Shown piece after piece: positions 1 to 64,000 of a stretch of DNA of 64,000 nucleotides (positions are counted from its first letter, which is position 1; every line of letters begins with the position of its first letter). The position numbers and the translations under genes are program-made. The notes beneath the pieces were generated by a model. That model worked only from the letters and a program-made list of their open reading frames with translations, did no database searches and was not told the origin of the DNA. Location of the stretch: contig NZ_AP023243.1 in NCBI RefSeq assembly GCF_016756495.1, forward strand, positions 2,236,501-2,300,500, in the 5' to 3' direction. The DNA is from Mesorhizobium sp. 113-3-3. Its GTDB lineage: Bacteria > Pseudomonadota > Alphaproteobacteria > Rhizobiales > Rhizobiaceae.

Positions 1-699
1 GCTGATCGGCTGCACCTGGGTGATGATGACGATGCCGTTGGCATCGCCGGGGGTGACATAGTTGCCCTGATCGACCTGGCGCAGGCCGGCCCGTCCGTCG
101 ACGGGAGCCAGGATGCGGCAATAATCGAGATTGAGCGTGGCGGTCTGTATCATCGCCTGGTCGACCTGGACGGAGCCCTGGTCCTGCGCGACAAGGGCAA
201 CCTGGGCGTCGAGGGTCTGCGGCGTCGCCGCCCCCTGCGCCACCAGCTTCTGGTCGCGAACGAGGTCGAGGCCAGCATCCCTGAGCATGGCCTGGTCGCG
301 CACCAGCTGGCCCTGCGCCTGTGCGAGCGCCGCCTGGAAGGGGCGGGGGTCGATCTCGGCCAGCAGGTCGCCCTTCCTGACGTCCTGGCCTTCCTTGAAA
401 TTCACCTGGATGAGCGGGCCGGTGACCTGCGGCTTGACGGTGACGGTGGAGAGCGAGGCCACCGTGCCGAGCGCGTTGAGGGTGACGTCTATCGTGCCCT
501 TTTCGACGGCGGCGGCGCCGATCGTCGTCGGCTGCGCCCCGCGCCTGCCGCCGGGTTGCCTCGCCTCGACATGCGGACGCTGATAGAGATAGGCGCCGGT
601 CGCGGCGACAATGGCAATGAAGATCAGCCAGGGAATCCAGCGACGCGAACGGCGTGGCGCGACGGTCGTCTGCAGGGGCATTTCCAATTGCTGGTCCAT
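1..699 (-). CDS. RND efflux periplasmic adaptor subunit (HlyD/MdtA type), 3' end cut by window
   Basis: This is the first 233 codons of a membrane-fusion protein that links an inner-membrane RND pump to an outer-membrane channel. The chosen ATG at 699 is preceded by a GGTGAAAG Shine-Dalgarno-like stretch; an in-frame ATG at 720 has none. Residues 19-36 form one membrane anchor. A beta-barrel/lipoyl segment follows (TVKPQVTGPL, VRKGDLLAEIDPRPF), then a helical hairpin rich in Q and A, then the second lipoyl half (RILAPVDGRAGL), the usual order in the family. The RND pump gene would be expected beyond the left edge, because the gene runs leftwards. Substrate cannot be told. Confidence 0.9.
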   Translation of the reverse strand, partial: MDQQLEMPLQTTVAPRRSRRWIPWLIFIAIVAATGAYLYQRPHVEARQPGGRRGAQPTTIGAAAVEKGTIDVTLNALGTVASLSTVTVKPQVTGPLIQVNFKEGQDVRKGDLLAEIDPRPFQAALAQAQGQLVRDQAMLRDAGLDLVRDQKLVAQGAATPQTLDAQVALVAQDQGSVQVDQAMIQTATLNLDYCRILAPVDGRAGLRQVDQGNYVTPGDANGIVIITQVQPIS

Positions 700-815
700 G
701 GCGGCATCTTTCACCCCCATCAACCAATATGGCCGAAACGACCCCAAGTCGAATTAACAGTTGGACAGGTTTGGCGCGGCCCTGCCGGCCGCTCAAACGC
801 CCCGGGGAGCGCTGC

Positions 816-3494
816 TCACTCGGCCGCCTGAACGCGGTTGGCCTGGATGATGGCGCGGATCTCGGACCGGCAGGAGCCGCAATTGGTGCCGGCCTTCAGG
901 GCGCCTCCGATGGCTTCGACAGTGGTGCAGCCGGCAGCCACGGCGGCCATGATCTGGTTGGCCCCGATGCCAAAACAGGAGCAGACGGTCGCGCCGGCGT
1001 CAGGCCGATCGGCACCGGCGCGGCCGGCGACGATCCTAAAGCGTTCGCGTTGGCTGGCATGAGGCGTTTCCAACTGTTCAGCCGCCCAGCCGCGCGACAC
1101 CGCGACCGGGTCAGGCGCAACGAACAAGGCACCCACGAGGTGCTCGCCGTCGAAGGCGGCGATGCGGTGCTGGCCGGCGTCGCGGTCGTGATAGGCGAGC
1201 ATTTCGGCTGAGAAGGCATTGAAGAGCGAGTTGGCGAAGGCTGTCCAGTCGACAGTGTCGTCGGCAAAGGCCAGCTCGACCCGCCAGCCGCCTTTGCAGC
1301 GGGCTGCTGCCCAATAGTCGGCGTTGATCGCTTCCGGACGTTGCCGCGTCACGGCAAAACCAAAGACCTTGGCGGCAAATTTCTCGATGCGGGCCGCGAC
1401 ATGTTTTAGCGCCGGTTGGCCGGAAACAGGATCAGTCAGCGGCGCGGTGAGCGCGTCGAGCCGGCCTTTTGCCGCGAACTGATCGGTCCAGTGCATCGGC
1501 GCGAAGACGCTGCCCTGGCGCTGGCGAGATGTGATCAGGGCGCGGACCAGCACGTCGCCGCGCGGGCTGGATATGCGCACGATGTCGGCGTCGCCAATGC
1601 CGTGATGCTGCGCGTCCACGGGGTGGATTTCGACGAAGGGTTCGGCGATGTGCTGGGACAGACGCGGGCTTTTGCCGGTGCGCGTCATGGTGTGCCAGTG
1701 GTCGCGGATCCGGCCGGTGTTGAGGATGAGCGGGAAATCAGGGGTGGTGCGGATTTCGGTGGTGGGACGGATGGCGATGAAGCGGGCTTTGCGGTCGAGC
1801 GTGTAGAAATTGCCGTTGGCGAAGAAGCGGGTGGGTTGGTGCTCCGTCGTGCCGCCTCGTGGGCTGGGGGCTGGCCATTGGAATGGCTCAAGTGATGCAT
1901 AACTTTCAGCATCGGCCCCGGCATACGCACCGATATCGAAATCTCGCACGCCATCATTCTCGAACCCGGACAGCGCGGCGTGCTCGCCAAAAATCTCTGC
2001 CGGGGTCTCATGCGCGAACGCCTCGCCAAACCCCATCCGCCGCGCCACTTCGGCGATGATCCACCAGTCGGGCCGCGCTTCGCCGGGCGCCGCCAGAAAC
2101 GACCGCTGGCGCGAGATACGGCGCTCGGAGTTGGTGACGGTGCCGTCCTTCTCGCCCCAGGCGGTGGCGGGCAGCCGGACATGGGCGTGACGCACCGTGT
2201 CGGCGCTCGCCAGAACGTCCGATACCACGACGAACGAGCAAGCCTTGATCGCCGCTTCGACGGCATCGGCGTCAGGCATCGAATCGACCGGGTTTGTGGC
2301 CATGATCCACAGCGCCTTGATGCGCCCGTCGGCCACGCCTTGAAACATTTCGACGGCCTTCAGGCCGGGCTTCTGCGCGATGCCAGGCGCATTCCAGAAG
2401 CGGCACACGCGGTCGCGGTGCTCGGCGTTCTCGATCTCCATATGGGCGGCCAGCATGTTGGCCATGCCGCCGACCTCGCGGCCACCCATGGCGTTGGGCT
2501 GACCGGTCACCGAGAACGGGCCCGCTCCCGGTTTGCCGATCCGGCCGGTGGCGAGATGGCAGTTGATGATGGCGTTGACCTTGTCGGTGCCGGACGACGA
2601 CTGGTTCACGCCCTGGCTGTAGACGGTCACCGTCTTCGCGGTGGCAGCAAACAGGCTGTAGAAGCGGACAAGTTCGTCTTCGCTGAGGCCGGTGGCAGCG
2701 GCGACACCGGCAAGATCGAGCGCGGAGGCAGCAAAGAGCGCTTGCCCGAAGCCGGTCGTGTGCGCGGTGATATAGGCGCGGTCGAGCGCATTGTGCTGGC
2801 CGAGCCAGGCGAGCAGGCCGGTGAACAGAGCGACGTCGCCATCCGGTGCGATCGCCAGATGCATGTCGGCGATATCGGATGTCATGGTGCGGCGCGGATC
2901 GATCAGCACGATCTTCATCTCCGGCCGCTTTTCCCGGGCCGCCGCGATGCGCTGGAAGAGCACAGGGTGGCACCAGGCGAGGTTGGAGCCGACCAGCACG
3001 ATGAGGTCGGCAAGTTCCAGGTCCTCGTAGCTTCCAGGCACCGTGTCGGAGCCGAAGGCGCGGCGGTGGCCGGCGACGGACGAGGCCATGCAGAGGCGAG
3101 AGTTGGTGTCGATATTGGCCGAGCCGACAAAACCCTTCATCAGCTTGTTGGCGAGGTAATAGTCCTCGGTCAGCAACTGGCCGGAGACATAGAAGGCGAC
3201 CGCATCCGGCCCATGCTCGGCGATGGTCTGCGAGAAGGTCGAGGCGACATGGTCGAGCGCCTCGTTCCAGCCTGTCCGGCGGCCGTGGATTTCGGGGTGG
3301 AGCAGCCTGCCCTCGAGATCGATGGTCTCGGCCAGCGCCGACCCTTTGGAGCAGAGCCGGCCGAAATTCGCGGAATGGTCGGGGTCGCCGCGGACGGACA
3401 CTTGCCCATCCGCGGCGACCTTCGCCAGCACGCCGCAGCCCACCCCGCAATAGGGGCAGGTGGTCCTCACCTCGCGTGCTGCGTCGATCTCCAT
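816..3494 (-). CDS. nasA: Assimilatory nitrate reductase, large catalytic subunit
   Basis: It reduces nitrate to nitrite in the cytoplasm using Mo-bis-MGD and Fe-S centres. The 892-residue protein starts at the ATG at 3494, two bases after the nirD stop; a longer open frame reaching into nirD is a shadow. C13, C16, C20 and C48 bind an N-terminal [4Fe-4S] cluster (CPYCGVGC). A cysteine in NSRLCMAS is the expected Mo ligand. Central molybdopterin oxidoreductase and dinucleotide-binding domains follow. The C-terminal 60 residues carry a BFD-like [2Fe-2S] motif (CSCFG...NCGSC), typical of the long NasA type. It is the last gene of the nrt-nir-nas run, so its expression should depend on the leader ahead of nrtA. 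Confidence 0.96.
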   Translation of the reverse strand: MEIDAAREVRTTCPYCGVGCGVLAKVAADGQVSVRGDPDHSANFGRLCSKGSALAETIDLEGRLLHPEIHGRRTGWNEALDHVASTFSQTIAEHGPDAVAFYVSGQLLTEDYYLANKLMKGFVGSANIDTNSRLCMASSVAGHRRAFGSDTVPGSYEDLELADLIVLVGSNLAWCHPVLFQRIAAAREKRPEMKIVLIDPRRTMTSDIADMHLAIAPDGDVALFTGLLAWLGQHNALDRAYITAHTTGFGQALFAASALDLAGVAAATGLSEDELVRFYSLFAATAKTVTVYSQGVNQSSSGTDKVNAIINCHLATGRIGKPGAGPFSVTGQPNAMGGREVGGMANMLAAHMEIENAEHRDRVCRFWNAPGIAQKPGLKAVEMFQGVADGRIKALWIMATNPVDSMPDADAVEAAIKACSFVVVSDVLASADTVRHAHVRLPATAWGEKDGTVTNSERRISRQRSFLAAPGEARPDWWIIAEVARRMGFGEAFAHETPAEIFGEHAALSGFENDGVRDFDIGAYAGADAESYASLEPFQWPAPSPRGGTTEHQPTRFFANGNFYTLDRKARFIAIRPTTEIRTTPDFPLILNTGRIRDHWHTMTRTGKSPRLSQHIAEPFVEIHPVDAQHHGIGDADIVRISSPRGDVLVRALITSRQRQGSVFAPMHWTDQFAAKGRLDALTAPLTDPVSGQPALKHVAARIEKFAAKVFGFAVTRQRPEAINADYWAAARCKGGWRVELAFADDTVDWTAFANSLFNAFSAEMLAYHDRDAGQHRIAAFDGEHLVGALFVAPDPVAVSRGWAAEQLETPHASQRERFRIVAGRAGADRPDAGATVCSCFGIGANQIMAAVAAGCTTVEAIGGALKAGTNCGSCRSEIRAIIQANRVQAAE

Positions 3495-3496
3495 GG

Positions 3497-3826
3497 TCAG
3501 GCGGCGCGGCTGGCCAGCGCTTCCAGCGCCAGGAACAGGTGCTCGCCCTCGACCTTGACCGGAATGGTGCGCACCACGCCTTCGTCGGCGCCGAGCGCCT
3601 TGCCTGTCTCCAGCGAGATGACCCAATTGTGCAGGGGACAGGTCACCGCCGCGCCATGGACGATGCCCTGGCTCAGCGGCCCGCCCTTGTGCGGGCAGTG
3701 GTCGTCGATGGCATAGACCTGATCGTCCTGTGTGCGGAAGACGGCGACCTTGCCTTGCGGGGTGGCGACACAGCGCGCGCCACGGCGCGGGATGTCGGAG
3801 ATGGTGCCGATGGCGATCCAGTTCAT
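3497..3826 (-). CDS. nirD: Nitrite reductase (NADH) small subunit
   Basis: This 109-residue Rieske-type protein is the small partner of NirB in cytoplasmic assimilatory nitrite reduction to ammonium. The Rieske ligands are visible: C44 and H46 in CPHKG, C63 and H66 in CPLHNW. The start chosen is the ATG at 3826 (MNWIAIG), since the open frame continues upstream only as a shadow of nirB. It lies 5 bases after the nirB stop and 2 bases before the nasA start, so the three are translated from one message. Confidence 0.96.
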   Translation of the reverse strand: MNWIAIGTISDIPRRGARCVATPQGKVAVFRTQDDQVYAIDDHCPHKGGPLSQGIVHGAAVTCPLHNWVISLETGKALGADEGVVRTIPVKVEGEHLFLALEALASRAA

Positions 3827-3831
3827 ACTAA

Positions 3832-6282
3832 TCACTCCGCCGCCTGCGCAAACCCGACAGAGGCCATCGGCCGGAACTCGTGCTTGTCCTTGCCGGAGAC
3901 ACGTTCCGACCACGGGTCGACCTGGGCGAATTTTTGGCTGAACACGAAGCGCTCGTAGTAGGCCTTGCGCTTGCTCGCATCGTCCATGATCTGACGCTTG
4001 ATCTCGGGGATGCCGATGCGCTTGGCCCATTTGTAGATACGCTCGAGATAGCGGCCTTGCTCGCGGTACATCTGCGTCAGCGCCACGATATGCTCCAGCG
4101 CCTCGTCCTCGGTCTTCACCAGGCCCAACACCTCCGTGCCCTTGATGTCGAGGCCGGCGGCGCCGGCGAAATGAATCTCGTAGCCCGAGTCGACGCAGAT
4201 GACGCCGACATCCTTGCAGGTCGCCTCGGCGCAGTTGCGAGGACAACCCGACACCGCCATCTTGACCTTGGCCGGGGTCCACGAGCCCCACATGAATTTC
4301 TCGATACGGATGCCGAGCCCCGTCGAATCCTGCGTGCCGAAGCGGCACCAGTCGGAACCGACACAGGTCTTCACGGTGCGCAGGCCCTTGGCGTAGGCGT
4401 GGCCGGAGACGAAGCCGGCCTGGCCAAGATCGGCCCACACCGCCGGCAGGTCTTCCTTGCGGATGCCGAGCATATCGATGCGCTGGCCACCGGTAACCTT
4501 GACCATCGGAATCTCGAACTTGTCGACGACATCGGCGATGGCGCGCAGTTCGGCGGCATTGGTGACGCCACCCCACATGCGCGGCACCACCGAATAGGTA
4601 CCGTCCTTCTGGATGTTGGCGTGCACGCGCTCGTTGATGAAACGCGACTGGTAGTCGTCGGCGTAGTCGTCCGGCCAGTCGCAGACGAGATAGTAATTGA
4701 GCGCCGGCCGGCATTTGGCGCAGCCGCAGGAGGTCTTCCACTCCAGTTCCTGCATGACGGCGGGAATGGTCTTCAGGTGCTTGGCCTTGATCAGCCGGCG
4801 CACCTCGTCATGGCCGAGCGTGGTGCAGGAGCACATGGGTTGCACGGCCGCCGGGTTGTAGGTGTCGCCGAGGGTCAGCACCATCAGCTTCTCGACCAGC
4901 CCGGTGCAGGAGCCGCACGAGGCCGACGCCTTGGTGTGGGCGCGCACGTCGTCGAGCGAGGTCAGGCCCTTGGCCGTGATCGCGCCGGTGATCTTTCCCT
5001 TGCAAACGCCGTTGCAGCCGCAGATTTCCGCATCATCCGGCAAGGCTGCAACGGCCGCCATAGGGTCCAGCGGGGCACCCCCCTGGTAGGACTGGCCGAA
5101 GATCAACGTGTCGCGCATTTGCGAAATGTCGGTCTGCTTCTTCTTGAGATCGTTGAACCAGGCGCCGTCCGCCGTCTCGCCGTAAAGCACGGTGCCGATG
5201 ATGCGGTCGTCCTTGAGCACCAGCCGCTTGTAGACACCGGCGGCGGCGTCGCGCAGCACGATCTCCTGGCGGTCCTCGCCCTCGGCGAAGTCGCCTAGCG
5301 AGAACAGGTCGATGCCGGTGACCTTGAGCTTGGTCGGCGTGTCCATATGGACGAAAGCGGCCGCTTCGTTGCCGGCAAGCTGACTGGCGGCGACACGCGC
5401 CATCTCGTAGAGTGGCGCGACCAGCCCGTAGACCATGCCGTTGACCTCGGCGCATTCGCCGAGCGCGTAGATGTCGGGGTCGTTGCTGCGCATGCCGGCA
5501 TCGACGACGATGCCTCTGTTGACGGCGATGCCGGCTTCTTTCGCCAGCGCCGCGTTCGGCCTTATGCCGACGGCCATGACCACCAGCGTCGCCCGAATGA
5601 TCGTGCCGTCGGCGAGTTCCACCTGCTCGACCTTGCCGTTGCCCGTGATTGCCTGGGTGTTGGCCTTGGTGATGACCTTGATGCCGCGTTGCTCCACGGC
5701 GCGCTGCAGGAGATAGCCGGCGGCCGGATCGAGCTGGCGCTCCATCAGCGTCGGCATGACATGCAGCACGGTGACGTCCATGCCTTGCGCGTTGAGGCCG
5801 GCCGCCGCCTCCAGCCCGAGCAGGCCGCCGCCGATGACCACGGCCTTGGCCCGCGACTGGGCGGCGAGCATCATCGCCTGGACGTCGTCGAGATCGCGAT
5901 AGGTCAGCACGCCGGGCAGATTGTGGCCCGGCACCGGAATGATGAAAGGCACCGAGCCGGTGGCGATGATCAGCTTGTCGTAGGGTTCGGTCACGCCATG
6001 GTCGGAGGTGACGGTCTTCGCCTGCCGGTCGATGGCAACGATCTTGTGGCCCTTGTAGAGGGTGATGTTGTTGGCGATGTACCAGCCGTCGCCATGGATG
6101 ATGATTTCCTCATAGGCCTTCTCGCCGGAGAGGACCGGCGACAGCATGATGCGGTCGTAATTGACGCGCGGCTCGGCGTTGAAGATGGTGACGCTGTAAC
6201 GGCCCGGCGCTTGTTCCAGGAGATGCTCCAGCATGCGCCCGGGGGCCATGCCGTTGCCGATGATGACGAGTTTTTCGCTCAT
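3832..6282 (-). CDS. nirB: Nitrite reductase (NADH) large subunit
   Basis: This is the 816-residue catalytic subunit for six-electron reduction of nitrite to ammonium. In order: an FAD/NAD(P)H-binding pyridine-nucleotide reductase region (residues 1-400, starting MSEKLVIIGNGMAPG), a BFD-like [2Fe-2S] domain (CGCNGVC...CGSC, about 425-470), a second Cys-rich stretch (MCSCTTLG...CGCAKC), then the ferredoxin-like and sirohaem/[4Fe-4S] domain. The sirohaem cysteines lie in CVGSDWC and SGCPRNC near residues 640 and 680. Length is normal for the NirB family. The gene starts 4 bases after the nrtD stop. Confidence 0.97.
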   Translation of the reverse strand: MSEKLVIIGNGMAPGRMLEHLLEQAPGRYSVTIFNAEPRVNYDRIMLSPVLSGEKAYEEIIIHGDGWYIANNITLYKGHKIVAIDRQAKTVTSDHGVTEPYDKLIIATGSVPFIIPVPGHNLPGVLTYRDLDDVQAMMLAAQSRAKAVVIGGGLLGLEAAAGLNAQGMDVTVLHVMPTLMERQLDPAAGYLLQRAVEQRGIKVITKANTQAITGNGKVEQVELADGTIIRATLVVMAVGIRPNAALAKEAGIAVNRGIVVDAGMRSNDPDIYALGECAEVNGMVYGLVAPLYEMARVAASQLAGNEAAAFVHMDTPTKLKVTGIDLFSLGDFAEGEDRQEIVLRDAAAGVYKRLVLKDDRIIGTVLYGETADGAWFNDLKKKQTDISQMRDTLIFGQSYQGGAPLDPMAAVAALPDDAEICGCNGVCKGKITGAITAKGLTSLDDVRAHTKASASCGSCTGLVEKLMVLTLGDTYNPAAVQPMCSCTTLGHDEVRRLIKAKHLKTIPAVMQELEWKTSCGCAKCRPALNYYLVCDWPDDYADDYQSRFINERVHANIQKDGTYSVVPRMWGGVTNAAELRAIADVVDKFEIPMVKVTGGQRIDMLGIRKEDLPAVWADLGQAGFVSGHAYAKGLRTVKTCVGSDWCRFGTQDSTGLGIRIEKFMWGSWTPAKVKMAVSGCPRNCAEATCKDVGVICVDSGYEIHFAGAAGLDIKGTEVLGLVKTEDEALEHIVALTQMYREQGRYLERIYKWAKRIGIPEIKRQIMDDASKRKAYYERFVFSQKFAQVDPWSERVSGKDKHEFRPMASVGFAQAAE

Positions 6283-6286
6283 TGGT

Positions 6287-7084
6287 CTACTCCGCGGCTT
6301 CGACGAAGCGGTGGCGTTCGTAGAGGAACTTCAACACCGCCTCGCGGCAGCGCAGGAAGGTGCGGTCGGAAGAGACTTCGACGCGCCGGCGAGGCCGCGC
6401 CAGCGACACGGGCAGCACCTCGCCGATGGTTGCCGCCGGACCGTTGGTCATCATGACGATGCGGTCGGACAAGAGCACCGCCTCGTCGACATCATGGGTG
6501 ATCATGATCGTCGTCGAGCCGAGCCTGGAATGGATGTCCATTACCGCGTCCTGCAGATGCGCGCGCGTCAGCGCGTCGAGCGCGCCGAACGGCTCGTCGA
6601 GCAGCAGAATCTTCGGCTCCATGGCGAGCGCGCGGGCGATGCCGACGCGCTGCTTCATACCGCCGGAGATCTCGGCAGGCCGCTTGTCCCTGGCATGCGC
6701 CATCTGCACGAGGTCGAGATTGCGCATGATCCAGTCATGCCGCTCGGCCTTGCTCTTCGAACGACCGAAGACTTTCGAGACCGCCAGGTTGATGTTCTCG
6801 TAGACGGTCAGCCAGGGCAGCAGCGAATGGTTCTGGAACACCACGGCGCGTTCGGGTCCGGGGCTGTCGACTTCCTTGTTTTCGAGCAGCACGGCGCCGG
6901 CGGAGACCTTGGTCAGGCCGGCGATCAGGTTGAGCAAGGTCGACTTGCCGCAGCCGGAATGGCCGATGATGGAGACGAATTCGCCCTTGTCGATGGTCAG
7001 CCTGATATCCCTCAGAACCTCGCTGACCTGGCCGCCGCGGGCGAAGGATTTGTCGATATGGTCGAGTTTCAGATAGGCGGTCAT
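6287..7084 (-). CDS. nrtD: Nitrate/nitrite ABC transporter ATP-binding protein
   Basis: This 265-residue ATPase powers uptake of nitrate through NrtB. It shows Walker A (GHSGCGKST), the LSGG-equivalent EISGGMKQR and Walker B (ILLLDEPFGALDA), followed by the switch histidine in MITHDVDEA. It is a single-domain ATPase; the fused NrtC type with an extra NrtA-like domain is absent. It sits between the permease and nirB, with short spacers on both sides. The nitrate specificity is inferred from the operon and family resemblance. Confidence 0.94.
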   Translation of the reverse strand: MTAYLKLDHIDKSFARGGQVSEVLRDIRLTIDKGEFVSIIGHSGCGKSTLLNLIAGLTKVSAGAVLLENKEVDSPGPERAVVFQNHSLLPWLTVYENINLAVSKVFGRSKSKAERHDWIMRNLDLVQMAHARDKRPAEISGGMKQRVGIARALAMEPKILLLDEPFGALDALTRAHLQDAVMDIHSRLGSTTIMITHDVDEAVLLSDRIVMMTNGPAATIGEVLPVSLARPRRRVEVSSDRTFLRCREAVLKFLYERHRFVEAAE

Positions 7085-7094
7085 GGCGCTGTCC

Positions 7095-7985
7095 TCACTT
7101 TGCCGTTGTGCCGCGGGTGACGAAGGCGCCGACGCCAGCGACCAGCCGGTCGAGGCAGAAGCCGGTGACGCCGATATAGGCGAGCGCGACGATGATGTCG
7201 GGCAGCCGCGACGAGTTCCACGCGTCCCAGATGAAGAAGCCGATGCCGACGCCGCCGGTCAGCATTTCGGCGGCGACAATGGCGAGCCAGGACAGGCCGA
7301 TGCCGATGCGCAGGCCGGTGAAGATGTAGGGCGCGGCGGCCGGCACCATGATCTTGACGAAGAATTCGAACTGGTTAAGCCGCAGGATGCGCGAGACGTT
7401 GCGGTAGTCCTCGGGAATGTTGCGCACACCAACGGCGGTGTTGATGATGATCGGCCAGATCGAGGTGATGAAGATGACGAACAGCGCCGACGGGCTGGAA
7501 TCGCGGAATGCCGCCAGCGACAGCGGCAGCCAGGCCAGCGGCGGCACGGTGCGCAGGATCTGGAAGACCGGATCGAGGCCGCGCATCGCCCAGATCGACT
7601 GGCCGACCAGCGCGCCGAGCGCGACGCCGACGATCGCCGCCAGGCCAAAGCCGATGGCGACGCGCTGCAGCGAGATCAGCACCCGCCAGGCGAGGCCAAT
7701 ATCCTGCGGGCCAATGTCGAAGAACGGATGCGCGATCAGATCGTAGGCGTCGTTCCACACCTGGCTCGGCGGCGGCAGGCTCGATGTCGGCGACGAGCAG
7801 GCGACCTGCCAGACGACGAGCATCAGGGCGATGACGACGATCGGCGGCACCAGCGTGCTTGCCAGCTTGCCGGCGATGGCGAGCGGGTCGAAGCGGCGCC
7901 GCGCCCTGGCGGTGAAGGCAATCACCTCAGCCGGTTTGGCGGGGAACGCCTTCACCTTGATATCCTCGATAGTCTGGATCGACAT
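7095..7985 (-). CDS. nrtB: Nitrate/nitrite ABC transporter permease
   Basis: This is a 296-residue inner-membrane permease of the NrtB/SsuC type. The start chosen is the ATG at 7985 (MSIQTIEDIK); the frame stays open upstream but that stretch is the nrtA-nrtB spacer and reads unlike a protein. Several hydrophobic segments are visible from residue 45 onward (for example LVPPIVVIALMLVVWQVA). The EAA-like cytoplasmic loop for ATPase contact is near residue 190-210 (NIPEDYRNVSRIL). It follows nrtA by about 107 bases and precedes nrtD by 10 bases. Confidence 0.94.
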   Translation of the reverse strand: MSIQTIEDIKVKAFPAKPAEVIAFTARARRRFDPLAIAGKLASTLVPPIVVIALMLVVWQVACSSPTSSLPPPSQVWNDAYDLIAHPFFDIGPQDIGLAWRVLISLQRVAIGFGLAAIVGVALGALVGQSIWAMRGLDPVFQILRTVPPLAWLPLSLAAFRDSSPSALFVIFITSIWPIIINTAVGVRNIPEDYRNVSRILRLNQFEFFVKIMVPAAAPYIFTGLRIGIGLSWLAIVAAEMLTGGVGIGFFIWDAWNSSRLPDIIVALAYIGVTGFCLDRLVAGVGAFVTRGTTAK

Positions 7986-8092
7986 GTCTGGGAAAAACTC
8001 CGTGGGGGCACTGGCGAAAGGCGCTGGGGGACAAACGGCGCAGTGCGCCGTTTGTGTGCGACAACGGCGCAAGAGGCACCGTTGCGCTTGGA

Positions 8093-9421
8093 TTAAGCCG
8101 ACGCCTTGATCTTAAGGCTGTCGAGATAGGCGGACGGGTTGGCCGGATCGAAGATCTTGCCGTCGAAGAAGGTTTCCGTGCCGCGCGACGAGGAGGCCGG
8201 AATGTCGGCCGCCGCCACACCGAGATCCCTGGCCGCCTCGCGCCACAGATCCTCGCGGTTGACCTGGTCGACCAGCGCCTTGATGTCGGTGGTCGGCGCG
8301 AATTTACCCCAGCGGATGTTCTCGGCGAGGAACCAGGAATCATGGCTCTTGTAGGGGTAGGAAACGCCGCCCTTCCAGAACTTCATGGAGAGATCGGTGC
8401 CGTTGGCGACGCGGCCATTGCCGTAATTGATGTCGCCCTTGAGGCGGCCGATGATGTCGGCGACCGGCACGTTCATCCATTGCCGCTTGCCGATGATGGC
8501 GGCCATCTCGTTCTTGTTCTCCTTGGCCTCGCACCATTGCTGGGCTTCCATGACGGCCATCAGGATCGCCTTGGTGGCGTTCGGGTTCTTCTCGATGAAT
8601 TCGGCGCGCAGGCCGAGCGCCTTTTCCGGATGGCCCTTCCACAATTCGCCCGTGGTGGCGGCGGTGAAGCCGACGCCCTGGTGGACGAGCTGCTCGTTCC
8701 ATGGTTCTCCGACGCAGAAGACGTCCATGTTGCCGACCTTCATGTTGGCCACCATCTGCGGCGGCGGGACGACGATGGTCGAGACGTCCTTGTCGGGATC
8801 GATGCCGCCGGCGGCCAGCCAGTAGCGCAGCCACAGATCGTGCGTGCCGCCCGGGAAGGTCATGGCGGCCTTGATTTCCTTGCCGGCCGCCTTCTTGGCC
8901 GCGAAGGCATCCTTCAGCTTGGAGGCGTCGAGGCCGACACCGGTGCCGGTATATTCCTGCGCGACCGAAATGCCCTGGCAGTCGTAGTTGAGCCGCGCCA
9001 CGATCGCCATCGGCATGGGCTGGTTGTTCTGCGTCACCTTGCCGGTGTGCATGAGGTACGGCAGCGGCGTCAGTATGTGGGCGCCGTCTATGCCGTTGGC
9101 GGCACCGCCGAGCATCAGATTGTCGCGCGTCGCCCCCCACGACGCCTGCTTCAGCACCTCGACATCGGGCATACCGAATTTGGCGAACAGGCCCTTCTCC
9201 TTGGCGATCATCAGCGGTGCGGCATCGGTCAGCGCGATGAAGCCGAGCTTGGCGCCGGTAACTTCCGGCGCGGCGGTGGCGGCATAGGCGCCGGATGGAA
9301 ACAGCTTGCGGGCCGCCATGAACAGGCCGGCCGTCATGGCGCTGCTGACCAGAAAATCGCGACGCGTCACATCCTTGGGCGATGTTCCCGTCCCGATCCA
9401 GTTCTTCATCGTCTTCTTCAT
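8093..9421 (-). CDS. nrtA: Nitrate/nitrite ABC transporter substrate-binding protein
   Basis: This 442-residue periplasmic nitrate-binding protein begins at the ATG at 9421, behind a GGAG Shine-Dalgarno sequence. A twin-arginine export signal is seen (TRRDFLVSSAMTAG, residues 19-32) followed by a hydrophobic stretch and an AYA-like cleavage site. The mature part matches NrtA/NasF (GFIALTDAAPLMIA; WGATRDNLMLGG). The frame open further upstream reads through the regulatory leader and is not coding. It is the first structural gene after the NasT-responsive leader and is paralogous to nasS, which lacks the export signal. Confidence 0.95.
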   Translation of the reverse strand: MKKTMKNWIGTGTSPKDVTRRDFLVSSAMTAGLFMAARKLFPSGAYAATAAPEVTGAKLGFIALTDAAPLMIAKEKGLFAKFGMPDVEVLKQASWGATRDNLMLGGAANGIDGAHILTPLPYLMHTGKVTQNNQPMPMAIVARLNYDCQGISVAQEYTGTGVGLDASKLKDAFAAKKAAGKEIKAAMTFPGGTHDLWLRYWLAAGGIDPDKDVSTIVVPPPQMVANMKVGNMDVFCVGEPWNEQLVHQGVGFTAATTGELWKGHPEKALGLRAEFIEKNPNATKAILMAVMEAQQWCEAKENKNEMAAIIGKRQWMNVPVADIIGRLKGDINYGNGRVANGTDLSMKFWKGGVSYPYKSHDSWFLAENIRWGKFAPTTDIKALVDQVNREDLWREAARDLGVAAADIPASSSRGTETFFDGKIFDPANPSAYLDSLKIKASA

Positions 9422-9452
9422 CGTCGTCTCCGGTTGAACGCGATTCCAAAAC

Positions 9453-9521
9453 AAAAAAGCCGCCGGCCAGGTCCTCGCGCCCGAGAGACCGGGAGCGCGT
9501 TTTGACCTGAGCGGCAGCTTT
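9453..9521 (-). terminator. Regulated intrinsic terminator ahead of nrtA
   Basis: On the minus strand the arm AAAGCTGCCGCTCAGGTC (9504-9521) pairs with GACCTGGCCGGCGGCTTT (9456-9473), with one mismatch and two wobbles, directly followed by a T-tract (9453-9458). The loop region can form an inner stem. Because its 5' arm overlaps hairpin P2 of the ANTAR motif, NasT binding is expected to prevent it forming. Confidence 0.85.
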
Positions 9522-9546
9522 GCCTGTAGCGCCCGCCATTGGACGC
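9513..9546 (-). promoter_or_regulatory. ANTAR-target two-hairpin RNA (NasT antiterminator) in nrtA leader
   Basis: Hairpin P1 (9529-9546) has a six-pair stem GCGTCC/GGGCGC, one pair being a wobble, and a hexaloop AATGGC. After a four-base TACA spacer, hairpin P2 (9513-9524) has a GGC/GCC stem and a hexaloop AAAGCT. Both loops carry A at position 1 and G at position 4, the known signature of RNAs bound by ANTAR proteins such as NasT/NasR/EutV. The P2 loop and 3' strand are part of the 5' arm of the terminator, so P2 and the terminator are mutually exclusive. Confidence 0.8.
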
Positions 9547-9582
9547 CTGTTCCGTGACCCGCGAAGGGTCTGATTATTTCAA

Positions 9583-9598
9583 AGCAGGAACCGTGCCA
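9583..9598 (-). promoter_or_regulatory. Sigma-54 -24/-12 promoter of the nrt-nir-nas operon
   Basis: The minus strand reads TGGCACGGTTCCTGCT, matching the RpoN consensus TGGCAC-N5-TTGCW with one change (C for the first T of TTGC). The GG and GC doublets are correctly spaced. Transcription should start near 9572, which places both hexaloop hairpins and the terminator inside the 5' leader. Confidence 0.75.
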
Positions 9599-9707
9599 GT
9601 TTCCGGTGAAAGGAAAAACATCAATGAAATCAGCGACGCGCGGCGGTCGCTGGCCTGTCAGGCGAAATAGCGAGCAGGCCAAAGATTGTTCATTAGAGTT
9701 GCCGCAC

Positions 9708-9722
9708 GCACAATTTTTGTGC
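9708..9722 (-). promoter_or_regulatory. Putative NtrC binding site
   Basis: The sequence GCACAATTTTTGTGC is a perfect dyad fitting the enterobacterial NtrC pattern GCAC-N7-GTGC. Its centre lies about 140 bases upstream of the predicted sigma-54 transcription start, a normal enhancer distance. A partly overlapping dyad, TTGTGCAATGCACAA at 9717-9731, could be a second, non-canonical half of the enhancer. Binding is inferred. Confidence 0.6.
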
Positions 9723-9748
9723 AATGCACAAGAGTGGCGCGAAAGTGA

Positions 9749-10987
9749 TCAGGCTTCCGCGCGGGCCGATTTCTGGCGCTCGATATACGCCTCGATCTGG
9801 TCGGGATCGAAAATCTGGCCGTCGAAGAAGCCGTCCGGGCCGAGCACGAGACCAGCCCCGGTCGCGCCGACCGCAGTGGCGACCTTGAGCGCGCCTTCGA
9901 CCTTCGCATTGGCGCCAGGCAGCGCGACGCCAAGCGGCTTCAGCGCCGAGCGGTAGAGGTCGGGCCGGTAGCAATCCCGGGCGATGGCGAGATTGTCGGG
10001 CGTGTGCGACACATGCCCCCAACGCACCATCTGCGTGTAGAACCAAAGCGCATGGCTCTTCCACGGAAAGTTTGCCGCCTTGTCGAAGGGCAGGAAGAAG
10101 TCGTCGATATCCAGTTGCGCTCCGCCGCCCAATTGCAGATGGCCGGTCAGGATCGGCATCTGCACGGCCGGCGGCAGGCCGAGGAAGCCTGGCTGCGCCA
10201 TCACATTGGCCAATTCGGCGTGGTTGGCCGGGTCCTGGCACCAGCGTGCGGAGTGATGCAGCGCGCGCAGCAGTGCCGCCAGCGCCTCGGGATTCTCGTC
10301 CGCCCAGGCCTTGCGCACGCCGATCACCTTCTCCGGGCTGTTGCGCCATATCCGCGCCTTGACGGTGACGATATGGCCGGTGCCGGCCGCGACCGCGGCG
10401 CTGTTCCAGGGCTCGCCGACACAGTAGCCGTCGATGCGCCCGGTGGCGAGCGCGTCGGCCATGAAGGGCGGCGGCACTATGACGATCTCGATTTCGCGGT
10501 CCGGGTCGATGCCGCAAGCGGCGAGCCAGTAGCGCAGTTCGTAGTTGTGCCCGGAATGCGGATGCACGACGGCAAAGCGCAGCGGCTCGCGGCCTGCCAC
10601 CGCCCGTTCACGGATGAACGCATTAAGGGCCGCGCCCGCGCGTGCCGGATCGAGATCGGCTTCGGCGCCATGCGCCGCCATGCCGGCCCAGACGGCGTTG
10701 GAGATGGTGACGCAATTGCCGCCGAGCCCGAGCGAGAATGGCACGATGGTCTCGGAAGCGAGCGGCGTCAGCCCGAGATTGCAGGCGAGCGGCATGGGTC
10801 CCAGCATATGGGCGAGATCGAAATGGCCGATGGCGATACGGTCACGGATGTTGGCCCAGGAGGTCTCGCGGTGCAGCGTAAGGTCGATGCCTTCGCGGGC
10901 GGCGAAGCCAAGCGCGCTCGCGGCGACCAGCACTGCGCTGTCGAAGAGCGGCATGAAGCCGGCGGTGATCTGGTGCCTCATGCTCAT
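9749..10987 (-). CDS. nasS: NasS nitrate sensor, cytoplasmic NrtA-like protein
   Basis: This 412-residue protein resembles NrtA but starts directly with MSMRHQITAGFMPL and lacks an export signal, as expected for the NasS sensor that holds NasT inactive until nitrate or nitrite binds. Conserved ligand-site stretches shared with NrtA are visible (HMLGPMPLACNLG; YCVGEPWN; FPWKSHALWF). Its ATG overlaps the nasT stop codon (ATGA, 10984-10987), so the two are translationally coupled. An in-frame ATG at 10981 is an alternative start. Role is inferred from known NasS-NasT pairs in Azotobacter, Paracoccus and rhizobia. Confidence 0.93.
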   Translation of the reverse strand: MSMRHQITAGFMPLFDSAVLVAASALGFAAREGIDLTLHRETSWANIRDRIAIGHFDLAHMLGPMPLACNLGLTPLASETIVPFSLGLGGNCVTISNAVWAGMAAHGAEADLDPARAGAALNAFIRERAVAGREPLRFAVVHPHSGHNYELRYWLAACGIDPDREIEIVIVPPPFMADALATGRIDGYCVGEPWNSAAVAAGTGHIVTVKARIWRNSPEKVIGVRKAWADENPEALAALLRALHHSARWCQDPANHAELANVMAQPGFLGLPPAVQMPILTGHLQLGGGAQLDIDDFFLPFDKAANFPWKSHALWFYTQMVRWGHVSHTPDNLAIARDCYRPDLYRSALKPLGVALPGANAKVEGALKVATAVGATGAGLVLGPDGFFDGQIFDPDQIEAYIERQKSARAEA

Positions 10988-11586
10988 TCGTCCTCCGCCG
11001 GCCCCAGCAGCCCGGCCGCGGTCACCAGGCTCTGCGCGATGTCGCTGATCTTGCGGTTCTGGTTCATCGCCGTCTTGCGCAGCAGCGTATAGGCGGCCTC
11101 TTCGGAGAGGCCGCGCGACTTCATCAGGATGCCCTTGGCGCGATCGATCACCTTGCGGCTCTCGAGCTCGCTGCGCGCCTCTTCCAGTTCACGCGCCATG
11201 CGCGAAAAAGCATTGAAGCGGCTCACCGCCATGTCGAGGATCGGCTTGACGCGCTCTTGCCGCAGGCCGTCGACGACATAGGCGGATACGCCGGCATCGA
11301 CCGCGGCCTCGATCGAGGCCTGGTCGGATCGGTCGACGAACATGGCGATGGGGCGCTTCACGGCGCGCGACAGCTGGAACATGTTTTCGAGCATGTCGCG
11401 GTTGGGGTTCTCGAGATCGATGACGATGACGTCGGGTTCGATTTCGGCGATCCGCCGCGCAATGCCGGTCACGTCGTGGATGACGGTGACACGCTGATGG
11501 CCGGCCTCGCGCAGGCCGGCCTCGATGATTGAGGCGCGGATGCGATTTTCATCAATCACCAGGACGGCTAGGGAGGATCGGACCAT
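10984..11586 (-). CDS. nasT: NasT ANTAR-domain antiterminator
   Basis: This 200-residue regulator has an N-terminal receiver-like domain (VLVIDENRIRASII; DVIVIDLENP around residue 50) and a C-terminal ANTAR RNA-binding domain at about 130-190 (DRAKGILMKSRGLSEEAAY, then a three-helix end). ANTAR proteins of this kind bind paired hexaloop hairpins to prevent termination; exactly such an RNA precedes nrtA. It is the first gene of nasT-nasS, which overlap by four bases. It has its own upstream region containing a long hairpin at 11620-11666. Confidence 0.95.
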   Translation of the reverse strand: MVRSSLAVLVIDENRIRASIIEAGLREAGHQRVTVIHDVTGIARRIAEIEPDVIVIDLENPNRDMLENMFQLSRAVKRPIAMFVDRSDQASIEAAVDAGVSAYVVDGLRQERVKPILDMAVSRFNAFSRMARELEEARSELESRKVIDRAKGILMKSRGLSEEAAYTLLRKTAMNQNRKISDIAQSLVTAAGLLGPAEDE

Positions 11587-11619
11587 GCCTGCATTGTGGG
11601 CAAGGCCGCGAAATTGTGC

Positions 11620-11666
11620 AATGCGGCATAGCCACGTCCTCTTGAAGGGCGTGCCTATGCCGCATT
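11620..11666. repeat. Near-perfect inverted repeat upstream of nasT
   Basis: AATGCGGCATAGCCACG (11620-11636) is followed after 13 bases by CGTGCCTATGCCGCATT (11650-11666), a 17-base inverted repeat with a single mismatch. It lies 34 bases upstream of the nasT start codon, so it would form a strong hairpin in the nasT 5' UTR or act as a protein-binding dyad. No T-tract follows on either strand, arguing against a simple terminator. Confidence 0.6.
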
Positions 11667-11739
11667 ATCACTAACCGCTGTGGATTGCTTCCTGCTCGCA
11701 AGCACATCACGTCGTCTTGCTGCAAAGGCAGGGGGCGGG

Positions 11740-12069
11740 TTAACCGCAGACGCGAACCTGCTCGATCACCCTGTGGTGGTGGCGCCAATGCTTGATCAGT
11801 TCGATATGGCAGCGGTGATGGCGGTGGTGGCGTCGATAATCGCCATTATAGTTGTCATCATACTGCACGTTCTGGTCGTTGCCATACTGGTTGTCGTAAT
11901 TCTGCCGGTGATGGCGGCGAATGACAATCTGGCCGCTATCGGACTGATCGTCCGGTGAATATTGGTTGTTGTCGTCGGATTGGATAATCACGCTTGCGGC
12001 CTGCGTCGGCGCAATGACAGCGGCTGTCGCGGCCAATGCCACCATGGAAGCCAGAAATAGCTTTTTCAC
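11740..12069 (-). CDS. Small exported His-rich protein, unknown function
   Basis: The GTG at 12069 is chosen because an AGGAGG Shine-Dalgarno sits six bases upstream, while the longer open frame has no support. The 109-residue product begins VKKLFLASMVALAATAA, a clear signal peptide with a probable cleavage after TQA. The mature part is rich in Asp, Asn, Gln and Tyr, then has a basic His-rich run (RRHHRHHR) and two cysteines near the end (RCHIELIKHW, VRVCG). Such composition suggests metal or surface binding, but I do not recognise a family. It lies between nasT and an endonuclease-family gene, both on the same strand. Confidence 0.65.
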   Translation of the reverse strand: MKKLFLASMVALAATAAVIAPTQAASVIIQSDDNNQYSPDDQSDSGQIVIRRHHRQNYDNQYGNDQNVQYDDNYNGDYRRHHRHHRCHIELIKHWRHHHRVIEQVRVCG

Positions 12070-12170
12070 GTCTCGTCCTCCTGCGGGTTCAATGCGTATC
12101 AACTCGCGGAGAGAATTAGCGTTCCAAAATGAATCGCGGCGCTCTTCGAAGACGTGCACGCAAGCCAGGC

Positions 12171-13007
12171 TTACAGGCGAACGAATGCAGTGAGAGGCAG
12201 ATGGTCGGAGGCGACGCGCGAAAGCGGCGTGTCATGGGCTTCGACCGCTGCGATCATGCCGCGCCGATTGGTCATGATCCGATCGAGTGCCAGCAACGGC
12301 AGGTTCGAGGGGAAGGTGGGGACCGCCGGCGGCTGAGGCCCGAACGTCGCGTGCAGCGTGTTGAGGGCCGAGCGGTTGCCGAGCCGCCATTCGTTGAGGT
12401 CGCCAAGCAGCAAGGTCGGCTTTTCGTCCGGGCTGCTCATGAGATCGAGCACGACACGGGCCTGCTGAGAGCGCGAGTGGCGCAGCAGGCCGAGATGGGC
12501 GGCGATAATACGCAGCGTCTCGCTTCCGTTCAATTCGATCTCCGCCACCACGGCACCGCGCGGTTCCAGGCCGGGAAGCCTGATCTGATGCACGTCACGG
12601 ACGACGCCCTTCTTGAACAGCAGCACATTGCCGTGCCAGCCATGGCCCTTGCCGGTGGCCGAAATCGGCACCGGCACCAGGCCGGTTTCCCGCTCGAGGC
12701 GAGGCAGGTCGAGAAGCCCGTCACGGTCGCCGAAACGGTTGTCCGCTTCCTGCAGTGCGATGACGTCAGGGTCGATCTCGCGGATGACGCGGCTGGTACG
12801 CTCGGGATCGAACTTGCGATCGACGCCGATGCATTTGTGGACGTTGTAGGAGGCGACCAGCGTGCCTGTGGTGGCGGTCGCCTTGTGCGCAGCCGCGTTT
12901 GCCTTCTGCATCCGCCTGTCGCGAATGGACAAAAGCATGTTTGCCGGGAGGCTGCGTCCGTTCATCCGCACCTTGTGCCTGCCATGCCTGCTGGTCTCAC
13001 CATGCAC
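12171..13007 (-). CDS. Endonuclease/exonuclease/phosphatase family protein
   Basis: This protein of up to 278 residues belongs to the EEP metal-dependent hydrolase fold. The catalytic signatures are in order: SYNVHKC, ALQEADNR, AAHLGL, LLGDLNEW and SDHLPLTA near the C-terminus. The N-terminal 45 residues are basic and low in conservation, and a later ATG (for example at 12965) may be the true start. It follows the cardiolipin-synthase-like gene by 78 bases on the same strand, a pairing that suggests phospholipid or nucleic-acid processing; the true substrate is unknown. Confidence 0.88.
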   Translation of the reverse strand: MHGETSRHGRHKVRMNGRSLPANMLLSIRDRRMQKANAAAHKATATTGTLVASYNVHKCIGVDRKFDPERTSRVIREIDPDVIALQEADNRFGDRDGLLDLPRLERETGLVPVPISATGKGHGWHGNVLLFKKGVVRDVHQIRLPGLEPRGAVVAEIELNGSETLRIIAAHLGLLRHSRSQQARVVLDLMSSPDEKPTLLLGDLNEWRLGNRSALNTLHATFGPQPPAVPTFPSNLPLLALDRIMTNRRGMIAAVEAHDTPLSRVASDHLPLTAFVRL

Positions 13008-13085
13008 CTCAAATAGAGTCTTTGCGCTTATGTTCCATGGCCGACACCAAACTATCCGTCAAACACGTCGTTTTGTTAAAGCCTT

Positions 13086-14549
13086 CTAGAGGTAGGGCGA
13101 TCCCAGCCACAGGATGCGGTCGAAGAGCCGGATGATGAAGGGGCGGGCCCGCAAGGCGTCCAGCGTGACCGGAATGGCCGTTTCGATCGCCGATCCGATC
13201 CGGGCTTCGATCTCGCGGGCAAAGCCTGCATCGAGGACCTCCAGATCGATTTCAAAGTTCAACCGCAGCGACCGGGCGTCGAGGTTGGACGAGCCGACAT
13301 AGGCCCACACGCCGTCGATCGACAGCAGCTTGGAATGGTCGAATGGGCCTTCCGTGCGCCATATGCGGCAATAGTTCTTCAGAATCTGGTCGAATTGCGC
13401 CGTCATGGCGCGGTCGACGAGGAAGAGATTGTTGACCGCCGGCACCACGACATCGATCTCGACGCCACGCCGGGCGGCGGTGATCAAGGCGCTGATCAGT
13501 TCGCGGTCCGGCAGGAAATAGGGCGACATCAGGCGGATCGATTTGCGCGCGACCGAGAAGGCGCCGATCAGCAGCTTGTGGTTGGTCTCGTTGCTGGCAT
13601 CCGGCCCGGATGCGACCGCCCGCACCAGCATAGGCTGGCCGGGGGCCGGCGCCAGCGGGGCAATTCGCCAGGCGTCACCCTTCAGCCCTTCGTTGGTGGC
13701 GAAGCGCCAGTCTTCGGCGGCGACCGAGAACAGGTCGGCGACAACAGGCCCGGTGACCTTGAAATGCGTGTCCCTTGCGCTGTTGGAGCCGGCGAACTCG
13801 GCCGAAAAACCCTTGCGGATGTTCATGCCGCCGGTGAAGGCAAGCGTGCCGTCGACCACAAGGATCTTCCGGTGGGTCCTGAGGTTGGCGTAGGGCAGGC
13901 GCAGGCCCATGACGATGTTGCCGTTGAAGACATCGGCGGGGATGTTGGCGCGGCGCAGATGGCCCAGAATGCTGGGAACGGAGTAACGGGCGCCGACCGC
14001 GTCGATCAGCACCCGAACGGTGACGCCGCGCTGAACGGCGCCGGCCAGCGCCTCGACGAAGAGCAGGCCGACGGCGTCATTGTCGAAAATATAGGTCTCG
14101 AGCAGGACGCTGCGCTCGGCACCGTCGATTGCCGCGCACATGGCGGCATAGGCCTCGTCACCGGTCTCCAGCACGTCGATGGCATTGCCCGGGTTGAGCG
14201 CGCGCCGCGCCACCCTGTCGCCCAGCGTCCGCAGGCCGGTGAAGCGCTGACCATAGCGCTCGACGATCAGCGCCTCCTCGGCGGCGATGTCGCGCTCATG
14301 CTTGGTGGCGGCCGCGTCGCCGGCAAGCGGGCGCTGCGCGGTGATCGTGGCGCGGCGGATGCGGTTGATGCCGGCCACGGCATAGATCAGCACACCGAGG
14401 ATCGGCGACAGCACCATCACGCCGACCCATCCGGTGGCGGCGCGCACGTCCTCCTTGGTCATGACAGCGTGGGCGATGCCGACGGTCGCCATGACCACCG
14501 AGATGATCGCCAGGATTTGGGTCCAGTGAGTCGCAATGGTCTCGAACAT
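13086..14549 (-). CDS. cls: Cardiolipin synthase-like phospholipase D family protein
   Basis: A 487-residue membrane enzyme expected to join phosphatidylglycerol units to cardiolipin. The start is the ATG at 14549 (MFETIATHWTQ); an open frame reaching 15818 is spurious. Two N-terminal membrane helices (ILAIISVVMATVGIAHA; WVGVMVLSPILGVLIYAVAG) are followed by two HKD catalytic motifs: HRKILVVDGTLAFTGGMN near residue 225 and HSKLLSIDGVWAYVGSSN near residue 405. Length and layout match bacterial ClsA-type enzymes. The EEP-family gene follows on the same strand. Confidence 0.9.
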   Translation of the reverse strand: MFETIATHWTQILAIISVVMATVGIAHAVMTKEDVRAATGWVGVMVLSPILGVLIYAVAGINRIRRATITAQRPLAGDAAATKHERDIAAEEALIVERYGQRFTGLRTLGDRVARRALNPGNAIDVLETGDEAYAAMCAAIDGAERSVLLETYIFDNDAVGLLFVEALAGAVQRGVTVRVLIDAVGARYSVPSILGHLRRANIPADVFNGNIVMGLRLPYANLRTHRKILVVDGTLAFTGGMNIRKGFSAEFAGSNSARDTHFKVTGPVVADLFSVAAEDWRFATNEGLKGDAWRIAPLAPAPGQPMLVRAVASGPDASNETNHKLLIGAFSVARKSIRLMSPYFLPDRELISALITAARRGVEIDVVVPAVNNLFLVDRAMTAQFDQILKNYCRIWRTEGPFDHSKLLSIDGVWAYVGSSNLDARSLRLNFEIDLEVLDAGFAREIEARIGSAIETAIPVTLDALRARPFIIRLFDRILWLGSPYL

Positions 14550-14864
14550 TGCCGGGACTATCCAGCGAGCGGTTGCAGAAGGCAATGCGGTCGGTCCGTG
14601 CCCCCCATGCGGCGGATAATGGTCGCGACCCGACTGAGAAAATCTATTGGCAGCCAGAGTTTGAGCCGATGAAGTTTCCCTGACCTTCCGCTTGGGAAAA
14701 CCAACTTGACGCCAGGGAAAGCATAGAGGCCGCGTGGTCTGGAATCGTTCTGTGCTGCCTTGGTAGTCCAAACCTCCCTGTACTTTGGTACCACATCCAT
14801 TGTATATCAGGTGAAACGAAATTAATGGTGCAACACTTTGATTGGAGGGCGAGGGGAGCGCCGA
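14550..14864. other. Intergenic stretch, no gene supported
   Basis: This 315-base gap separates the divergent cls and the small plus-strand gene at 14865. It is AT-richer near 14790-14840. Open frames here are shadows. It presumably holds both promoters, but I could not fix any -35/-10 pair with confidence. Confidence 0.5.
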
Positions 14865-15059
14865 ATGATGAGATTCAACTTCGAGGGGCCTCCCGTGGGA
14901 GATGGCGACATGTCGGCCCAGTGCCAGCGCCAGTTGCAGCCTCTCGTCCATGAAATCGTCCAGGCGGCGGTCGCGGCCGGCTGGAACCGGGACGATGTCC
15001 TCCTGGCCTTTGTCGAACTCACCTGGGATCTGTACGAGAAACGTCGCGCTGATCCGTAG
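14865..15059 (+). CDS. Small conserved-looking hypothetical protein
   Basis: A 64-residue product starting MMRFNFEGPP with a GGGGAG Shine-Dalgarno six bases before the ATG at 14865. It is predicted soluble and mostly helical, with a core LVHEIVQAAVAAGW followed by LLAFVELTWDLYEK. Codon use is GC3-rich like neighbouring genes, supporting real coding. It stands alone between cls and an AraC regulator. No function is recognised. Confidence 0.6.
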   Translation: MMRFNFEGPPVGDGDMSAQCQRQLQPLVHEIVQAAVAAGWNRDDVLLAFVELTWDLYEKRRADP

Positions 15060-15372
15060 CCGCCGGCCGTAACCTGTCGGTTCGACGCGCCCGTCTTGCC
15101 CGGTCGCCGATTCTGGTGCCAAAACGAAGCAATCGATTCGCGCAAGCCGCGCCACGGCTGACAAGCGAAACTCGGGCATGGCGAAGACCCCATCCCCATG
15201 GAATAGAATGCTCGTCAACTTCCTCGGTCGGTCATTTTTTCTGTCTTTTCGCGAATAAGAATTTTTCTTTGCGCATGGGAGTTCTTCCCTAGCAGAGACG
15301 CCTGCGTTACGTTGGTTCCGGGTTCGGGCAAAGGGGATTTCAAGCAGCGGCAAGGCGGCTGAGGCGACGCGA
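15060..15372. other. Intergenic stretch upstream of AraC gene, no gene supported
   Basis: This 313-base gap has a T/A-rich patch at 15230-15275 that could carry the promoter of the AraC gene at 15373. A GCGGCAAGGCGGCTGAGG run just before the start may include its ribosome-binding site. No convincing open frame or repeat was seen. Confidence 0.5.
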
Positions 15373-16284
15373 ATGAACAATGCGGACGAAGCTCGGGAAA
15401 GCGGCGTTTCCCGAGGCGTCGATCGGGTAGCCCGATATGTGCTGGACATCATTCCAGAAAGTGCCGGTCCCAGAAGAGCCACCGCGCGCGGCAGCGTCAT
15501 CCATTCCGTCCGCGGTCCCGGGTCGCAGACGTTCCTGGCCATGGAACATTCCACGGGAATTGTGCTGAGGCCGACACGCAAATTGAGAGCCTCGCTCGGC
15601 AGCGACAGGATCACGCAATACGACGCGCCGGTTGGGTGCCTCGTCATCAATCCCGCGGGTGTCGACAGCAGCCTCACCTGGTCGCAGACCAGGGAAAACG
15701 CCGTCATTTCCATCTCTCCCGAAGCACTGTCGGACTTGGCCGCGCACGAGGTCGACCGCTCCGACGTGGAGCTCGAGCCACCTGCGTTCGGCACGGTCGA
15801 CCTGAGGGCGCTCAACATAGCTCAGATGATCACCGCCGAGCTGACCGGCAAGCTGCCGCCGAACGAGCTCTATCTCGACTCGCTGCTCACCGTGTTTGGC
15901 GTGCATCTCCTGCGCACGTACACCGGCCGTAGCAGGCAGGCCGCATCGCCCAGGGGCGGGCTGTCCGCCGTTGGCGCCCGACGCGTGCGCGAATATCTCG
16001 ACGAGAATTTCGTGCGAAAGGTCATGGTCGCCGAGCTGGCGTCCGTCGCGGGGGTTTCCCCCAATCATTTCATAGCAAGGTTCGCCAGCACGTTCGGCAT
16101 GCCGCCGCATCGCTACCTGATCAACCTGCGCCTGGACTTCGCGGAAAAGTTACTCGTTGACGGCGAACTCGCAATCGCCGAAGTCGCCTTCCTCGCCGGG
16201 TTTTCGGATCAGAGTCATCTGGCCGCAACCATGAAGAAGTACCGGGGAAGGACGCCGACCTTCCATGCTTCGGTCAAGACCTGA
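15373..16284 (+). CDS. AraC family transcriptional regulator
   Basis: A 303-residue regulator with an N-terminal cupin-like AraC-binding domain (residues 35-180) and a C-terminal double helix-turn-helix (about 195-295). The DNA-binding end shows the family pattern: VREYLDENFVRKVMVAELASVAGVS, a second helix pair around IAEVAFLAGFSDQSHL and the ending YRGRTPT. The effector is unknown. A shorter paralogue lies immediately downstream with the same HTH signature, so the pair probably arose by duplication. The start ATG is the first in frame, though a clear Shine-Dalgarno is not obvious. Confidence 0.88.
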   Translation: MNNADEARESGVSRGVDRVARYVLDIIPESAGPRRATARGSVIHSVRGPGSQTFLAMEHSTGIVLRPTRKLRASLGSDRITQYDAPVGCLVINPAGVDSSLTWSQTRENAVISISPEALSDLAAHEVDRSDVELEPPAFGTVDLRALNIAQMITAELTGKLPPNELYLDSLLTVFGVHLLRTYTGRSRQAASPRGGLSAVGARRVREYLDENFVRKVMVAELASVAGVSPNHFIARFASTFGMPPHRYLINLRLDFAEKLLVDGELAIAEVAFLAGFSDQSHLAATMKKYRGRTPTFHASVKT

Positions 16285-16459
16285 AAAGCGCTGATATGAC
16301 AAGATGGCCACAGCTGCAGACCAGAGATCAAAAGGCCGGAATTTCCTACAAAGGTTTCGGAGTTTTGCAAAATACGTCGATCGCGACTGAGCCCATCTTG
16401 CGCGCGAGTCACCATCAGGTGCGCTTTGGCGCTTTCGAGCCAGCATTTGGAAGCGGGAT

Positions 16460-16897
16460 GTGGAATCGTCCACGGGCATGCAGTGCGCGGCAATCAACAG
16501 CTTTGCTCCGAAAGCCGAAGCGGCGATGCGACAGCCGGCGCTGAACGTAAAAGGCGGGCTCTCCCCCAGCAGCGCCCGCAAAGTGCAGGACTTCCTCGAT
16601 CAGAACTTCACGCGCAAGATAGCGCTCGCGGAGATGGCGGCGGTTTGCGGGCTTTCATCCTACCACTTCGTGCGGGCATTCTCGCGGACGTTCGGGGTGC
16701 CGCCGCATCAATATGTCCTGGATTTACGGCTGGACTTCGCCGAGAAGCTGCTTGCCGAAAGCCGCATGACGATCGCTGACATCGCCCATTTGAGCGGCTT
16801 TTCGAGCCAGAGCCATTTTACTACCGTGATGAAGAAATACCGGCGATTGACGCCATTGCAGGCTCGCTTCGGCAAGCTTAATTCGAAGCTTAGGTGA
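16460..16897 (+). CDS. AraC-type DNA-binding protein lacking effector domain
   Basis: This 145-residue product is essentially only an AraC DNA-binding domain: VQDFLDQNFTRKIALAEMAAVCGLSSYHF, then GVPPHQYVLDLRLDFAEKLL and IADIAHLSGFSSQSHF. It is closely similar to the C-terminal part of the gene ending at 16284. The usual 150-200-residue N-terminal sensory domain is missing, and the preceding 175 bases give no in-frame remnant that I can recognise. It could be a functional HTH-only regulator or a decayed duplicate. The start codon is uncertain; the ATG at 16526 would give a shorter form. Confidence 0.7.
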   Translation: MESSTGMQCAAINSFAPKAEAAMRQPALNVKGGLSPSSARKVQDFLDQNFTRKIALAEMAAVCGLSSYHFVRAFSRTFGVPPHQYVLDLRLDFAEKLLAESRMTIADIAHLSGFSSQSHFTTVMKKYRRLTPLQARFGKLNSKLR

Positions 16898-17096
16898 TAT
16901 ATCGATCGCGTCATTGTTTTACTTCGCCTTATCAAAGCGCTAACTAAAGTAACTATCCGTTAACTCCGGCGAAGTTGCCGCGTTTTTTTCTGACAAAACA
17001 GCAATTTCCTGAAATACGGCAAACCAGAATCATGGCTTTCTGCGAGTGCTGGAATTTGTCAGACATTTCCTGACGGCTGGCGAACGGAGAGGGACC

Positions 17097-20000
17097 ATGA
17101 CCGACAATCACATTTCGAGTGGCTCGTTTGTTCAGCTTCGCACGGCGCATTTCGCCAGGCATTGGATTGCCGGGGCCGAGCACGGTTCCCGCGCGCTCCG
17201 CCGCCGCCTGATGGCGGTGCTGCGCATGGCGCACCGCGTGCTCGGCATGCGCCGCAAGGGATCTGGACTCGGCATGCTCGGCATCGGCAGGGCGCTGGCA
17301 GGCGCACTGGCTGTGATTGCATTGGGCGGCATCGCCACGCCGGCATCAGCACAGGTTTTCGGCGGCGGCGGCACGGCGAACGGGATACGCGGTATCGCGT
17401 TTGGGTCCGGAGCCGTGCAAAACGGAGCCGACTCGATCGCCGAGGGCACCAATGCCAGCGCGGGCGCCCAGAATGCCGTCGCGATCGGCTTCGGCTCGAT
17501 CGCCTCCCAGATCAACTCCATCTATCTTGGCTCGCGCACCGTCGCCGGAACAGGCGCCAACGCCACGAGCGCCATCGGCATCGGGACGGATGTCACGGCA
17601 TCCCAGGCGGACGCGATCGCGGTAGGACGTTCGTCCGTTGCGTCGGCGCAATATGCGGTGGCTCTCGGCCTGAACGCAAAGGCCACAGGCGCAGGCGGCG
17701 CAATGGCTCTCGGCCAAGGTACGATCGCAAGCAATATTAATTCGGTCGCGCTCGGCGTCCAGGCTAGCGCCACCGGGGGCGGCGCCAACGCCTTGGGCAC
17801 CTTCTCTGTTGCTTCGGGAGGGAATTCTACCGCTGTCGGTACCAGTTCGTCCGCCACTGGTGGCTTGTCATTCGCCGGAGGCTGGTCGGCCGTCGCCAGC
17901 GGGGACAGTGCCGTCGCCTTAGGCAAGTCGGCCAACGCGGCAGGGCTGAACTCGACCGCGCTCGGCTCGAGCACCAATGCCTCGGCCGATTTCTCATTGG
18001 CGCTGGGTAACCAGGCCGTGTCGAGCGGTATCGGCTCGGTCGCGGCCGGCTCGGGATCCCAGGCCACTGGCGTGTCCGCCACCGCAGTCGGCAACAACGC
18101 CGCGGCGACCGCCGCCAGCGCAACCGCGCTGGGACTGGGCGCCACCGCGAGCGGTGTGAACGCCAGCGCGATCGGCAAGCAGGCCAATGCGAGCGCGCAG
18201 AGCGCCATCGCCATGGGCGATACATCAGTTGCGAGTGGCACCGCCAGCACGGCGGTTGGCAACACGGCCGCTGCCAGCGGCGCAAACGCCTCCTCGTTCG
18301 GGTCCGGCGCGAAAGCGACAGGAGACAATTCCCTTGCCGCCGGCGTCAGCGCCAATGCCGGCGGAATTGGCAGTACGGCACTCGGTATCGGGGCCAATGC
18401 GTCGGCGACGAGCGCCATCGCCGTCGGCAACAATGCCAAGGCCAGTTCCGCGGAAGCAGTCGCCATGGGCACCAATGCGGTGGCGACCGGCGGCAAGGCC
18501 GTCTCCATCGGTTCCGGCAACACCGCCTATGGCGACGGCGCGGTCTCGATCGGCGATCCGAGCTTTGCCAGCGGCACCGGCGCCTTCACCGGCGGCGCCA
18601 ACAACATCGCCAACAGCGACGGTACGGCAACCGCCACCGCCGCCAACCAGGCGGCGGGCGCCGTCGCCATCGGCAACAACAACAAGGCCATCGGACAGGG
18701 CTCCGTGGCGCTGGGCAATGGCACCACGGCAGGTGCCGCCGGCCTTGCGGGCAATGTCGCGCTCGGCGATGGCGCCACCGCGGCGGCGAGTTCCGGCGAC
18801 GTGGCGCTTGGCTCTGGCTCGGTGACCACGGCGGCGGTCGGCACCAGCGGCACGACCATCGGCGGCACGGCCTACAGCTTCGCCGGCACGACGCCGACCA
18901 GCACCGTCAGCGTCGGTAGCGGGACCAATCAGCGCACCATCACCAATGTTGCGGCAGGACGAATCGCGGGCAATTCGACCGATGCGATCAACGGCTCACA
19001 GCTGTTTGCGACCAATCAGGCATTGCAGTCGGCCATCGCCGGGGCGGCGTCGCATTATGTCAGCATCAATGATGGCGGCACGGCGACCGGGAACTATGGC
19101 AACAATGGCGCGACGGGCGCCCAGTCTGTGGCCATTGGCACCAATGCCGGCGCGACGGGCGGCCGCGCGATTGCGTCCGGCAGCGGCGCGAAAGCCCTGG
19201 GCGACTTCGCGTCGGCTTATGGCGATAATGCCAGCGCGACCACTGCGGGTACCGCCATCGGCGGAGGCACCAACGCCTCCAACCAGTTCGCCTTCGCCGG
19301 GGGGTTCCAATCCACGGCGTCCGGGGTTTCGTCCGCGGCATTGGGCCTGCACGCTAATGCGACCGCCGACAACGCGATCGCCATAGGCACGAGCACGACT
19401 GCCAACGCCGTCGATGCCGTCGCCATTGGCGATAGCTCGACCGCGACCGGCGCCACCTCGACGGCTCTCGGCAGCGGTGCCAGCGCGTCGGGTGGACGGG
19501 CGATTGCGTCCGGCAGCGGGGCAAAAGCGCTGGGCAACTTCGCGTCGGCTTTTGGCGATAATGCCAGCGCGACCATCGGGGGTACCGCCATAGGTGGAGG
19601 CACCAACGCCTCCAACCAGTTCGCCTTCGCCGGGGGGTTCCAATCCACGGCATCCGGGGTGTCATCCACGGCATTGGGTCTGCACGCCAATGCCAGCGCC
19701 GACAACGCGATCGCCATGGGCACGGACACGATCGCCAATTCCGCCGATGCCATTGCCATCGGCCATGGCTCGACCGCGGCCGGCGGCAAGGCAACCGCGA
19801 TCGGCGCCGGCAACACCGCTTTCGGGGACGGCGCCGTCTCGATCGGCGATCCCAGCTACGCCAGCGGCACCGGCGCCTTCACCGGCGGCGCCAACAACAT
19901 CGCCAACAGCGACGGCACGGCGACCGCCACCGCCGCCAACCAGGCCGCAGGCGCCGTCGCCATCGGCAACAACAACAAGGCGATCGGGCAAGGTTCCGTG

Positions 20001-22793
20001 GCGCTGGGCAACGGCACCACGGCGGGCGCCGCCGGCCTCGCGGGCAATGTCGCGCTGGGCAATGGCGCCACCGCGGCGGCGAGCTCCGGCGACGTGGCGC
20101 TCGGCTCGGGCTCGGTGACCACTGCGGCCGTCGGCACGGCCAATGCCGTCATCAACGGCACAACCTACGCCTTCCAAGGCACCACGCCGACCTCGACGGT
20201 CAGCATCGGCGCCCCCGGCGCGGAACGCACGCTCACCAATCTGGCGGCGGGGCGGATCAGCTTGACGTCGACGGACGCGGTCAACGGCTCGCAGCTCTTC
20301 GCCACCAACCAGGCGGTCGACGCCATCGGCGCCGTCGTCAACAACATCAATGTCGGCGGCGGCATCAAGTATTTCCATGCCAACTCGGCCTTGCCGGATT
20401 CCCAGGCGCTTGGAACGAATTCCGTCGCGGTCGGACCCAACGCCGTGGCCAACAATGCCGGCGATGTAGCGATCGGCCTGAATTCCGCATCAGGGACCAC
20501 CACGGCGGTTGGCGGCGCGACGATCGGCGGCGTGAACTACACCTTCGCCGGCACCACGCCGGCCGGCGCGTTCTCGGTCGGGTCGGCTGGCGCCGAGCGC
20601 CAGATCCAGAACGTCGCGGCCGGACAGTTGAATGGCGGCTCGACCGACGCGGTCAACGGCTCGCAGCTGTTCGCCACCAACCAGCAGGTGACGCAGAACA
20701 CGACCGATATTGCCAACATCGGCAGTGGCGTCACCAATCTTGGCAACACCATCAACAACATCGCCGGCGACACCTCGACCGCCTATACCGACGCCAACGG
20801 CATAGGCATCCGCTACGCCCGCACCAACGAGGCCGGGCTGGCGCAAACCGATTCCTTCGCGCAAGGGGTAGGCTCCACTGCCGTCGGCTACCAGGCGACC
20901 GCGACCGGCGTCAGCGGGCTGGCGCTCGGCCGCGGCACACTGGCCAGCGTCGACGGCAGTGTGGCGCTTGGTTCGGGTTCCGTGTCCGACCGGGCCGTGG
21001 CGCCGGCCACCGGCCAGATCGCGGCCGGTCCTTCCAACTTCATCCAGTACAACACCACCGACAAGACGCTGCTCGGCGCGGTGTCGGTCGGCACCGCCAC
21101 GTCCTACAGGCAGATCACCAATGTCGCCGACGGCACGCAGGCGCAGGACGCGGTGACGGTTCGCCAGCTGCAGGGAGCGATCGCCTCGGTCTCGGTGACG
21201 TCGACCAAATATTTCCATGCCAATTCGGCGGCCGGCGACTCGCTCGCGGTGGGCGCCGAGTCGGTCGCGGTCGGCCCGACGACGGTCGTCAACGGTGACA
21301 ATGGCATCGGCATCGGCAACGGCGCCATTGTCGACCAGACCGCGCCCGGCGGAACGGCCATCGGCCAGAACGCCCACGTCATGCTGGCCGACGGCCTGGC
21401 GCTCGGCACCAATTCGCTGGCGTCCGGCATCCAGTCGGTGGCGCTCGGCGCCGGCGCCCAAAGCACCTTCATCAACAGCGTGGCGCTGGGCGCTCAGTCC
21501 ATCACCTCGGTCGGCGCCCAGGCCGGCTACACGGCCTTTGGCCTGACGGGCCCACAGACCTCGGTCGGCGAGGTGTCGATCGGCGGCGCAGGAGCCGAAC
21601 GCAAGCTCACCAACGTCGCGGCCGGCTCGGCCAATACCGACGCCGTCAACGTCTCGCAGCTCAAGGGCGTGTCGCAAAACGTCGCCAACCTGTTCGGCGG
21701 CGGCACCACGGTCAATCCCGATGGGTCGATCACCGGCCCGACCTACACCATCCAGGGCAACAACTATTCGACCGTCTATGACGGGTTCACGGCCGTCAAC
21801 AACGCGCTGACCAACATCAGCAATGGCGGCGGCATCAAGTATTTCCACGCCAATTCGACGCTGGCCGACTCCACCGCCAGCGGCACCGACAGCGTGGCGA
21901 TCGGGCCGGCCAGCGTGGCCAGCGGCACCAACAGCCTTGCCGCCGGCAATGGCTCGACAGCCACGGGCCAAGGCGCGGTGGCGCTTGGCCAGGGCGCCAA
22001 GGCCAACAACGCCAATGATGTGGCGCTGGGTTCGGGCGCGTCGACGCAGGCCGCGGTCGGCACCTCCAGCACCGTCATCAACGGCAAGACCTACACCTTC
22101 GCCGGCACCACCCCGATCGGCACCGTCAGCGTCGGCAGTGCCGGCGCCGAGCGCACAATCACCAATGTCGCCGCCGGACAGATCAACGCCGGCAGCACCG
22201 ATGCGATAAACGGCTCGCAGCTCTACGCCACCAACACGGCGATCCAGGATTTGAAATCGGGCCTCGGATCGCTCACCCAGAATGCCGTCGTCTATGACAC
22301 CAATCCGGACGGCAGCAAGAAGAACAGCATCACGCTGCAGGGCGGCGACGTCAACGCGCCGGTGGTCATCTCCAATGTCGGCCCCGGTGTTGCCGGCACC
22401 GACGCGGTCAACGTCAACCAGCTGAACCAGGGCCTGACCAACGCCATCAGCACGTCCAACACCTACACCGACAAGGTGGCGGCCACGACGTTGCAGCAGG
22501 CCAACAACTATACCGACCAGAAGCTCAGCCAGCTCAATAGCGACATCGACGGCATACGCGACGAAGCCCGCCAGGCGGCGGCGATCGGCCTGGCCGCAGC
22601 CTCGCTGCGCTATGACGACCGTCCCGGCAAGCTGAGCGTCGCGGCGGGCGGCGGCTTCTGGCGGGATTCGAGCGCCTTGGCCTTCGGCGCGGGCTACACG
22701 AGCGAGGACGGCCGCATCCGCGGCAACGTGTCGGGCACGGCCGCCGGCGGTCATGTCGGCGTCGGCGCCGGTATCAGCTTCACCTTGAACTGA
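17097..22793 (+). CDS. Trimeric autotransporter adhesin (YadA/BadA-like)
   Basis: A 1898-residue surface adhesin. The ATG at 17097 follows a GGAGAGGG Shine-Dalgarno. Residues 1-85 form an extended signal peptide with a charged N-region and hydrophobic core (LAGALAVIALGGIA), cleaved near ASA-Q. The passenger is built of about 14-residue YadA head repeats (SxAxGxxAxAxGxxAVAxG) to about residue 690 and again in blocks later, with connector motifs (TNVAAG...AVNGSQLFATNQ) and at least three stalk segments beginning KYFHANS. The last 85 residues form a coiled coil plus beta-barrel YadA anchor (LAAASLRYDDRPGKLSVAAGGG ends in SFTLN). It probably mediates attachment. Large internal duplications suggest length variation. 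The two AraC genes upstream could control it. Confidence 0.95.
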   Translation: MTDNHISSGSFVQLRTAHFARHWIAGAEHGSRALRRRLMAVLRMAHRVLGMRRKGSGLGMLGIGRALAGALAVIALGGIATPASAQVFGGGGTANGIRGIAFGSGAVQNGADSIAEGTNASAGAQNAVAIGFGSIASQINSIYLGSRTVAGTGANATSAIGIGTDVTASQADAIAVGRSSVASAQYAVALGLNAKATGAGGAMALGQGTIASNINSVALGVQASATGGGANALGTFSVASGGNSTAVGTSSSATGGLSFAGGWSAVASGDSAVALGKSANAAGLNSTALGSSTNASADFSLALGNQAVSSGIGSVAAGSGSQATGVSATAVGNNAAATAASATALGLGATASGVNASAIGKQANASAQSAIAMGDTSVASGTASTAVGNTAAASGANASSFGSGAKATGDNSLAAGVSANAGGIGSTALGIGANASATSAIAVGNNAKASSAEAVAMGTNAVATGGKAVSIGSGNTAYGDGAVSIGDPSFASGTGAFTGGANNIANSDGTATATAANQAAGAVAIGNNNKAIGQGSVALGNGTTAGAAGLAGNVALGDGATAAASSGDVALGSGSVTTAAVGTSGTTIGGTAYSFAGTTPTSTVSVGSGTNQRTITNVAAGRIAGNSTDAINGSQLFATNQALQSAIAGAASHYVSINDGGTATGNYGNNGATGAQSVAIGTNAGATGGRAIASGSGAKALGDFASAYGDNASATTAGTAIGGGTNASNQFAFAGGFQSTASGVSSAALGLHANATADNAIAIGTSTTANAVDAVAIGDSSTATGATSTALGSGASASGGRAIASGSGAKALGNFASAFGDNASATIGGTAIGGGTNASNQFAFAGGFQSTASGVSSTALGLHANASADNAIAMGTDTIANSADAIAIGHGSTAAGGKATAIGAGNTAFGDGAVSIGDPSYASGTGAFTGGANNIANSDGTATATAANQAAGAVAIGNNNKAIGQGSVALGNGTTAGAAGLAGNVALGNGATAAASSGDVALGSGSVTTAAVGTANAVINGTTYAFQGTTPTSTVSIGAPGAERTLTNLAAGRISLTSTDAVNGSQLFATNQAVDAIGAVVNNINVGGGIKYFHANSALPDSQALGTNSVAVGPNAVANNAGDVAIGLNSASGTTTAVGGATIGGVNYTFAGTTPAGAFSVGSAGAERQIQNVAAGQLNGGSTDAVNGSQLFATNQQVTQNTTDIANIGSGVTNLGNTINNIAGDTSTAYTDANGIGIRYARTNEAGLAQTDSFAQGVGSTAVGYQATATGVSGLALGRGTLASVDGSVALGSGSVSDRAVAPATGQIAAGPSNFIQYNTTDKTLLGAVSVGTATSYRQITNVADGTQAQDAVTVRQLQGAIASVSVTSTKYFHANSAAGDSLAVGAESVAVGPTTVVNGDNGIGIGNGAIVDQTAPGGTAIGQNAHVMLADGLALGTNSLASGIQSVALGAGAQSTFINSVALGAQSITSVGAQAGYTAFGLTGPQTSVGEVSIGGAGAERKLTNVAAGSANTDAVNVSQLKGVSQNVANLFGGGTTVNPDGSITGPTYTIQGNNYSTVYDGFTAVNNALTNISNGGGIKYFHANSTLADSTASGTDSVAIGPASVASGTNSLAAGNGSTATGQGAVALGQGAKANNANDVALGSGASTQAAVGTSSTVINGKTYTFAGTTPIGTVSVGSAGAERTITNVAAGQINAGSTDAINGSQLYATNTAIQDLKSGLGSLTQNAVVYDTNPDGSKKNSITLQGGDVNAPVVISNVGPGVAGTDAVNVNQLNQGLTNAISTSNTYTDKVAATTLQQANNYTDQKLSQLNSDIDGIRDEARQAAAIGLAAASLRYDDRPGKLSVAAGGGFWRDSSALAFGAGYTSEDGRIRGNVSGTAAGGHVGVGAGISFTLN
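18516..18842 (+). repeat. Long internal duplication in adhesin gene, copy 1
   Basis: About 327 bases encoding GDGAVSIGDPSFASGTG through GSVTTAAVGT. A nearly identical block recurs at 19809-20135, offset by exactly 1293 bases (431 codons), so the frame is kept. Differences are mainly silent, pointing to recent duplication or gene conversion. Confidence 0.85.
19809..20135 (+). repeat. Long internal duplication in adhesin gene, copy 2
   Basis: Second copy of the block at 18516-18842. A further shorter duplication sits just before it: the stretch starting near 19171 (ASGSGAKALGDFASAYG) is repeated 333 bases later near 19504 (ASGSGAKALGNFASAFG), again an exact number of codons. These tandem units are substrates for recombination that would shorten or lengthen the adhesin. 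Confidence 0.85.
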
Positions 22794-22800
22794 GGCTGGA

Positions 22801-23361
22801 ATGAAAGGACTTGCCGCACTGACTTGCCTGGTGCTCTGCGGCGGCCTCGTGCCGGCCGCGGGGCAGGTGGCGTCGCCGTATCGGATCAAGCCTTCGGATG
22901 TGGTGCTGCCGCCCGACGTGAAGCTGGGAACCTATCAGCGCACGATCCGTCCGTTCGAAAACTGGACGCTGATCTGCGACGAGAACCTCAAGGCCCGCAA
23001 GAAAGTCTGCAATGTCTCGCAGGTGATCGAGGATACCTCGGGCAAGATGGCATTCAGCTGGTCGCTCGCCGCCACGCAGGACGGCAAGCCCTACATGATC
23101 GTCCGCACCGCGCCGAACGCCAGGAGCGACGGCCTGGTGTCGCTGAAGTTCGACGGGCGGGACCAGGCGATCGACGTCCACCTGAACGGCTGCAATGACG
23201 TGGTCTGCGTCGGCATGCTGCCGGTCGGCCCCGTCATGCGCCAGCAGATCGCGCAGAACGCGACGCCGGCGATTTCCTATCCGACCGTCGACGGCCAGAC
23301 GATCACCGTGACAGCAGCAACACTCAAGGGGCTGACGGCAGCCCTTTCGCCACTCAAATGA
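22801..23361 (+). CDS. IalB-family exported protein
   Basis: A 186-residue protein starting 7 bases after the adhesin stop with a GAGGCTGGA Shine-Dalgarno region. It has a signal peptide (GLAALTCLVLCGGLVPAAG) and the invasion-associated locus B fold: FENWTLICDENLK, then KKVCNVSQVI, a central strand region, and NGCNDVVCVGML. The four mature cysteines in two pairs are typical and likely disulphide-bonded in the periplasm. IalB was first linked to erythrocyte invasion in Bartonella, but the family is widespread in rhizobia with unknown roles. Its place behind the adhesin suggests a job in envelope or adhesin biogenesis (inference). Confidence 0.85.
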   Translation: MKGLAALTCLVLCGGLVPAAGQVASPYRIKPSDVVLPPDVKLGTYQRTIRPFENWTLICDENLKARKKVCNVSQVIEDTSGKMAFSWSLAATQDGKPYMIVRTAPNARSDGLVSLKFDGRDQAIDVHLNGCNDVVCVGMLPVGPVMRQQIAQNATPAISYPTVDGQTITVTAATLKGLTAALSPLK

Positions 23362-23374
23362 CCGGGGCAGCACA

Positions 23375-24043
23375 ATGAGCCAACAGGACCAGTTCACGTC
23401 CGTAAAACGCAGCAGCCCGGCCGTCGAGGCGGATCGGCAGAGGCTTGTCGAACCGCCACGGCGGCGATGGCCGCGCGTCGTCGGATTTTCCCTGTTGGGG
23501 CTCGTCGTGGCGGGCCTTGGCTTCGCGGCCGGGAACTATGCCGCGATCGCCAATCTGGTCGGCAGCGCGACGGCCGCACAGGCCGAGACCGCCAACCCGG
23601 CGCTTCCGGACACACCCTTCCTCGAGCATGTCAAACAGGCCGGGGTGCAGGCCTGTTCGACCATCTATCCGGTGCTCGGGCAGATTTTGACGACAGGCAC
23701 GAAATACAGCGTCAAATCGCTGTGGAACGACCAGGCGGCCGACAAGCATGCCGTCCAGGCCTTCGTCGGCATGGACTATGCGACGGAACGCTATAGCGGG
23801 CCTGCCGCCGGTGTCGTTTTCGCATCGCCCACCGCATCGGGTTGCGAGGGGACGATGGTGCGGGTGGCGCCATTCGCCAGCCCGTGCGCCGACCTCCCGT
23901 CCATTCTGCCTCAGGGCAGCAAGATCACTGATCATCTCGGGCAGGTCGAAGTGTACGAGCTCGGTGGCAATGCCGGGGAAGCCCTCCTGCTGCCGACGGG
24001 CAAAAGCTGCGTGGTGATCTCCGTCGCTTCAGCGGCGAAGTAG
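23375..24043 (+). CDS. Membrane-anchored protein of unknown function
   Basis: A 222-residue protein with a short cytoplasmic head, one membrane segment (residues 37-56, VVGFSLLGLVVAGLGFAAGN) and a periplasmic domain with four cysteines (GVQACSTIYP, SGCEGTM, SPCADLP, KSCVVIS). It begins 14 bases after the ialB-like gene. I recognise no family. Its position between exported genes and its even number of periplasmic cysteines fit an envelope partner of the neighbouring proteins. Confidence 0.75.
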   Translation: MSQQDQFTSVKRSSPAVEADRQRLVEPPRRRWPRVVGFSLLGLVVAGLGFAAGNYAAIANLVGSATAAQAETANPALPDTPFLEHVKQAGVQACSTIYPVLGQILTTGTKYSVKSLWNDQAADKHAVQAFVGMDYATERYSGPAAGVVFASPTASGCEGTMVRVAPFASPCADLPSILPQGSKITDHLGQVEVYELGGNAGEALLLPTGKSCVVISVASAAK

Positions 24044-24079
24044 GCGAAGCGACCAGGATCAAGGAAAGGGGTGCCGACC

Positions 24080-24541
24080 ATGAGATTGCGGGCTTTGGCC
24101 GTTTTGGGCTTGACCTTGTTGTGGAGCGGGCACGTCGTCTCGGCCGACCTTGTGGCGCCGCCGGAGCCGCAGCATGAAGAAAAAGGCATCTGGGCGGCCA
24201 TCGCCTATTCGCAGTCCGACAGCAAATACGGCTTCTTCTGGGGCGCCGACAAGCGGCAGGAGGCGAAGGACATCGCGCAGAAACATTGCGAGAATGCCGG
24301 CGGCAAGGCCTGCAACGTCGTCTCCGTCTTCCGCAACCATCGCCATTGGACCGATGACGACGAGACCGGCTTTCCCTACAAGCACTGCGGCGCGCTCGCC
24401 ATGGCCGACAAGGTCGAGAACCGTTTCACGCCCTGGGGCGTGAACTCGGCCGAGACCCGCCGCGAGGCCGAAGACCTCGCCTTGCAGGCCTGCGAGGCCT
24501 CAGGGGCCAAATGCAAGATCCGTGAATGGGTCTGCACATGA
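24080..24541 (+). CDS. DUF4189-domain exported protein
   Basis: A 153-residue exported protein starting MRLRALAVLGLTLLWSG, a signal peptide. A GTG at 24071 in frame is an alternative start; the AAGGAAAGG upstream can serve either. The mature part matches DUF4189 (WAAIAYSQSDSKYGF, then IAQKHCENAGGKACNVV, NHCG-like KHCGALAMA, and an end CKIREWVC) with several conserved cysteines. The last codons overlap the start of the next gene (ATGA, 24538-24541), so the two are translationally coupled. Function unknown. Confidence 0.8.
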   Translation: MRLRALAVLGLTLLWSGHVVSADLVAPPEPQHEEKGIWAAIAYSQSDSKYGFFWGADKRQEAKDIAQKHCENAGGKACNVVSVFRNHRHWTDDDETGFPYKHCGALAMADKVENRFTPWGVNSAETRREAEDLALQACEASGAKCKIREWVCT

Positions 24542-25074
24542 AGCGTGGCCTCAAGGCCGCCTGCGCATACGGGGCAATCGCATTCTCGTTGATGTCGCCG
24601 GCGTTGGCTCAACAACAGGCGGCTGCTGCTCCAGACGGACCGTCATCGCTACGCGAAGTCTATCAGGACTGGAGCGTGTCCTGCTCTGTCCAGGAGAACG
24701 CCAGGGTCTGCTCGCTTTCGCAGGACCAGGTCCAGAAGAACGGCCAAAGGCTGCTTGCCATGGAGATACAGAAACGCGCGGACGGGTCGACGATGGCCAC
24801 CTTGCTTCTACCCTTCGGCATCCTGCTCGATCCGGGCGTGACGCCGCAGATCGACGATCAGCCGCCCTTATCCCCGCAGCGCTTCAGGACCTGCCTGCCG
24901 ACAGGCTGTATCGCGGTGTTTTCCATTGACCGATCGGTGCTCGGAAAGCTGAGGGTAGGCACGGTGCTGAAGCTCAACGTCACGACCGATGCAGAGACTC
25001 CGCTGACGTTCCCGGTGTCGCTGCACGGCCTGACCGCGGCGCTCGACCGCATGGTCGCGTTGAGCGCACGGTAA
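24538..25074 (+). CDS. Second IalB-family exported protein
   Basis: A 178-residue protein beginning at the ATG at 24538, which overlaps the stop of the DUF4189 gene. The signal peptide runs to about residue 24 (SLMSPALAQQ). It has the IalB pattern YQDWSVSCSVQENARVC, then a beta-rich core with LLPFGILLDPGV and the second cysteine pair RTCLPTGCIAVF. It is distantly related to the copy at 22801, so the cassette contains two divergent family members around an unknown membrane protein and a DUF4189 protein. Confidence 0.85.
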   Translation: MKRGLKAACAYGAIAFSLMSPALAQQQAAAAPDGPSSLREVYQDWSVSCSVQENARVCSLSQDQVQKNGQRLLAMEIQKRADGSTMATLLLPFGILLDPGVTPQIDDQPPLSPQRFRTCLPTGCIAVFSIDRSVLGKLRVGTVLKLNVTTDAETPLTFPVSLHGLTAALDRMVALSAR

Positions 25075-25095
25075 GGACAAGGACGGCGGCCCGCG

Positions 25096-25197
25096 ATGAT
25101 GAAAAAGGCCTATGTCAAACCCACGCTTGTGAAACGCGGAAAGCTGACCGAGCGCACGGCACAAATCGTGGCATCCGGGATGATATTGGGCGAGTAA
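25096..25197 (+). CDS. Putative RiPP precursor peptide with lasso-type leader motif
   Basis: A 33-codon gene starting at the double ATG at 25096/25099, 21 bases after the ialB-like stop, with a purine-rich AAGGACAAGGACGG upstream. The product contains YVKPTLVKRGKLTERT, which fits the lasso-peptide leader pattern Y-x2-P-x-L-x3-G-x5-T exactly; this motif is bound by PqqD-like recognition proteins. The 11 residues after the leader (QIVASGMILGE) lack the Gly1 and ring Asp/Glu of a true lasso core, so it is better placed among the short putative RiPP precursors common in rhizobia. No maturation enzymes are seen nearby. Confidence 0.6.
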   Translation: MMKKAYVKPTLVKRGKLTERTAQIVASGMILGE

Positions 25198-25219
25198 TCG
25201 TATCTCCTGACGCCGACGG

Positions 25220-25417
25220 CTATTTTTCCCGCATCGCCCGGAGGAAGTTCTGCGTGATCGGCTCGGCGAGGTAGGAAAGCACGGTGCGGGCGCCAGTGCG
25301 GATCATTGCCTCGCTCGTCATGCCGGGCAGCAGCTTGCGGCCCTCCAGCTTGGTGAGTTCGCCCTTGTCGATCAACACGGTCGCGGCGAAAAACGCAACG
25401 AACTTGCCTAAAACCCG
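25220..25417 (-). pseudogene. 3' fragment of HlyD/PrsE-type type I secretion adaptor
   Basis: The minus strand reads an uninterrupted 65-codon stretch ending at TAG 25220-25222 that matches the C-terminal end of type I secretion membrane-fusion proteins: VLIDKGELTKLEGRKLLPGM followed by IRTGARTVLSYLAEPI. The similarity stops near 25400, an in-frame TGA lies at 25418-25420, and there is no start codon for the missing 350 or so residues. The flank at 25400-25500 is unusually AT-rich, consistent with a deletion junction. Confidence 0.75.
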
Positions 25418-25676
25418 TCAAATAAGGAAACCAGAGCTTAGGCAGTTTGTCAAGAAATGGCTAATATATATTAAGCTATAAAAGAAAGCTTAGACTGTCG
25501 CGACGATCGGCGCCGACGTTTCGCAGGGCAGCGGGGTATTCGGTAAAACACGAGGAAAAGCGCCGCCCATTCGTACGGGGTTCCCGGCAAAATCGTGCTG
25601 ATGACCTGCACGAAGCAGAATAATGTGCAATTCGGCGGCCTGTTGCCGACCGACCGCTTATGATGGGGAGAACTTG
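25418..25676. other. AT-rich intergenic stretch, no gene supported
   Basis: About 260 bases from the HlyD fragment to the lipoprotein gene. Bases 25425-25495 are clearly AT-richer than anything around (TAATATATATTAAGC within). This could be a recombination scar or hold the lipoprotein promoter. No repeat, tRNA or transposase remnant was recognised. Confidence 0.45.
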
Positions 25677-26180
25677 ATGCGGAACACTATGCTGGGCTTC
25701 GCGGCACTTGCCCTGGTTGCATGCCAATCGGCTCCTGTGGAGCCGCAACCCGCCGCTGTCGAACCTCCGTCAGCTCCGGTTGTCGCTCCCCCTGCATTGG
25801 CTCCCGCGACCGCTCCTGCAGGTTCGACCATCATGGATCCATCCGTGACGATTACGCCGCCAGCGAAGGGCGTTCCAACAAAATACGCCGCTTTTTCGGG
25901 CATGTGGGCCGGGCGATTGGAGGGCACGTATGAAGCCAAAGTAGCCGTGCAGACGATTTCGCCAAACGGCAAGGTGACGGTCACCTTCGCGTGGGGCAAT
26001 CTGGGCGACAACAATCCGGGAGAGGCCGCCGGTGAAGGAAGAATTGTCGGGACCACATTGAAGCTCGGGCGCCTGCCGAATGGCGCCGACATCAGTTTGA
26101 CGATGTTGCCTGATGGCACGCTGGCCGGAACCTATGCGCTCGCCGGCCAAACCTACACGGGCGCGTTCACCAAGCAATGA
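25677..26180 (+). CDS. Putative outer-membrane lipoprotein, unknown function
   Basis: A 167-residue protein starting at the ATG at 25677 after a GGGGAG Shine-Dalgarno. The signal ends in a lipobox (ALVAC), so the cysteine at residue 18 should be acylated. A Pro/Ala-rich linker of about 35 residues follows, then a compact beta-rich domain (FSGMWAGRLEG, VTVTFAWGNLG, GRIVGTTLKLG, GTLAGTYALAG) resembling small barrel-like lipoprotein domains. A longer frame from 25623 has no support. Neighbours give no clue to function. Confidence 0.75.
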   Translation: MRNTMLGFAALALVACQSAPVEPQPAAVEPPSAPVVAPPALAPATAPAGSTIMDPSVTITPPAKGVPTKYAAFSGMWAGRLEGTYEAKVAVQTISPNGKVTVTFAWGNLGDNNPGEAAGEGRIVGTTLKLGRLPNGADISLTMLPDGTLAGTYALAGQTYTGAFTKQ

Positions 26181-26394
26181 TCAGGGAAGCGTCCGCATGT
26201 TCGCCGGGGACGGGCGGCTTGGCGAGCGACTGAGGGACGCTGACGCCGCTCGATGCAGGCTCTCGCGTAGCGCCGCGCCGATGACATTGGTGATCCACTG
26301 CGGCTCGCTCGCCGATAAACCGGCCAACCTCGTCGTCAACGCAAGTAGCTGGCCGCGATTGATCGCACCTGCCGCAAGCTCTGTCGTCGAGAAG

Positions 26395-26471
26395 TGGTAG
26401 CGGGAGAGGGACTTGAACCCCCGACCCCAGGATTATGATTCCCGTGCTCTAACCAACTGAGCTACCCCGCC
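26395..26471 (-). tRNA. tRNA-Met (anticodon CAT)
   Basis: The minus strand gives a complete 77-base cloverleaf with encoded CCA: acceptor GGCGGGG, D-arm GCTCAGTTGGTTAGAGC, anticodon loop ATCATAA, T-arm GGGGGTTCAAGTCCCTC and CCA end. The overall form fits elongator methionine tRNA. tRNA-Ile2 with a modified CAT anticodon cannot be excluded from sequence alone, but initiator tRNA is excluded by the normal D-arm and acceptor. Confidence 0.93.
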
Positions 26472-26712
26472 AGGGCGGCGAAAGGCCCGAAATCCGCCTC
26501 AAATCAAAAGGCATTTCGAGGCGTTCGCCAAGGTCGCGCGGATATAAGGTTGGGAGGGCGAGCCTGTCAAGCTTCGAAGCATTCCATATCGCCGCATATC
26601 CTCATTGCCGAAAAAAGCTTTGCCGTCTGGACATTTGGTTGCAAGCGCCGGGGTTGAGTTCGAAGGGGCACGTCGCTATGTCTCGGCCACGAGTTTTTAG
26701 AGTTTGAAACAG

Positions 26713-27678
26713 ATGAAGCCGCGCATTGCAGTCCTCGGTTGCGGATACTGGGGCAGCAACCATATCCGCACCCTCAAGGCGCTTGGCGCGCTGTACGCGG
26801 TTTCCGACGCCAACAAGGCGCGAGCCGAAGGCTTTGCCAGCGAACAGGATTGCCTGGCGATCGAGCCGGACCAGCTGTTCGGCCGGGACGAAATCGACGC
26901 CATCGTCATGGCCTTGCCGCCACAATACCATGCCGACCTTTCCGTGCGCGCCGCTGAAAGCGGCAAGGACCTGCTGGTGGAAAAGCCGATCGCGCTGACG
27001 GTGCCGGATGCCGAGCGCGCGGTGCAGGCGGCCAAGGACAATGGCCGCGTCTTCATGGTCGGCCATGTCCTGCGCTTTCATCCCGCCTTCGAGACGCTGA
27101 AGGGGCTGATCGACAAGGGCGAGCTCGGCGAAGTCCGCTACATCCACTCGCACCGGCTCGGCCTCGGCAAGTTCCACACCGAGAACGATGCGCTATGGGA
27201 CCTGGCGCCGCACGATCTGTCGATGATCCTGGCCATCACCGGCACCGAGCCGATCGAGGTGCGCGGCGAGGGCGCGGCACTCCTCGACAACCTCAGCGAC
27301 TTCGCACATCTGCACATGCGCTTTCCCAACGGCCTGCGCAGCCATCTTTTCACCTCGCGGCTCAATCCCTATCGCGAGCGGCGGCTGACCGTGGTCGGCA
27401 CCAAGGCGATGGCGGTGTTCGACGATGTCGAGCCATGGGAACGCAAGCTGGCCGTCTACCGCCACGCGGTCTGGCAGGACAGCGGCCAATGGGCCTTCAC
27501 CACCAACGAGCCGTCCTATGTCGCGGTCGCGCAAGGCATGCCGTTGACGCGCGAACTCGAGCATTTCATCCACTGCATCGAGACGCGGGCCGAGCCGCGC
27601 ACCAGCGGCGAGGAAGCAATCAGGGTGCTGCGCATCCTGACGGCGGGTACCGTCACCCACACCAAGTCGAAAGACTGA
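26713..27678 (+). CDS. Gfo/Idh/MocA family oxidoreductase
   Basis: A 321-residue NAD(P)-dependent sugar-type dehydrogenase. It begins MKPRIAVLGCGYWGSNHIRT with the GxGxxG-like nucleotide site and has the family motif VEKPIAL at about residue 95. The C-terminal sheet domain includes HDLSMIL with the histidine expected in catalysis. The ATG at 26713 is taken; a TTG three codons earlier is possible. It is alone between a tRNA and convergent mnmA. Substrate unknown. Confidence 0.9.
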   Translation: MKPRIAVLGCGYWGSNHIRTLKALGALYAVSDANKARAEGFASEQDCLAIEPDQLFGRDEIDAIVMALPPQYHADLSVRAAESGKDLLVEKPIALTVPDAERAVQAAKDNGRVFMVGHVLRFHPAFETLKGLIDKGELGEVRYIHSHRLGLGKFHTENDALWDLAPHDLSMILAITGTEPIEVRGEGAALLDNLSDFAHLHMRFPNGLRSHLFTSRLNPYRERRLTVVGTKAMAVFDDVEPWERKLAVYRHAVWQDSGQWAFTTNEPSYVAVAQGMPLTRELEHFIHCIETRAEPRTSGEEAIRVLRILTAGTVTHTKSKD

Positions 27679-27693
27679 GAAGGCGCCGACTGC

Positions 27694-28884
27694 TTATTCG
27701 GCGGGAATTTGCGCCGGCCTGGCCGCCAGCTTCGTCAGCATGGCCTCTGCCTCGGCGCCGCGCTCGGAGCGCTCGATAAAGCCGCCGCCGAAGACGCGCG
27801 CTTCGTTGCCGTCGTCGGAATAGAGCACGCAGGCCTGGCCGGGCGCGATCCCGGACTCGCCGTCGGCCAGTTCGACCGACGTCACGCCCGCGATGTGGCG
27901 CAGCACCGCCGGGCGCGGCGGCCTGGTCGAGCGCACCTTGGCGAACAGTTCGAGGCCGCCTTGCGGAATATCGCCAAGCGGCCCGTCGCCGAGCCAGTTC
28001 ATGTTGCGCAGGTAGATCTTGTGCGTCTCCAGCGCCTCGCGCGGGCCGACCACGACGCGGGCCCGTTCGGCATCGAGATGGACGACATAGAGCGGCTCGC
28101 CCGACGCGATGCCGATGCCGCGGCGCTGGCCGATCGTGTAGCGCAATATGCCCTCATGGCGGCCGAGCACGCGGCCGTCGATATGGACGATGTCGCCTGG
28201 ATTGGCGGCAGCCGGCTTCAGCTTGGCGATGATGTCGGAATACTTGCCTTGCGGCACGAAGCAGATGTCCTGGCTGTCCTGCTTGGCGGCCACCGTCAGC
28301 CCCATCTCCTCGGCTATGGCGCGAACCTGCGGCTTCGACAGGCCGCCCAGGGGAAAGCGCAGATAGTCGATCTGCGCCTGCGTGGTGGCAAACAGGAAAT
28401 AGCTCTGGTCGCGGTCGGCATCGACCGGCCGGTAGAGCGCGCGGTGGGTGCCGTTGGCGCCGGAGCGGATGTAGTGCCCGGTGGCGAGCGCGTCGGCGCC
28501 GAGTTCCTTGGCGGTGGCCAGGAGGTCGGCGAACTTCACCGTCTGATTGCAGGAGACGCAAGGGATCGGGGTCTCGCCGGCGACATAGCTTTCGGCGAAG
28601 GGGTCGATGACCGCCTTGCGGAAGCGCTCCTCGTAATCGAGCACATAGTGGGGAATGCCAAGCGTTTCGGAAACGCGGCGGGCATCGTCGATGTCCTGTC
28701 CGGCGCAGCATGAGCCGGCCCGGTGCGTGGCCGCGCCGTGGTCGTAGAGCTGCAACGTGACGCCGACGACATCATAGCCTTCGCGTTTCAACAGGCCGGC
28801 GACCACGGACGAGTCCACGCCGCCCGACATGGCGACGACAATGCGGGTGTTTTCGGGACGTCCGGGAAGGTCGAGACTGTTCAT
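27694..28884 (-). CDS. mnmA: tRNA-specific 2-thiouridylase
   Basis: This 396-residue enzyme adds sulphur to U34 of tRNA-Lys, -Glu and -Gln. The PP-loop ATP motif SGGVDSSV lies near residue 20, the first catalytic cysteine in IPCVSCNQ, and the second in DICFVPQG. The ATG at 28884 fits the family start; the frame extends upstream by 26 codons without support. It converges with the oxidoreductase gene, their stops being 15 bases apart. Length is normal. Confidence 0.96.
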
Positions 28885-29078
28885 GATGCTTTCATTCTGC
28901 GCGGCGTCTGAATGCCAATGTCGAGAATATAGGTCAAGCTTTCCGGCAGCGCCAGCTTGCAAGGCGATCGACGAATTGCGGGCGATCCGCCATCGGCCGG
29001 ATTTTTCCCAACCAATTCAACGCTTCCAGCCGGATGTTTCAAATGCCTGCGAAAAGACTAACGCGGCGTTCACGATCC

Positions 29079-29093
29079 TTACCTAGTCATTAG
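29079..29093 (+). promoter_or_regulatory. Possible CtrA box upstream of sciP
   Basis: TTACCTAGTCATTAG fits the CtrA pattern TTAA-N7-TTAA with the last base of each half changed. A weaker neighbour, CTAA-N7-TTCA, is at 29058-29072. Distance to the sciP start is about 80 bases. In Caulobacter sciP is CtrA-activated, which makes the site plausible but not proven. Confidence 0.4.
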
Positions 29094-29171
29094 GGTCTGC
29101 TTAGGCAATTTTTAAAGCTGTGGCGGTAACGTGGCGGGGATTGGGTCTTTGAGTTTTTTGTAGAGAGTACG

Positions 29172-29447
29172 ATGACCGATCTGGTTAGACCTAGAGTTAA
29201 GTATGTTATCGGGCCTGACGGCAGCCCTCTCACGATTGCCGATCTGCCGCCGACCAACACGCGTCGCTGGGTTATCCGGCGCAAGGCGGAAGTGGTCGCG
29301 GCGGTGCGCGGCGGGCTTTTGAGCCTTGAGGAGGCATGCCAGCGCTACAAGCTCACCACCGAGGAATTCCTGTCCTGGCAGGCGTCGATCGACGAATATG
29401 GCCTTGCCGGGCTGCGCACCACGCGCATCCAGCAATACCGGCACTAG
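29172..29447 (+). CDS. sciP: SciP, small CtrA-inhibitory protein (DUF1153)
   Basis: A 91-residue protein nearly matching the SciP family end to end: VKYVIGPDGSPLTIADLPP, then NTRRWVIRRKAEVVAAV, LLSLEEACQRYKLT and the end GLRTTRIQQYR. In Caulobacter SciP binds CtrA and DNA to repress CtrA-activated genes in G1 cells. Here it lies 2.4 kb from ctrA, in the same orientation. CtrA-like half-sites occur upstream (29079-29093). An intrinsic terminator follows at 29465. Confidence 0.96.
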   Translation: MTDLVRPRVKYVIGPDGSPLTIADLPPTNTRRWVIRRKAEVVAAVRGGLLSLEEACQRYKLTTEEFLSWQASIDEYGLAGLRTTRIQQYRH

Positions 29448-29464
29448 GGCCGGGCCGAAGATAC

Positions 29465-29492
29465 AAAAGGGCGCGGCATTCCGCGCCCTTTT
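29465..29492 (+). terminator. Intrinsic terminator after sciP
   Basis: AAAAGGGCGCGG (29465-29476), loop CATT, CCGCGCCCTTTT (29481-29492): a perfect 12-pair stem whose A and T ends let it work in both directions. It serves sciP and the convergent quinone reductase gene ending at 29517. Confidence 0.92.
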
Positions 29493-29516
29493 GCTTTTGG
29501 GGCGTGTCTTTGTTGG

Positions 29517-30443
29517 TCAGACCGTCAGCGCCACCTTGCCGATCGGTTTGGTGGCGAGGAAGGCGTGGGCAGCACCCGCTTCTTCGAGCGGGAAGCTTTT
29601 GGCCACATGGACGGTGAGCTTGTTCGCGTCGATCAACCGGCCAAGCTCCACCAGGCCTTCGCGGTCAGGCACGACGGACATGCGCTCGACGCGGATGTCG
29701 CGCGCGCTGGCCAGCGCCCTGGTGGCGTCGCTGAGGTTCAGCAAGGACACCAGCACGCCGCCGTTCCTGATGACCTTCAGCGAGCGTTCGGCATGCTCCC
29801 CGCCTATCGGGTCCAGTACCAGATCGATGTCGCTGATGCGGCTGGTAAAATCACCCTTGGTGTAGTCGATGATCTCATCGGCGCCGAGCTTGCGGACGAA
29901 ATCGAGCTTGTTGGGGCTGGCGGTGGCGATGACATAAGCGCCGCGCGCCTTGGCGATCTGCACCGCCAGATGGCCGACGCCGCCGGCCGCCGCATGCACC
30001 AGCACGCGCTGGCCCGATTTCAGTCCGCCATGGCGGACAAGGCCCTGCCAGGCGGTCAGGCCGGCCAGCGGCAGGGCGCCTGTCTGGATGTGGTCGGCTC
30101 GCTTTGGTTTCAGTGCGATCTCGTCGGCGGGCACCGCGGCGAGCTCCGCATAGGCCGCCGCCTGCTTGGGGAAATGCGGCATGCCGAACACCTCGTCGCC
30201 GACCTTGAGGCCGGTGACGCCGGCGCCCAGCGCCTCGACCGTTCCCGAAATATCCCAGCCGAGGATGAAGGGCGGCTCGCCAAGCAGCGGATAGTAGCCG
30301 CCGCGCACGGCGCCATCGACCGGATTGATGCCGGCCGCCTTGACGCGGACCAGCACTTCGCCGGCCTTGGGTGCGGGGTCGGGCTTGTTGGCAATGACAA
30401 GGACATCGGGTCCGCCGACGGAATTCTGGGTAACGGCACGCAT
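29517..30443 (-). CDS. NADPH:quinone reductase-like MDR oxidoreductase
   Basis: A 308-residue medium-chain reductase of the zinc-free quinone reductase type. It starts MRAVTQNSVGGPDVL and shows the nucleotide-binding motif AAAGGVGHLAVQIAKARG near residue 150; catalytic zinc cysteines are absent. It is divergently transcribed from a HxlR regulator whose operator-like repeat lies between them, which suggests the enzyme handles a quinone or electrophile sensed by that regulator. Confidence 0.92.
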   Translation of the reverse strand: MRAVTQNSVGGPDVLVIANKPDPAPKAGEVLVRVKAAGINPVDGAVRGGYYPLLGEPPFILGWDISGTVEALGAGVTGLKVGDEVFGMPHFPKQAAAYAELAAVPADEIALKPKRADHIQTGALPLAGLTAWQGLVRHGGLKSGQRVLVHAAAGGVGHLAVQIAKARGAYVIATASPNKLDFVRKLGADEIIDYTKGDFTSRISDIDLVLDPIGGEHAERSLKVIRNGGVLVSLLNLSDATRALASARDIRVERMSVVPDREGLVELGRLIDANKLTVHVAKSFPLEEAGAAHAFLATKPIGKVALTV

Positions 30444-30506
30444 GGAACCTCTCCTGCTTGGTTGGTGCCGCTATCATTTGGATAGTAATAGTCACTTGTC
30501 CAGTAT

Positions 30507-30529
30507 GTACCTTCGTGATATATAGGTAC
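30507..30529. promoter_or_regulatory. Candidate HxlR operator between divergent genes
   Basis: GTACCT-N11-AGGTAC is a perfect inverted repeat in the 89-base space between the quinone reductase gene and the HxlR gene, ending 4 bases before the HxlR start. HxlR proteins bind such dyads as dimers, so it is the best candidate for autoregulation and control of the reductase. Confidence 0.5.
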
Positions 30530-30532
30530 CTC

Positions 30533-30931
30533 ATGGATAGTGAAGACGCTTCTCCCTTTGGCTATGACGCATACCGGCGGACCTGCCCTTCGCACACGGT
30601 GCTGGAGATGCTGGCCAGCAAATGGGTCTACCTGGTGGTCTGCGCACTGCGCAAAGGCCGGCTGCGCAATGGCGAGCTTGCCCGAAAGCTCGAAGGCATC
30701 ACGCCCAAGATGCTGACGCAGACATTGCGGGTACTGGAGCGCGACGGCCTGGTGCGGCGCGAGATCTTCCCGGTCATTCCGCCGCGCGTCGAATATGAAT
30801 TGACCGAGCTTGGCCAGAACCTTGGGGCCCTTCTTACCCAGATCAGGGCATGGGCGGAGCAGCACGCGCCTGACATCAAGGATGCCCGCGCCAAGGCGAT
30901 TGCCGCACATGAAGGTGATTGGGCCGCCTAG
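30533..30931 (+). CDS. HxlR family transcriptional regulator
   Basis: A 132-residue winged-helix regulator beginning at the ATG at 30533 (MDSEDASPFGYDAYRR). The HxlR signature is clear: CPSHTVLEMLASKWVYLVV, ELARKLEGITPKMLTQTLR and LERDGLVRRE, followed by PPRVEYELTELG. A cysteine just before the core (RTCPSH) is the residue that senses quinones or electrophiles in YodB/QorR-type members. It is divergent from the quinone reductase, its probable target. Confidence 0.9.
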   Translation: MDSEDASPFGYDAYRRTCPSHTVLEMLASKWVYLVVCALRKGRLRNGELARKLEGITPKMLTQTLRVLERDGLVRREIFPVIPPRVEYELTELGQNLGALLTQIRAWAEQHAPDIKDARAKAIAAHEGDWAA

Positions 30932-31017
30932 ATCGGGGATCTCGCGGCAATTGCCGGGTTCGGCGCGATCGCTCGATGAGCCACGCGCCCGCGTCGATTA
31001 TGCGGATATCGGCCGGC

Positions 31018-31395
31018 TCAGCCGATCATGGCGCTGCGGCCGCCGGTTTCGGCGTCGCGAACCTTGGTGTCTCGCGATTCCAGCATTTCGGCCTTGGAAA
31101 GCTCCGCTTCAGCTTCGCCGAGTAATGATTCGGCAGCGCTTCGCTGCTGGGCGAGGTCGCTTTGCGAATTTCTGAGGTTGTCGCGGCGCAAGCGCGCCGC
31201 CTTGGCGAAGGTCGGATAGGCGAAATGATTGATGTCGGTGATGCCGGCTTTCTTTTCCTCGGCGGTGATCTGAAGCTCCAGTTCGACGGCCATGCGTTCG
31301 AACTCGGCGATCATCATGTCGAGCTGCAGCAGCTGCCGCCGCTTCTCATTCACCTGAAACTGTTTCAGCCGAACGAGGTTTTCACGTGACTTCAT
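31018..31395 (-). CDS. fliJ: FliJ-like flagellar export chaperone
   Basis: A 125-residue, almost wholly coiled-coil protein starting at the ATG at 31395 (MKSRENLVRLKQFQVNEK). The pattern LLQLDMMIAEFERMAVEL, then ITDINHFAYPTFAKAARL is that of alphaproteobacterial FliJ, a cytoplasmic chaperone/coupling factor of the flagellar export ATPase. It is divergent from ctrA and separated by 451 bases with CtrA-like sites. No other flagellar gene is in the window, so its assignment rests on similarity and on the known linkage near ctrA. Confidence 0.8.
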   Translation of the reverse strand: MKSRENLVRLKQFQVNEKRRQLLQLDMMIAEFERMAVELELQITAEEKKAGITDINHFAYPTFAKAARLRRDNLRNSQSDLAQQRSAAESLLGEAEAELSKAEMLESRDTKVRDAETGGRSAMIG

Positions 31396-31846
31396 GATTC
31401 GGTACTCCCGGAAACGCACACCCGCACATATCGTCCAAACCACCTGGAAAGGCCCAGGCGTTGCCCATGTCCACCGGCATCTCCCGAACTATGGGAAACA
31501 AAACCCTAAAGTTTTTTGCCGGCGGTAACCATTCGTTTACGGGCATTGTTAATCATACGGCTCAGGACTTAAGGCCGGGTAAAAATTCCGGCCGCCGAAG
31601 CGAAGGCGCGTCGATGAGTCCCTGGAGTCGCTTAGTCCAGGTTGTTAATGTGTTGCATTAGGAATTTGGGTATGAGATTCGTTATTAGATTCAAGAGGGT
31701 GTAGAAAGGGGTTAAAAAATCTGATACCGTCATGGACGGGAAATTAGGTTTTGTTAACCATTCAATGGCAGCCTCTGCACAAGGCAACCACTGCTCCGGG
31801 GCAGGACGGGTCGTGAAATGGTCCGGCAGCAGAAAAGGGGAATGAA
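31396..31846. promoter_or_regulatory. Divergent fliJ-ctrA control region with GANTC cluster
   Basis: This 451-base gap has no gene. Four GANTC sequences, the CcrM methylation target, lie within 77 bases at 31616, 31625, 31676 and 31688. TTAA or TTAACC elements resembling CtrA half-sites occur at 31645 and 31754-31761 (TTAACCAT), the latter about 90 bases before ctrA. Together they look like the methylation-sensitive and autoregulated ctrA promoters known in Caulobacter and Brucella. Confidence 0.7.
31754..31761 (+). promoter_or_regulatory. CtrA half-site TTAACCAT in ctrA promoter
   Basis: TTAACCAT, the extended CtrA half-site, is 86 bases upstream of the ctrA ATG. A TTAG sits six bases before it (31744-31747), one base short of the ideal N7 spacing. 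It may mediate autoregulation. Confidence 0.5.
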
Positions 31847-32542
31847 ATGCGTGTTCTGCTGATAGAAGATGACAGTGCAACCGCACAAAGCATCGAACTG
31901 ATGCTGAAATCGGAAAGTTTCAATGTCTATACGACGGACCTCGGCGAAGAGGGTGTCGATCTGGGCAAGCTCTACGACTACGACATCATCCTTCTCGATC
32001 TCAACCTGCCAGACATGTCCGGCTACGAGGTCCTGAGAACGCTTCGCCTCTCCAAGGTGAAGACGCCGATCCTGATCCTCTCCGGCATGGCCGGCATCGA
32101 GGATAAGGTGCGCGGCCTCGGCTTCGGCGCTGACGACTACATGACCAAGCCGTTCCACAAGGACGAGCTGGTGGCGCGCATCCATGCCATCGTGCGGCGC
32201 TCCAAGGGGCATGCCCAGTCGGTCATCACCACCGGTGACCTGGTGGTCAACCTCGACGCCAAGACCGTCGAAGTCGGCGGCCAGCGCGTGCACCTCACCG
32301 GCAAGGAATACCAGATGCTGGAGCTGCTCTCGCTGCGCAAGGGCACCACGCTCACCAAGGAAATGTTCCTCAACCACCTCTATGGCGGCATGGACGAGCC
32401 GGAATTGAAGATCATCGACGTCTTCATCTGCAAGCTGCGCAAGAAGCTCGACGCCGCATCCGGTGGCCAGAACTACATCGAAACGGTCTGGGGCCGCGGC
32501 TACGTGCTGCGCGAACCCGAAGATATCCGCGTCAGCGCCTGA
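31847..32542 (+). CDS. ctrA: Cell-cycle master response regulator CtrA
   Basis: A 231-residue OmpR-family regulator. The receiver domain starts [18 protein letters not shown], the phospho-acceptor aspartate is in [13 protein letters not shown] (about D51) and the switch lysine in DDYMTKPF. The winged-helix DNA-binding domain (about 125-225) includes [14 protein letters not shown] and [11 protein letters not shown], highly conserved in CtrA. It coordinates replication and division in alphaproteobacteria. The AAAAGGGGAATGAA ahead of the ATG is the ribosome site. Partners in the same window are sciP, chpT and eipA. Confidence 0.97.
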
Positions 32543-32580
32543 GCGGCGGGCATCGCCCGAATCATTGCCTTGTCAGACAA

Positions 32581-32605
32581 AAAACCCGGCTTCGGCCGGG
32601 TTTTT
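32581..32605 (+). terminator. Intrinsic terminator after ctrA
   Basis: AAAACCCGGC, tetraloop TTCG, GCCGGGTTTTT. It lies 38 bases past the ctrA stop and 36 bases before the end of the convergent response regulator gene, and can act in both directions. Confidence 0.93.
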
Positions 32606-32641
32606 GCCGTCATGGATCGGCAATGCGAGGGCCTTGCCGCC

Positions 32642-33010
32642 TCAGGCGGCGATTTTCAGGTTGCGAAAGCGCTCGAGCAGTTGCGGGCGATTGAACGGCT
32701 TCAGGAGATAGCCCTGGGCGCCGGCGCGTTTGGCTCGCATTATCGAGGCGATGTCGAGCTCGACCAGCGAGATCAGGATCTGCGGCCGTATCGGGCTTTC
32801 CATGGCGCGCACGCGGCGGATGAGGTCAACCGCCTGCACGTCCGGCAGGGCACCGTCGACGACGATGATGTCGGGCATGTCGGCGGCGCACATCTCCAGT
32901 GCGTCAAGCCCGCTGGCTGCTTCGATGACCACCATGTCGGAACCGCCCAGGATGCGTTTTGCAACCTTCCTGATGACGCTTGAATCGTCGACGAACATGC
33001 AGCGTTTCAT
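32642..33010 (-). CDS. Single-domain CheY-like response regulator
   Basis: A 122-residue receiver domain with no output domain. It starts MKRCMFVDDSSVIRKVAK; acidic pair D8-D9, phospho-acceptor aspartate in DIIVVDGALPD, and lysine in YLLKPFNRPQ are all present. It lies between ctrA and chpT, with the same orientation as chpT, and probably acts in the same phosphorelay or competes for phosphoryl groups from ChpT (inference). It is not CpdR by sequence. Confidence 0.88.
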   Translation of the reverse strand: MKRCMFVDDSSVIRKVAKRILGGSDMVVIEAASGLDALEMCAADMPDIIVVDGALPDVQAVDLIRRVRAMESPIRPQILISLVELDIASIMRAKRAGAQGYLLKPFNRPQLLERFRNLKIAA

Positions 33011-33235
33011 TTCCGGGTCCTCTTTGCCTCAGGGCAATCCGGTCGTGCGGGGCATCTGCCGATCACCCTAGGCCGATCTGGTAAAGAACCCGAAAAGCCT
33101 TTAGGTAAAATTTTTGGAAAGATGCCGCTGGAGAGGCTTTTCTTCGCGAATGCTTCGCTGCCGCTGCCGATTGAGCCGTCACGGCAATATTACGCCGTTG
33201 AAATACTTTGTTCTTCCGGCAAGCCGGCCGGACGC

Positions 33236-33865
33236 TCAGGCTGCCGAAAGCACGATTTCTTCCGCGGTCGCGTGGATCGATATCGTCATGCCGGCCTCGC
33301 GGGCCAGCAGCAGCGTGTAGTAGGGCTGCACCGAATGCGCGTCGATCGGCTCTTCCGGCTTGTGGCCGGAATGCAGTTCGAGGAATTTCGGCGGCACGCG
33401 CAGCATCGGGCCGCTTGCCGAAAGGGAAATGCGCGGCTCGGTTTCGAGATTCTCGAGGGTGACGACCAGCTTGCCGCCGCGCGGAATGGCGGCGTTGGCG
33501 ACCAGGATCAGGTTGAGCAGCAGCTTGACCTTGTTCTTGGGCAGCAGCGCGCGTGCCCCGTTCCAGGTCAGTTCCGGCTTCTCGTTCTTGAGGAAGGCGA
33601 TTGCCACCGCTTCGGCGTCGCCGGTGTCGATCAGCATGCCGGCGGAGCCTGCCGCGCCGAAGGCGATGCGGGCGAACTGCAACCGGGCCGAGGCGTTCTT
33701 GGCGCTCTGGCGGATGAGGCGCATGGCATCCTCGTCGGCGCCGCCCTCGTCAAGCAGTTCAAGCCCGTTGTTGATCGCGCCGACCGGCGAGATGATGTCG
33801 TGGCAGACGCGGCTGCACAGAAGCGCCGCGAGGTCAGGCGCGGAAAGGGTGAACAGATCGGCCAT
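33236..33865 (-). CDS. chpT: Histidine phosphotransferase ChpT
   Basis: A 209-residue dimeric phosphotransferase that passes phosphate from CckA to CtrA and CpdR. The ATG at 33865 gives MADLFTLSAPDLAALLCSR; upstream in-frame starts have no clear ribosome site. The phospho-acceptor histidine is in VCHDIISPVGAINNGLELL, followed by a degenerate ATPase-like C-terminal domain (LLLNLILVANAAIPRGG). It is 225 bases downstream of no gene on its strand and reads toward the response regulator gene. A typical ctrA-chpT neighbourhood of Hyphomicrobiales. Confidence 0.92.
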   Translation of the reverse strand: MADLFTLSAPDLAALLCSRVCHDIISPVGAINNGLELLDEGGADEDAMRLIRQSAKNASARLQFARIAFGAAGSAGMLIDTGDAEAVAIAFLKNEKPELTWNGARALLPKNKVKLLLNLILVANAAIPRGGKLVVTLENLETEPRISLSASGPMLRVPPKFLELHSGHKPEEPIDAHSVQPYYTLLLAREAGMTISIHATAEEIVLSAA

Positions 33866-34209
33866 CGGTGAAAATCCCTGCAAAATTCCACAATTCATGG
33901 CCGAGCGATTGATTGTCGCGCCTGCCCACACGAATCACGCTTCAACCCGAGGCTCTCTGAATACACAGCACTCGTATGTACAGCAACAAATCCGAAACTG
34001 TCGTCGGGGCAAATGGCGCGTTTGCGCGGGCTTTCAGCGCCGCGCGACCCCAAAAGCCAGCCTTCGAACCGCCATCTTCCTGTGGGAGTTAATGGTTGAA
34101 AAAGAATTACGGCATAGTTTGCCCCTAACAGTCATCCTTAACGGCCGCCTAAAGAGCCGGACCGGATGCGAGGCGTCGGCGAAAGTGCTCCATGACGGAG
34201 ATTGGAAGC
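33866..34209. promoter_or_regulatory. Divergent chpT-eipA intergenic region
   Basis: This 344-base gap holds the promoters of chpT (minus) and eipA (plus). A CtrA-like box lies at 34138-34152. A GANTC site (GAATC) occurs near 33933. No small gene was supported. Confidence 0.5.
34138..34152 (+). promoter_or_regulatory. Candidate CtrA box upstream of eipA
   Basis: TTAACGGCCGCCTAA is TTAA-N7-CTAA, one base off the CtrA consensus. It ends 57 bases before the eipA start at 34210. In Brucella eipA is reported to be controlled by CtrA, which fits. Confidence 0.55.
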
Positions 34210-34791
34210 ATGTTTTCCCGATTCTACGACCGGAGTTTCCTCCGCGTCATCTCAATGGCGATCACGCTCATGGGCGTCCTCGTCTTCTCGACCTCAGCCC
34301 TGCGGGCCCAGGAATACACCGCTCAGGAGATTATCGATTCCGGTCACAAGTTCTTCGGCGCGACATCGGGTGGGCTCGCCACCGTCGTCGAGAAGATCTT
34401 CGCCTCTTACGGCCTGCCCAATGGCTATCTACTGGGTGAGGAGGGTTCGGGCGCGCTGATCGGCGGCCTGACCTACGGCGAAGGCACGCTCTACACCAAG
34501 AATGCCGGCGACCACAAAGTGTTCTGGCAAGGCCCGTCGCTGGGCTGGGATTTCGGCGGCGAGGGGTCCCGGGTGATGATGCTGGTCTACAATCTCGACG
34601 ATGTCAGCAACCTCTACAACCGCTATGGCGGCGTCGCCGGTTCGGCCTATGTGGTGGCGGGTGTCGGTTTCAATGTGCTGAAGAACAACAATGTGCTTCT
34701 GGTGCCGATCCGCACCGGCGTCGGCGCCCGGCTCGGCGTCAATCTCGGCTATCTGAAACTGACCGAGCGGGCGACCTGGAATCCGTTCTAA
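34210..34791 (+). CDS. eipA: Envelope integrity protein EipA (DUF1134)
   Basis: A 193-residue periplasmic protein with the DUF1134 fold: signal peptide to about residue 33 (LMGVLVFSTSALRAQ), then YTAQEIIDSGHKFFG, GLATVVEKIFASYGLPNGYL and VGARLGVNLGYLKLTERATWNPF. The ATG at 34210 is favoured because GGAG-like sequence lies upstream, but an ATG at 34192 is in frame. EipA is needed for envelope integrity in Brucella. It sits next to chpT, strengthening the CtrA-regulon context. Confidence 0.92.
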   Translation: MFSRFYDRSFLRVISMAITLMGVLVFSTSALRAQEYTAQEIIDSGHKFFGATSGGLATVVEKIFASYGLPNGYLLGEEGSGALIGGLTYGEGTLYTKNAGDHKVFWQGPSLGWDFGGEGSRVMMLVYNLDDVSNLYNRYGGVAGSAYVVAGVGFNVLKNNNVLLVPIRTGVGARLGVNLGYLKLTERATWNPF

Positions 34792-34927
34792 AGTTCGACC
34801 CTTCGTGACCGCAATGCCAAGTTTTCGATGGGAATTGTAGGCCTGTGACCCTCCTCGCGCCGCGGCAAGCTCTTGCCGCAGCGCCGGATTTCCGCCATGC
34901 CAGTATGATGCGGTCCAGTTCCGGCGG

Positions 34928-36103
34928 TTGCCGCCGATAGCGGGTAGTCCTTTGGTTCAGTCGGTCCTGTTCTTTGCCCTCGGCTTTCTCTGTGCCGGCT
35001 TCCTGGCGCTGATGGTGGCGCCGGCCGTCTGGCGGCGTGCCGTCGCGTTGACCCGCAGGCGCATCGAGGCCTCCATCCCGCTGACGCAGAGCGAAATCCA
35101 GGCAGACAAGGACAGCATCCGGGCCGAGTACGCCATGACGACGCGCCGCCTCGAGATGAACGTCAAGGCGCTGCGCGAGAAAGCGGCCGAACAGCTCGTC
35201 GAGATCAATCGTGGCCGCGAGGCGTTGAAGGGGTTGGCGATCGAACGCACGGACAAGAACCACGCGCTCGCCGAACTCGGCGCCAAGAACGAAGCGCTGC
35301 GGCAGCGCGAAGAGGAACTGCATCAACTTTCGGAGCGTCACAAGGAAACCGAACGCAAGCTGGAGAAGCGGGCATTGGAGCTCGAAAAGCTGGAGCACAT
35401 GTACGACGATGCAAGTTTTTCTTCTTCCAACCGGCAGATCGAGCTCGTGGCGCGGGAGTCCGAATTGCAGAAGCTGGCCAGCGATATCGCGCTGCTGCGC
35501 GGCCAGCGCAAGGAAGCAGACCGGCGCCATCAGGAGATCGCGGCCGAAAGCAAGGCCGCGCGCGATGCGCTGAAGGCGGAGAAGAAAAGGGCGGCCGAAC
35601 TCGACAAGAAGGTGGAGCGGCTGCTGGCGACGCTCGCCGATCGCGAGGACAAGCTCGACCGCCGCGAAAAGGAATTGGCGCGGCTGCGCGAAAAGGCGAA
35701 GGCCGAGGATGGCGGACCGGCCTTGCGGCTGGTCGGCAAGCCCGATGAAGCGGGCAGGCATGACGAAGCCAGGCAGCGCGATGATCTGGACCAGGCGATC
35801 GCCAAGCTCGACAGCGACCGCGAGCGGCTGGAGGCCAGGCTGACGGCGCTGGCGCGCGAGAACAAGCGGCTCAAGGCGGATCTCGGCGCCATGGCATCGT
35901 CGGATACGGCCAATGGCAGCGCCGCGCTGCGCGAGCAGATGAACGAGCTGGCGGCTGAGGTCGTCCATCTGACGGCCAAGCTCGAGGGACCCGATTCCCC
36001 GATCGCCAAGGCGCTGGCGGCACCGCAGGACAGCCGATCCAATGGCGGCGATCGCAGCCTCGCCGACCGTGTGCGGGCCTTGCAGAAGGCGGACGCGAAC
36101 TGA
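34928..36103 (+). CDS. Coiled-coil membrane protein, unknown function
   Basis: Up to 391 residues. One N-terminal membrane helix (SVLFFALGFLCAGFLALMVAPAV without long flanks, residues 12-33) is followed by about 270 residues of almost continuous coiled coil rich in Glu, Arg, Lys and Ala, ending in a short low-complexity tail. The frame opens with TTG at 34928 or TTG at 34952; no ATG is available, so the start is uncertain. Topology suggests a cytoplasmic rod tethered to the inner membrane, a scaffold-like arrangement. It follows eipA by 136 bases on the same strand. Confidence 0.75.
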   Translation: MPPIAGSPLVQSVLFFALGFLCAGFLALMVAPAVWRRAVALTRRRIEASIPLTQSEIQADKDSIRAEYAMTTRRLEMNVKALREKAAEQLVEINRGREALKGLAIERTDKNHALAELGAKNEALRQREEELHQLSERHKETERKLEKRALELEKLEHMYDDASFSSSNRQIELVARESELQKLASDIALLRGQRKEADRRHQEIAAESKAARDALKAEKKRAAELDKKVERLLATLADREDKLDRREKELARLREKAKAEDGGPALRLVGKPDEAGRHDEARQRDDLDQAIAKLDSDRERLEARLTALARENKRLKADLGAMASSDTANGSAALREQMNELAAEVVHLTAKLEGPDSPIAKALAAPQDSRSNGGDRSLADRVRALQKADAN

Positions 36104-36125
36104 GGCGGGCGCGCCGCCGTCGCCC

Positions 36126-36923
36126 TTAACGATGCGAGAAGTGGTGCAGCGCGATGGCTGACGCTGCGGCGACGTTCAGGCTGTCGAAGCCTTTCGACAT
36201 GGTGATCCGCACGGTTTGCAGGCGCGCAAGCAGGCTTTCGGGCAGGCCTTCGCCCTCGGTGCCGAGATAGAGCGCCAGGCGCTCGGCGGGCCTTGCATCG
36301 CGGATGTCGATGCGTCCGCGCGGCGACAGGGCGAATTGTTCAAAGCGCCGTTCGGCGAGCATCGCGGTAAAGTCTGACGTGTCGGCGAAGGACGCAAACG
36401 GGATCTTGAGCGCGGCGCCGACCGAAACGCGGATCGCCTTGCGGTACAGCGGATCGCAGCATGTCGCGTCCATCAGCACCGCATCGGCGCCGAAGGCGGC
36501 GGCATTGCGGAAGATCGCGCCCATATTGTCGTGGTTGGCGATGCCGACGAGCACCACCACCAGAGCCTGGTCGGGCAAGGCATCCAGCAACGGCGCGGCC
36601 GCTTGCGGCGTCTCCTTACGGCCGATGGCCAGGATGCCGCGATGCATGTGGAAGCCGGCGATCGCGTCCATCACCGCTGAGGCGACGACGTAGACCGGCA
36701 GGTCCGCCGGCGCCTTGTGCAGGATGTCGTTCAGGCCGCCGAGCCGGTTTTCCAGGACAAGGACGGATTCGGCGCCGAAGCGGCCGGACGATAGAAGCAG
36801 GTCGAGAACCACTTTGCCTTCGGCGACGAAACGGCCTTGCCGGCCGGCAAGATCGCGTTCGCGGATATCGAGATAGGCGGCGACGCGCGAATCCCGTGGG
36901 TCGTCGATGCGAATTGGGTCCAT
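36126..36923 (-). CDS. TrmH/SpoU-family RNA 2'-O-methyltransferase
   Basis: A 265-residue SPOUT-class methyltransferase for rRNA or tRNA ribose. The N-terminal substrate-binding domain (FVAEGKVVLDLLL) is followed by the knot domain motifs GIANHDNMGAIFRNAAAFG, LYLGTEGEGLP and ITMSKGFDSLNVAAASAIAL, which bind S-adenosylmethionine. It converges with the coiled-coil gene. The exact RNA target is unknown. Confidence 0.92.
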   Translation of the reverse strand: MDPIRIDDPRDSRVAAYLDIRERDLAGRQGRFVAEGKVVLDLLLSSGRFGAESVLVLENRLGGLNDILHKAPADLPVYVVASAVMDAIAGFHMHRGILAIGRKETPQAAAPLLDALPDQALVVVLVGIANHDNMGAIFRNAAAFGADAVLMDATCCDPLYRKAIRVSVGAALKIPFASFADTSDFTAMLAERRFEQFALSPRGRIDIRDARPAERLALYLGTEGEGLPESLLARLQTVRITMSKGFDSLNVAAASAIALHHFSHR

Positions 36924-37026
36924 GTCCCGCGCTCAAATAGCGAGAGCGTGGTTCGTGCGTCGGGAGAGACGCACGACCCACGCTCTGGAAATCGTCAGCG
37001 AGGTAAACGGCCGCAGGAGCGTCCGG

Positions 37027-37395
37027 TCAAGTCCCGGCGCGGCGCAACCTCTGCGCCATCTGGGACAGATCCTCCTTGCCGGTGCCGAAAATACCATCCA
37101 GCACGACAAGCAGTTCGCGCACTGCGTCGGACTTGCAGGAGTAGTAGATCATCTGGCGGTCGCGGCGGGTTTCCACGAGGTCAAGCGCCCTCAGCTTGGC
37201 CAGATGCTGCGAGAGCGCGGACTGGCTGAGCATCACCTTGTCGGCGATGGCGCCGACCGACATTTCACCGTCGATCAGATAGCTCATAATCAGAAGCCGC
37301 TTTTCGTTGCCCATGAGCATCAAAAATTCGGCAGCAGATTCGGCGTTGGCGATTAGCTTTGTCGAGACCATGAATGCCCCATGCTGTTTGCTCAT
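37027..37395 (-). CDS. ArsR family regulator, NolR-like
   Basis: A 122-residue winged-helix repressor: FLMLMGNEKRLLIMSYL, IADKVMLSQSALSQHLAKL, and DRQMIYYSCKSDAV. The pattern resembles NolR of Sinorhizobium more than metal-sensing ArsR members, and the metal-binding ELCVCDL motif is missing. An ATG at 37371 is an alternative start. The AT-rich upstream space (37396-37526) presumably carries its promoter. The HugZ-like gene precedes it on the same strand. Targets unknown. Confidence 0.85.
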   Translation of the reverse strand: MSKQHGAFMVSTKLIANAESAAEFLMLMGNEKRLLIMSYLIDGEMSVGAIADKVMLSQSALSQHLAKLRALDLVETRRDRQMIYYSCKSDAVRELLVVLDGIFGTGKEDLSQMAQRLRRAGT

Positions 37396-37526
37396 CGAGG
37401 CGCCATGGGGGCAATGGTGCCTGAATCCATAAATTCACTTGCGAAAGGCCACTGACGAGTCAGCGCCATCTCTGAAGGGTAGAACATTTCTTTCAAATCT
37501 CAAGTGTTGCTTTTGATCAAATGCAA

Positions 37527-38306
37527 TTAAGTTTCATTATTTGTCTGCCCAGCGGCTCGGCCGGCCCTAGCCATTTCGACCAGAACGGGCCGCAATTCCC
37601 GTGCCGCTACCAGAGGTTGTGGAAAGAATACCCGGCAAACATTGTCTCCCGACAGCAGATCCATGCCGTCGGCGTCCAACCCGGCGATGCTCCAGCCATC
37701 ACCATATGCCCCAGCGTAATAATGCGCGTAAACGGCGATCGCGTCCAGATGGTTCGCGTTCATGTGCTCGACGGCGGGTTGTTCGCTCGCCGCAAGCTCT
37801 TCCACGATGGGGCCGACGGAGACGAGATCGGAGCGATCGAGCAGATAGGCCTTGCCGAAGCCGCCATTGAGGCTGGCGCGCTGTGGCTCGAGGCGAAAGA
37901 TCGAGAAGTCGCCGAGCCCGGCATAGAGGCTCGCCTTCGGATTGCGGTTGAGATAGCGGCGCTGGGCACGAGCATGCGCCTCAGAGCCACGCTCGAGCCG
38001 CGATGCCTGGCAGATCAGCGACAGGCGCGGATGCGCCAGCGGGTCGCCCTTGCCGGGCTCGCCGAGCAGGAGGGAACAGCGTGGATCGGCAAGCATGGCG
38101 GGCGTGTGCGCCGAGAGCATCGAAACCAGGATCAGCGGCGCGCCGTCGATGTCGGTGGCGACACCAACCCGGCTCGCCAGCGGTGACCCGGTCTGCGGTT
38201 CCAGCACCGCCAGGGCGCCGAAGCGAGCGCTGCGCAGAAGCGTCTTCGCCAACCGGATCGCCTCGGCGTCGGTCTGGCGGATCACGTCCTTCTTTCGATC
38301 GTCCAA
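37527..38306 (-). CDS. HugZ-like pyridoxamine-phosphate-oxidase-fold protein with DUF2470
   Basis: A 259-residue protein with an N-terminal flavin/haem-binding split-barrel (LRSARFGALAVLEPQTG; DGAPLILVSMLSAHT) and a C-terminal DUF2470 domain (MNANHLDAIAVYAHYYAG). This order is that of HugZ-type haem-degrading or haem-storage proteins. Its start appears to be TTG at 38306, with AGGACGGG upstream; no ATG is available. No haem or iron gene is adjacent, so haem use is an inference from family. Confidence 0.85.
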   Translation of the reverse strand: MDDRKKDVIRQTDAEAIRLAKTLLRSARFGALAVLEPQTGSPLASRVGVATDIDGAPLILVSMLSAHTPAMLADPRCSLLLGEPGKGDPLAHPRLSLICQASRLERGSEAHARAQRRYLNRNPKASLYAGLGDFSIFRLEPQRASLNGGFGKAYLLDRSDLVSVGPIVEELAASEQPAVEHMNANHLDAIAVYAHYYAGAYGDGWSIAGLDADGMDLLSGDNVCRVFFPQPLVAARELRPVLVEMARAGRAAGQTNNET

Positions 38307-38422
38307 GGGTCCCGTCCTGCTAAGTTGATTTTTCTATTCCACTTATCAGGCGATGATGCCGGTCTTGGCAAGCACTCTATGCAAATCACCCGGAGCCGCA
38401 TCGCACTTCCAAGGTGACTGTA

Positions 38423-39184
38423 CTACTTCGGCGCCATGCGGATGGCGCCGTCGAGGCGGATGGTTTCGCCGTTCAGCATCTGGTTTTCGATGATGTGCAG
38501 GGCAAGTGCCGCATATTCGGATGGTTCACCGAGGCGGGACGGGAAGGGAACGGCGGCGCCCAGCGAATCCTGCACCTCCTGCGGCATGCCGGCCATCATC
38601 GGTGTCTTGAAGATGCCGGGTGCGATGGTGCAGACGCGGATGCCGGAACGGGCAAGGTCGCGCGCCACCGGCAGCGTCATGCCGACCACGCCCCCCTTCG
38701 AGGCGGAATAGGCGGCCTGGCCGATCTGGCCGTCATAGGCGGCGACCGAAGCGGTGTTGACGATGACGCCACGCTCGCCGCCCAACAGCGGCTCGAGCCT
38801 GGCGGCGCGGTCGGCGACCAGGCGGATCATGTTGAAGGTGCCGATCAGATTGACTTCGATCACCTTGCGGTATTGATCGAGCGGATGCGGCCCGTCCTTG
38901 CCGACCGTCTTCACGCCAATGGCGATGCCGGCGCAATTGACCAGCAGGCGCGGCTCGCCCAGCCTGCTCGCCGTCTCGGCGAGGGCCGCGGTGCCGCTGT
39001 CGGCGCTACTGACGTCGCATTGGACGGCAATGCCGCCGATTTCGGCCGCGACCTTGGCGGCGCGGTCGATGCCGACATCGAAGATGGCGACGCGGGCGCC
39101 CTTGGCGGCAAGCGCACGCGCCGTTGCCTCGCCAAGGCCGGAGCCGCCGCCGGTGACGATCGCGATCTGGCCGTTGGGGTTCAT
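38423..39184 (-). CDS. SDR 3-hydroxyacyl-CoA dehydrogenase-like
   Basis: A 253-residue short-chain dehydrogenase resembling type-2 hydroxyacyl-CoA dehydrogenases. The nucleotide motif is GGGSGLG near residue 12, catalytic Ser in [13 protein letters not shown] and the YSASK pair (Tyr/Lys) follows. The C-terminal end [15 protein letters not shown] is typical of this subgroup. It probably acts in fatty-acid or branched-chain amino-acid degradation. It stands alone between HugZ-like and GNAT genes, all minus strand. Confidence 0.92.
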
Positions 39185-39313
39185 GGCGTCATCCTCTCCC
39201 GGAGCAATTCATCATTTCACGAAAGCGCCGAACAGTTTCACATCTTCCTGGAATTGCTCCAAGGAAGCAGGGACGGATCAGGCCCGGATCGGCGGTCAAG
39301 GTCAAGCCATCGG

Positions 39314-39838
39314 CTAGACGTGCTCGGCGATCCTGGCCTGGCTGGCATGGCCAACCTCGCCCGTGAGCCTGGCGACCGCGCCCGGCGTGATCTCGTGCGA
39401 CAAAAGGCGGTCTAGATCGACAGGGCGCGGCATCGAGATCTGGCCGCGCGGGATGCGCTTGAAACCGAGCGGCCCGTAATAGGGCTCGTCGCCGACCAGT
39501 ATGACGGCCGGCGCGCCGACCTTTGCCGCCGCTTCGAGCGCGATCGCCACCAGCCGGCGGCCGATGCCGAGATTCTTGAAGGCCGGCCGCACGGCGAGCG
39601 GTCCGAGCATCAACGCGCGGCCGGCGCCGGCGGCGATGCGGGTCATGCGCACCGAGGCGACGACGAGATCGCCGTCGACCGCTACATAGGACAGCGCGCG
39701 CTCGTGGCCGCCGGCTTCGCGGATCTTGTAGGCGGCCAGCACGAAGCGGCCGGGCCCGAAGGCCTCGTCATTGATGGCTTCGATTTCAGGGTCGTGCGCC
39801 GGAGTTTCCGGCAGGTATTTCACGTCGGCAAGGCTCAT
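39314..39838 (-). CDS. GNAT family N-acetyltransferase
   Basis: A 174-residue acetyltransferase, start at the ATG at 39838 (MSLADVKYLPETPAHD). The acetyl-CoA loop is GPLAVRPAFKNLGIGRRLVAIAL, and the later VGDEPYYGPLGFKRI is typical of YhbS-type GNAT proteins. The open frame upstream has no support. Substrate unknown. Divergent from the glutathione-reductase gene across 272 bases. Confidence 0.9.
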   Translation of the reverse strand: MSLADVKYLPETPAHDPEIEAINDEAFGPGRFVLAAYKIREAGGHERALSYVAVDGDLVVASVRMTRIAAGAGRALMLGPLAVRPAFKNLGIGRRLVAIALEAAAKVGAPAVILVGDEPYYGPLGFKRIPRGQISMPRPVDLDRLLSHEITPGAVARLTGEVGHASQARIAEHV

Positions 39839-40110
39839 GGTCTTTGCGTTCCGGTCAGGAGGAAAGGTTGCTGCAAACGGCAGCATTCGCCAGTCAGCGC
39901 TTCATCAAGCGCGGGCGCCCTTTCGTCGTCGGTCAAACCGGATCAAAGCAAAGTCGAACATGCGGAGTGTCCGCTAGCATCAATTTTCGGCCGCCGCAAT
40001 TGGCCGTTTTAATCCGCCGTCTCTGTCAAGTGACGGTCTGTTCAGCACCTGACGTCTTCGGCAGGGCGAGCTTGCGCCTAAATTGGAAGAAAGGACGCAA
40101 GGAGATTTGC

Positions 40111-41094
40111 ATGGGATTGCTGGTCGAAGGCCGATGGCAGGATCGCTGGTATGATACGGCGGACAATGGCGGCAGGTTCGTGCGGACGCAGTCGCAGTGG
40201 CGCGACTGGGTCACCGTTGATGGAGCACCGGCCGAAGGCCGGACGCGCGGCTTCAAGGCCGAGCCCGGGCGCTACCATCTCTATGTCTCGCTCGCCTGTC
40301 CCTGGGCGCACCGGACGCTGATCTTTCGCGCGCTGAAGGGGCTGGAAGACATCATCTCCGTCTCGGTCGTGCATCATTTCATGGGCGCCAACGGCTGGAC
40401 GTTCCTGGCCGAGGACGGCGCCACGGGCGACACGCTTTACGGGCTGGATTTCCTGCATCAGATCTATGCCAAGGCCGATCCCGGCTATTCCGGCCGGGTG
40501 ACGGTGCCGGTGCTTTGGGACAAGAAGGAGCAGACCATCGTCTCCAACGAGTCTTCCGAGATCATCCGGATGCTCAATTCGGCGTTCGACGCATGGGGCG
40601 ATGCAAGCCTCGACTTCTATCCCGAGCACCTGCGCAGCCAGATCGATCGTATCAACGCGCTGGTCTATCCCGCGGTCAACAACGGCGTCTACCGCGCCGG
40701 CTTCGCCACCACGCAGCGTGCCTATGAGGAGGCGTTCGGCGAATTGTTCTCGGCGCTGGACAGGCTGGAGGAGCGGCTGTCAAAACAGCGCTATCTCGTC
40801 GGCGACCGCATCACCGAGGCCGACTGGCGGCTGTTCACCACGCTGGTGCGCTTCGATCCGGTCTATGTGGGCCATTTCAAGTGCAATCTGCGGCGCATCG
40901 CCGACTATCCGAACCTGTCGAACTATCTGCGCGACCTCTATCAGGTGCCTGGTGTCGCCGCGACCGTGAACCTGCATCACATCAAGGCGCATTATTACGG
41001 CAGCCACGAGACGATCAATCCGACGCGGATCGTGCCGGTCGGGCCGGAACTGGACTATGGCGCGCCGCATGACCGGGAGCAGTTCGCGATCTGA
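40111..41094 (+). CDS. Glutathionyl-hydroquinone reductase (Xi-class GST)
   Basis: A 327-residue glutathione transferase of the YqjG/PcpF type that removes glutathione from quinone conjugates. The catalytic cysteine is in SLACPWAHRT. The thioredoxin-like domain (VPVLWDKKEQTIVSNESSE) is followed by the helical domain (LVGDRITEADWRLFTTLVRFD) and the Xi-class end (HYYGSHETINPTRIVPVGP). An AAGGAG ribosome site lies seven bases before the ATG at 40111; longer upstream frames are spurious. Functionally it echoes the quinone reductase/HxlR pair at 29517-30931. Confidence 0.93.
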   Translation: MGLLVEGRWQDRWYDTADNGGRFVRTQSQWRDWVTVDGAPAEGRTRGFKAEPGRYHLYVSLACPWAHRTLIFRALKGLEDIISVSVVHHFMGANGWTFLAEDGATGDTLYGLDFLHQIYAKADPGYSGRVTVPVLWDKKEQTIVSNESSEIIRMLNSAFDAWGDASLDFYPEHLRSQIDRINALVYPAVNNGVYRAGFATTQRAYEEAFGELFSALDRLEERLSKQRYLVGDRITEADWRLFTTLVRFDPVYVGHFKCNLRRIADYPNLSNYLRDLYQVPGVAATVNLHHIKAHYYGSHETINPTRIVPVGPELDYGAPHDREQFAI

Positions 41095-41107
41095 AATCGC
41101 CGAGACT

Positions 41108-41587
41108 TTACCGGAAGGTCTCGGCATTCACGCGAGCCTGTCTGGCAAGCTCCGCTTTCAGGAAATTCTTGCCCATGCGGCTCGAGTAGCCCAGGGCGTT
41201 GAGAGCGAAAACCATGAGCCCGGCAAACAGCAGGACGAAAACCCAGACGAGAGCAGGCATGGTATTGCTTCCCGGCATGGCGCCGCCCGCAACAGCAAGG
41301 CCGACGAGCATCAGTGAAAGCAGGCACGAGACCAGAGACGAAAACAGCGTTATCTTCCAATATTCGTCTCGATTGAAAAGCCGAAGGTTCCTGTTGATGA
41401 ATTTGTAGGAGGCGAAAGAGGTCGAACCAAACGTGATGGCGAAGCCGCTTGCATGGCCGAAACTGTCCGGCAGCGAAGGAAAGACCATCGCCACGCCGAT
41501 AAACACAACGGTCAAGCCCACCATCATAAGACTATAAAAGCCGACATAGGGCCAGACGCTCACTGATTTTACTTGTTCGACATCCAT
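41108..41587 (-). CDS. Small four-helix membrane protein (possibly ABZJ_00895 family)
   Basis: A 159-residue inner-membrane protein with four hydrophobic segments (residues 12-34, 43-58, 77-97, 108-130). The central part FGSTSFASYKFINRNLRLFNRDEYWK resembles in pattern, though I quote it only as a short loop between helices 2 and 3, the small membrane proteins annotated as ABZJ_00895 family. No function is known for that family. It converges with the glutathionyl-hydroquinone reductase gene. Confidence 0.65.
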   Translation of the reverse strand: MDVEQVKSVSVWPYVGFYSLMMVGLTVVFIGVAMVFPSLPDSFGHASGFAITFGSTSFASYKFINRNLRLFNRDEYWKITLFSSLVSCLLSLMLVGLAVAGGAMPGSNTMPALVWVFVLLFAGLMVFALNALGYSSRMGKNFLKAELARQARVNAETFR

Positions 41588-41653
41588 GGAATCGCCCCCC
41601 GTATATTTTCCTGATCAATATAGCTCGGAACTTTTTTAACAGCCAAGACGAGC

Positions 41654-42148
41654 TTACCAATAGGGCGACGGGGGTTCCTCGCCAAAAACCTCGGCGATGC
41701 GCCGCAGCGTTGCCGGCGTCGTGTCCCTGGGCAAGCGATCCAGCGGGAAGAAGCCGGCCTCGGCGATCTCGTGGTCGGGCAGCTTCGGCGTGGTCTGACT
41801 GAACTGCTCGATGAGATAGAAGCCGACATGGTCGCGTCGGCTGGAGCGACGGTTGAAGTGCATCGACTTCAGCGCCGCGGGGGCGGTCAGCGCGATGTTG
41901 CCTTCCTCGGCGAGTTCGCGCGCCAGCGCCTCGGCCAGCGTTTCTCCGACCTCGACGCCGCCGCCGGGAAGCTGCCAGCCGGGCACATAGGTGTGGCGGA
42001 TGAGGAAGACGGAATTCGTCGCGGTGTCATGGACGAGGCCGCGCACGCCGAGGGTCATTGGCCGCCGCAGCACGAAATAAAGATGGAACAGCCGGGCCCG
42101 CAAACCCGGCCAGCCGGTCTGGCGGAAGGTGTCTTCCGGGTTTGCCAT
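41654..42148 (-). CDS. Nudix hydrolase
   Basis: A 164-residue pyrophosphohydrolase. The Nudix box is complete: GGGVEVGETLAEALARELA with the REx2EE catalytic helix ending LAEEGNI. The N-terminal arm is basic. It cleaves nucleoside diphosphate-linked compounds; the substrate cannot be told. It is divergent from the metallophosphoesterase gene with a 65-base gap. Confidence 0.92.
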   Translation of the reverse strand: MANPEDTFRQTGWPGLRARLFHLYFVLRRPMTLGVRGLVHDTATNSVFLIRHTYVPGWQLPGGGVEVGETLAEALARELAEEGNIALTAPAALKSMHFNRRSSRRDHVGFYLIEQFSQTTPKLPDHEIAEAGFFPLDRLPRDTTPATLRRIAEVFGEEPPSPYW

Positions 42149-42213
42149 CAGGTGCGAAACCGGTAAGGAAACCTTGAGTGGAAAGCCGGGCGCTGGTCGC
42201 CTATGAGGGATGG

Positions 42214-43143
42214 ATGTTCAGGCTCGCGCATATTTCCGATGTCCATCTGGGGCCGCTCCCCGATGTATCCTATCGCGATCTCGCCTCCAAGCGCGTGCTC
42301 GGCTACGTCAACTGGCAACGCAATCGCCGGCGTCACATGCATGACGCGGTCATCGACGCCATCACCGCCGACATCAAGGCGCAGAACCCGGACCACCTCG
42401 CCGTCACCGGCGACCTCGTCAATCTGGCGCTCGACGGCGAGATCGAGATGGCCAAGCACTGGCTGGAGACGCTGGGATCGCCGCATGATGTTTCCGTGGT
42501 TCCGGGAAACCACGATGCCTACGTGCCAGGCGCGTTCGACAAGGTCTGCCGCTCATGGGCGGCCTGGATGAGCGGCGACGGCGTCAACACGCCGGTCGAC
42601 CGCAACGCGTTTCCCTATCTGCGCGTGCGCGGCGATGTCGCGCTGATCGGCGTCTCGACGGCGCGCGCCACGGCGCCCTTCATGGCCAATGGTTTTTTCA
42701 TGGAAGGGCAGGCGGAGCGGCTCGGCAAGATCCTGCGAGACACAGGCGGGCAGGGCCTGTTTCGCGCTATCATGATCCACCATCCGCCGGTGCGCGGCGC
42801 CGTCTCGCAGCACAAGCGGCTGTTCGGCATCGCCCGCTTCCATAAGGTCATTCGCAAGAACGGTGCGGAACTCATCCTGCACGGTCATTCGCATCTGCCG
42901 TCGCTGTTCCAGATCGGGCCGCGCGGCACCAAGGTTCCGGTGGTCGGCGTCGCCGCCGCCGGCCAGGCGCCGGGCGGCAAGCATCCGGCGGCCCAGTACA
43001 ATCTGTTCGATATCGATGGCGAAAAGGGCAATTGGCGCATCCGCCTGACGCGGCGCGGCCTGACCGGGCCGGCTATACCGCCAGCCGATCTGCAGACGAT
43101 GGAACTGGGTGTGGAGGCCAGCGCTGCTATGGCCGCAGGCTGA
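42214..43143 (+). CDS. Calcineurin-like metallophosphoesterase
   Basis: A 309-residue phosphoesterase starting MFRLAHISDVHLGPLP. Metal-binding motifs appear in order: ISDVHLG, AVTGDLVN, VVPGNHDAY, and later IMIHHPPV and LHGHSHLPS. It belongs to the CpdA-like group acting on cyclic nucleotides or other phosphodiesters, but specificity is unknown. A GTG/TTG at 42178 would extend it by 12 residues without support. Its last 17 bases overlap the convergent gene at 43127. Confidence 0.92.
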   Translation: MFRLAHISDVHLGPLPDVSYRDLASKRVLGYVNWQRNRRRHMHDAVIDAITADIKAQNPDHLAVTGDLVNLALDGEIEMAKHWLETLGSPHDVSVVPGNHDAYVPGAFDKVCRSWAAWMSGDGVNTPVDRNAFPYLRVRGDVALIGVSTARATAPFMANGFFMEGQAERLGKILRDTGGQGLFRAIMIHHPPVRGAVSQHKRLFGIARFHKVIRKNGAELILHGHSHLPSLFQIGPRGTKVPVVGVAAAGQAPGGKHPAAQYNLFDIDGEKGNWRIRLTRRGLTGPAIPPADLQTMELGVEASAAMAAG

Positions 43144-43741
43144 ACACCATCGCCACGAGGCGGTCCCAGAACAGGGCGACCGACACCGCCAGGCCGACCA
43201 GCGCGCCGGCGGCGACCAGGCCAAGGCCTGACAGGAAGGCCGACCAGCCGTTGCCGCGTTGCGGCGATCGCAGCGGCGGCTCGGCCTCCGCCACCTCGGC
43301 ACGCCTCATCCCCGCGACAGCCGGCTCGACCCCACCCTCCATCATCCTCTGGCGCTCGACGATGCGCTCGGCGACATAGCGCGTCACGGAATCGACAACC
43401 GGCTTCATCTCGGTCGATTCGGCAAGCACCACGCGGCCGATGCGGGTGTCCTTGAGGAATCGGTAGGTGCGGCGGTCGCGCCCCATGGCGACATGGCTGA
43501 CGGCATCGATCCAGAGGCGCGGTTGCAGCCCCGCCGAAACGACGAAGTCGAAATTGTCCATGTCGGCAGGCACGTCGGCAAAAACGGGTGCAAGTTCGGC
43601 GGCCAGCAGATCGAGACGCATGCGATGCGCCTCGCGCATGTCGACGACGACGTCGTCGCGGTCGGCGAAGGCGTTCTTCACATCACGGATGGCATCGGAC
43701 AGTTTTCTTGACGGATCGATCTTTTCGCCTGCGTCCTTCAT
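43127..43741 (-). CDS. Tail-anchored protein of unknown function with CtrA-type promoter
   Basis: A 204-residue protein starting at the ATG at 43741 (MKDAGEKIDPSRKLSDAI); the longer frame crosses the promoter. The main part is a soluble domain (MRLDLLAAELAPVFADVP; DFVVSAGLQPRLWIDAVSHV; RTYRFLKDTRIGRVVLAES), then a variable linker and one C-terminal membrane helix (LGLVAAGALVGLAVSVALFW), so it is probably tail-anchored facing the cytoplasm. A perfect CtrA box lies 24 bases upstream, which implies cell-cycle control. I recognise no family name. Confidence 0.82.
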   Translation of the reverse strand: MKDAGEKIDPSRKLSDAIRDVKNAFADRDDVVVDMREAHRMRLDLLAAELAPVFADVPADMDNFDFVVSAGLQPRLWIDAVSHVAMGRDRRTYRFLKDTRIGRVVLAESTEMKPVVDSVTRYVAERIVERQRMMEGGVEPAVAGMRRAEVAEAEPPLRSPQRGNGWSAFLSGLGLVAAGALVGLAVSVALFWDRLVAMVFSLRP

Positions 43742-43764
43742 CGGCGTCAGCCTCGCGGGTTTGG

Positions 43765-43779
43765 TTAACACGGGGTTAA
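43765..43779 (-). promoter_or_regulatory. Perfect CtrA box upstream of tail-anchored protein gene
   Basis: The plus strand reads TTAACACGGGGTTAA, exactly TTAA-N7-TTAA. It lies 24 bases before the start codon of the gene at 43127-43741 (minus strand), close enough to sit on its promoter. Chance occurrence is low in this GC-rich DNA. Confidence 0.7.
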
Positions 43780-43935
43780 CACAGGCGACGGCAAAATGCA
43801 CTGGCGAGATCAAGGGGACCAACGAGTTCCAGGCATGTTGCGCTGAAGCGCGTCGCGTAATGCGCTTCAGGTCTTTGTTCATGCATGTCGTTCTCCCGAA
43901 CCGAGGTCCCTTTTGGGCGACACGCATTAGGCAAC

Positions 43936-44739
43936 TCAACTGGCCGCGGCGGCGAGGTTGGGGCGAACGGGTCTGGCGCGGCGGTTCATATTGCGCCGGA
44001 TGATGCTGGCGATCAGGTCGGGTGCTTCCTCGATCAGCATATGGCCGGCCTCCAGCACATGATGCACATGAAAGCGCGCCGGCAGGTCATCCGCATGGGT
44101 GAAGGGCAGCACCGCGTCATCACTGCCCCACACCACCATCACCGGCATGGTCAGCCTGTCCAACTGCTCGCGCGGGATAACACCTTGCCGGTCGTCCCTG
44201 GTCATGACGGCGGCGATCTCGACGAGTTTTTCCGATTGTCCGGGCCGCTGGCGCATTTGGAACAGCATTTCGGCGATGTGTGGCGAAGGCGCGCTGGCAG
44301 GCCCTGACATCGCGCCAAGGCAGGCGCGGATCTCGGCAAGATCCCGCGCCCCGGCATAGCGGCGCAGCAAGGGGCCGTTGATCTCCGGGCCAAAACCGCC
44401 GGGCGCCAGAAGCGTCAGCGAGGCCACTTTCTCCGGCGCGGCCATAGCCATCAAGGCCGCCACCGCTCCACCCATCGAATGGCCAACGAGATGGATCCGC
44501 TTGACCGCGCGGGTCGCGAGGTCAGCAAGCACAGCTCTTGCCGCGACCTTTGCAGGCCCGGCCTCGGGAAAGTCGAGCGACAGGCCATGCCCCGGCAGAT
44601 CATAGGCAAGGGTGCGCGCGGCAGCAGAGAGCGGGGCGATCACGTCGCGCCAGACGTCGGAGCAACCGCCAAAACCGTGCAGCAGGACGATTGTCTTCGA
44701 GCCGGCACCCTGTTCGGCAGCATGGAGCGATGAGATCAT
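43936..44739 (-). CDS. Alpha/beta hydrolase
   Basis: A 267-residue hydrolase starting MISSLHAAEQGAGSKTIVLL. The oxyanion segment LLHGFGGCSDVW, nucleophile elbow GHSMGGAVA (Ser), acid in WGSDDAVLP and His in LEAGHMLIEEAP form the triad. It may be an esterase or a C-C bond hydrolase; no substrate is suggested by neighbours. The start at 44739 is preferred to an upstream TTG. Confidence 0.88.
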   Translation of the reverse strand: MISSLHAAEQGAGSKTIVLLHGFGGCSDVWRDVIAPLSAAARTLAYDLPGHGLSLDFPEAGPAKVAARAVLADLATRAVKRIHLVGHSMGGAVAALMAMAAPEKVASLTLLAPGGFGPEINGPLLRRYAGARDLAEIRACLGAMSGPASAPSPHIAEMLFQMRQRPGQSEKLVEIAAVMTRDDRQGVIPREQLDRLTMPVMVVWGSDDAVLPFTHADDLPARFHVHHVLEAGHMLIEEAPDLIASIIRRNMNRRARPVRPNLAAAAS

Positions 44740-44961
44740 GAAAGCGGAAGGTATCAAATTGCGGGAACGCGTGAAATGTGACTGGATTGCGCTTCGTCCA
44801 GAGCCATGGCCAGTAAAATCTTCGCGATTTTCGCGAGCGCTGGCATGTCATACGACGGGTTCGCCCGGCAAAAGCCGGCAGATCAGTCCGTTCGGCTCTT
44901 CGTCCGTGCGCGCGAACGCCCAACAATTCCATTGGTCCAACCCGTCCCGGCCTGCCGAAGG

Positions 44962-46737
44962 TCAGCTGGCGTTGCCGAGCCCGGCGGCGCGCAAGGCGCC
45001 GATCAGCTTCTCGGTCAGATCGGCCGGATATTTTCGGTCGATGAAAGTCGCGCGCGGATTGGCGGCGAATTTCGGGAATTTGGTGGTGAGTTCATCGAGC
45101 AGCTTGCCTGCCAGACTGTCCTGGCCGGAGATCCTGGCGCCGATCAGCCGCGCGGCAAGATAGTGCGATTTCGTCGCGGTGGTTCTCAGGGCGGAGCTGG
45201 CGATCGCGGCCTTGTCGGTGTCGCCGAGCATGAATTCGCCTGCGAAAAGCCCGAAATCCCACCATGTCGGATGGCCGCTGGAGGCATCCACCGCATGGGC
45301 CAGAAGGGGTGTTCCCTCGGCGTAACGGCCGGCGAAGACCAGCCCATAACCATAGGCGGCCGCCATGGCGACGTCATAGGGGTTGAGGTCATAGGCCTTG
45401 CGCATCCAGCGCAGCGCTTCGTCGGCATTGCCAAGACGCGAATTGATGTAGCCGTAGGAACGATGCGCGTAGGGACTGGTCGGGCCCATCTGCACGGCGC
45501 GATGGGCGAATGTGATCGCCTTTTCGATCGTCGCATCCGGCGGATAGGCGTAGTGGTCGTTCACGGCTTCAAGGTGCAACGAGGCGAGTTCGGAATAAAC
45601 AAGCGACGATTTTGCGCCGTTCTCGGCCAGGGTTTCCAGGCAGCGATAGGCGGCCTCATGGGTTCTGGCGTTCTGGTCGAGATAGTATTTGCCGTTGAGC
45701 AGCAGGCACTGCGTCAGGCCGTTCTGAATGCCGCTCTGCTCGATATAGTTGTAGATCGTGCCGGACGCGGGCAGCGCGGAACTCAGGATGCCCGCGATAC
45801 GGTCTTCGACGGCCGATGGCGCGCTGTCGGCAGCGGTCAGGTTGCGCGACAAAAGCACACGTCCGGTCGCCACGCTCTGCAGTTCGACGGTGATCTCGCC
45901 CGCGCCCGGTCCAGGCAGGACATCGAACATGAAGCTCGTCGCACTTGTGACCGGATCGGTCTTGTCGACGGTGTCGCGACCGATGAAGTCGATCGTGTCG
46001 AAGCCACTCAGCCCGGCGCGCAACGACGCGGCGACGCGGCTGGCGTCGGCGCCGCTGGCCTTGACGGCGATGTAGACAAGCGGCAAGGCCTCGCTGACAG
46101 GGGACGGCGCAATGCCGCTGGTCAGACCGGCGCTCTCGAACGTGGCCGGCAGATCGCCGCCGGCCAGCAATGCGCCGCTGCCCTGGCGCAGGATCAGGAC
46201 GCCGAGCATGGCGATGACTACGGCGATCGCCATCCAGAAGAACCTGAGATGGCGCGCCACCGAGGGCACGGGGGTTGCCGCCTGCGCCGGCGATGCAGCG
46301 GGCGCAACAGCATCCTCGGCAGCGGCAGGGTGCTCGGCCGGAGCCGATGCCGCTGGCGGCTGCTCGGCGGGTTTGGCCGCTTCCGGCAGACGGATCGCGT
46401 TGAGTTCATAGGCCGGCACGTAGCCGCCGCGTGGAATGGCGATGCGGACAGGCTCGGCGATGCCTTCATTGGCGAAATACTGCTGCAGCAATTCGCGCAG
46501 CCTGCCTGCCTGCACCCGCACGACGGCATCGGTCGACGGATCGAAATCGCCGTCCTTGCCGAAGACGTCCATGGCGATGGAAAAGCCCTTGAGCCTGTCG
46601 GCTTCGCCGGCCTGCTCGCGCTCGACGAGATAACGGATCAGTTTGCGCGCGCGCTCGGATCTTCCGAACGTTTCGCTGGCAAGCAGTCGCTCCAGTGTCT
46701 CGCGCACTGCGGGGGCGGCAGGCGTGGCATGCTGCAA
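44962..46737 (-). CDS. Membrane protein with wHTH-like N-terminus and TPR-type C-terminus
   Basis: A 591-residue protein. Residues 8-115 resemble the winged-helix-like domain found ahead of TPR or cyclase modules in rhizobia (FGRSERARKLIRYLVERE; LKGFSIAMDVFGKDGDFD; VRIAIPRGGYVPAYEL). A Pro/Ala-rich linker leads to one membrane helix (about 165-183, FFWMAIAVVIAMLGVLI). The periplasmic part has a beta-rich region then TPR-like helical repeats (ELASLHLEAVNDHYAY, HRSYGYINSRLGNADEALRW without full consensus). The arrangement recalls CadC-like one-component membrane regulators that sense in the periplasm. Target unknown. Confidence 0.8.
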   Translation of the reverse strand: MQHATPAAPAVRETLERLLASETFGRSERARKLIRYLVEREQAGEADRLKGFSIAMDVFGKDGDFDPSTDAVVRVQAGRLRELLQQYFANEGIAEPVRIAIPRGGYVPAYELNAIRLPEAAKPAEQPPAASAPAEHPAAAEDAVAPAASPAQAATPVPSVARHLRFFWMAIAVVIAMLGVLILRQGSGALLAGGDLPATFESAGLTSGIAPSPVSEALPLVYIAVKASGADASRVAASLRAGLSGFDTIDFIGRDTVDKTDPVTSATSFMFDVLPGPGAGEITVELQSVATGRVLLSRNLTAADSAPSAVEDRIAGILSSALPASGTIYNYIEQSGIQNGLTQCLLLNGKYYLDQNARTHEAAYRCLETLAENGAKSSLVYSELASLHLEAVNDHYAYPPDATIEKAITFAHRAVQMGPTSPYAHRSYGYINSRLGNADEALRWMRKAYDLNPYDVAMAAAYGYGLVFAGRYAEGTPLLAHAVDASSGHPTWWDFGLFAGEFMLGDTDKAAIASSALRTTATKSHYLAARLIGARISGQDSLAGKLLDELTTKFPKFAANPRATFIDRKYPADLTEKLIGALRAAGLGNAS

Positions 46738-46933
46738 GTGTCGATCCTCTCGAAGTCGGCACAGGTTGAGGCGCGATCATATAGGGCTCGCACCACCACA
46801 CAAGTATACACCCGTTATGCGATCGCGTACCTAACCGGATAATTTTCCGGTGGTTAATGACGCGACCGATGCCGGCTACCAAACAAGCACGCCGCCAGCG
46901 TCGGCCGTTTGAGGCCAAGGCCTTGTTCGGGCT

Positions 46934-46977
46934 CGAAAAATTGGCTGGCGCGAGAGCCGTTCAGCTCTCTCGCGCCA
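46934..46977 (-). terminator. Intrinsic terminator after leuA
   Basis: The inverted repeat TGGCGCGAGAG (46946-46956) and CTCTCGCGCCA (46967-46977) forms an 11-pair stem on the minus strand, followed by AATTTTTC after a short GCC spacer. It lies 11 bases past the leuA stop. Confidence 0.85.
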
Positions 46978-46988
46978 ATCAGCAAATG

Positions 46989-48734
46989 CTACCGCGTCTT
47001 GCGGCCGACGATGCGGTTGGCTGCCGAAGTCACCGCTTCCAGCGAGGCGGCGACGATGTTGGTGTTGATGCCGGCACCGAACAGCTTGCCGCCGGGATAT
47101 TCCATTTCGACATAGGAAATGGCGGACGCATTGGAGCCACGCTGCATCGAGTGTTCGGAATAATCGAGCACCGACATCTCGACGCCGACATGGCGCGACA
47201 GCGCATCGACGAAACCGTCGATCGGGCCTGTGCCGGTGCCGGATATGGTCACTTCCTTGCCCTTGTCGAGGATCACTGCCTCGACCACGCGCCGCCCCTT
47301 GACCACCGTGTCTGGATAGGTGTGGTGGTCGAGGAATTTCAGGCGCGCGCCCGGCTGGTCGACATAGGTTTCGAGGAAGCGCTCATAGATGCGCTTGGCC
47401 GGCACTTCCTTGCCTTCGGCGTCGGTGATCGCCTGGATCGCCTGGCTGAACTCTATCTGCAGGTTGCGCGGCAGATTGAGGCCATAATCAGCCTGCAGCA
47501 CATAGGCGATGCCGCCCTTGCCCGACTGCGAGTTGATGCGGATGATCGCCTCGTAGCTGCGGCCGACATCGGCCGGATCGATCGGCAGGTAGGGCACTTC
47601 CCACAGGCCGGTGTTGGCCTTCTTCAGCGCCTTCATGCCCTTGTTGATGGCGTCCTGGTGCGAGCCGGAAAAGGCGGTGTAGACGAGTTCGCCGACATAG
47701 GGATGGCGCTCTGGGATCTTCAACTGATTCGAATATTCGTAGACGTCCTTCATCCGGTTGATGTCGGAGCAATCGATGCCCGGGTCGACGCCTTGCGTGT
47801 ACATGTTGAGCGCCAGGGTGACGATGTCGACATTGCCGGTGCGCTCGCCATTGCCGAACAGCGTGCCTTCGACGCGGTCCGCACCCGCCATCAGACCGAG
47901 TTCGGTGGTGGCAATGCCGGTGCCGCGGTCATTGTGCGGATGCAGTGAGATGATCAGGTTCTCGCGGTTGTCGAGATTGCGGCACATCCATTCGATGCGG
48001 TCGGCATAGATGTTGGGCGTCGACATCTCGACCGTCGACGGCAGGTTGATGATCAGCTTGTTGTCTGAAGTCGGCCTGACGATCTCGGTGACGGCGTTGC
48101 AGATCTCCAGCGCGACTTCGAGCTCGGTGCCGGTAAAGCTTTCCGGCGAATATTCGAAGCGATAGCCGCCGCCAGCCTTGGCCGCCATGTCGGTGATCAT
48201 CTTGGCCGCGTCGGTGGCGATGCGCTTGATGCCGCCGACATCCTTTTCGAAGACGACGCGGCGCTGCAATTCGCTGGTCGAATTGTAGAAATGCACGATC
48301 GGGTTGGTGGCGCCCTTCAGCGCCTCGAAGGTGCGGGTGATCAGTTCGGGCCGGCATTGCACCAGCACCTGCAGCGACACGTCGGCGGGGACGTTGCCTT
48401 CCTCGATGCACCAGCGGGCGAAGTCGAAATCGGTCTGCGAGGCCGAGGGGAAGCCGATCTCGATCTCCTTGAAGCCCATGTCGAGCAGCAGGCCGAACAT
48501 GCGCGCCTTGCGCTCGTGGCCCATCGGGTCGATCAGCGCCTGGTTGCCGTCGCGCAGGTCGACCGAACACCAGATCGGCGCCTTGTCGATGACCTTGTTG
48601 GGCCAGGTGCGGTCGGTGAGGCCGACGGTCGGATAGGGTTGATATTTGCGGGCTGCCTCACGCATGCCGCGGGCCGGTTCCACGCCCCTGCCGGTGACCT
48701 CGGCATCAGGGCGGATTTGTTCTCGTGCGTTCAT
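46989..48734 (-). CDS. leuA: 2-isopropylmalate synthase
   Basis: This 581-residue enzyme commits acetyl-CoA and 2-oxoisovalerate to leucine synthesis. It is the long LeuA type. The catalytic DRE-TIM barrel signatures include WCSVDLRDGNQAL, VHFYNSTSELQRRVVF and SLHPHNDRGTGIATTELG; the C-terminal allosteric domain follows (GTGPIDGFVDAL). The ATG at 48734 matches the family; the upstream frame is noncoding leader. A short gene rich in Leu codons precedes it, implying regulation by leucine supply. Confidence 0.96.
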   Translation of the reverse strand: MNAREQIRPDAEVTGRGVEPARGMREAARKYQPYPTVGLTDRTWPNKVIDKAPIWCSVDLRDGNQALIDPMGHERKARMFGLLLDMGFKEIEIGFPSASQTDFDFARWCIEEGNVPADVSLQVLVQCRPELITRTFEALKGATNPIVHFYNSTSELQRRVVFEKDVGGIKRIATDAAKMITDMAAKAGGGYRFEYSPESFTGTELEVALEICNAVTEIVRPTSDNKLIINLPSTVEMSTPNIYADRIEWMCRNLDNRENLIISLHPHNDRGTGIATTELGLMAGADRVEGTLFGNGERTGNVDIVTLALNMYTQGVDPGIDCSDINRMKDVYEYSNQLKIPERHPYVGELVYTAFSGSHQDAINKGMKALKKANTGLWEVPYLPIDPADVGRSYEAIIRINSQSGKGGIAYVLQADYGLNLPRNLQIEFSQAIQAITDAEGKEVPAKRIYERFLETYVDQPGARLKFLDHHTYPDTVVKGRRVVEAVILDKGKEVTISGTGTGPIDGFVDALSRHVGVEMSVLDYSEHSMQRGSNASAISYVEMEYPGGKLFGAGINTNIVAASLEAVTSAANRIVGRKTR

Positions 48735-48760
48735 CGTCTTGTTCTCCCGGCGGCCCTCGG

Positions 48761-48778
48761 ATCCGTCTTTAGACGGAT
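48761..48778 (-). promoter_or_regulatory. Hairpin immediately upstream of leuA start
   Basis: ATCCGTC, loop TTTA, GACGGAT makes a perfect seven-pair hairpin ending 27 bases before the leuA ATG on the minus strand. No T-tract follows, so it is not a classical terminator, but it may pair alternatively within the leuL-leuA leader. Confidence 0.55.
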
Positions 48779-48845
48779 TGTTGGCGAGTGGCGCCTTTAC
48801 CAGATTTTCGTTCGCTTGATGTGACTGCCAATTTTGAGACTGGCC

Positions 48846-48890
48846 AAGGAGCATGCGCTTGCGCGGCGGTTCGACCGCCGGGCGCTCCTT
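48846..48890 (-). promoter_or_regulatory. Leader RNA hairpin overlapping leuL stop codon
   Basis: On the minus strand AAGGAGC and GCTCCTT close a 45-base hairpin with a strong inner stem CGGCGGT/ACCGCCG at 48864-48880. Its first bases overlap the leuL stop codon, so a ribosome stalled at the Leu codons or at the stop would change its folding. It is the best candidate for the switchable element of a leucine-controlled leader. Confidence 0.55.
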
Positions 48891-49006
48891 CAGCGAACCC
48901 GGCGATCGCCGATAAGGCCGAGAAGAAGCAGGGTCGAGGCAAGCGCGCGCACGGTCTCGCCGGCAAAGCCGGTCTGACGGGAAGCGGTGGTGGCGCGCGT
49001 GTTCAT
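48890..49006 (-). CDS. leuL: Leucine-rich leader peptide of leuA
   Basis: A 38-codon open frame begins ATGAACACGCGC at 49006 (or four codons earlier at 49018) and ends TGA at 48890. It holds the run LASTLLLLGL, with four consecutive Leu codons CTG CTT CTT CTC and two more flanking, near its end. A hairpin overlaps the stop codon and leuA follows 155 bases on. This is the architecture of amino-acid attenuation leader peptides. No typical T-tract terminator is seen, so the exact mechanism is uncertain. Confidence 0.7.
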   Translation of the reverse strand: MNTRATTASRQTGFAGETVRALASTLLLLGLIGDRRVR

Positions 49007-49162
49007 GCCGGTTCTCATACAGGAGCGGCCTGTGGGAGGCAAGCAGGGGCTGAATCCGTTGAACATTATCCCTAATTCAGGTGCTCTTCCCCAGGCGCTG
49101 CAAATGCGCCAGACTTGGGTGCCGGCGGGGCTGGGGTGCGTCGCCGCCATGAGGGGGTGTCG

Positions 49163-50329
49163 ATGAATTTCGTGTTCTTCTCGCCGCATTTTCCCACCAA
49201 CGGCGCCGATTTCTGCGACCGGCTGAAGAAGGCCGGCGCCACCGTGCTCGGCATTGGCGACGAGCCCTATGACGCGCTGAACAGCAAGCTGAAGAGCGCG
49301 CTTTCGGAATATTACCGCGTCGCCGACATGGAGGACTATGATCCGGTATTCCGGGCGATGGGGCATTTCATCCACAAATGGGGCCGCATCGACCGTTTCG
49401 AATCGCTCAACGAGCATTGGCTGGAGCTGGAAGCCAACATCCGCACGGACTTCAACATCTACGGCACCAAGCTCGATTTCGTGAAGAACCTGAAGCGCAA
49501 GAGCCGCATGCGCGCCTTCTTCCGCAAGAGCGGCGTCGAGACGATCGCGCAGCGCAAGTGTTCCGACCGTGCCGGCGCCATGACCTTCATCCGCCGCGTC
49601 GGCTATCCCGTGGTGGTGAAGCCGGATTCGGGCTCAGGCGCTTCCAACACCTTCAAGATCTCAAACACGGGGGAACTCGACCAGTTCTTCCGCGACAAGC
49701 CCGAGGACGTGACCTTCGTCATGGAGCAGTTCATCGAGGGGCTGGTGGTGACCTATGACGGGCTGGTCAACCGCGACGGCGAAGTGGTGCTGGCAGCCAG
49801 CCACCGCTACGACCAGAGCGTCATGGAGGTGGTCAACAAGGACCGCCACATGAGCTACACCTGTTTTCCCCATATCAGGCCAGCGGTCGAGGAGGCCGGC
49901 CGCAAGATCCTGAAGGCGTTCGACGTGCGAGAGCGCTTCTTTCATATCGAACTGTTCGAGACCAGGGACGACCGGATCATCGCGCTGGAGGTCAATATGC
50001 GCCCGCCTGGCGCCTGGATGACCGACGCCATCAACTACACGTTCGACATCGACGTCTACGCCGCATGGGCCGACATGGTGGTCAAGGACGCCGCCGGCGG
50101 ACCCTATGAGGGCAAGTATTTCACCGCCTATGCCAGCCGCAAGCGGCACCTCCACTATTTGCACAGCCATGAGGACGTGTTAGCGGCGCACGGCGACAAG
50201 ATCGTCCACCATCAGCCGATAGAAGAGGTTTTCAGCCGCGCCATGGGAAATTACGCCTATCAGATGCGCTCGAAGGATCAGGTGGAGCTGCGCGAGGCGG
50301 TCGCCTATATCCACGCGGAAAAGGCCTGA
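49163..50329 (+). CDS. ATP-grasp ligase of unknown substrate
   Basis: A 388-residue ATP-grasp enzyme starting MNFVFFSPHFPTNGADF after a GAGGGGG ribosome site. The N-terminal preATP-grasp fold resembles carbamoyl-phosphate/peptide ligases. ATP-binding features are present: YPVVVKPDSGSGA, VTFVMEQFIEG, FFHIELFE and a metal-binding end VNMRPPGAWMTDAINY. These enzymes join a carboxylate to an amine or thiol. It begins a three-gene operon with an esterase and an NTF2-like protein; what is ligated is unknown. Confidence 0.9.
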   Translation: MNFVFFSPHFPTNGADFCDRLKKAGATVLGIGDEPYDALNSKLKSALSEYYRVADMEDYDPVFRAMGHFIHKWGRIDRFESLNEHWLELEANIRTDFNIYGTKLDFVKNLKRKSRMRAFFRKSGVETIAQRKCSDRAGAMTFIRRVGYPVVVKPDSGSGASNTFKISNTGELDQFFRDKPEDVTFVMEQFIEGLVVTYDGLVNRDGEVVLAASHRYDQSVMEVVNKDRHMSYTCFPHIRPAVEEAGRKILKAFDVRERFFHIELFETRDDRIIALEVNMRPPGAWMTDAINYTFDIDVYAAWADMVVKDAAGGPYEGKYFTAYASRKRHLHYLHSHEDVLAAHGDKIVHHQPIEEVFSRAMGNYAYQMRSKDQVELREAVAYIHAEKA

Positions 50330-50333
50330 GGCC

Positions 50334-51110
50334 ATGGACATCTCCTATCACAAGCATTTCTCCGGCAAGCTCGGCCGCGACATGGAGTACAAGCGTTACG
50401 GCCATGCCGGCAGGCCGGTGGTGGTGTTCCCGACTTCGCAGGGGCGGTTCTACCAGTTCGAGGATTCCGGCGGGGTGGGCGCATTGGCCGAGTTCATCGA
50501 CACCGGCCGCATCCAGCTGTTCACCGTCGACGGCATCGATTCGGAATCCTTCTTCGACAAGCATGCCGACGCCGCGCATCGCATCGGCCGCCACGAGGCC
50601 TATTTCCGCTATGTGCGCGAGGAGGCGCTGCCGGAAATCCTGTCCACGGCATCGGCCGCCAATGGCGGACGCAAGCTGAAGCCGCTGTTCTCAGGCTGTT
50701 CGATGGGTGGCTACCATTCCTCGAACTTCGTCTTCCGCTTCCCGGAACTCGCCAGCGGCGTCATCTCGCTGTCGGGCGTCTATTCGGCCCGCGATTTCTT
50801 CGGCAAGGCGCTGGAAGGCGATATCTTCTACAACTCGCCGCTCGACTATCTGCCGGGCATCGTCGACCCGAAGCTTTTGGCCCGGCTCAAGGCGCTGCGG
50901 CTGATCTTCTGCTGCGGGCAGGGCGCCTGGGAAGAGCGCATGTTGGTCGAGACGCGCCAGCTGGAACAGATCCTGCGTGACAAATCCATTCCGGCCTGGG
51001 TCGACTATTGGGGCGGCGACGTCAGCCATGACTGGCCATGGTGGCACAAGCAGCTGGTCTATTTCTTCGGCCGCTGGCTGGATGATGATCTGATGCATAG
51101 ATTGGACTGA
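50334..51110 (+). CDS. Esterase D-like alpha/beta hydrolase
   Basis: A 258-residue hydrolase of the putative-esterase family. Nucleophile elbow FSGCSMGGYHS (Ser), acid and His appear toward the end (GGDVSHDWPWWHKQ). It starts four bases after the ATP-grasp stop, so the two should be made together. Such a ligase plus esterase pair implies making and trimming of an ester or amide, perhaps a small peptide-like metabolite (inference). Confidence 0.88.
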   Translation: MDISYHKHFSGKLGRDMEYKRYGHAGRPVVVFPTSQGRFYQFEDSGGVGALAEFIDTGRIQLFTVDGIDSESFFDKHADAAHRIGRHEAYFRYVREEALPEILSTASAANGGRKLKPLFSGCSMGGYHSSNFVFRFPELASGVISLSGVYSARDFFGKALEGDIFYNSPLDYLPGIVDPKLLARLKALRLIFCCGQGAWEERMLVETRQLEQILRDKSIPAWVDYWGGDVSHDWPWWHKQLVYFFGRWLDDDLMHRLD

Positions 51111-51424
51111 TGACCACGCCAGAATCCATTCGCCGCTTTGTCGAGGCCACAAACGCAGGCGACACGGAAGCCTTTCTCGACACCTTTGCCGACGACGCGT
51201 TCTTGAGCGACTGGGGACGATCCTTCCAGGGCCGCGAGCAGATCGCGCGCTGGAACCAGTCGGACAATATCGGCGTGAAATCGCATCTGCGTATCGTCAA
51301 CATCACCCCTGCGGAAGGCACCTATCGCGTCCGCATCGCCGTCAAGGGCAAGGGCTTCAACGGCGAGGGCGACATGACCTTCACGCTGGATGGCGATCGC
51401 ATCACGAGCCTCGTCATCACCTGA
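51110..51424 (+). CDS. NTF2-like/SnoaL-fold protein
   Basis: A 104-residue cone-shaped NTF2-like protein: PESIRRFVEATNAGDTEAFLDTF, then FLSDWGRSFQGREQIARW and a beta-rich end (TFTLDGDRITSLVIT). Its ATG overlaps the esterase stop (TGATG), indicating translational coupling. Such proteins bind or isomerise small molecules. It closes the three-gene operon. Confidence 0.85.
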   Translation: MTTPESIRRFVEATNAGDTEAFLDTFADDAFLSDWGRSFQGREQIARWNQSDNIGVKSHLRIVNITPAEGTYRVRIAVKGKGFNGEGDMTFTLDGDRITSLVIT

Positions 51425-51434
51425 CACCCGTAGC

Positions 51435-52967
51435 CTATCCTTCCTGGCATGCCGGCACAGGCACGGTCTCGCGTTCCGCCGCCGATCCGCGACGCAGGCC
51501 GAGGAAGACGACAAGGGCGGTGACGATGGTGATTGCCGCCAGCACGATCAGCAGCCTGTCGAACGCCGTCTCGTAGGCCTGGACCAGAGCCACGGCGCTG
51601 GCCGCCGGCAGATGCCGGGCCGTTTCACCGAGATTGCCGGTCACCAGCATCTGCGCCGCGGCGGCCGCATCCCTGGAAGACGCACCTTGAGTGCCTAGCT
51701 GTGCGGCGGTGAAACCCGACAGGGTCGCCATGACGATCGCCACCGCCACGCCCTCGCAAGCAACGCGCGTGGTGTTGAAGATGCCGACCGCCATGCCGGC
51801 GCGCTCCCTGGGCACGACGCTGACGGCAAGCCCGTCCATCAGCCCCCAGGGCAAGGCGATGCCGACGCCGATCAGCACCAGCGGCGCCACCAGGGCGACG
51901 GCGATCGGCGGCGTCAGGCTCAGCCAGACGAGGCCGGCGGCGGTGATGAGCAGGCCCGCGCCGCAGATCGTGGCCGGCGCGATCCAGCGTGCCAGCTGGC
52001 CGGCAAGCAAGGGCAGGATCAGCAGCGGCCCCGACAGACAGATCATCAATTGCCCGGCCTTGATCTCGCTCATCCCTTCAATGCCGATGAAGCGGATCGG
52101 CAACAGCACCAGCAGGACGACGAAGCCATAGGCGGGCGCCGCCGCCAGGAACTGGACGCCGACGAAGCGGGGGAAGCGAAACAGCGTGAGATCGAGCATC
52201 GGCCGGCGCAAGCGCCGTTCAACGACAACGAAGGCGGCGAAGAAGAGGGCGGCCGCGGCCAGCAGAGCGATGACGAGGGGATCGGCCCAACCGCTCTGCG
52301 GCGCCTGCAGGACGCCATAGGTCAGCGAGGCCAGCGCTGTGGTGAAGGTGCCGGCGCCCGCCCAGTCGAGACCGGTCGCATCCGGGTCGCGCGATTCCCT
52401 GATGGTGCGCAGGCCAAGCATCGCCGAGGCGATCGCCAGCACCGCCACCAGAACAAAGATCGACCGCCAGCCGAATGCGGAGATGAGCAGGGCCGAGGCG
52501 ATGGGGCCGAAGGCCAGGCCAATGCCGAAACTGGTGCCGAGGAAGCTGAAAGCACGCAGCCGTAGCGGCCCTTCGAATTCCTGCGCAAGCGCCGAAGCGC
52601 CGCCGGCGAAGGCCAGGGCGCTGCCGATGCCTTGCGCGGCCCTGAACATGTCAAACCAGACGATGCCGGGCGCCAGCATCGCACCCAGTGACGCCAGGAC
52701 ATAGAGGCAGAGGCCACCGAGGAAGATGCGCTTGCGGCCCAGATTGTCGGCCAGCGCGCCTGCCGCCATCAGGCTGGCGCCGAAGGTCAGCATGAAGGCG
52801 TTCGTCACCCAGTTGAGCGCGATCGGGCTGCCGCCGAGATCGGCCGCGATGCGGGAAAGCGCGACGGCCGGGCCGGTGAAGGTCAAGGGCATGGTCATCG
52901 CGGCAAGGCATACCGACAAGAGCACGAGCCATCGCACGGCGGGGCCGGTTGGGGTCTTCGGGGTCAT
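51435..52967 (-). CDS. MFS multidrug exporter (DHA2, EmrB/QacA type)
   Basis: A 510-residue transporter with about 14 membrane helices, starting MTPKTPTGPAVRWLVLLSV at 52967. Typical motifs are LTFGASLMAAGALADNLGRK (motif A, first loop) and the helix-5 stretch AFGPIASALLISAFGWRS. It probably expels drugs or metabolites by proton antiport. It diverges from a LysR regulator 146 bases away, its likely controller. Confidence 0.92.
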   Translation of the reverse strand: MTPKTPTGPAVRWLVLLSVCLAAMTMPLTFTGPAVALSRIAADLGGSPIALNWVTNAFMLTFGASLMAAGALADNLGRKRIFLGGLCLYVLASLGAMLAPGIVWFDMFRAAQGIGSALAFAGGASALAQEFEGPLRLRAFSFLGTSFGIGLAFGPIASALLISAFGWRSIFVLVAVLAIASAMLGLRTIRESRDPDATGLDWAGAGTFTTALASLTYGVLQAPQSGWADPLVIALLAAAALFFAAFVVVERRLRRPMLDLTLFRFPRFVGVQFLAAAPAYGFVVLLVLLPIRFIGIEGMSEIKAGQLMICLSGPLLILPLLAGQLARWIAPATICGAGLLITAAGLVWLSLTPPIAVALVAPLVLIGVGIALPWGLMDGLAVSVVPRERAGMAVGIFNTTRVACEGVAVAIVMATLSGFTAAQLGTQGASSRDAAAAAQMLVTGNLGETARHLPAASAVALVQAYETAFDRLLIVLAAITIVTALVVFLGLRRGSAAERETVPVPACQEG

Positions 52968-53113
52968 GGATTTTCCTATCTGAAGCAGCATCCTCCGGCA
53001 TGTGCGTGGCTCGCGGCGCCGGTTTTAACGACAAGATAGGTCGACGAGCTTTCAGGAAAAATAGTATTATATCTCCTGATATACCGGACTGAAACGCTCG
53101 AATGGGAATGACG

Positions 53114-54055
53114 ATGGATCGTCTCAATGGCCTTTTGGCCTTCGCCCGTACTGCAGAGCTCGGCAGTTTCATTGCCGCCGGCCGGGCGCTCGGCATTTCG
53201 GCTTCCGCCGTCGGCAAGAGCGTGGCCAGGCTCGAACAGGAACTCGGCGTGCGGCTCCTGCAGCGCAGCACGCGGCGGGTCGGCCTGACGGAAGAGGGCA
53301 GGCTGTTCAACGAGCGGGTGCGGCGCATCCTCGACGACATCGACGATGCCGAGGCGATGCTGTCACGAACGCGGGAGACGCCGCACGGGCGGCTGCGTAT
53401 CTCGACCCCGATCGTCACCTATCATCTGCTGCTGCCGGTGCTGTCGGAGTTCATGGCTCGCTATCCCGAGATCGAACTCGACATCGATTTCAACGACCGC
53501 ATCGTCGATGTCATCGAGGAAGGCATCGACGTCGCGATCAGAAGCGGCGAGCTGCCGGATTCACGATTGGTGTCGAGGCCTGTTGGGCCTTTTCGCATGC
53601 TTCTGTGCGCGGCGCCCTCCTACCTCGAGCGCCATGGCACACCCGGCGAACCGGCGGATCTCATCCGGCATTTCGGCATAAACTTTCGCTTTCTCAACAG
53701 CGGCAGGCTGCTGGAGTGGCCCTTCATCACCGGAAGCGCTGAACCGCAGATCCGCTCGAAGCTGACCTGCAACAACATGGAGGCTTTGAAGGGGGCCACG
53801 ATCGCGGGGCTCGGTATTGCCTGCATGCCCGATTTCCTGGTCCGCGAGGCGCTGCTGGACGGAAGGCTGCGCACCGTGCTCGACGATCATATCGACGGCC
53901 GCGGCCAGTTCCGCATGCTGTGGCCCTCCAACCGCCATCTGTCGCCCAAGGTACGCGTCTTCGTCGATTTCCTTCCCGAGCGCCTTGCGGTGGCGGCGAA
54001 TATGACTGGGGCGAAAAGTAGGGCACCAAAGGCGCTGAAGCCTGTCAGTCCCTGA
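53114..54055 (+). CDS. LysR family transcriptional regulator
   Basis: A 313-residue LysR protein starting MDRLNGLLAFARTAELGSF; ATGs at 53102 and 53108 are also in frame. The N-terminal HTH (LGISASAVGKSVARLEQELG) and the effector-binding domain (GRLRISTPIVTYHLLLPVL; GLGIACMPDFLVREAL) resemble the group that controls adjacent exporters. The divergent MFS gene is the likely target. Its 3' end overlaps the convergent AbrB gene by 11 bases. Confidence 0.92.
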   Translation: MDRLNGLLAFARTAELGSFIAAGRALGISASAVGKSVARLEQELGVRLLQRSTRRVGLTEEGRLFNERVRRILDDIDDAEAMLSRTRETPHGRLRISTPIVTYHLLLPVLSEFMARYPEIELDIDFNDRIVDVIEEGIDVAIRSGELPDSRLVSRPVGPFRMLLCAAPSYLERHGTPGEPADLIRHFGINFRFLNSGRLLEWPFITGSAEPQIRSKLTCNNMEALKGATIAGLGIACMPDFLVREALLDGRLRTVLDDHIDGRGQFRMLWPSNRHLSPKVRVFVDFLPERLAVAANMTGAKSRAPKALKPVSP

Positions 54056-55142
54056 TGCTTCTGGCCACCAGCCGCGCAACGCTCGGGCCGACGAGCAGCA
54101 CGATCAGGAAGCGGGCCGATTGCAACGCCATGACGAAGGAGATGTCGACGTTCCGCGCCGCGGCGGCGATGATGGCGACGCTGTCCATGCCGCCGGGGCT
54201 GGTCGCCAGATAGGCGGTCAGCGGATCGATGCCGAGGAGATGGCTGATCAGGAAGGCGAGCCCGCCGCAAAAGGCGATCAGCGCCACGATCGAGGCGATG
54301 ATCTGCGGCAAAGCGCGCGTCGCATGCCGCAGGATCGGCCTGGTGAAGTTCAGCCCGATCGACCAGCCGACCATGGCGTAGCTGATCGCCAGCAGCCAGG
54401 GCGGCAGCTGCATCTCGACGCCGAGGCCGAGATGGACGACGGCGCCGAAGATGAAGGTGCCGAGGAAGAAGGGTGAGGGCAACCGGCACAGCTTTCCCGC
54501 CAGGCCACCTATGACTGCGATGCCGATGGTCGCGGCCAAGGCCTGGGCATCGACCGGCGGAAACCAGATGATCGGTGGGATTTCGATGCCCGATGTGTCG
54601 ACCCACATCTTGGCTACCACAGCCGCCGTCATCGATACGAAGATGACGCGCAGATACTGCATGAAGGCGACAAGCCGCTGGTCGGCGCCGAAAGCGCCGG
54701 CCATCAGCACCATGGCGGTGGCTGCCCCAGGCGAGGAACCCCAGACGGCGGTGGTGCCGGGCAGGATGCGCCAGCGGCTGATCAGCCAGCCAAGCAGGCT
54801 GGAGGCCGCGACGGTGGCAATCACCACGCCCAGGAACAGCGGCCATTCCTGGTAGAAGACCGGAAAGATGTCGGCCGAGATCGACGCGGCGACGAGGCAG
54901 CCGACAATGGCCTGGGCGGAGCCGAACAGCAGGCGCGGCACCCGCACCGTGGCGCCATTGGTGCCGGCGACGATCGCCGCCAGCATCGGCCCGATCAGCA
55001 GCGCCGCCGGCAGGGCGGCAAGTTCGAGCACGCCGGCAAACAGGGCCGAGATGGTGAGCAGGACCAGCCATTGCGCAAACTTGTGCAAGTGCGCCATACG
55101 TTCGATGGCCGGCGTATCCGGCTGCTCGGGCGAGGTCTCCAT
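54045..55142 (-). CDS. AbrB-family membrane permease
   Basis: A 365-residue protein with about ten membrane helices, in two homologous halves: AALPAALLIGPMLAAIVAG then GSSPGAATAMVLMAG in the first, and the second ending with LATSPGGMDSVAIIAA. The two SPGG-like loops are the hallmark of the AbrB family (once called ammonia monooxygenase regulators), thought to be transporters. Function here is unknown. It starts at an ATG at 55142. Confidence 0.88.
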   Translation of the reverse strand: METSPEQPDTPAIERMAHLHKFAQWLVLLTISALFAGVLELAALPAALLIGPMLAAIVAGTNGATVRVPRLLFGSAQAIVGCLVAASISADIFPVFYQEWPLFLGVVIATVAASSLLGWLISRWRILPGTTAVWGSSPGAATAMVLMAGAFGADQRLVAFMQYLRVIFVSMTAAVVAKMWVDTSGIEIPPIIWFPPVDAQALAATIGIAVIGGLAGKLCRLPSPFFLGTFIFGAVVHLGLGVEMQLPPWLLAISYAMVGWSIGLNFTRPILRHATRALPQIIASIVALIAFCGGLAFLISHLLGIDPLTAYLATSPGGMDSVAIIAAAARNVDISFVMALQSARFLIVLLVGPSVARLVARSIRD

Positions 55143-55270
55143 ATTTCGGTCTTAGACCCAGCCGCGAAAAATACGAACCCTTGCGGCGAAAATGGGCACG
55201 ATTTCTCCAACTGGCGACGCTGGCGTGGAGCCTACGTTGGTGCGGGCATTTTTCACGCCGATGTCAGTAA

Positions 55271-55299
55271 TTGCGCAAATTTTGTTATTTGCGTATAGT
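55271..55299 (+). promoter_or_regulatory. Promoter with overlapping operator for parDE
   Basis: TTGCGC (55271-55276), 17-base spacer and TATAGT (55294-55299) form a good housekeeping promoter. The inverted repeat TGCGCAAAT-N6-ATTTGCGTA (55272-55295, one mismatch) overlaps it, a normal place for repression by the ParD antitoxin. A strong AGGAGGT ribosome site follows before the ATG at 55323. Confidence 0.65.
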
Positions 55300-55322
55300 C
55301 AAAGGGACAAGGAGGTACACCT

Positions 55323-55568
55323 ATGAACGTATCATTGGGAGATCGTTGGGAAAATTTTGTCTCGGACATCGTCAAGCTTGGCCGCTACGGCTCGGCCAGT
55401 GAAGTCGTGCGCGAGGGGCTGCGCCTAGTCGAAGAACGCGAGGAAAAGCTGAAGGCTTTACGCGCCATGCTCGACAAATCGTTTGCTGAGGGCGGTGAAG
55501 CCACCGAACAGGACATTGATGCATCTTTAGACGCCAAGGCCACACAACTCGCAAAGGAAGGCCTCTAG
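55323..55568 (+). CDS. parD: ParD-like antitoxin
   Basis: An 81-residue type II antitoxin: a ribbon-helix-helix N-terminus (VSLGDRWENFVSDIVKLG, then SASEVVREGLRLVEEREEK) and an acidic flexible C-terminus that would wrap the toxin. An AGGAGGT ribosome site gives it strong translation. The stop is 2 bases before the toxin start. An operator-like repeat lies on the promoter. Confidence 0.92.
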   Translation: MNVSLGDRWENFVSDIVKLGRYGSASEVVREGLRLVEEREEKLKALRAMLDKSFAEGGEATEQDIDASLDAKATQLAKEGL

Positions 55569-55570
55569 GA

Positions 55571-55903
55571 GTGCCACGCCTTCGCATGCTCTCTTCAGCC
55601 CAAGCAGACTTGGTCAGTCTTCTTGAGCATATCGCCCGAGAAAGCGGCGACCTCAAAGTCGCGAGACGGTTTGTAGAGGTCTTGCGTCAAAAATGTCGCG
55701 ACCTCGCGACATTGCCAGCCACTATCGGGCGTGCGCGGCACGAGCTCAGACCTGACGTGCGAAGCTACGCATTTCGCGGGTATGTGATCTTCTTCCGTTA
55801 TCGGGACGATTTCTTCGAAGTCGCCACCATAATCGAGGGGGGCATCGCGATATTGACGCTCTGTTTTCCGAAGCAGAGGGTGACTGAGGAGTATTCCGTA
55901 TGA
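55571..55903 (+). CDS. parE: ParE-like toxin
   Basis: A 110-residue RelE/ParE-fold toxin starting with GTG at 55571. The pattern MLSSAQADLVSLLEHIARES, then LATLPATIGRARHELRPD and GYVIFFRYRDDFFEVATI is that of ParE, which poisons DNA gyrase. The weaker start after a strong antitoxin start fits the expected excess of ParD. The pair lies in a short gap between chromosomal genes and is probably mobile. Confidence 0.92.
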   Translation: MPRLRMLSSAQADLVSLLEHIARESGDLKVARRFVEVLRQKCRDLATLPATIGRARHELRPDVRSYAFRGYVIFFRYRDDFFEVATIIEGGIAILTLCFPKQRVTEEYSV

Positions 55904-55985
55904 ATGCCATATCCTCGGCACCGTGCCGACGCGCGCTAGCGCCCGGCCATGGGCCGCATTCGAGAAGCGCTTGCTTCGTTGGGGT

Positions 55986-56294
55986 TCAGCCGGTCTTGCC
56001 GTCAGGCAATCCGAAACCGCCGACCGGGTGGGTCTCCACCTGGAACTCGAAGCCGGCGATGAAGGGGCGCGCCTTGGCGATGGCCGCCTGGACTTCGGGA
56101 AGCTGCAGCGAGGCCTTGTGGCTTGCCTGGTCCGTCCACACTTCGGTCACCCAGATCGCATCGGCGTCGGCCGGGTCGGTGGCGACGATATAGCTCAGGC
56201 AGCCCGGCAGGGCGCCGGTGCTGGCGCGCAGGACGTCCATGACCGCGTCGCGCTGGCCGCGCGCCGCCCGCATCTTGCCGATCAGTCCGTACAT
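55986..56294 (-). CDS. Antibiotic-biosynthesis-monooxygenase-fold protein
   Basis: A 102-residue ABM dimeric ferredoxin-like protein: MYGLIGKMRAARGQRDAV, CLSYIVATDPADADAIWV, and WTDQASHKASLQLPEVQA. Such small enzymes act as quinol monooxygenases (YgiN-like) or in redox metabolism. It is followed on the same strand, upstream, by an SDR gene 64 bases away, possibly one operon. Confidence 0.88.
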   Translation of the reverse strand: MYGLIGKMRAARGQRDAVMDVLRASTGALPGCLSYIVATDPADADAIWVTEVWTDQASHKASLQLPEVQAAIAKARPFIAGFEFQVETHPVGGFGLPDGKTG

Positions 56295-56358
56295 TCAGTT
56301 GTCTCCCCTTCAAAGTCTCCGACAAGAGTGTGCGGGCCTTCAGTATGCAGATAGCCGG

Positions 56359-57141
56359 TCACGGCATCAACTGGCCGCCATTCACCTCGATCACCTGGCC
56401 GGTGATGTAGCCGCTCAACAGGTCCGACGAGAGGAACAGATAGGCGCCGACGCAGTCTTCCGCCGTGCCGGCCCGGCCCTGCGGAATGGTGGCGACCATG
56501 CCCTTGATCTGCTCCTCGGTCGAATAGCGCTCGTGGAACGGGGTGAGAATGGTGCCGGGCGCCACAGCGTTGACGCGGATGCCGAAGCCGATCAGTTCCT
56601 TGGCCATGCCGCGCGTGACATTGGAGACGAAGGCCTTCGCAGAGCCGTAGAGGCCGGCGCCGCCGCCCGCACCATTGCGCGCGGCGATCGAGGAGGTGTT
56701 GACGATGAAGCCGCCCTGTTTCTTCAGCCACGGCATCGCCTTGCGCGAAGCGGTCAGCACCGAACGCGCGTTGAGGTCCATCACCGCGTCGTAATGCGCT
56801 TCGGTCTGTTCGGCATAGGGGATGCGGCCGAGCATGCCGCCGGCGTTGTTGACCAGCCCGTCGAGGCGGCCGAAATGCTGGGCGCTGTCCTCGACGACGC
56901 GCTCGACATCGGTGGCAACGGAAAAATCGCCCTGGACGAGGAACACCTCACCGCCGCCGTCGCGCATGGTCTTGGCGAGTTTCTCGGCAGCCTCTTTACT
57001 CGAATTGTAATGCAGCGCCACCTTGGATTTCTGCGCGGCGTAGGCCAGCGCGAGGGCCGCGCCGATGCCGGTCGAGGCGCCGGTGATCAGCACCGCCTTG
57101 CCGGCGAGATCGGGGATGGTGAGTGTATTGTTGGCTGGCAC
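56359..57141 (-). CDS. SDR family oxidoreductase
   Basis: A 260-residue short-chain dehydrogenase resembling 3-oxoacyl-ACP reductase/glucose dehydrogenase types. GASTGIG nucleotide motif at about residue 20, NNAGG, catalytic Ser in NTSSIAAR and YGSAK (Tyr/Lys). Ends with GQVIEVNGGQLMP, a common end in the family. Substrate unknown. It precedes the ABM protein on the same strand. Confidence 0.92.
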   Translation of the reverse strand: MPANNTLTIPDLAGKAVLITGASTGIGAALALAYAAQKSKVALHYNSSKEAAEKLAKTMRDGGGEVFLVQGDFSVATDVERVVEDSAQHFGRLDGLVNNAGGMLGRIPYAEQTEAHYDAVMDLNARSVLTASRKAMPWLKKQGGFIVNTSSIAARNGAGGGAGLYGSAKAFVSNVTRGMAKELIGFGIRVNAVAPGTILTPFHERYSTEEQIKGMVATIPQGRAGTAEDCVGAYLFLSSDLLSGYITGQVIEVNGGQLMP

Positions 57142-57203
57142 TGTTGTTTCCTCCGGGATGTCCGCCGCCCTTCGTAGGCCTTTGCCGCGGCAGTGTTCAA
57201 GCC

Positions 57204-57647
57204 TCAGGGGCGCAGATAGACATAGCCCTGGCTTTGCAGTTCCGCGAGCTTGACGACGCCGCCCTTGTCGGCGGCATGAAAGCCGTCCAGCAGGTCGGTG
57301 AGCGAAATATCCATGCCCCGCATGGTGTTGCCGCAGGCCTGCGGCTCGAGCCCCTGCTGCACCAGCCCGGAGAAGCGGCCGGAGATCGCGGCCGATATGC
57401 CCTTCGACTTGAAGCTGGCCAGGGCCGGGCCATGCACGACCAGCACGATGTCGACATTGCCGCCGGTGCCTTCATAGTGGTTCTTGATGTTGCCGAGCAC
57501 GAAGTTGACCTTGTCCACATCGCTTAAGTGATAGGCGACCTTCAGCCTGGCGGGTTCCGTGGCCGCGGCCTGCACCGCCCGCAGACCAAGAAACGTTCCG
57601 GTCCCGGCAAGAACCGCGCGGAACATGTCGCGTCTGCGCATGGGCAC
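57204..57647 (-). CDS. Exported DsrE-fold protein with twin-arginine signal
   Basis: A 147-residue protein with a Tat signal (RRRDMFRAVLAGTG, residues 4-17) and a DsrE/DsrF-like domain: LKVAYHLSDVDKVNFVLGN, VDIVLVVHGPAL, and a conserved cysteine in LEPQACGNTM followed by LAELQSQGYVYLRP. DsrE-like proteins carry sulphur on a cysteine; export by Tat suggests folding before transport. An ATG at 57641 would shorten it by two residues. No sulphur-oxidation genes are adjacent. Confidence 0.82.
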   Translation of the reverse strand: MPMRRRDMFRAVLAGTGTFLGLRAVQAAATEPARLKVAYHLSDVDKVNFVLGNIKNHYEGTGGNVDIVLVVHGPALASFKSKGISAAISGRFSGLVQQGLEPQACGNTMRGMDISLTDLLDGFHAADKGGVVKLAELQSQGYVYLRP

Positions 57648-57737
57648 TCTCCTCAGATTTCACCGCCATTTGCGTGGCTGCGGCCGCAATACTAGCATAG
57701 GTTGATGCTACGTCCTGTCGATGCGAGGAGAGGTCAC

Positions 57738-58841
57738 ATGACGTTCGGGGCAAGGGAATGGAAGACAATTGCGGGCGCCGGGCTTGGCGTTGCGCTGCTC
57801 GGTTTGCTGGCCGGCACAGCGGTCGCCGACGAGGCGCTCAAACTTAGGGAACTCAGCCCGAACGGGGCGGACGCCTGTTTCGGCCGGGTCTATGACGCGG
57901 GCCATCTCAAGGCACATCCGAAGCAGAAAGTGGCGCGGATATTCTTCTACTACGGCCATGATCCGGTCAGCCGGCCGAACGAGGAACCCACGGCCAATGC
58001 CGACACATCCTACAACGGTTTTCTCACCACCACGGTGCGTGGCGCCAAGGCGCCGGAATGGGCTGGCGGCTGGTGCAATCACGAATCAGAGGACGGCACT
58101 TCAGGCCCGATCCGTTGCGGCATGGATTGCGACCGCACGCTGGCCTCGCTGAAGGTCGACGACAAGGGCCGCTTGCTCCTCTCCGACCTGTCTTCCGACA
58201 TCTATCTCGATCCGGACTCTGAGGAGCAACTCGGCAAGGCGGAATACAACAGGCAAGCGCTCGGCTCGGAGGACGACAATTTCCGCCTCGATCCGATGCC
58301 GGCGGCGACCTGCAAGGCGGAATTCGCGCGCATCGATCCCATCGATCCGGCGCTCGGAGACCCGTTGCGCGTGCGGCTGAAGCCCGACCAGCCGTTCTGC
58401 TACGGCCGCGATTACGATGCGGCGCATATGAGTTCGCATCCCGACCAGCTGACGCAGTCGATCCGGGTTTTTCGCGGGCCGGTCGAACTGGCGTCCTTCG
58501 CATCTGGCGGGGACGCCGCCAACTGGCCCGATGGTGCCGACATTGCCGTTTCGGTGACGACCAGAAAAAATGGGACCAAGGTCACGCAGACCTATTCCTG
58601 CCAGGGCGAGGCCGACCAGTGGCGTTGCGCGGCAAGCTCGAAGATGAGCGATTTTGCCTGCGACATCGCGCAAAAGGAAATCTTCCTCAAGCGCGGCGCA
58701 AACGGCATGATGATGCTGGCCAATCCCAACAGCAGCCTGGCAATCGTCGATCTCTGCTCGAAGGCGGCCGACGGCAAGACGAAGTCGGACGACAAGGTCT
58801 ACCGGCTGGAGCCGATGCCGCAATCGGGCTGCGCACCTTGA
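57738..58841 (+). CDS. Exported protein with internal duplication, unknown function
   Basis: A 367-residue protein starting at the ATG at 57738, after GAGGAGAGG. A signal peptide runs to about residue 31 (GVALLGLLAGTAVAD). The mature part has two similar halves: DACFGRVYDAGHLKAHP near the start, repeated as PFCYGRDYDAAHMSSHP near the middle. Each half then ends in a PMPxxxC stretch (LDPMPAATCKA; LEPMPQSGCAP). At least eight cysteines suggest disulphides. I recognise no family. Its stop codon is inside the start of the 143-base palindrome. Confidence 0.8.
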   Translation: MTFGAREWKTIAGAGLGVALLGLLAGTAVADEALKLRELSPNGADACFGRVYDAGHLKAHPKQKVARIFFYYGHDPVSRPNEEPTANADTSYNGFLTTTVRGAKAPEWAGGWCNHESEDGTSGPIRCGMDCDRTLASLKVDDKGRLLLSDLSSDIYLDPDSEEQLGKAEYNRQALGSEDDNFRLDPMPAATCKAEFARIDPIDPALGDPLRVRLKPDQPFCYGRDYDAAHMSSHPDQLTQSIRVFRGPVELASFASGGDAANWPDGADIAVSVTTRKNGTKVTQTYSCQGEADQWRCAASSKMSDFACDIAQKEIFLKRGANGMMMLANPNSSLAIVDLCSKAADGKTKSDDKVYRLEPMPQSGCAP

Positions 58842-58983
58842 GGCCTGCCGATATTCAGGTGATGCCGGCCTGCGAACGGCGACTTCCTGCGCTTCCGGTG
58901 CTCACGTACTTTAAAGTACGCTCCGCTCCGGTTCTCGGAAGTCACCATTCTCAACTCGGCCTGACCTGAATCTCGACAGGCCT
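58841..58983. repeat. 143-base imperfect palindromic intergenic element
   Basis: The whole stretch is symmetrical about 58912: a perfect 16-base core palindrome CGTACTTTAAAGTACG (58905-58920), matching outer arms AGGCCTGCCGATATTCAGGT and ACCTGAATCTCGACAGGCCT (two mismatches), and imperfect pairing in between. It lies between two convergent genes and overlaps the stop of the first. Size, symmetry and place resemble dispersed palindromic repeats of rhizobia such as RIME. It could end transcription in both directions. Confidence 0.75.
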
Positions 58984-58998
58984 CAGGCTAGCGCAAGG

Positions 58999-59946
58999 CT
59001 AAGCAAACGGAACGGCCGTCGTGCCCTTCGGCAGCTTGGCCTCATCATCTGGCTCGACATGGATGGTGACGCGCACCGAGGGGATTTCGGCTTTCAGTGC
59101 GTCTTCGATGCGGTCGCAGATGACGTGGCTGGCGCCGACCGACATATCGGCGTCGACAACCAGATGGAACTCGATGAAGGTGGCGCGGCCGGCGATGCGG
59201 GTCTTCAGGTCGTGCACCTCCAGCGCGCCCTTGCAGTTGGCCGAGATGACGTCGCGGATGCGCATATGTTCGGTGGTGTCGACGGCGCGGTCCATCAGCC
59301 CGTTCATCGATGAGCCGATGACGTGCCAGCCCTGCCACAGAATGTTGAGCGCGACGATGACGGCGAGTGCCGGATCAAGGATCTGCCAGCCGGTCAGGAT
59401 TGCCCCGACCAGGCCGCCGAAGACGCCGACCGAGGTGACGACGTCGGTCATGATGTGATTGCCGTCGGCGACCAGCGCGGGCGATTTCTCCGCCCGGCCG
59501 ACGCGGATCAGCATCCAGGCCCAGAAGGCATTGATGAGGGTGGCGACGCCGTTGACGGCGAGGCCGTTCCAGGGCCTTTCCAGAGGCGCCGGGGCTTGCC
59601 AGGAGCGCCAGACCTCGTTGAGGATCAACAGCGCGGCGACGACGATCAGCACGCCTTCGAGCACCGCCGAGAAGTATTCCGCCTTGTGATGGCCGAACGG
59701 ATGATCCTGGTCGGCCGGCTTGTAGCTGACCTGGATCGCCCAGAAGGCGGCGACCGAGGCAATGACATTGACGATCGATTCCAGCGCATCCGAATAAAGC
59801 GCGACGGAGCCGGTGACGTACCAGGCGGCCAGCTTCAGCGCGAGCACGACAATGGCGACCACGATCGACCAGAAGGCAAGGTTGGCAACCTTGCGCTTCG
59901 CGGCCGCCTTGGCTGCGATCGCCATCGTGTTCTCGGCTTCGGCCAT
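58999..59946 (-). CDS. Cation diffusion facilitator transporter
   Basis: A 315-residue CDF efflux protein with six membrane helices and a C-terminal cytoplasmic domain. Metal-site sequences are ALYSDALESIVN in helix 2, DHPFGHHKAE in the loop and ADGNHIMTDV in helix 5. It likely exports Zn, Fe or Mn by proton exchange. It begins 5 bases after the trpE(G) stop, so it is cotranscribed with it, an odd partnership with no evident logic. The palindrome lies just past its stop. Confidence 0.92.
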   Translation of the reverse strand: MAEAENTMAIAAKAAAKRKVANLAFWSIVVAIVVLALKLAAWYVTGSVALYSDALESIVNVIASVAAFWAIQVSYKPADQDHPFGHHKAEYFSAVLEGVLIVVAALLILNEVWRSWQAPAPLERPWNGLAVNGVATLINAFWAWMLIRVGRAEKSPALVADGNHIMTDVVTSVGVFGGLVGAILTGWQILDPALAVIVALNILWQGWHVIGSSMNGLMDRAVDTTEHMRIRDVISANCKGALEVHDLKTRIAGRATFIEFHLVVDADMSVGASHVICDRIEDALKAEIPSVRVTIHVEPDDEAKLPKGTTAVPFA

Positions 59947-59951
59947 CGCGG

Positions 59952-62141
59952 TCAGGCTGCCTTTTCCTTGGCCTTGCGCGGCAAGTGAGCGACGATGTTC
60001 TCGATGATGCGCATGCCGGCATTGTGGCCGAGCGTCATGATCGATTCCGGATGGAATTGCACGGCCGCGATAGGCTCCTTGCGGTGCTCGAAGGCCATGA
60101 TGATGCCGTCCTCCGTCTCTGCCGTGACGATGAAATCATCGGGAAGGCGCACCGGATCGGCGAAGATCGAGTGGTAGCGGCCGACGGTGACTTCCTTGGG
60201 CAGGCCGGAAAAGATGATGCCCGGCTTGGAGACGCGGATGCGCGAGGGCTTGCCATGCATGGGAATATGCAGCTGACGCAATTCCCCGCCATACGCCTCC
60301 GCCAACGCCTGCAGGCCAAGGCAGACGCCGAAGATCGGCAGGTCGCGGGCGCGCGCCCGTCTGATGGTGGCGGCGCAATCGAAATCCTTCGGCGTGCCCG
60401 GTCCGGGCGACAGCACGACGAGGTCCGGCTTCAGCCGCTCGAACACTTCCTCCGGCACCGGCGTGCGCACGGTCGAGACATTGGCGCCGGTCTGGCGGAA
60501 GTAATTGGCCAGCGTGTGGACGAAGGAGTCCTCGTGGTCGACGAGCAGGATGTTGACGCCGTCGCCGACGCGCGCGGTGGTGCGTTCGGTGCTGGCGGAA
60601 TTTCCCGTCTTGGCGTCGCGGATGGCGGAGAGCATGGCAGATGCCTTCAGTTCGGTTTCGGCTTCTTCTTCCTCGGGAATGCTGTCGAAGAGCAATGTGG
60701 CGCCGGCGCGCACTTCGGCGATGCCGTCCTTGATGCGGATGGTGCGCAGCGTCAGGCCGGTGTTCATGTCGCCGTTGAAATTGACCATGCCGATCGCCCC
60801 GCCATACCAGGCGCGCGGGCTCTTCTCGTTCTGCTCGATGAAGCGCATGGCCCATAGTTTCGGCGCGCCGGTGACGGTGACAGCCCAGGCGTGCGAGAGA
60901 AACGCGTCGAAAGCATCCATGCCTTCGCGTAGCCGGCCCTCGATGTGGTCGACGGTGTGGATCAGGCGCGAATACATCTCGATCTGGCGGCGGCCGATGA
61001 CGCGGACCGAGCCCGGCTCGCAGACCCGCGACTTGTCGTTGCGGTCGACGTCCGAGCACATTGTGAGCTCGGATTCGTCCTTCTTCGAATTGAGCAGTTT
61101 CAGGATCTGCTCTGAGTCGGAAATGGCGTCGTCGCCGCGCTTGATAGTGCCCGAGATCGGGCAGGTCTCGACCCGGCGGCCGTTGACGCGCACGAACATC
61201 TCCGGCGAGGCGCCGATCAGATATTCGTTTTCTCCGAGATTGATGAAGAACGAGTAGGGCGAGGGATTGATCGACTTCAGCTTGCGCGAAATCTCGGAGG
61301 GCTGGGTCTCGCAGCGCTCGTAAAACATCTGGCCGGGCACGACCTCGAACAGGTCGCCGCGCTTGAACGAGTCCATGGCCCGCCGCACAAGGTTGGCGTA
61401 TTCGCCGGGTTCATGGTCGCCTCGCGGCGGGATGCGGTCGGCGGTCTTGAACGGCTCGGCGATCTCGTCGCGGGGCAGGCCTTCGGTCGAAAAACCCTCG
61501 CCCGAATAGTCGTAGCGGTCGGTCCAGGCCTTGGCCGAATAGTGGTCGACCACCAGGATCTCGTCGGGCAGGAACAGCACGAGGTCGCGCTGGCTCGGCT
61601 TGCGCTCGAGCTTGTAGTCGACCGGATCGAACTGGAAAGCGAGGTCGTAGCCGAAGGCGCCATAGAGGCCGAGATTGGCGTCTTCAGCGGTCCTGAACAA
61701 AGCGGTGATGGCGCGCAGCACGGTAAAGACCGAAGGCACGCGGCTGCGCTCCTCCTCGGTGAAGATACGGCCGGGCTTGGCGACGTCGAGGCGGATCAGC
61801 GTCTTCGTCGTCTCGGCGATGGTGATGTCGGCAAGGTCAGCCAGTGTCTTGCCGATGACTGGCAACAGCGCTTCGCCGCGACGGTTCAGCGCTTCGATGC
61901 GCATGGCGCGTCCGCGCGCCGAGATGACCAGCGGCGGATCGATGATGGCGGTATCCCAACGCGTGTAGCGGCCGGGATATTCGTAATTGGAGGAAAACAC
62001 CGCGCCCCGGCGCGAGTTCAAGCCATCGACATAGGCGTCGATCGCACCCGCATAGGGCCGGTCGTGGCGCTCGCGCGTAATGGTGATGCCACCCGCGGTC
62101 ACGAAGCTTTCAGCGCCGTTTTCCAGAACCTTCATCGTCAT
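59952..62141 (-). CDS. trpE(G): Anthranilate synthase, fused TrpE-TrpG
   Basis: This 729-residue fused enzyme turns chorismate and glutamine to anthranilate, the first step to tryptophan. The ATG at 62141 has GGAG six bases ahead; further in-frame ATGs lie at 62153 and 62135. The TrpE part (residues 1-510) shows [14 protein letters not shown] and the chorismate-binding end [12 protein letters not shown]. The TrpG amidotransferase part has [15 protein letters not shown], the catalytic cysteine in [16 protein letters not shown] and the His/Glu in VQFHPESI. Fusion and length match Sinorhizobium TrpE(G). A Trp-codon leader and attenuator precede it. Confidence 0.97.
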
Positions 62142-62190
62142 TGCCGTCTCCATCAGCTTGTTGGGGCAACGGACCCGGGACTGGCTTTGG

Positions 62191-62227
62191 AAAAACAAAT
62201 GGCCGCCCGGACTTTCCGTTGCGGCCA
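62191..62227 (-). terminator. trp attenuator terminator
   Basis: On the minus strand TGGCCGC (62227-62221) pairs with GCGGCCA (62206-62200), a perfect seven-pair stem with an inner CGG/CCG stem, followed by TTTGTTTTT. An upstream AGCGGCC (62259-62265) can pair with the first arm GGCCGC, forming the competing antiterminator. It lies 50 bases before the trpE(G) start. Confidence 0.9.
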
Positions 62228-62266
62228 CCCTCTCTTTTCACGCACGCGCGTTCGAACAGGCCGCTG

Positions 62267-62311
62267 TCAGCAGGCCCACCACCAAACGGTCTTGGTCGAA
62301 CGCATGTTCAT
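62267..62311 (-). CDS. trpL: trp leader peptide
   Basis: A 14-codon gene starting ATGAACATGCGT at 62311 and ending TGA at 62267; the peptide is MNMRSTKTVWWWAC with three consecutive Trp codons just before its end. The attenuator lies directly downstream. A ribosome stalled on the Trp codons would favour the antiterminator and let trpE(G) be read. This matches the trpL gene of Sinorhizobium meliloti in form. Confidence 0.93.
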   Translation of the reverse strand: MNMRSTKTVWWWAC

Positions 62312-62462
62312 GGGCGAAATCCATAGCGGCGAAAAACCGGATGCGCAACAGGTTTGAAACGTCTGCCCGGTGGCTGCCGCTTCCCGGGCTCATGGCACAT
62401 CGCCAGCGCCGGTGGCGTTGCCTAGACTGCACATCCGACATCCAGAGAACGGGAAGACACCA

Positions 62463-63233
62463 ATGACCGATCAGGCCGAGCGCGCGCGGACGTTCCATTC
62501 CCTTCACGTCAAGGGCAATCCGATCGTTCTCTACAATGCCTGGGATCCAGGCTCGGCCAAGATCGTCGAGAAAGCCGGCGCCAAGGCGATCGCCACCGGG
62601 AGTTGGCCGGTCGCGGCCGCCTTCGGCTATGCCGACGGCGAGAAAATCCCGCTGGACCTGGCGCTCGACAACATCAAGCGAATCGTCGCGGCGGTCGACC
62701 TGCCGGTGACCATGGATCTTGAAGGCGGCTACGGCATCGAGCCGGAAGTCGTCGCCCAGACCGTGACACGCGCATTGCAGGCCGGCGCCATCGGCTTCAA
62801 TTTCGAGGACCAGATCGTCGGTGGCACCGGCCTGCACGACATCGCCGTTCAGGTGAAGCGGGTCGAAGCCGCCGCGGCGGCCGTCAAGGCGTCGGGCATA
62901 CCGGCCTTCCTCAACGCTCGCACCGACATTTTCCTCAAGGCGAAGCCCGATGCGCATGACAGGGGACTGCTCGACCAGGCGATCGAGCGGGCGCATGCCT
63001 ATGAAAAGGCCGGAGCAAGCGGCTTCTTTGCGGCAGGCCTGGGTGACGAGGGCCTCATCGAGGCGCTGTGCAAGGCCACGGCGCTGCCGGTCAACATCAT
63101 CGCATTGGCGCATGTGCCGCCGCGCCAGCGGCTGGCCGAACTCGGCGTCGCCCGCATCAGCCACGGCCCGGTGCCTTACCGGCAGATGGCGGAGTGGCTG
63201 GAGGCCAAGGCGCGGCAAGCGATCTCGGGTTAA
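62463..63233 (+). CDS. Isocitrate lyase/PEP mutase family protein
   Basis: A 256-residue TIM-barrel enzyme of the PEP mutase/isocitrate lyase superfamily, starting MTDQAERARTFHSL. Metal and substrate motifs are NAWDPGSAKIVEKAG, DLEGGYG, FNFEDQ and FLNARTDIFL. The KKCGH loop of true isocitrate lyase is missing, so it probably cleaves or rearranges another 2-oxo acid such as oxaloacetate. It is divergent from the trp leader and its stop lies one base from the AstE-like gene stop. Confidence 0.9.
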   Translation: MTDQAERARTFHSLHVKGNPIVLYNAWDPGSAKIVEKAGAKAIATGSWPVAAAFGYADGEKIPLDLALDNIKRIVAAVDLPVTMDLEGGYGIEPEVVAQTVTRALQAGAIGFNFEDQIVGGTGLHDIAVQVKRVEAAAAAVKASGIPAFLNARTDIFLKAKPDAHDRGLLDQAIERAHAYEKAGASGFFAAGLGDEGLIEALCKATALPVNIIALAHVPPRQRLAELGVARISHGPVPYRQMAEWLEAKARQAISG

Positions 63234-63234
63234 G

Positions 63235-64000
63235 TCAATCCTCCAGCGTACCTGACCTGGCGTCGGCGCTCTTCCTGTCGCCGACCAGCTTCAGCAGGTC
63301 CTCGCCGGCGCGGATGATGCGGCGCGAGCGGCGGGTCAGGATGATGCCGTCCTGCGGCGCGAACACTTCCGCGCGGCCATCGGCCTCGCCCGGGGCATGG
63401 ACAATGGTGGCAAGGCGATCGCCCCTGGCGACGCGGTCGCCGGGCTTCACGTCATAGAGCACAGCGCCAGCCCGGGGAGCGGGCATCATGTCGATGTTTT
63501 CCAACGGGGCGACAACGCCCTTGAAAGGGCCGGGTTCGGAAAGCGCGCCGTCGGTGATCACGCCGCGCGCCACCAGCAGCCGGTAGAGGCCTTCGGCGTC
63601 GGCTTTGGCGAGGGCGCCATCGACGTCGAGGATGCCGCGATATTCGACCGTGGTGGCGACACGGCGGTCGAACTTCGCCACGTCGGCGGGAACGTTCTGG
63701 TAGGGCATGATCGAGGCGCCCTCGAAGGTGCCGTCGGTGTCCTCGCTCCACAACACGACCGCATCGACGCCCATGGCGGCGGCGCAATCGGCCATGGCAG
63801 GCCACAGGCTGGTGTGGATGTAGAGATAGGCAAGGCCCTCGTCGTCGCAGTGCAGGTCGAGCACGATGTCATGGCCGAGCGACAACTGCACCAGGCGTGA
63901 CTTCAGCCGCTGGTCGGCGCCGCCAAAGGAGGTGTCGGGCAACAGCCTGGCGTCGGGCGCGGCAAGCAGCGGGAAGGCGCGGTTGAAATTGGTGCGGGTG
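63235..64000 (-). CDS. AstE/aspartoacylase-like zinc deacylase, 5' end cut by window
   Basis: The last 255 codons of a succinylglutamate desuccinylase/aspartoacylase family protein. Visible family features are NFNRAFP at the window edge, the metal-associated LDLHCDDEG, and a C-terminal beta domain (PGDRVARGDRLATIVHAPGE) like a barrel-sandwich. It removes an acyl group from an amino acid or, as in ectoine catabolism, from acetylated diamines. The start lies beyond 64000. It converges with the PEP mutase-like gene. Confidence 0.88.
   Translation of the reverse strand, partial: TRTNFNRAFPLLAAPDARLLPDTSFGGADQRLKSRLVQLSLGHDIVLDLHCDDEGLAYLYIHTSLWPAMADCAAAMGVDAVVLWSEDTDGTFEGASIMPYQNVPADVAKFDRRVATTVEYRGILDVDGALAKADAEGLYRLLVARGVITDGALSEPGPFKGVVAPLENIDMMPAPRAGAVLYDVKPGDRVARGDRLATIVHAPGEADGRAEVFAPQDGIILTRRSRRIIRAGEDLLKLVGDRKSADARSGTLED

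Follow-up and report, generated by a model that had tools for sequence, protein, structure and literature searches.

The nitrate assimilation genes nrtABD-nirBD-nasA lie on the minus strand of the window (the whole stretch of 64,000 nucleotides of Mesorhizobium sp. 113-3-3 analysed here), directly downstream of nasT and nasS. This raises the question of what the leader between nasS and nrtA does to transcription of the genes behind it. The sequence-only reading had seen in it a riboregulator responsive to NasT and had placed NasT, as an ANTAR protein, and NasS in the same window. Profile matches and structure alignments bear out the identity of both proteins, and the genes read as follows on the minus strand.

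10984..11586, minus strand: nasT, with a receiver domain and an ANTAR RNA-binding domain (80.0 bits to Pfam ANTAR, 33.8 bits to Response_reg)
9749..10987, minus strand: nasS, nitrate sensor, NrtA-like binding protein (NMT1_2 247 bits; 4-base overlap with nasT)
8093..9421, minus strand: nrtA, binding protein of the nitrate ABC transporter and first gene predicted to be regulated (NMT1_2 profile; start ATG 9421)
7095..8072, minus strand: nrtB, permease (TIGR01183 305.6 bits, cut-off 209.05)
6287..7084, minus strand: nrtD, ATPase (TIGR01184 334.9 bits, cut-off 291.8)
3832..6282, minus strand: nirB, nitrite reductase large subunit (TIGR02374 907.8 bits)
3497..3850 (approximate limits), minus strand: nirD, Rieske-type small subunit (Rieske_2 63.3 bits)
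816..3626, minus strand: nasA-like molybdopterin nitrate reductase (Pfam Molybdopterin and Fer2_BFD; under the NCBIfam NasC/NasA cut-offs)

The nitrate reductase at 816-3626 has a C-terminal BFD-like [2Fe-2S] domain, of a kind also present in NirB.

NasT aligned to the EutV structures 6wsh and 6ww6 and to NasR 4akk, and NasS matched the NrtA crystal structure 2g29 (E 1.3e-49) as well as nitrate transporter chains. The pair has the make-up of a NasS-NasT system, an ANTAR response-regulator-like NasT together with an NrtA-like NasS. In an ungapped alignment with EutV, NasT retained residues matching K143, Y164, R168, M172 and N173 and had N and K at the positions of R175 and R177 (residue list from PMC8934654, published work being cited here and below from excerpts of the papers; a two-residue offset between the numbering of the paper and that of the chain is presumed). 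The protein is 100% identical to the NasT of Mesorhizobium carmichaelinearum.

The stretch from the nasS stop at 9749 to the nrtA ATG at 9421 contains the following elements, all on the minus strand.

9708..9722, minus strand: NtrC-like dyad GCAC-N7-GTGC, seen by eye
9598-9583, minus strand: sigma54-type -24/-12 promoter TGGCACGGTTCCTGCT, read from the sequence
9556..9570, minus strand: P0, a short, G+C-rich hairpin GACCC(TTCGC)GGGTC, adjoining the expected transcript start
9547-9528, minus strand: P1, hairpin GGCGTCC(AATGGC)GGGCGCT, hexaloop at 9540-9535 with A1 and G4
9524-9513, minus strand: P2, hairpin GGC(AAAGCT)GCC, hexaloop at 9521-9516 with A1 and G4, 3-bp stem
9521-9453, minus strand: intrinsic terminator, whose 5' arm opens with the P2 loop and the P2 3' arm; six T at 9458-9453

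The two hexaloops AATGGC and AAAGCT, each starting with A and having G in fourth place, were thus present as first read, and they lie on the minus strand. The four-base spacing then given between the hairpins holds if P1 is counted as six pairs and comes to three bases with the seven-pair P1, two pairs of which are G.U. Likewise, the span first assigned, 9453..9546, was right at the terminator end and one base short at the P1 end, since P1 starts at 9547. The claim that P2 shares bases with the 5' arm of a strong terminator stood up: A9521..G9512 pair with C9465..T9456 in the terminator, and the whole loop and 3' arm of P2 are common to both folds. The terminator folded at -40.2 kcal/mol (z -4.67), an energy that 0/200 shuffles equalled. 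A stretch of 103 nt reached z -4.75 (0/200 shuffles), the 201-nt leader z -2.11 (3/200) and P1 plus P2 alone z -1.56 (14/200); the plus-strand fold of the leader region, at z -0.78, was barely above shuffles. The lowest-energy fold of the leader lacked P2, as would be expected if P2 needs a protein, and the isolated P2 loop of the window species shrank to a tetraloop through A1-U6 pairing.

The sigma54-type promoter and the upstream hairpin P0 had not figured in the sequence-only reading. P0 folded at -6.9 kcal/mol (z -2.99), and the P0-containing stretch upstream of P1 had a mean z of -1.57 across 71 leaders, measured against simple shuffles; the P0 arms vary between lineages as judged by eye, a weak support. 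A sigma70 scan gave nothing. The letters suggest that initiation may be under sigma54/NtrC control. The dyad at 9708..9722 fits the NtrC consensus inexactly, and a loose pattern of such a kind occurred in 31/71 leaders; for this dyad, we can only infer a role of NtrC.

Dual hairpins of this shape are easily met by chance. Applied to the window, a bare descriptor returned 5 hexaloop pairs on one strand and 3 on the other, of which a single one overlapped a terminator; applied to ten random one-strand sequences with the length and dinucleotide make-up of the window, it returned 43 pairs, 4 with a terminator. As random sequences match at a similar rate, the dual-hairpin and terminator shape, taken alone, is near chance level and is no evidence. 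What lifts the leader above chance is its recurrence at the same locus and its covariation. Among 80 nasT loci (the best 80 of 531 relatives, a choice that favours close ones), a complete canonical element followed nasS in 70, one of them, L070, being a chimera described below. A seventy-first, in Aminobacter (L040), had the canonical element with the P2 loop GAAGCT, which breaks A1. Another leader class was present in 7/80, and two loci (L009, L027) had no leader after nasS. Two matches of our first descriptor, L077 and L079, were rejected as canonical: they look accidental, and both loci belong to the other class. A1 and G4 were demanded by the search, and the invariance of both is in part built in. 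Across the 71 canonical leaders, among them that of the window, the P1-P2 linker was 2-8 nt long, with P1 taken as six and P2 as three pairs.

We then looked at covariation in 44 leaders picked by hand for diversity from the 71, window included. P1 and P2 were paired in 96.6% of cells and had 5 pairs changed on both sides, a number reached by 1/500 shuffles. The terminator stem was paired in 99.1% of cells and had 4 double-changed pairs, a weak measure here, as 157/500 shuffles also reached it. For P1 plus P2 and for the terminator alike, no shuffle out of 500 reached the covariation score, which fell far lower when partners were slid by 1 to 3 columns. The bases shared by the two folds were followed through all 71 leaders. 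The third base of the P2 3' arm, with its P2 partner and its terminator partner, read G-C-G in 55, A-T-A in 13 and otherwise in 3; position 3 of the P2 loop and its terminator partner read A-T in 63, G-C in 4, C-G in 2 and otherwise in 2. On a quick NasT+NasS tree, used for counting events, the three-way triplet had 3 changes per base with only 2 independent pairs on supported branches, and loop position 3 had 7 changes; of its 7 independent pairs, 5 agreed, 2 were unchanged and none went the other way (p 0.0625). It therefore appears that both mutually exclusive folds have been kept, although independent replication is modest for the shared bases. The covariance search of the leader in relatives, which had been proposed as a check, thus came out in favour of the element, which recurs in 71/80 nasT loci with covariation of both folds.

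A possible alternative is that NasT works mainly through translation or RNA stability and not through termination. As a matter of fact, the Paracoccus study proposes a further, translational level (PMC5424462), and ANTAR sites near ribosome sites exist (PMC3369931). However, the likely ribosome site of nrtA, GGAG at 9431-9428, is outside the element, about 20 bases beyond the T run, and the terminator stem is itself under pairing constraint. We regard this alternative as very improbable.

A marginally less probable one is that the structure does no more than terminate the nasTS operon and that the hairpins before it are accidental. It is favoured by the position just downstream of nasS and by the near-chance level of the shape. 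Against it, a sigma54-type promoter stands between nasS and the hairpins, and its loose pattern was found upstream of P1 in 65/71 canonical leaders (all but L031, L039, L048, L053, L070 and L074). P1 lies outside the terminator, yet 4 of its pairs were changed on both sides in the 44 leaders. The element also occurs far from nasS. Using a covariance model, R1, built from 60 leaders, we found a second strong copy in 13/61 genomes of the genus, 12 of them about 3.5 kb from the first and one, in G028, at 0.8 kb. In both cases opened (G001 and G008; L127, L128), this copy lay between nrtD and nirB with a promoter pattern of its own. The gene after the second copy in G001 encodes a major-facilitator transporter, for which NCBIfam NarK was best at 202.7 bits (cut-off 311.7). 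No second copy exists in the window, where the nrtD and nirB frames (6287, 6282) are 4 bases apart. Attenuation by a leader peptide from the ATG at 9539, inside the P1 loop, is next to negligible: an open frame does begin there, but the ATG requires T at loop position 3, present in only 38/67 distinct leaders, it has no good ribosome site by eye, and its frame differs from that of nrtA and stays open through the end of the stretch read.

NasT-dependent antitermination is left as the best explanation, given the NasT and NasS domains, the ANTAR-site anatomy and the joint presence of leader and NasT in the genus. Among the 61 genomes, own included, R1 found the leader in 53 (E up to 0.1), NasT was present in 53, and the same 8 lacked both (G006, G009, G013, G022, G024, G037, G042, G051). 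This co-absence may be the joint loss of one gene cluster, as leader and nasT sit together. Twelve weak genus matches at E 0.036-0.088 were taken as chance. In its own 7.7-Mb genome, R1 found one strong site (63.3 bits), while the next of the 17 matches listed had E 1.07 and 21.6 bits, which gives no support to a more extensive NasT regulon there. The genome had 4 ANTAR matches, the last doubtful and in a protein of unrelated-looking sequence. Besides NasT, two of these four are ANTAR proteins above the Pfam cut-off (L094 at C1:6149797 and L095 at C1:741241), and no further strong R1 site in the genome was attributable to them. In a class-wide draw, R1 matched 2/289 genomes, own included, and so barely extended outside the order in this sample.

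We consider it very likely that the stretch is a NasT-operated, nitrate-released transcription antiterminator in front of nrtABD-nirBD-nasA. Apart from what the sequences show (anatomy, conservation, covariation in both folds, gene neighbourhood and one strong genomic site), this reading draws on published relatives, by analogy with which nitrate would release NasT for binding and read-through. The sigma54 RNA polymerase would start near 9572. Without nitrate, NasT would be held by NasS, P1 would form, the P2 region would be absorbed in the terminator 5' arm, and transcription would end in the run of T at 9458-9453. When nitrate is present, NasS would free NasT, which would bind the hexaloops of both hairpins by way of their A1 and G4 bases. 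Bound NasT would keep P2 from the terminator 3' arm and so permit read-through into nrtABD-nirBD-nasA.

The element is another ANTAR antiterminator of the already published EutV/NasR/NasT type. Of the features that define the dual-hairpin antiterminator in PMC3369931, the following are found: two stems of at least 3 pairs (P1 with 7, P2 with 3, the minimum), A1/G4 hexaloops, a P2 that overlaps an intrinsic terminator, and an ANTAR protein, NasT, encoded adjacent. Dual hexaloops with A1 and G4 are described for EutV and NasR (PMC3369931, PMC7496416, PMC8934654), and the EutV antiterminator resembles ours in its two hairpins, its A1/G4 hexaloops and its P2 embedded in the terminator (PMC3369931, PMC8934654). 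EutV is activated by phosphorylation, whereas NasT would be released by NasS. The linker also differs, 3-4 nt in the window versus 5-12 nt in the eut genes of E. faecalis. Linkers of 3 and 14 nt impaired eutP (PMC3369931), and EutV no longer acted once 20 nt had been added to the linker (PMC8934654).

The closest likeness in arrangement is to nasABGHC of Paracoccus denitrificans (PMC3795266, PMC5424462), with nasTS directly upstream, a leader of about 200 bp with hairpins, and an assimilatory operon downstream. There, NasS and NasT dissociate and NasT binds the nasA leader in the presence of nitrate (PMC3795266), and mutation of the leader hairpin costs growth on nitrate (PMC5424462). We count NasT-leader binding with nitrate as a point in common, predicted in the case of Mesorhizobium. 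In contrast, the operon content differs, the Mesorhizobium window carrying the nrtABD transporter, and a dual-hexaloop structure at base level is not given in the passages of PMC3795266 and PMC5424462 consulted. Bradyrhizobium diazoefficiens likewise has an alpha-proteobacterial NasT that acts on leader hairpins, or is predicted to, at nosR, nirA and coxS, and that interferes with the terminator before nosR (PMC6759348); it has several NasT targets, as opposed to the one strong site in the window's genome. Yet narK-bjgb-flp, with predicted NasT hairpins, went up and not down in the nasT mutant (PMC6759348). A predicted NasT site is thus no proof of positive control.

The other leader class noted above was carried by seven of the 80 loci (L071, L073, L075-L077, L079, L080), whose records are named Rhizobium, Agrobacterium, Rhizobiales bacterium and, in one case, a MAG labelled Arenimonas. 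After nasS, these leaders had a sigma54 pattern, a P1 with the loop AANGGC, a stem-loop that we call PX, and a P2 of the form GAC(ANNGAC)GTC, whose 3' arm is able to pair with the terminator sequence GCGGCGT. The window leader lies outside this class: its linker is 3-4 nt, and R2, a model built from the seven leaders, had no match in its genome (E up to 0.001). At the same threshold, R2 matched 40/247 genomes of the window's family, with 42 matches. R1 matched 69 genomes in the same draw, and three genomes (G089, G187, G252) were common to both lists. In the order, R2 matched 10/297 genomes, six of them outside the window's family and in two other families; five of these six loci (L189-L193) had the same spacing on reading.

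We compared 36 distinct leaders, drawn from the seven and from 30 family loci (L129-L158) fetched out of the 42 matches, with a pattern that fixed the P1 loop AANGGC and the P2 stem and left the P2 loop free. A1 and G4 were present in the P2 loop of 36/36, though the leaders behind R2 already had these letters. The linker measured 30-39 nt, and 3-14 nt without its folded part, as counted on the lowest-energy folds of the linkers themselves, which had a mean z of -2.26 against simple shuffles. The PX stem was paired in 83.3% of cells, and 5/6 of its pairs were double-changed. For the whole structure, the covariation score was reached by 0/500 shuffles and the count of double-changed pairs by 98/500; the three pairs of P2 are invariant and hence uninformative. 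For comparison, a survey of actinobacterial ANTAR targets retained linkers of 2-25 nt only (PMC8164766). No inserted stem turned up in the titles and abstract openings of the literature on NasT leaders of Rhizobium and Agrobacterium.

In three chimeras, L070 (7060-7320), L186 and L187, P1 and PX of the inserted-stem type stood ahead of a canonical set of P1, P2 and terminator. The NasT of the seven loci differed from that of 72 others at several ANTAR positions; for instance, residue 166 was F and residue 177 was K in 7/7, as in the chimera L070, while among the 72, Y stood at 166 in 71 and N at 177 in all 72. These fixed ANTAR differences may reflect descent rather than adaptation.

At the Rfam gathering cut-off, the window contained only a tRNA, and 20 leader loci of both classes contained nothing. 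The window leader is a member neither of narK RNA (RF03032; 15.9 bits, cut-off 43.2) nor of P11 (RF00625; 14.8 bits, cut-off 70). However, sigma54 promoter letters open the printed consensus of both families, which also contains a hexaloop, AAAGAC or AAAGGC, with a closing C-G pair. They resemble our leader in having this promoter before an A1/G4 hexaloop, with dual hexaloops in their matches. A search of 249 genomes of the phylum with RF03032 gave 11 genomes at E 0.001 (9 above the cut-off) and 17 matches (L195-L211). The pattern showed the promoter in place in 13/17 (L196, L197, L202 and L203 falling outside), and 11 of these 13 had both A1/G4 hexaloop hairpins, the exceptions being L200, with too weak a P1, and L208, with G at position 1 of P2. 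All 11 genomes had a single ANTAR match, with an RF03032 match at most 1.8 kb away on the same contig.

P11 was above its cut-off in 24/25 genomes of one genus, and lay 3.2-3.5 kb from a narK RNA match in the three genomes common to both searches (G916, G919, G985). The ten P11 loci fetched (L212-L221, out of 26 matches) all had P1, a middle hairpin and P2, that is, the inserted-stem layout; the middle hairpin has an A1/G4 hexaloop, a feature that the descriptor demanded. Where examined, matches of both families could be read as a sigma54 promoter, A1/G4 hexaloop hairpins and a terminator. A link between P11 and antitermination may already be in print in work of Romeo et al. from 2012. A 2025 paper describes P11 as regulating a nitrogen-assimilation operon of P. 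aeruginosa PA14 (PMC12080996). No publication naming narK RNA or tying it to ANTAR proteins appeared in our literature search, in the parts of the records seen. Our observations suggest that narK RNA looks like a sigma54 promoter followed by a dual-hexaloop ANTAR leader, and P11 is probably of the same kind.

Collectively, we think it probable that the inserted-stem leaders are a second NasT-leader architecture, in which PX would either bring P1 and P2 within working distance across the 30-39 nt linker or add a third contact. This architecture would extend from the window's family to two or more further families of the order, with a diverged NasS, fixed changes in the NasT ANTAR domain, chimeras and a recurrence in P11, and narK RNA would likewise be a NasT/ANTAR leader with a sigma54 promoter. 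The inserted-stem class and this reading of narK RNA are the parts that a specialist may not expect.

The Mesorhizobium leader shows cleanly, base by base, how two mutually exclusive folds each constrain the pairing of the bases they share; with its single site, it is also an easy target to test. For narK RNA, the explanation would provide a protein and a signal for that RNA family. If the second architecture is true, the published limits on ANTAR linkers miss a whole class of targets, and the inserted-stem class would alter how ANTAR targets are searched for.
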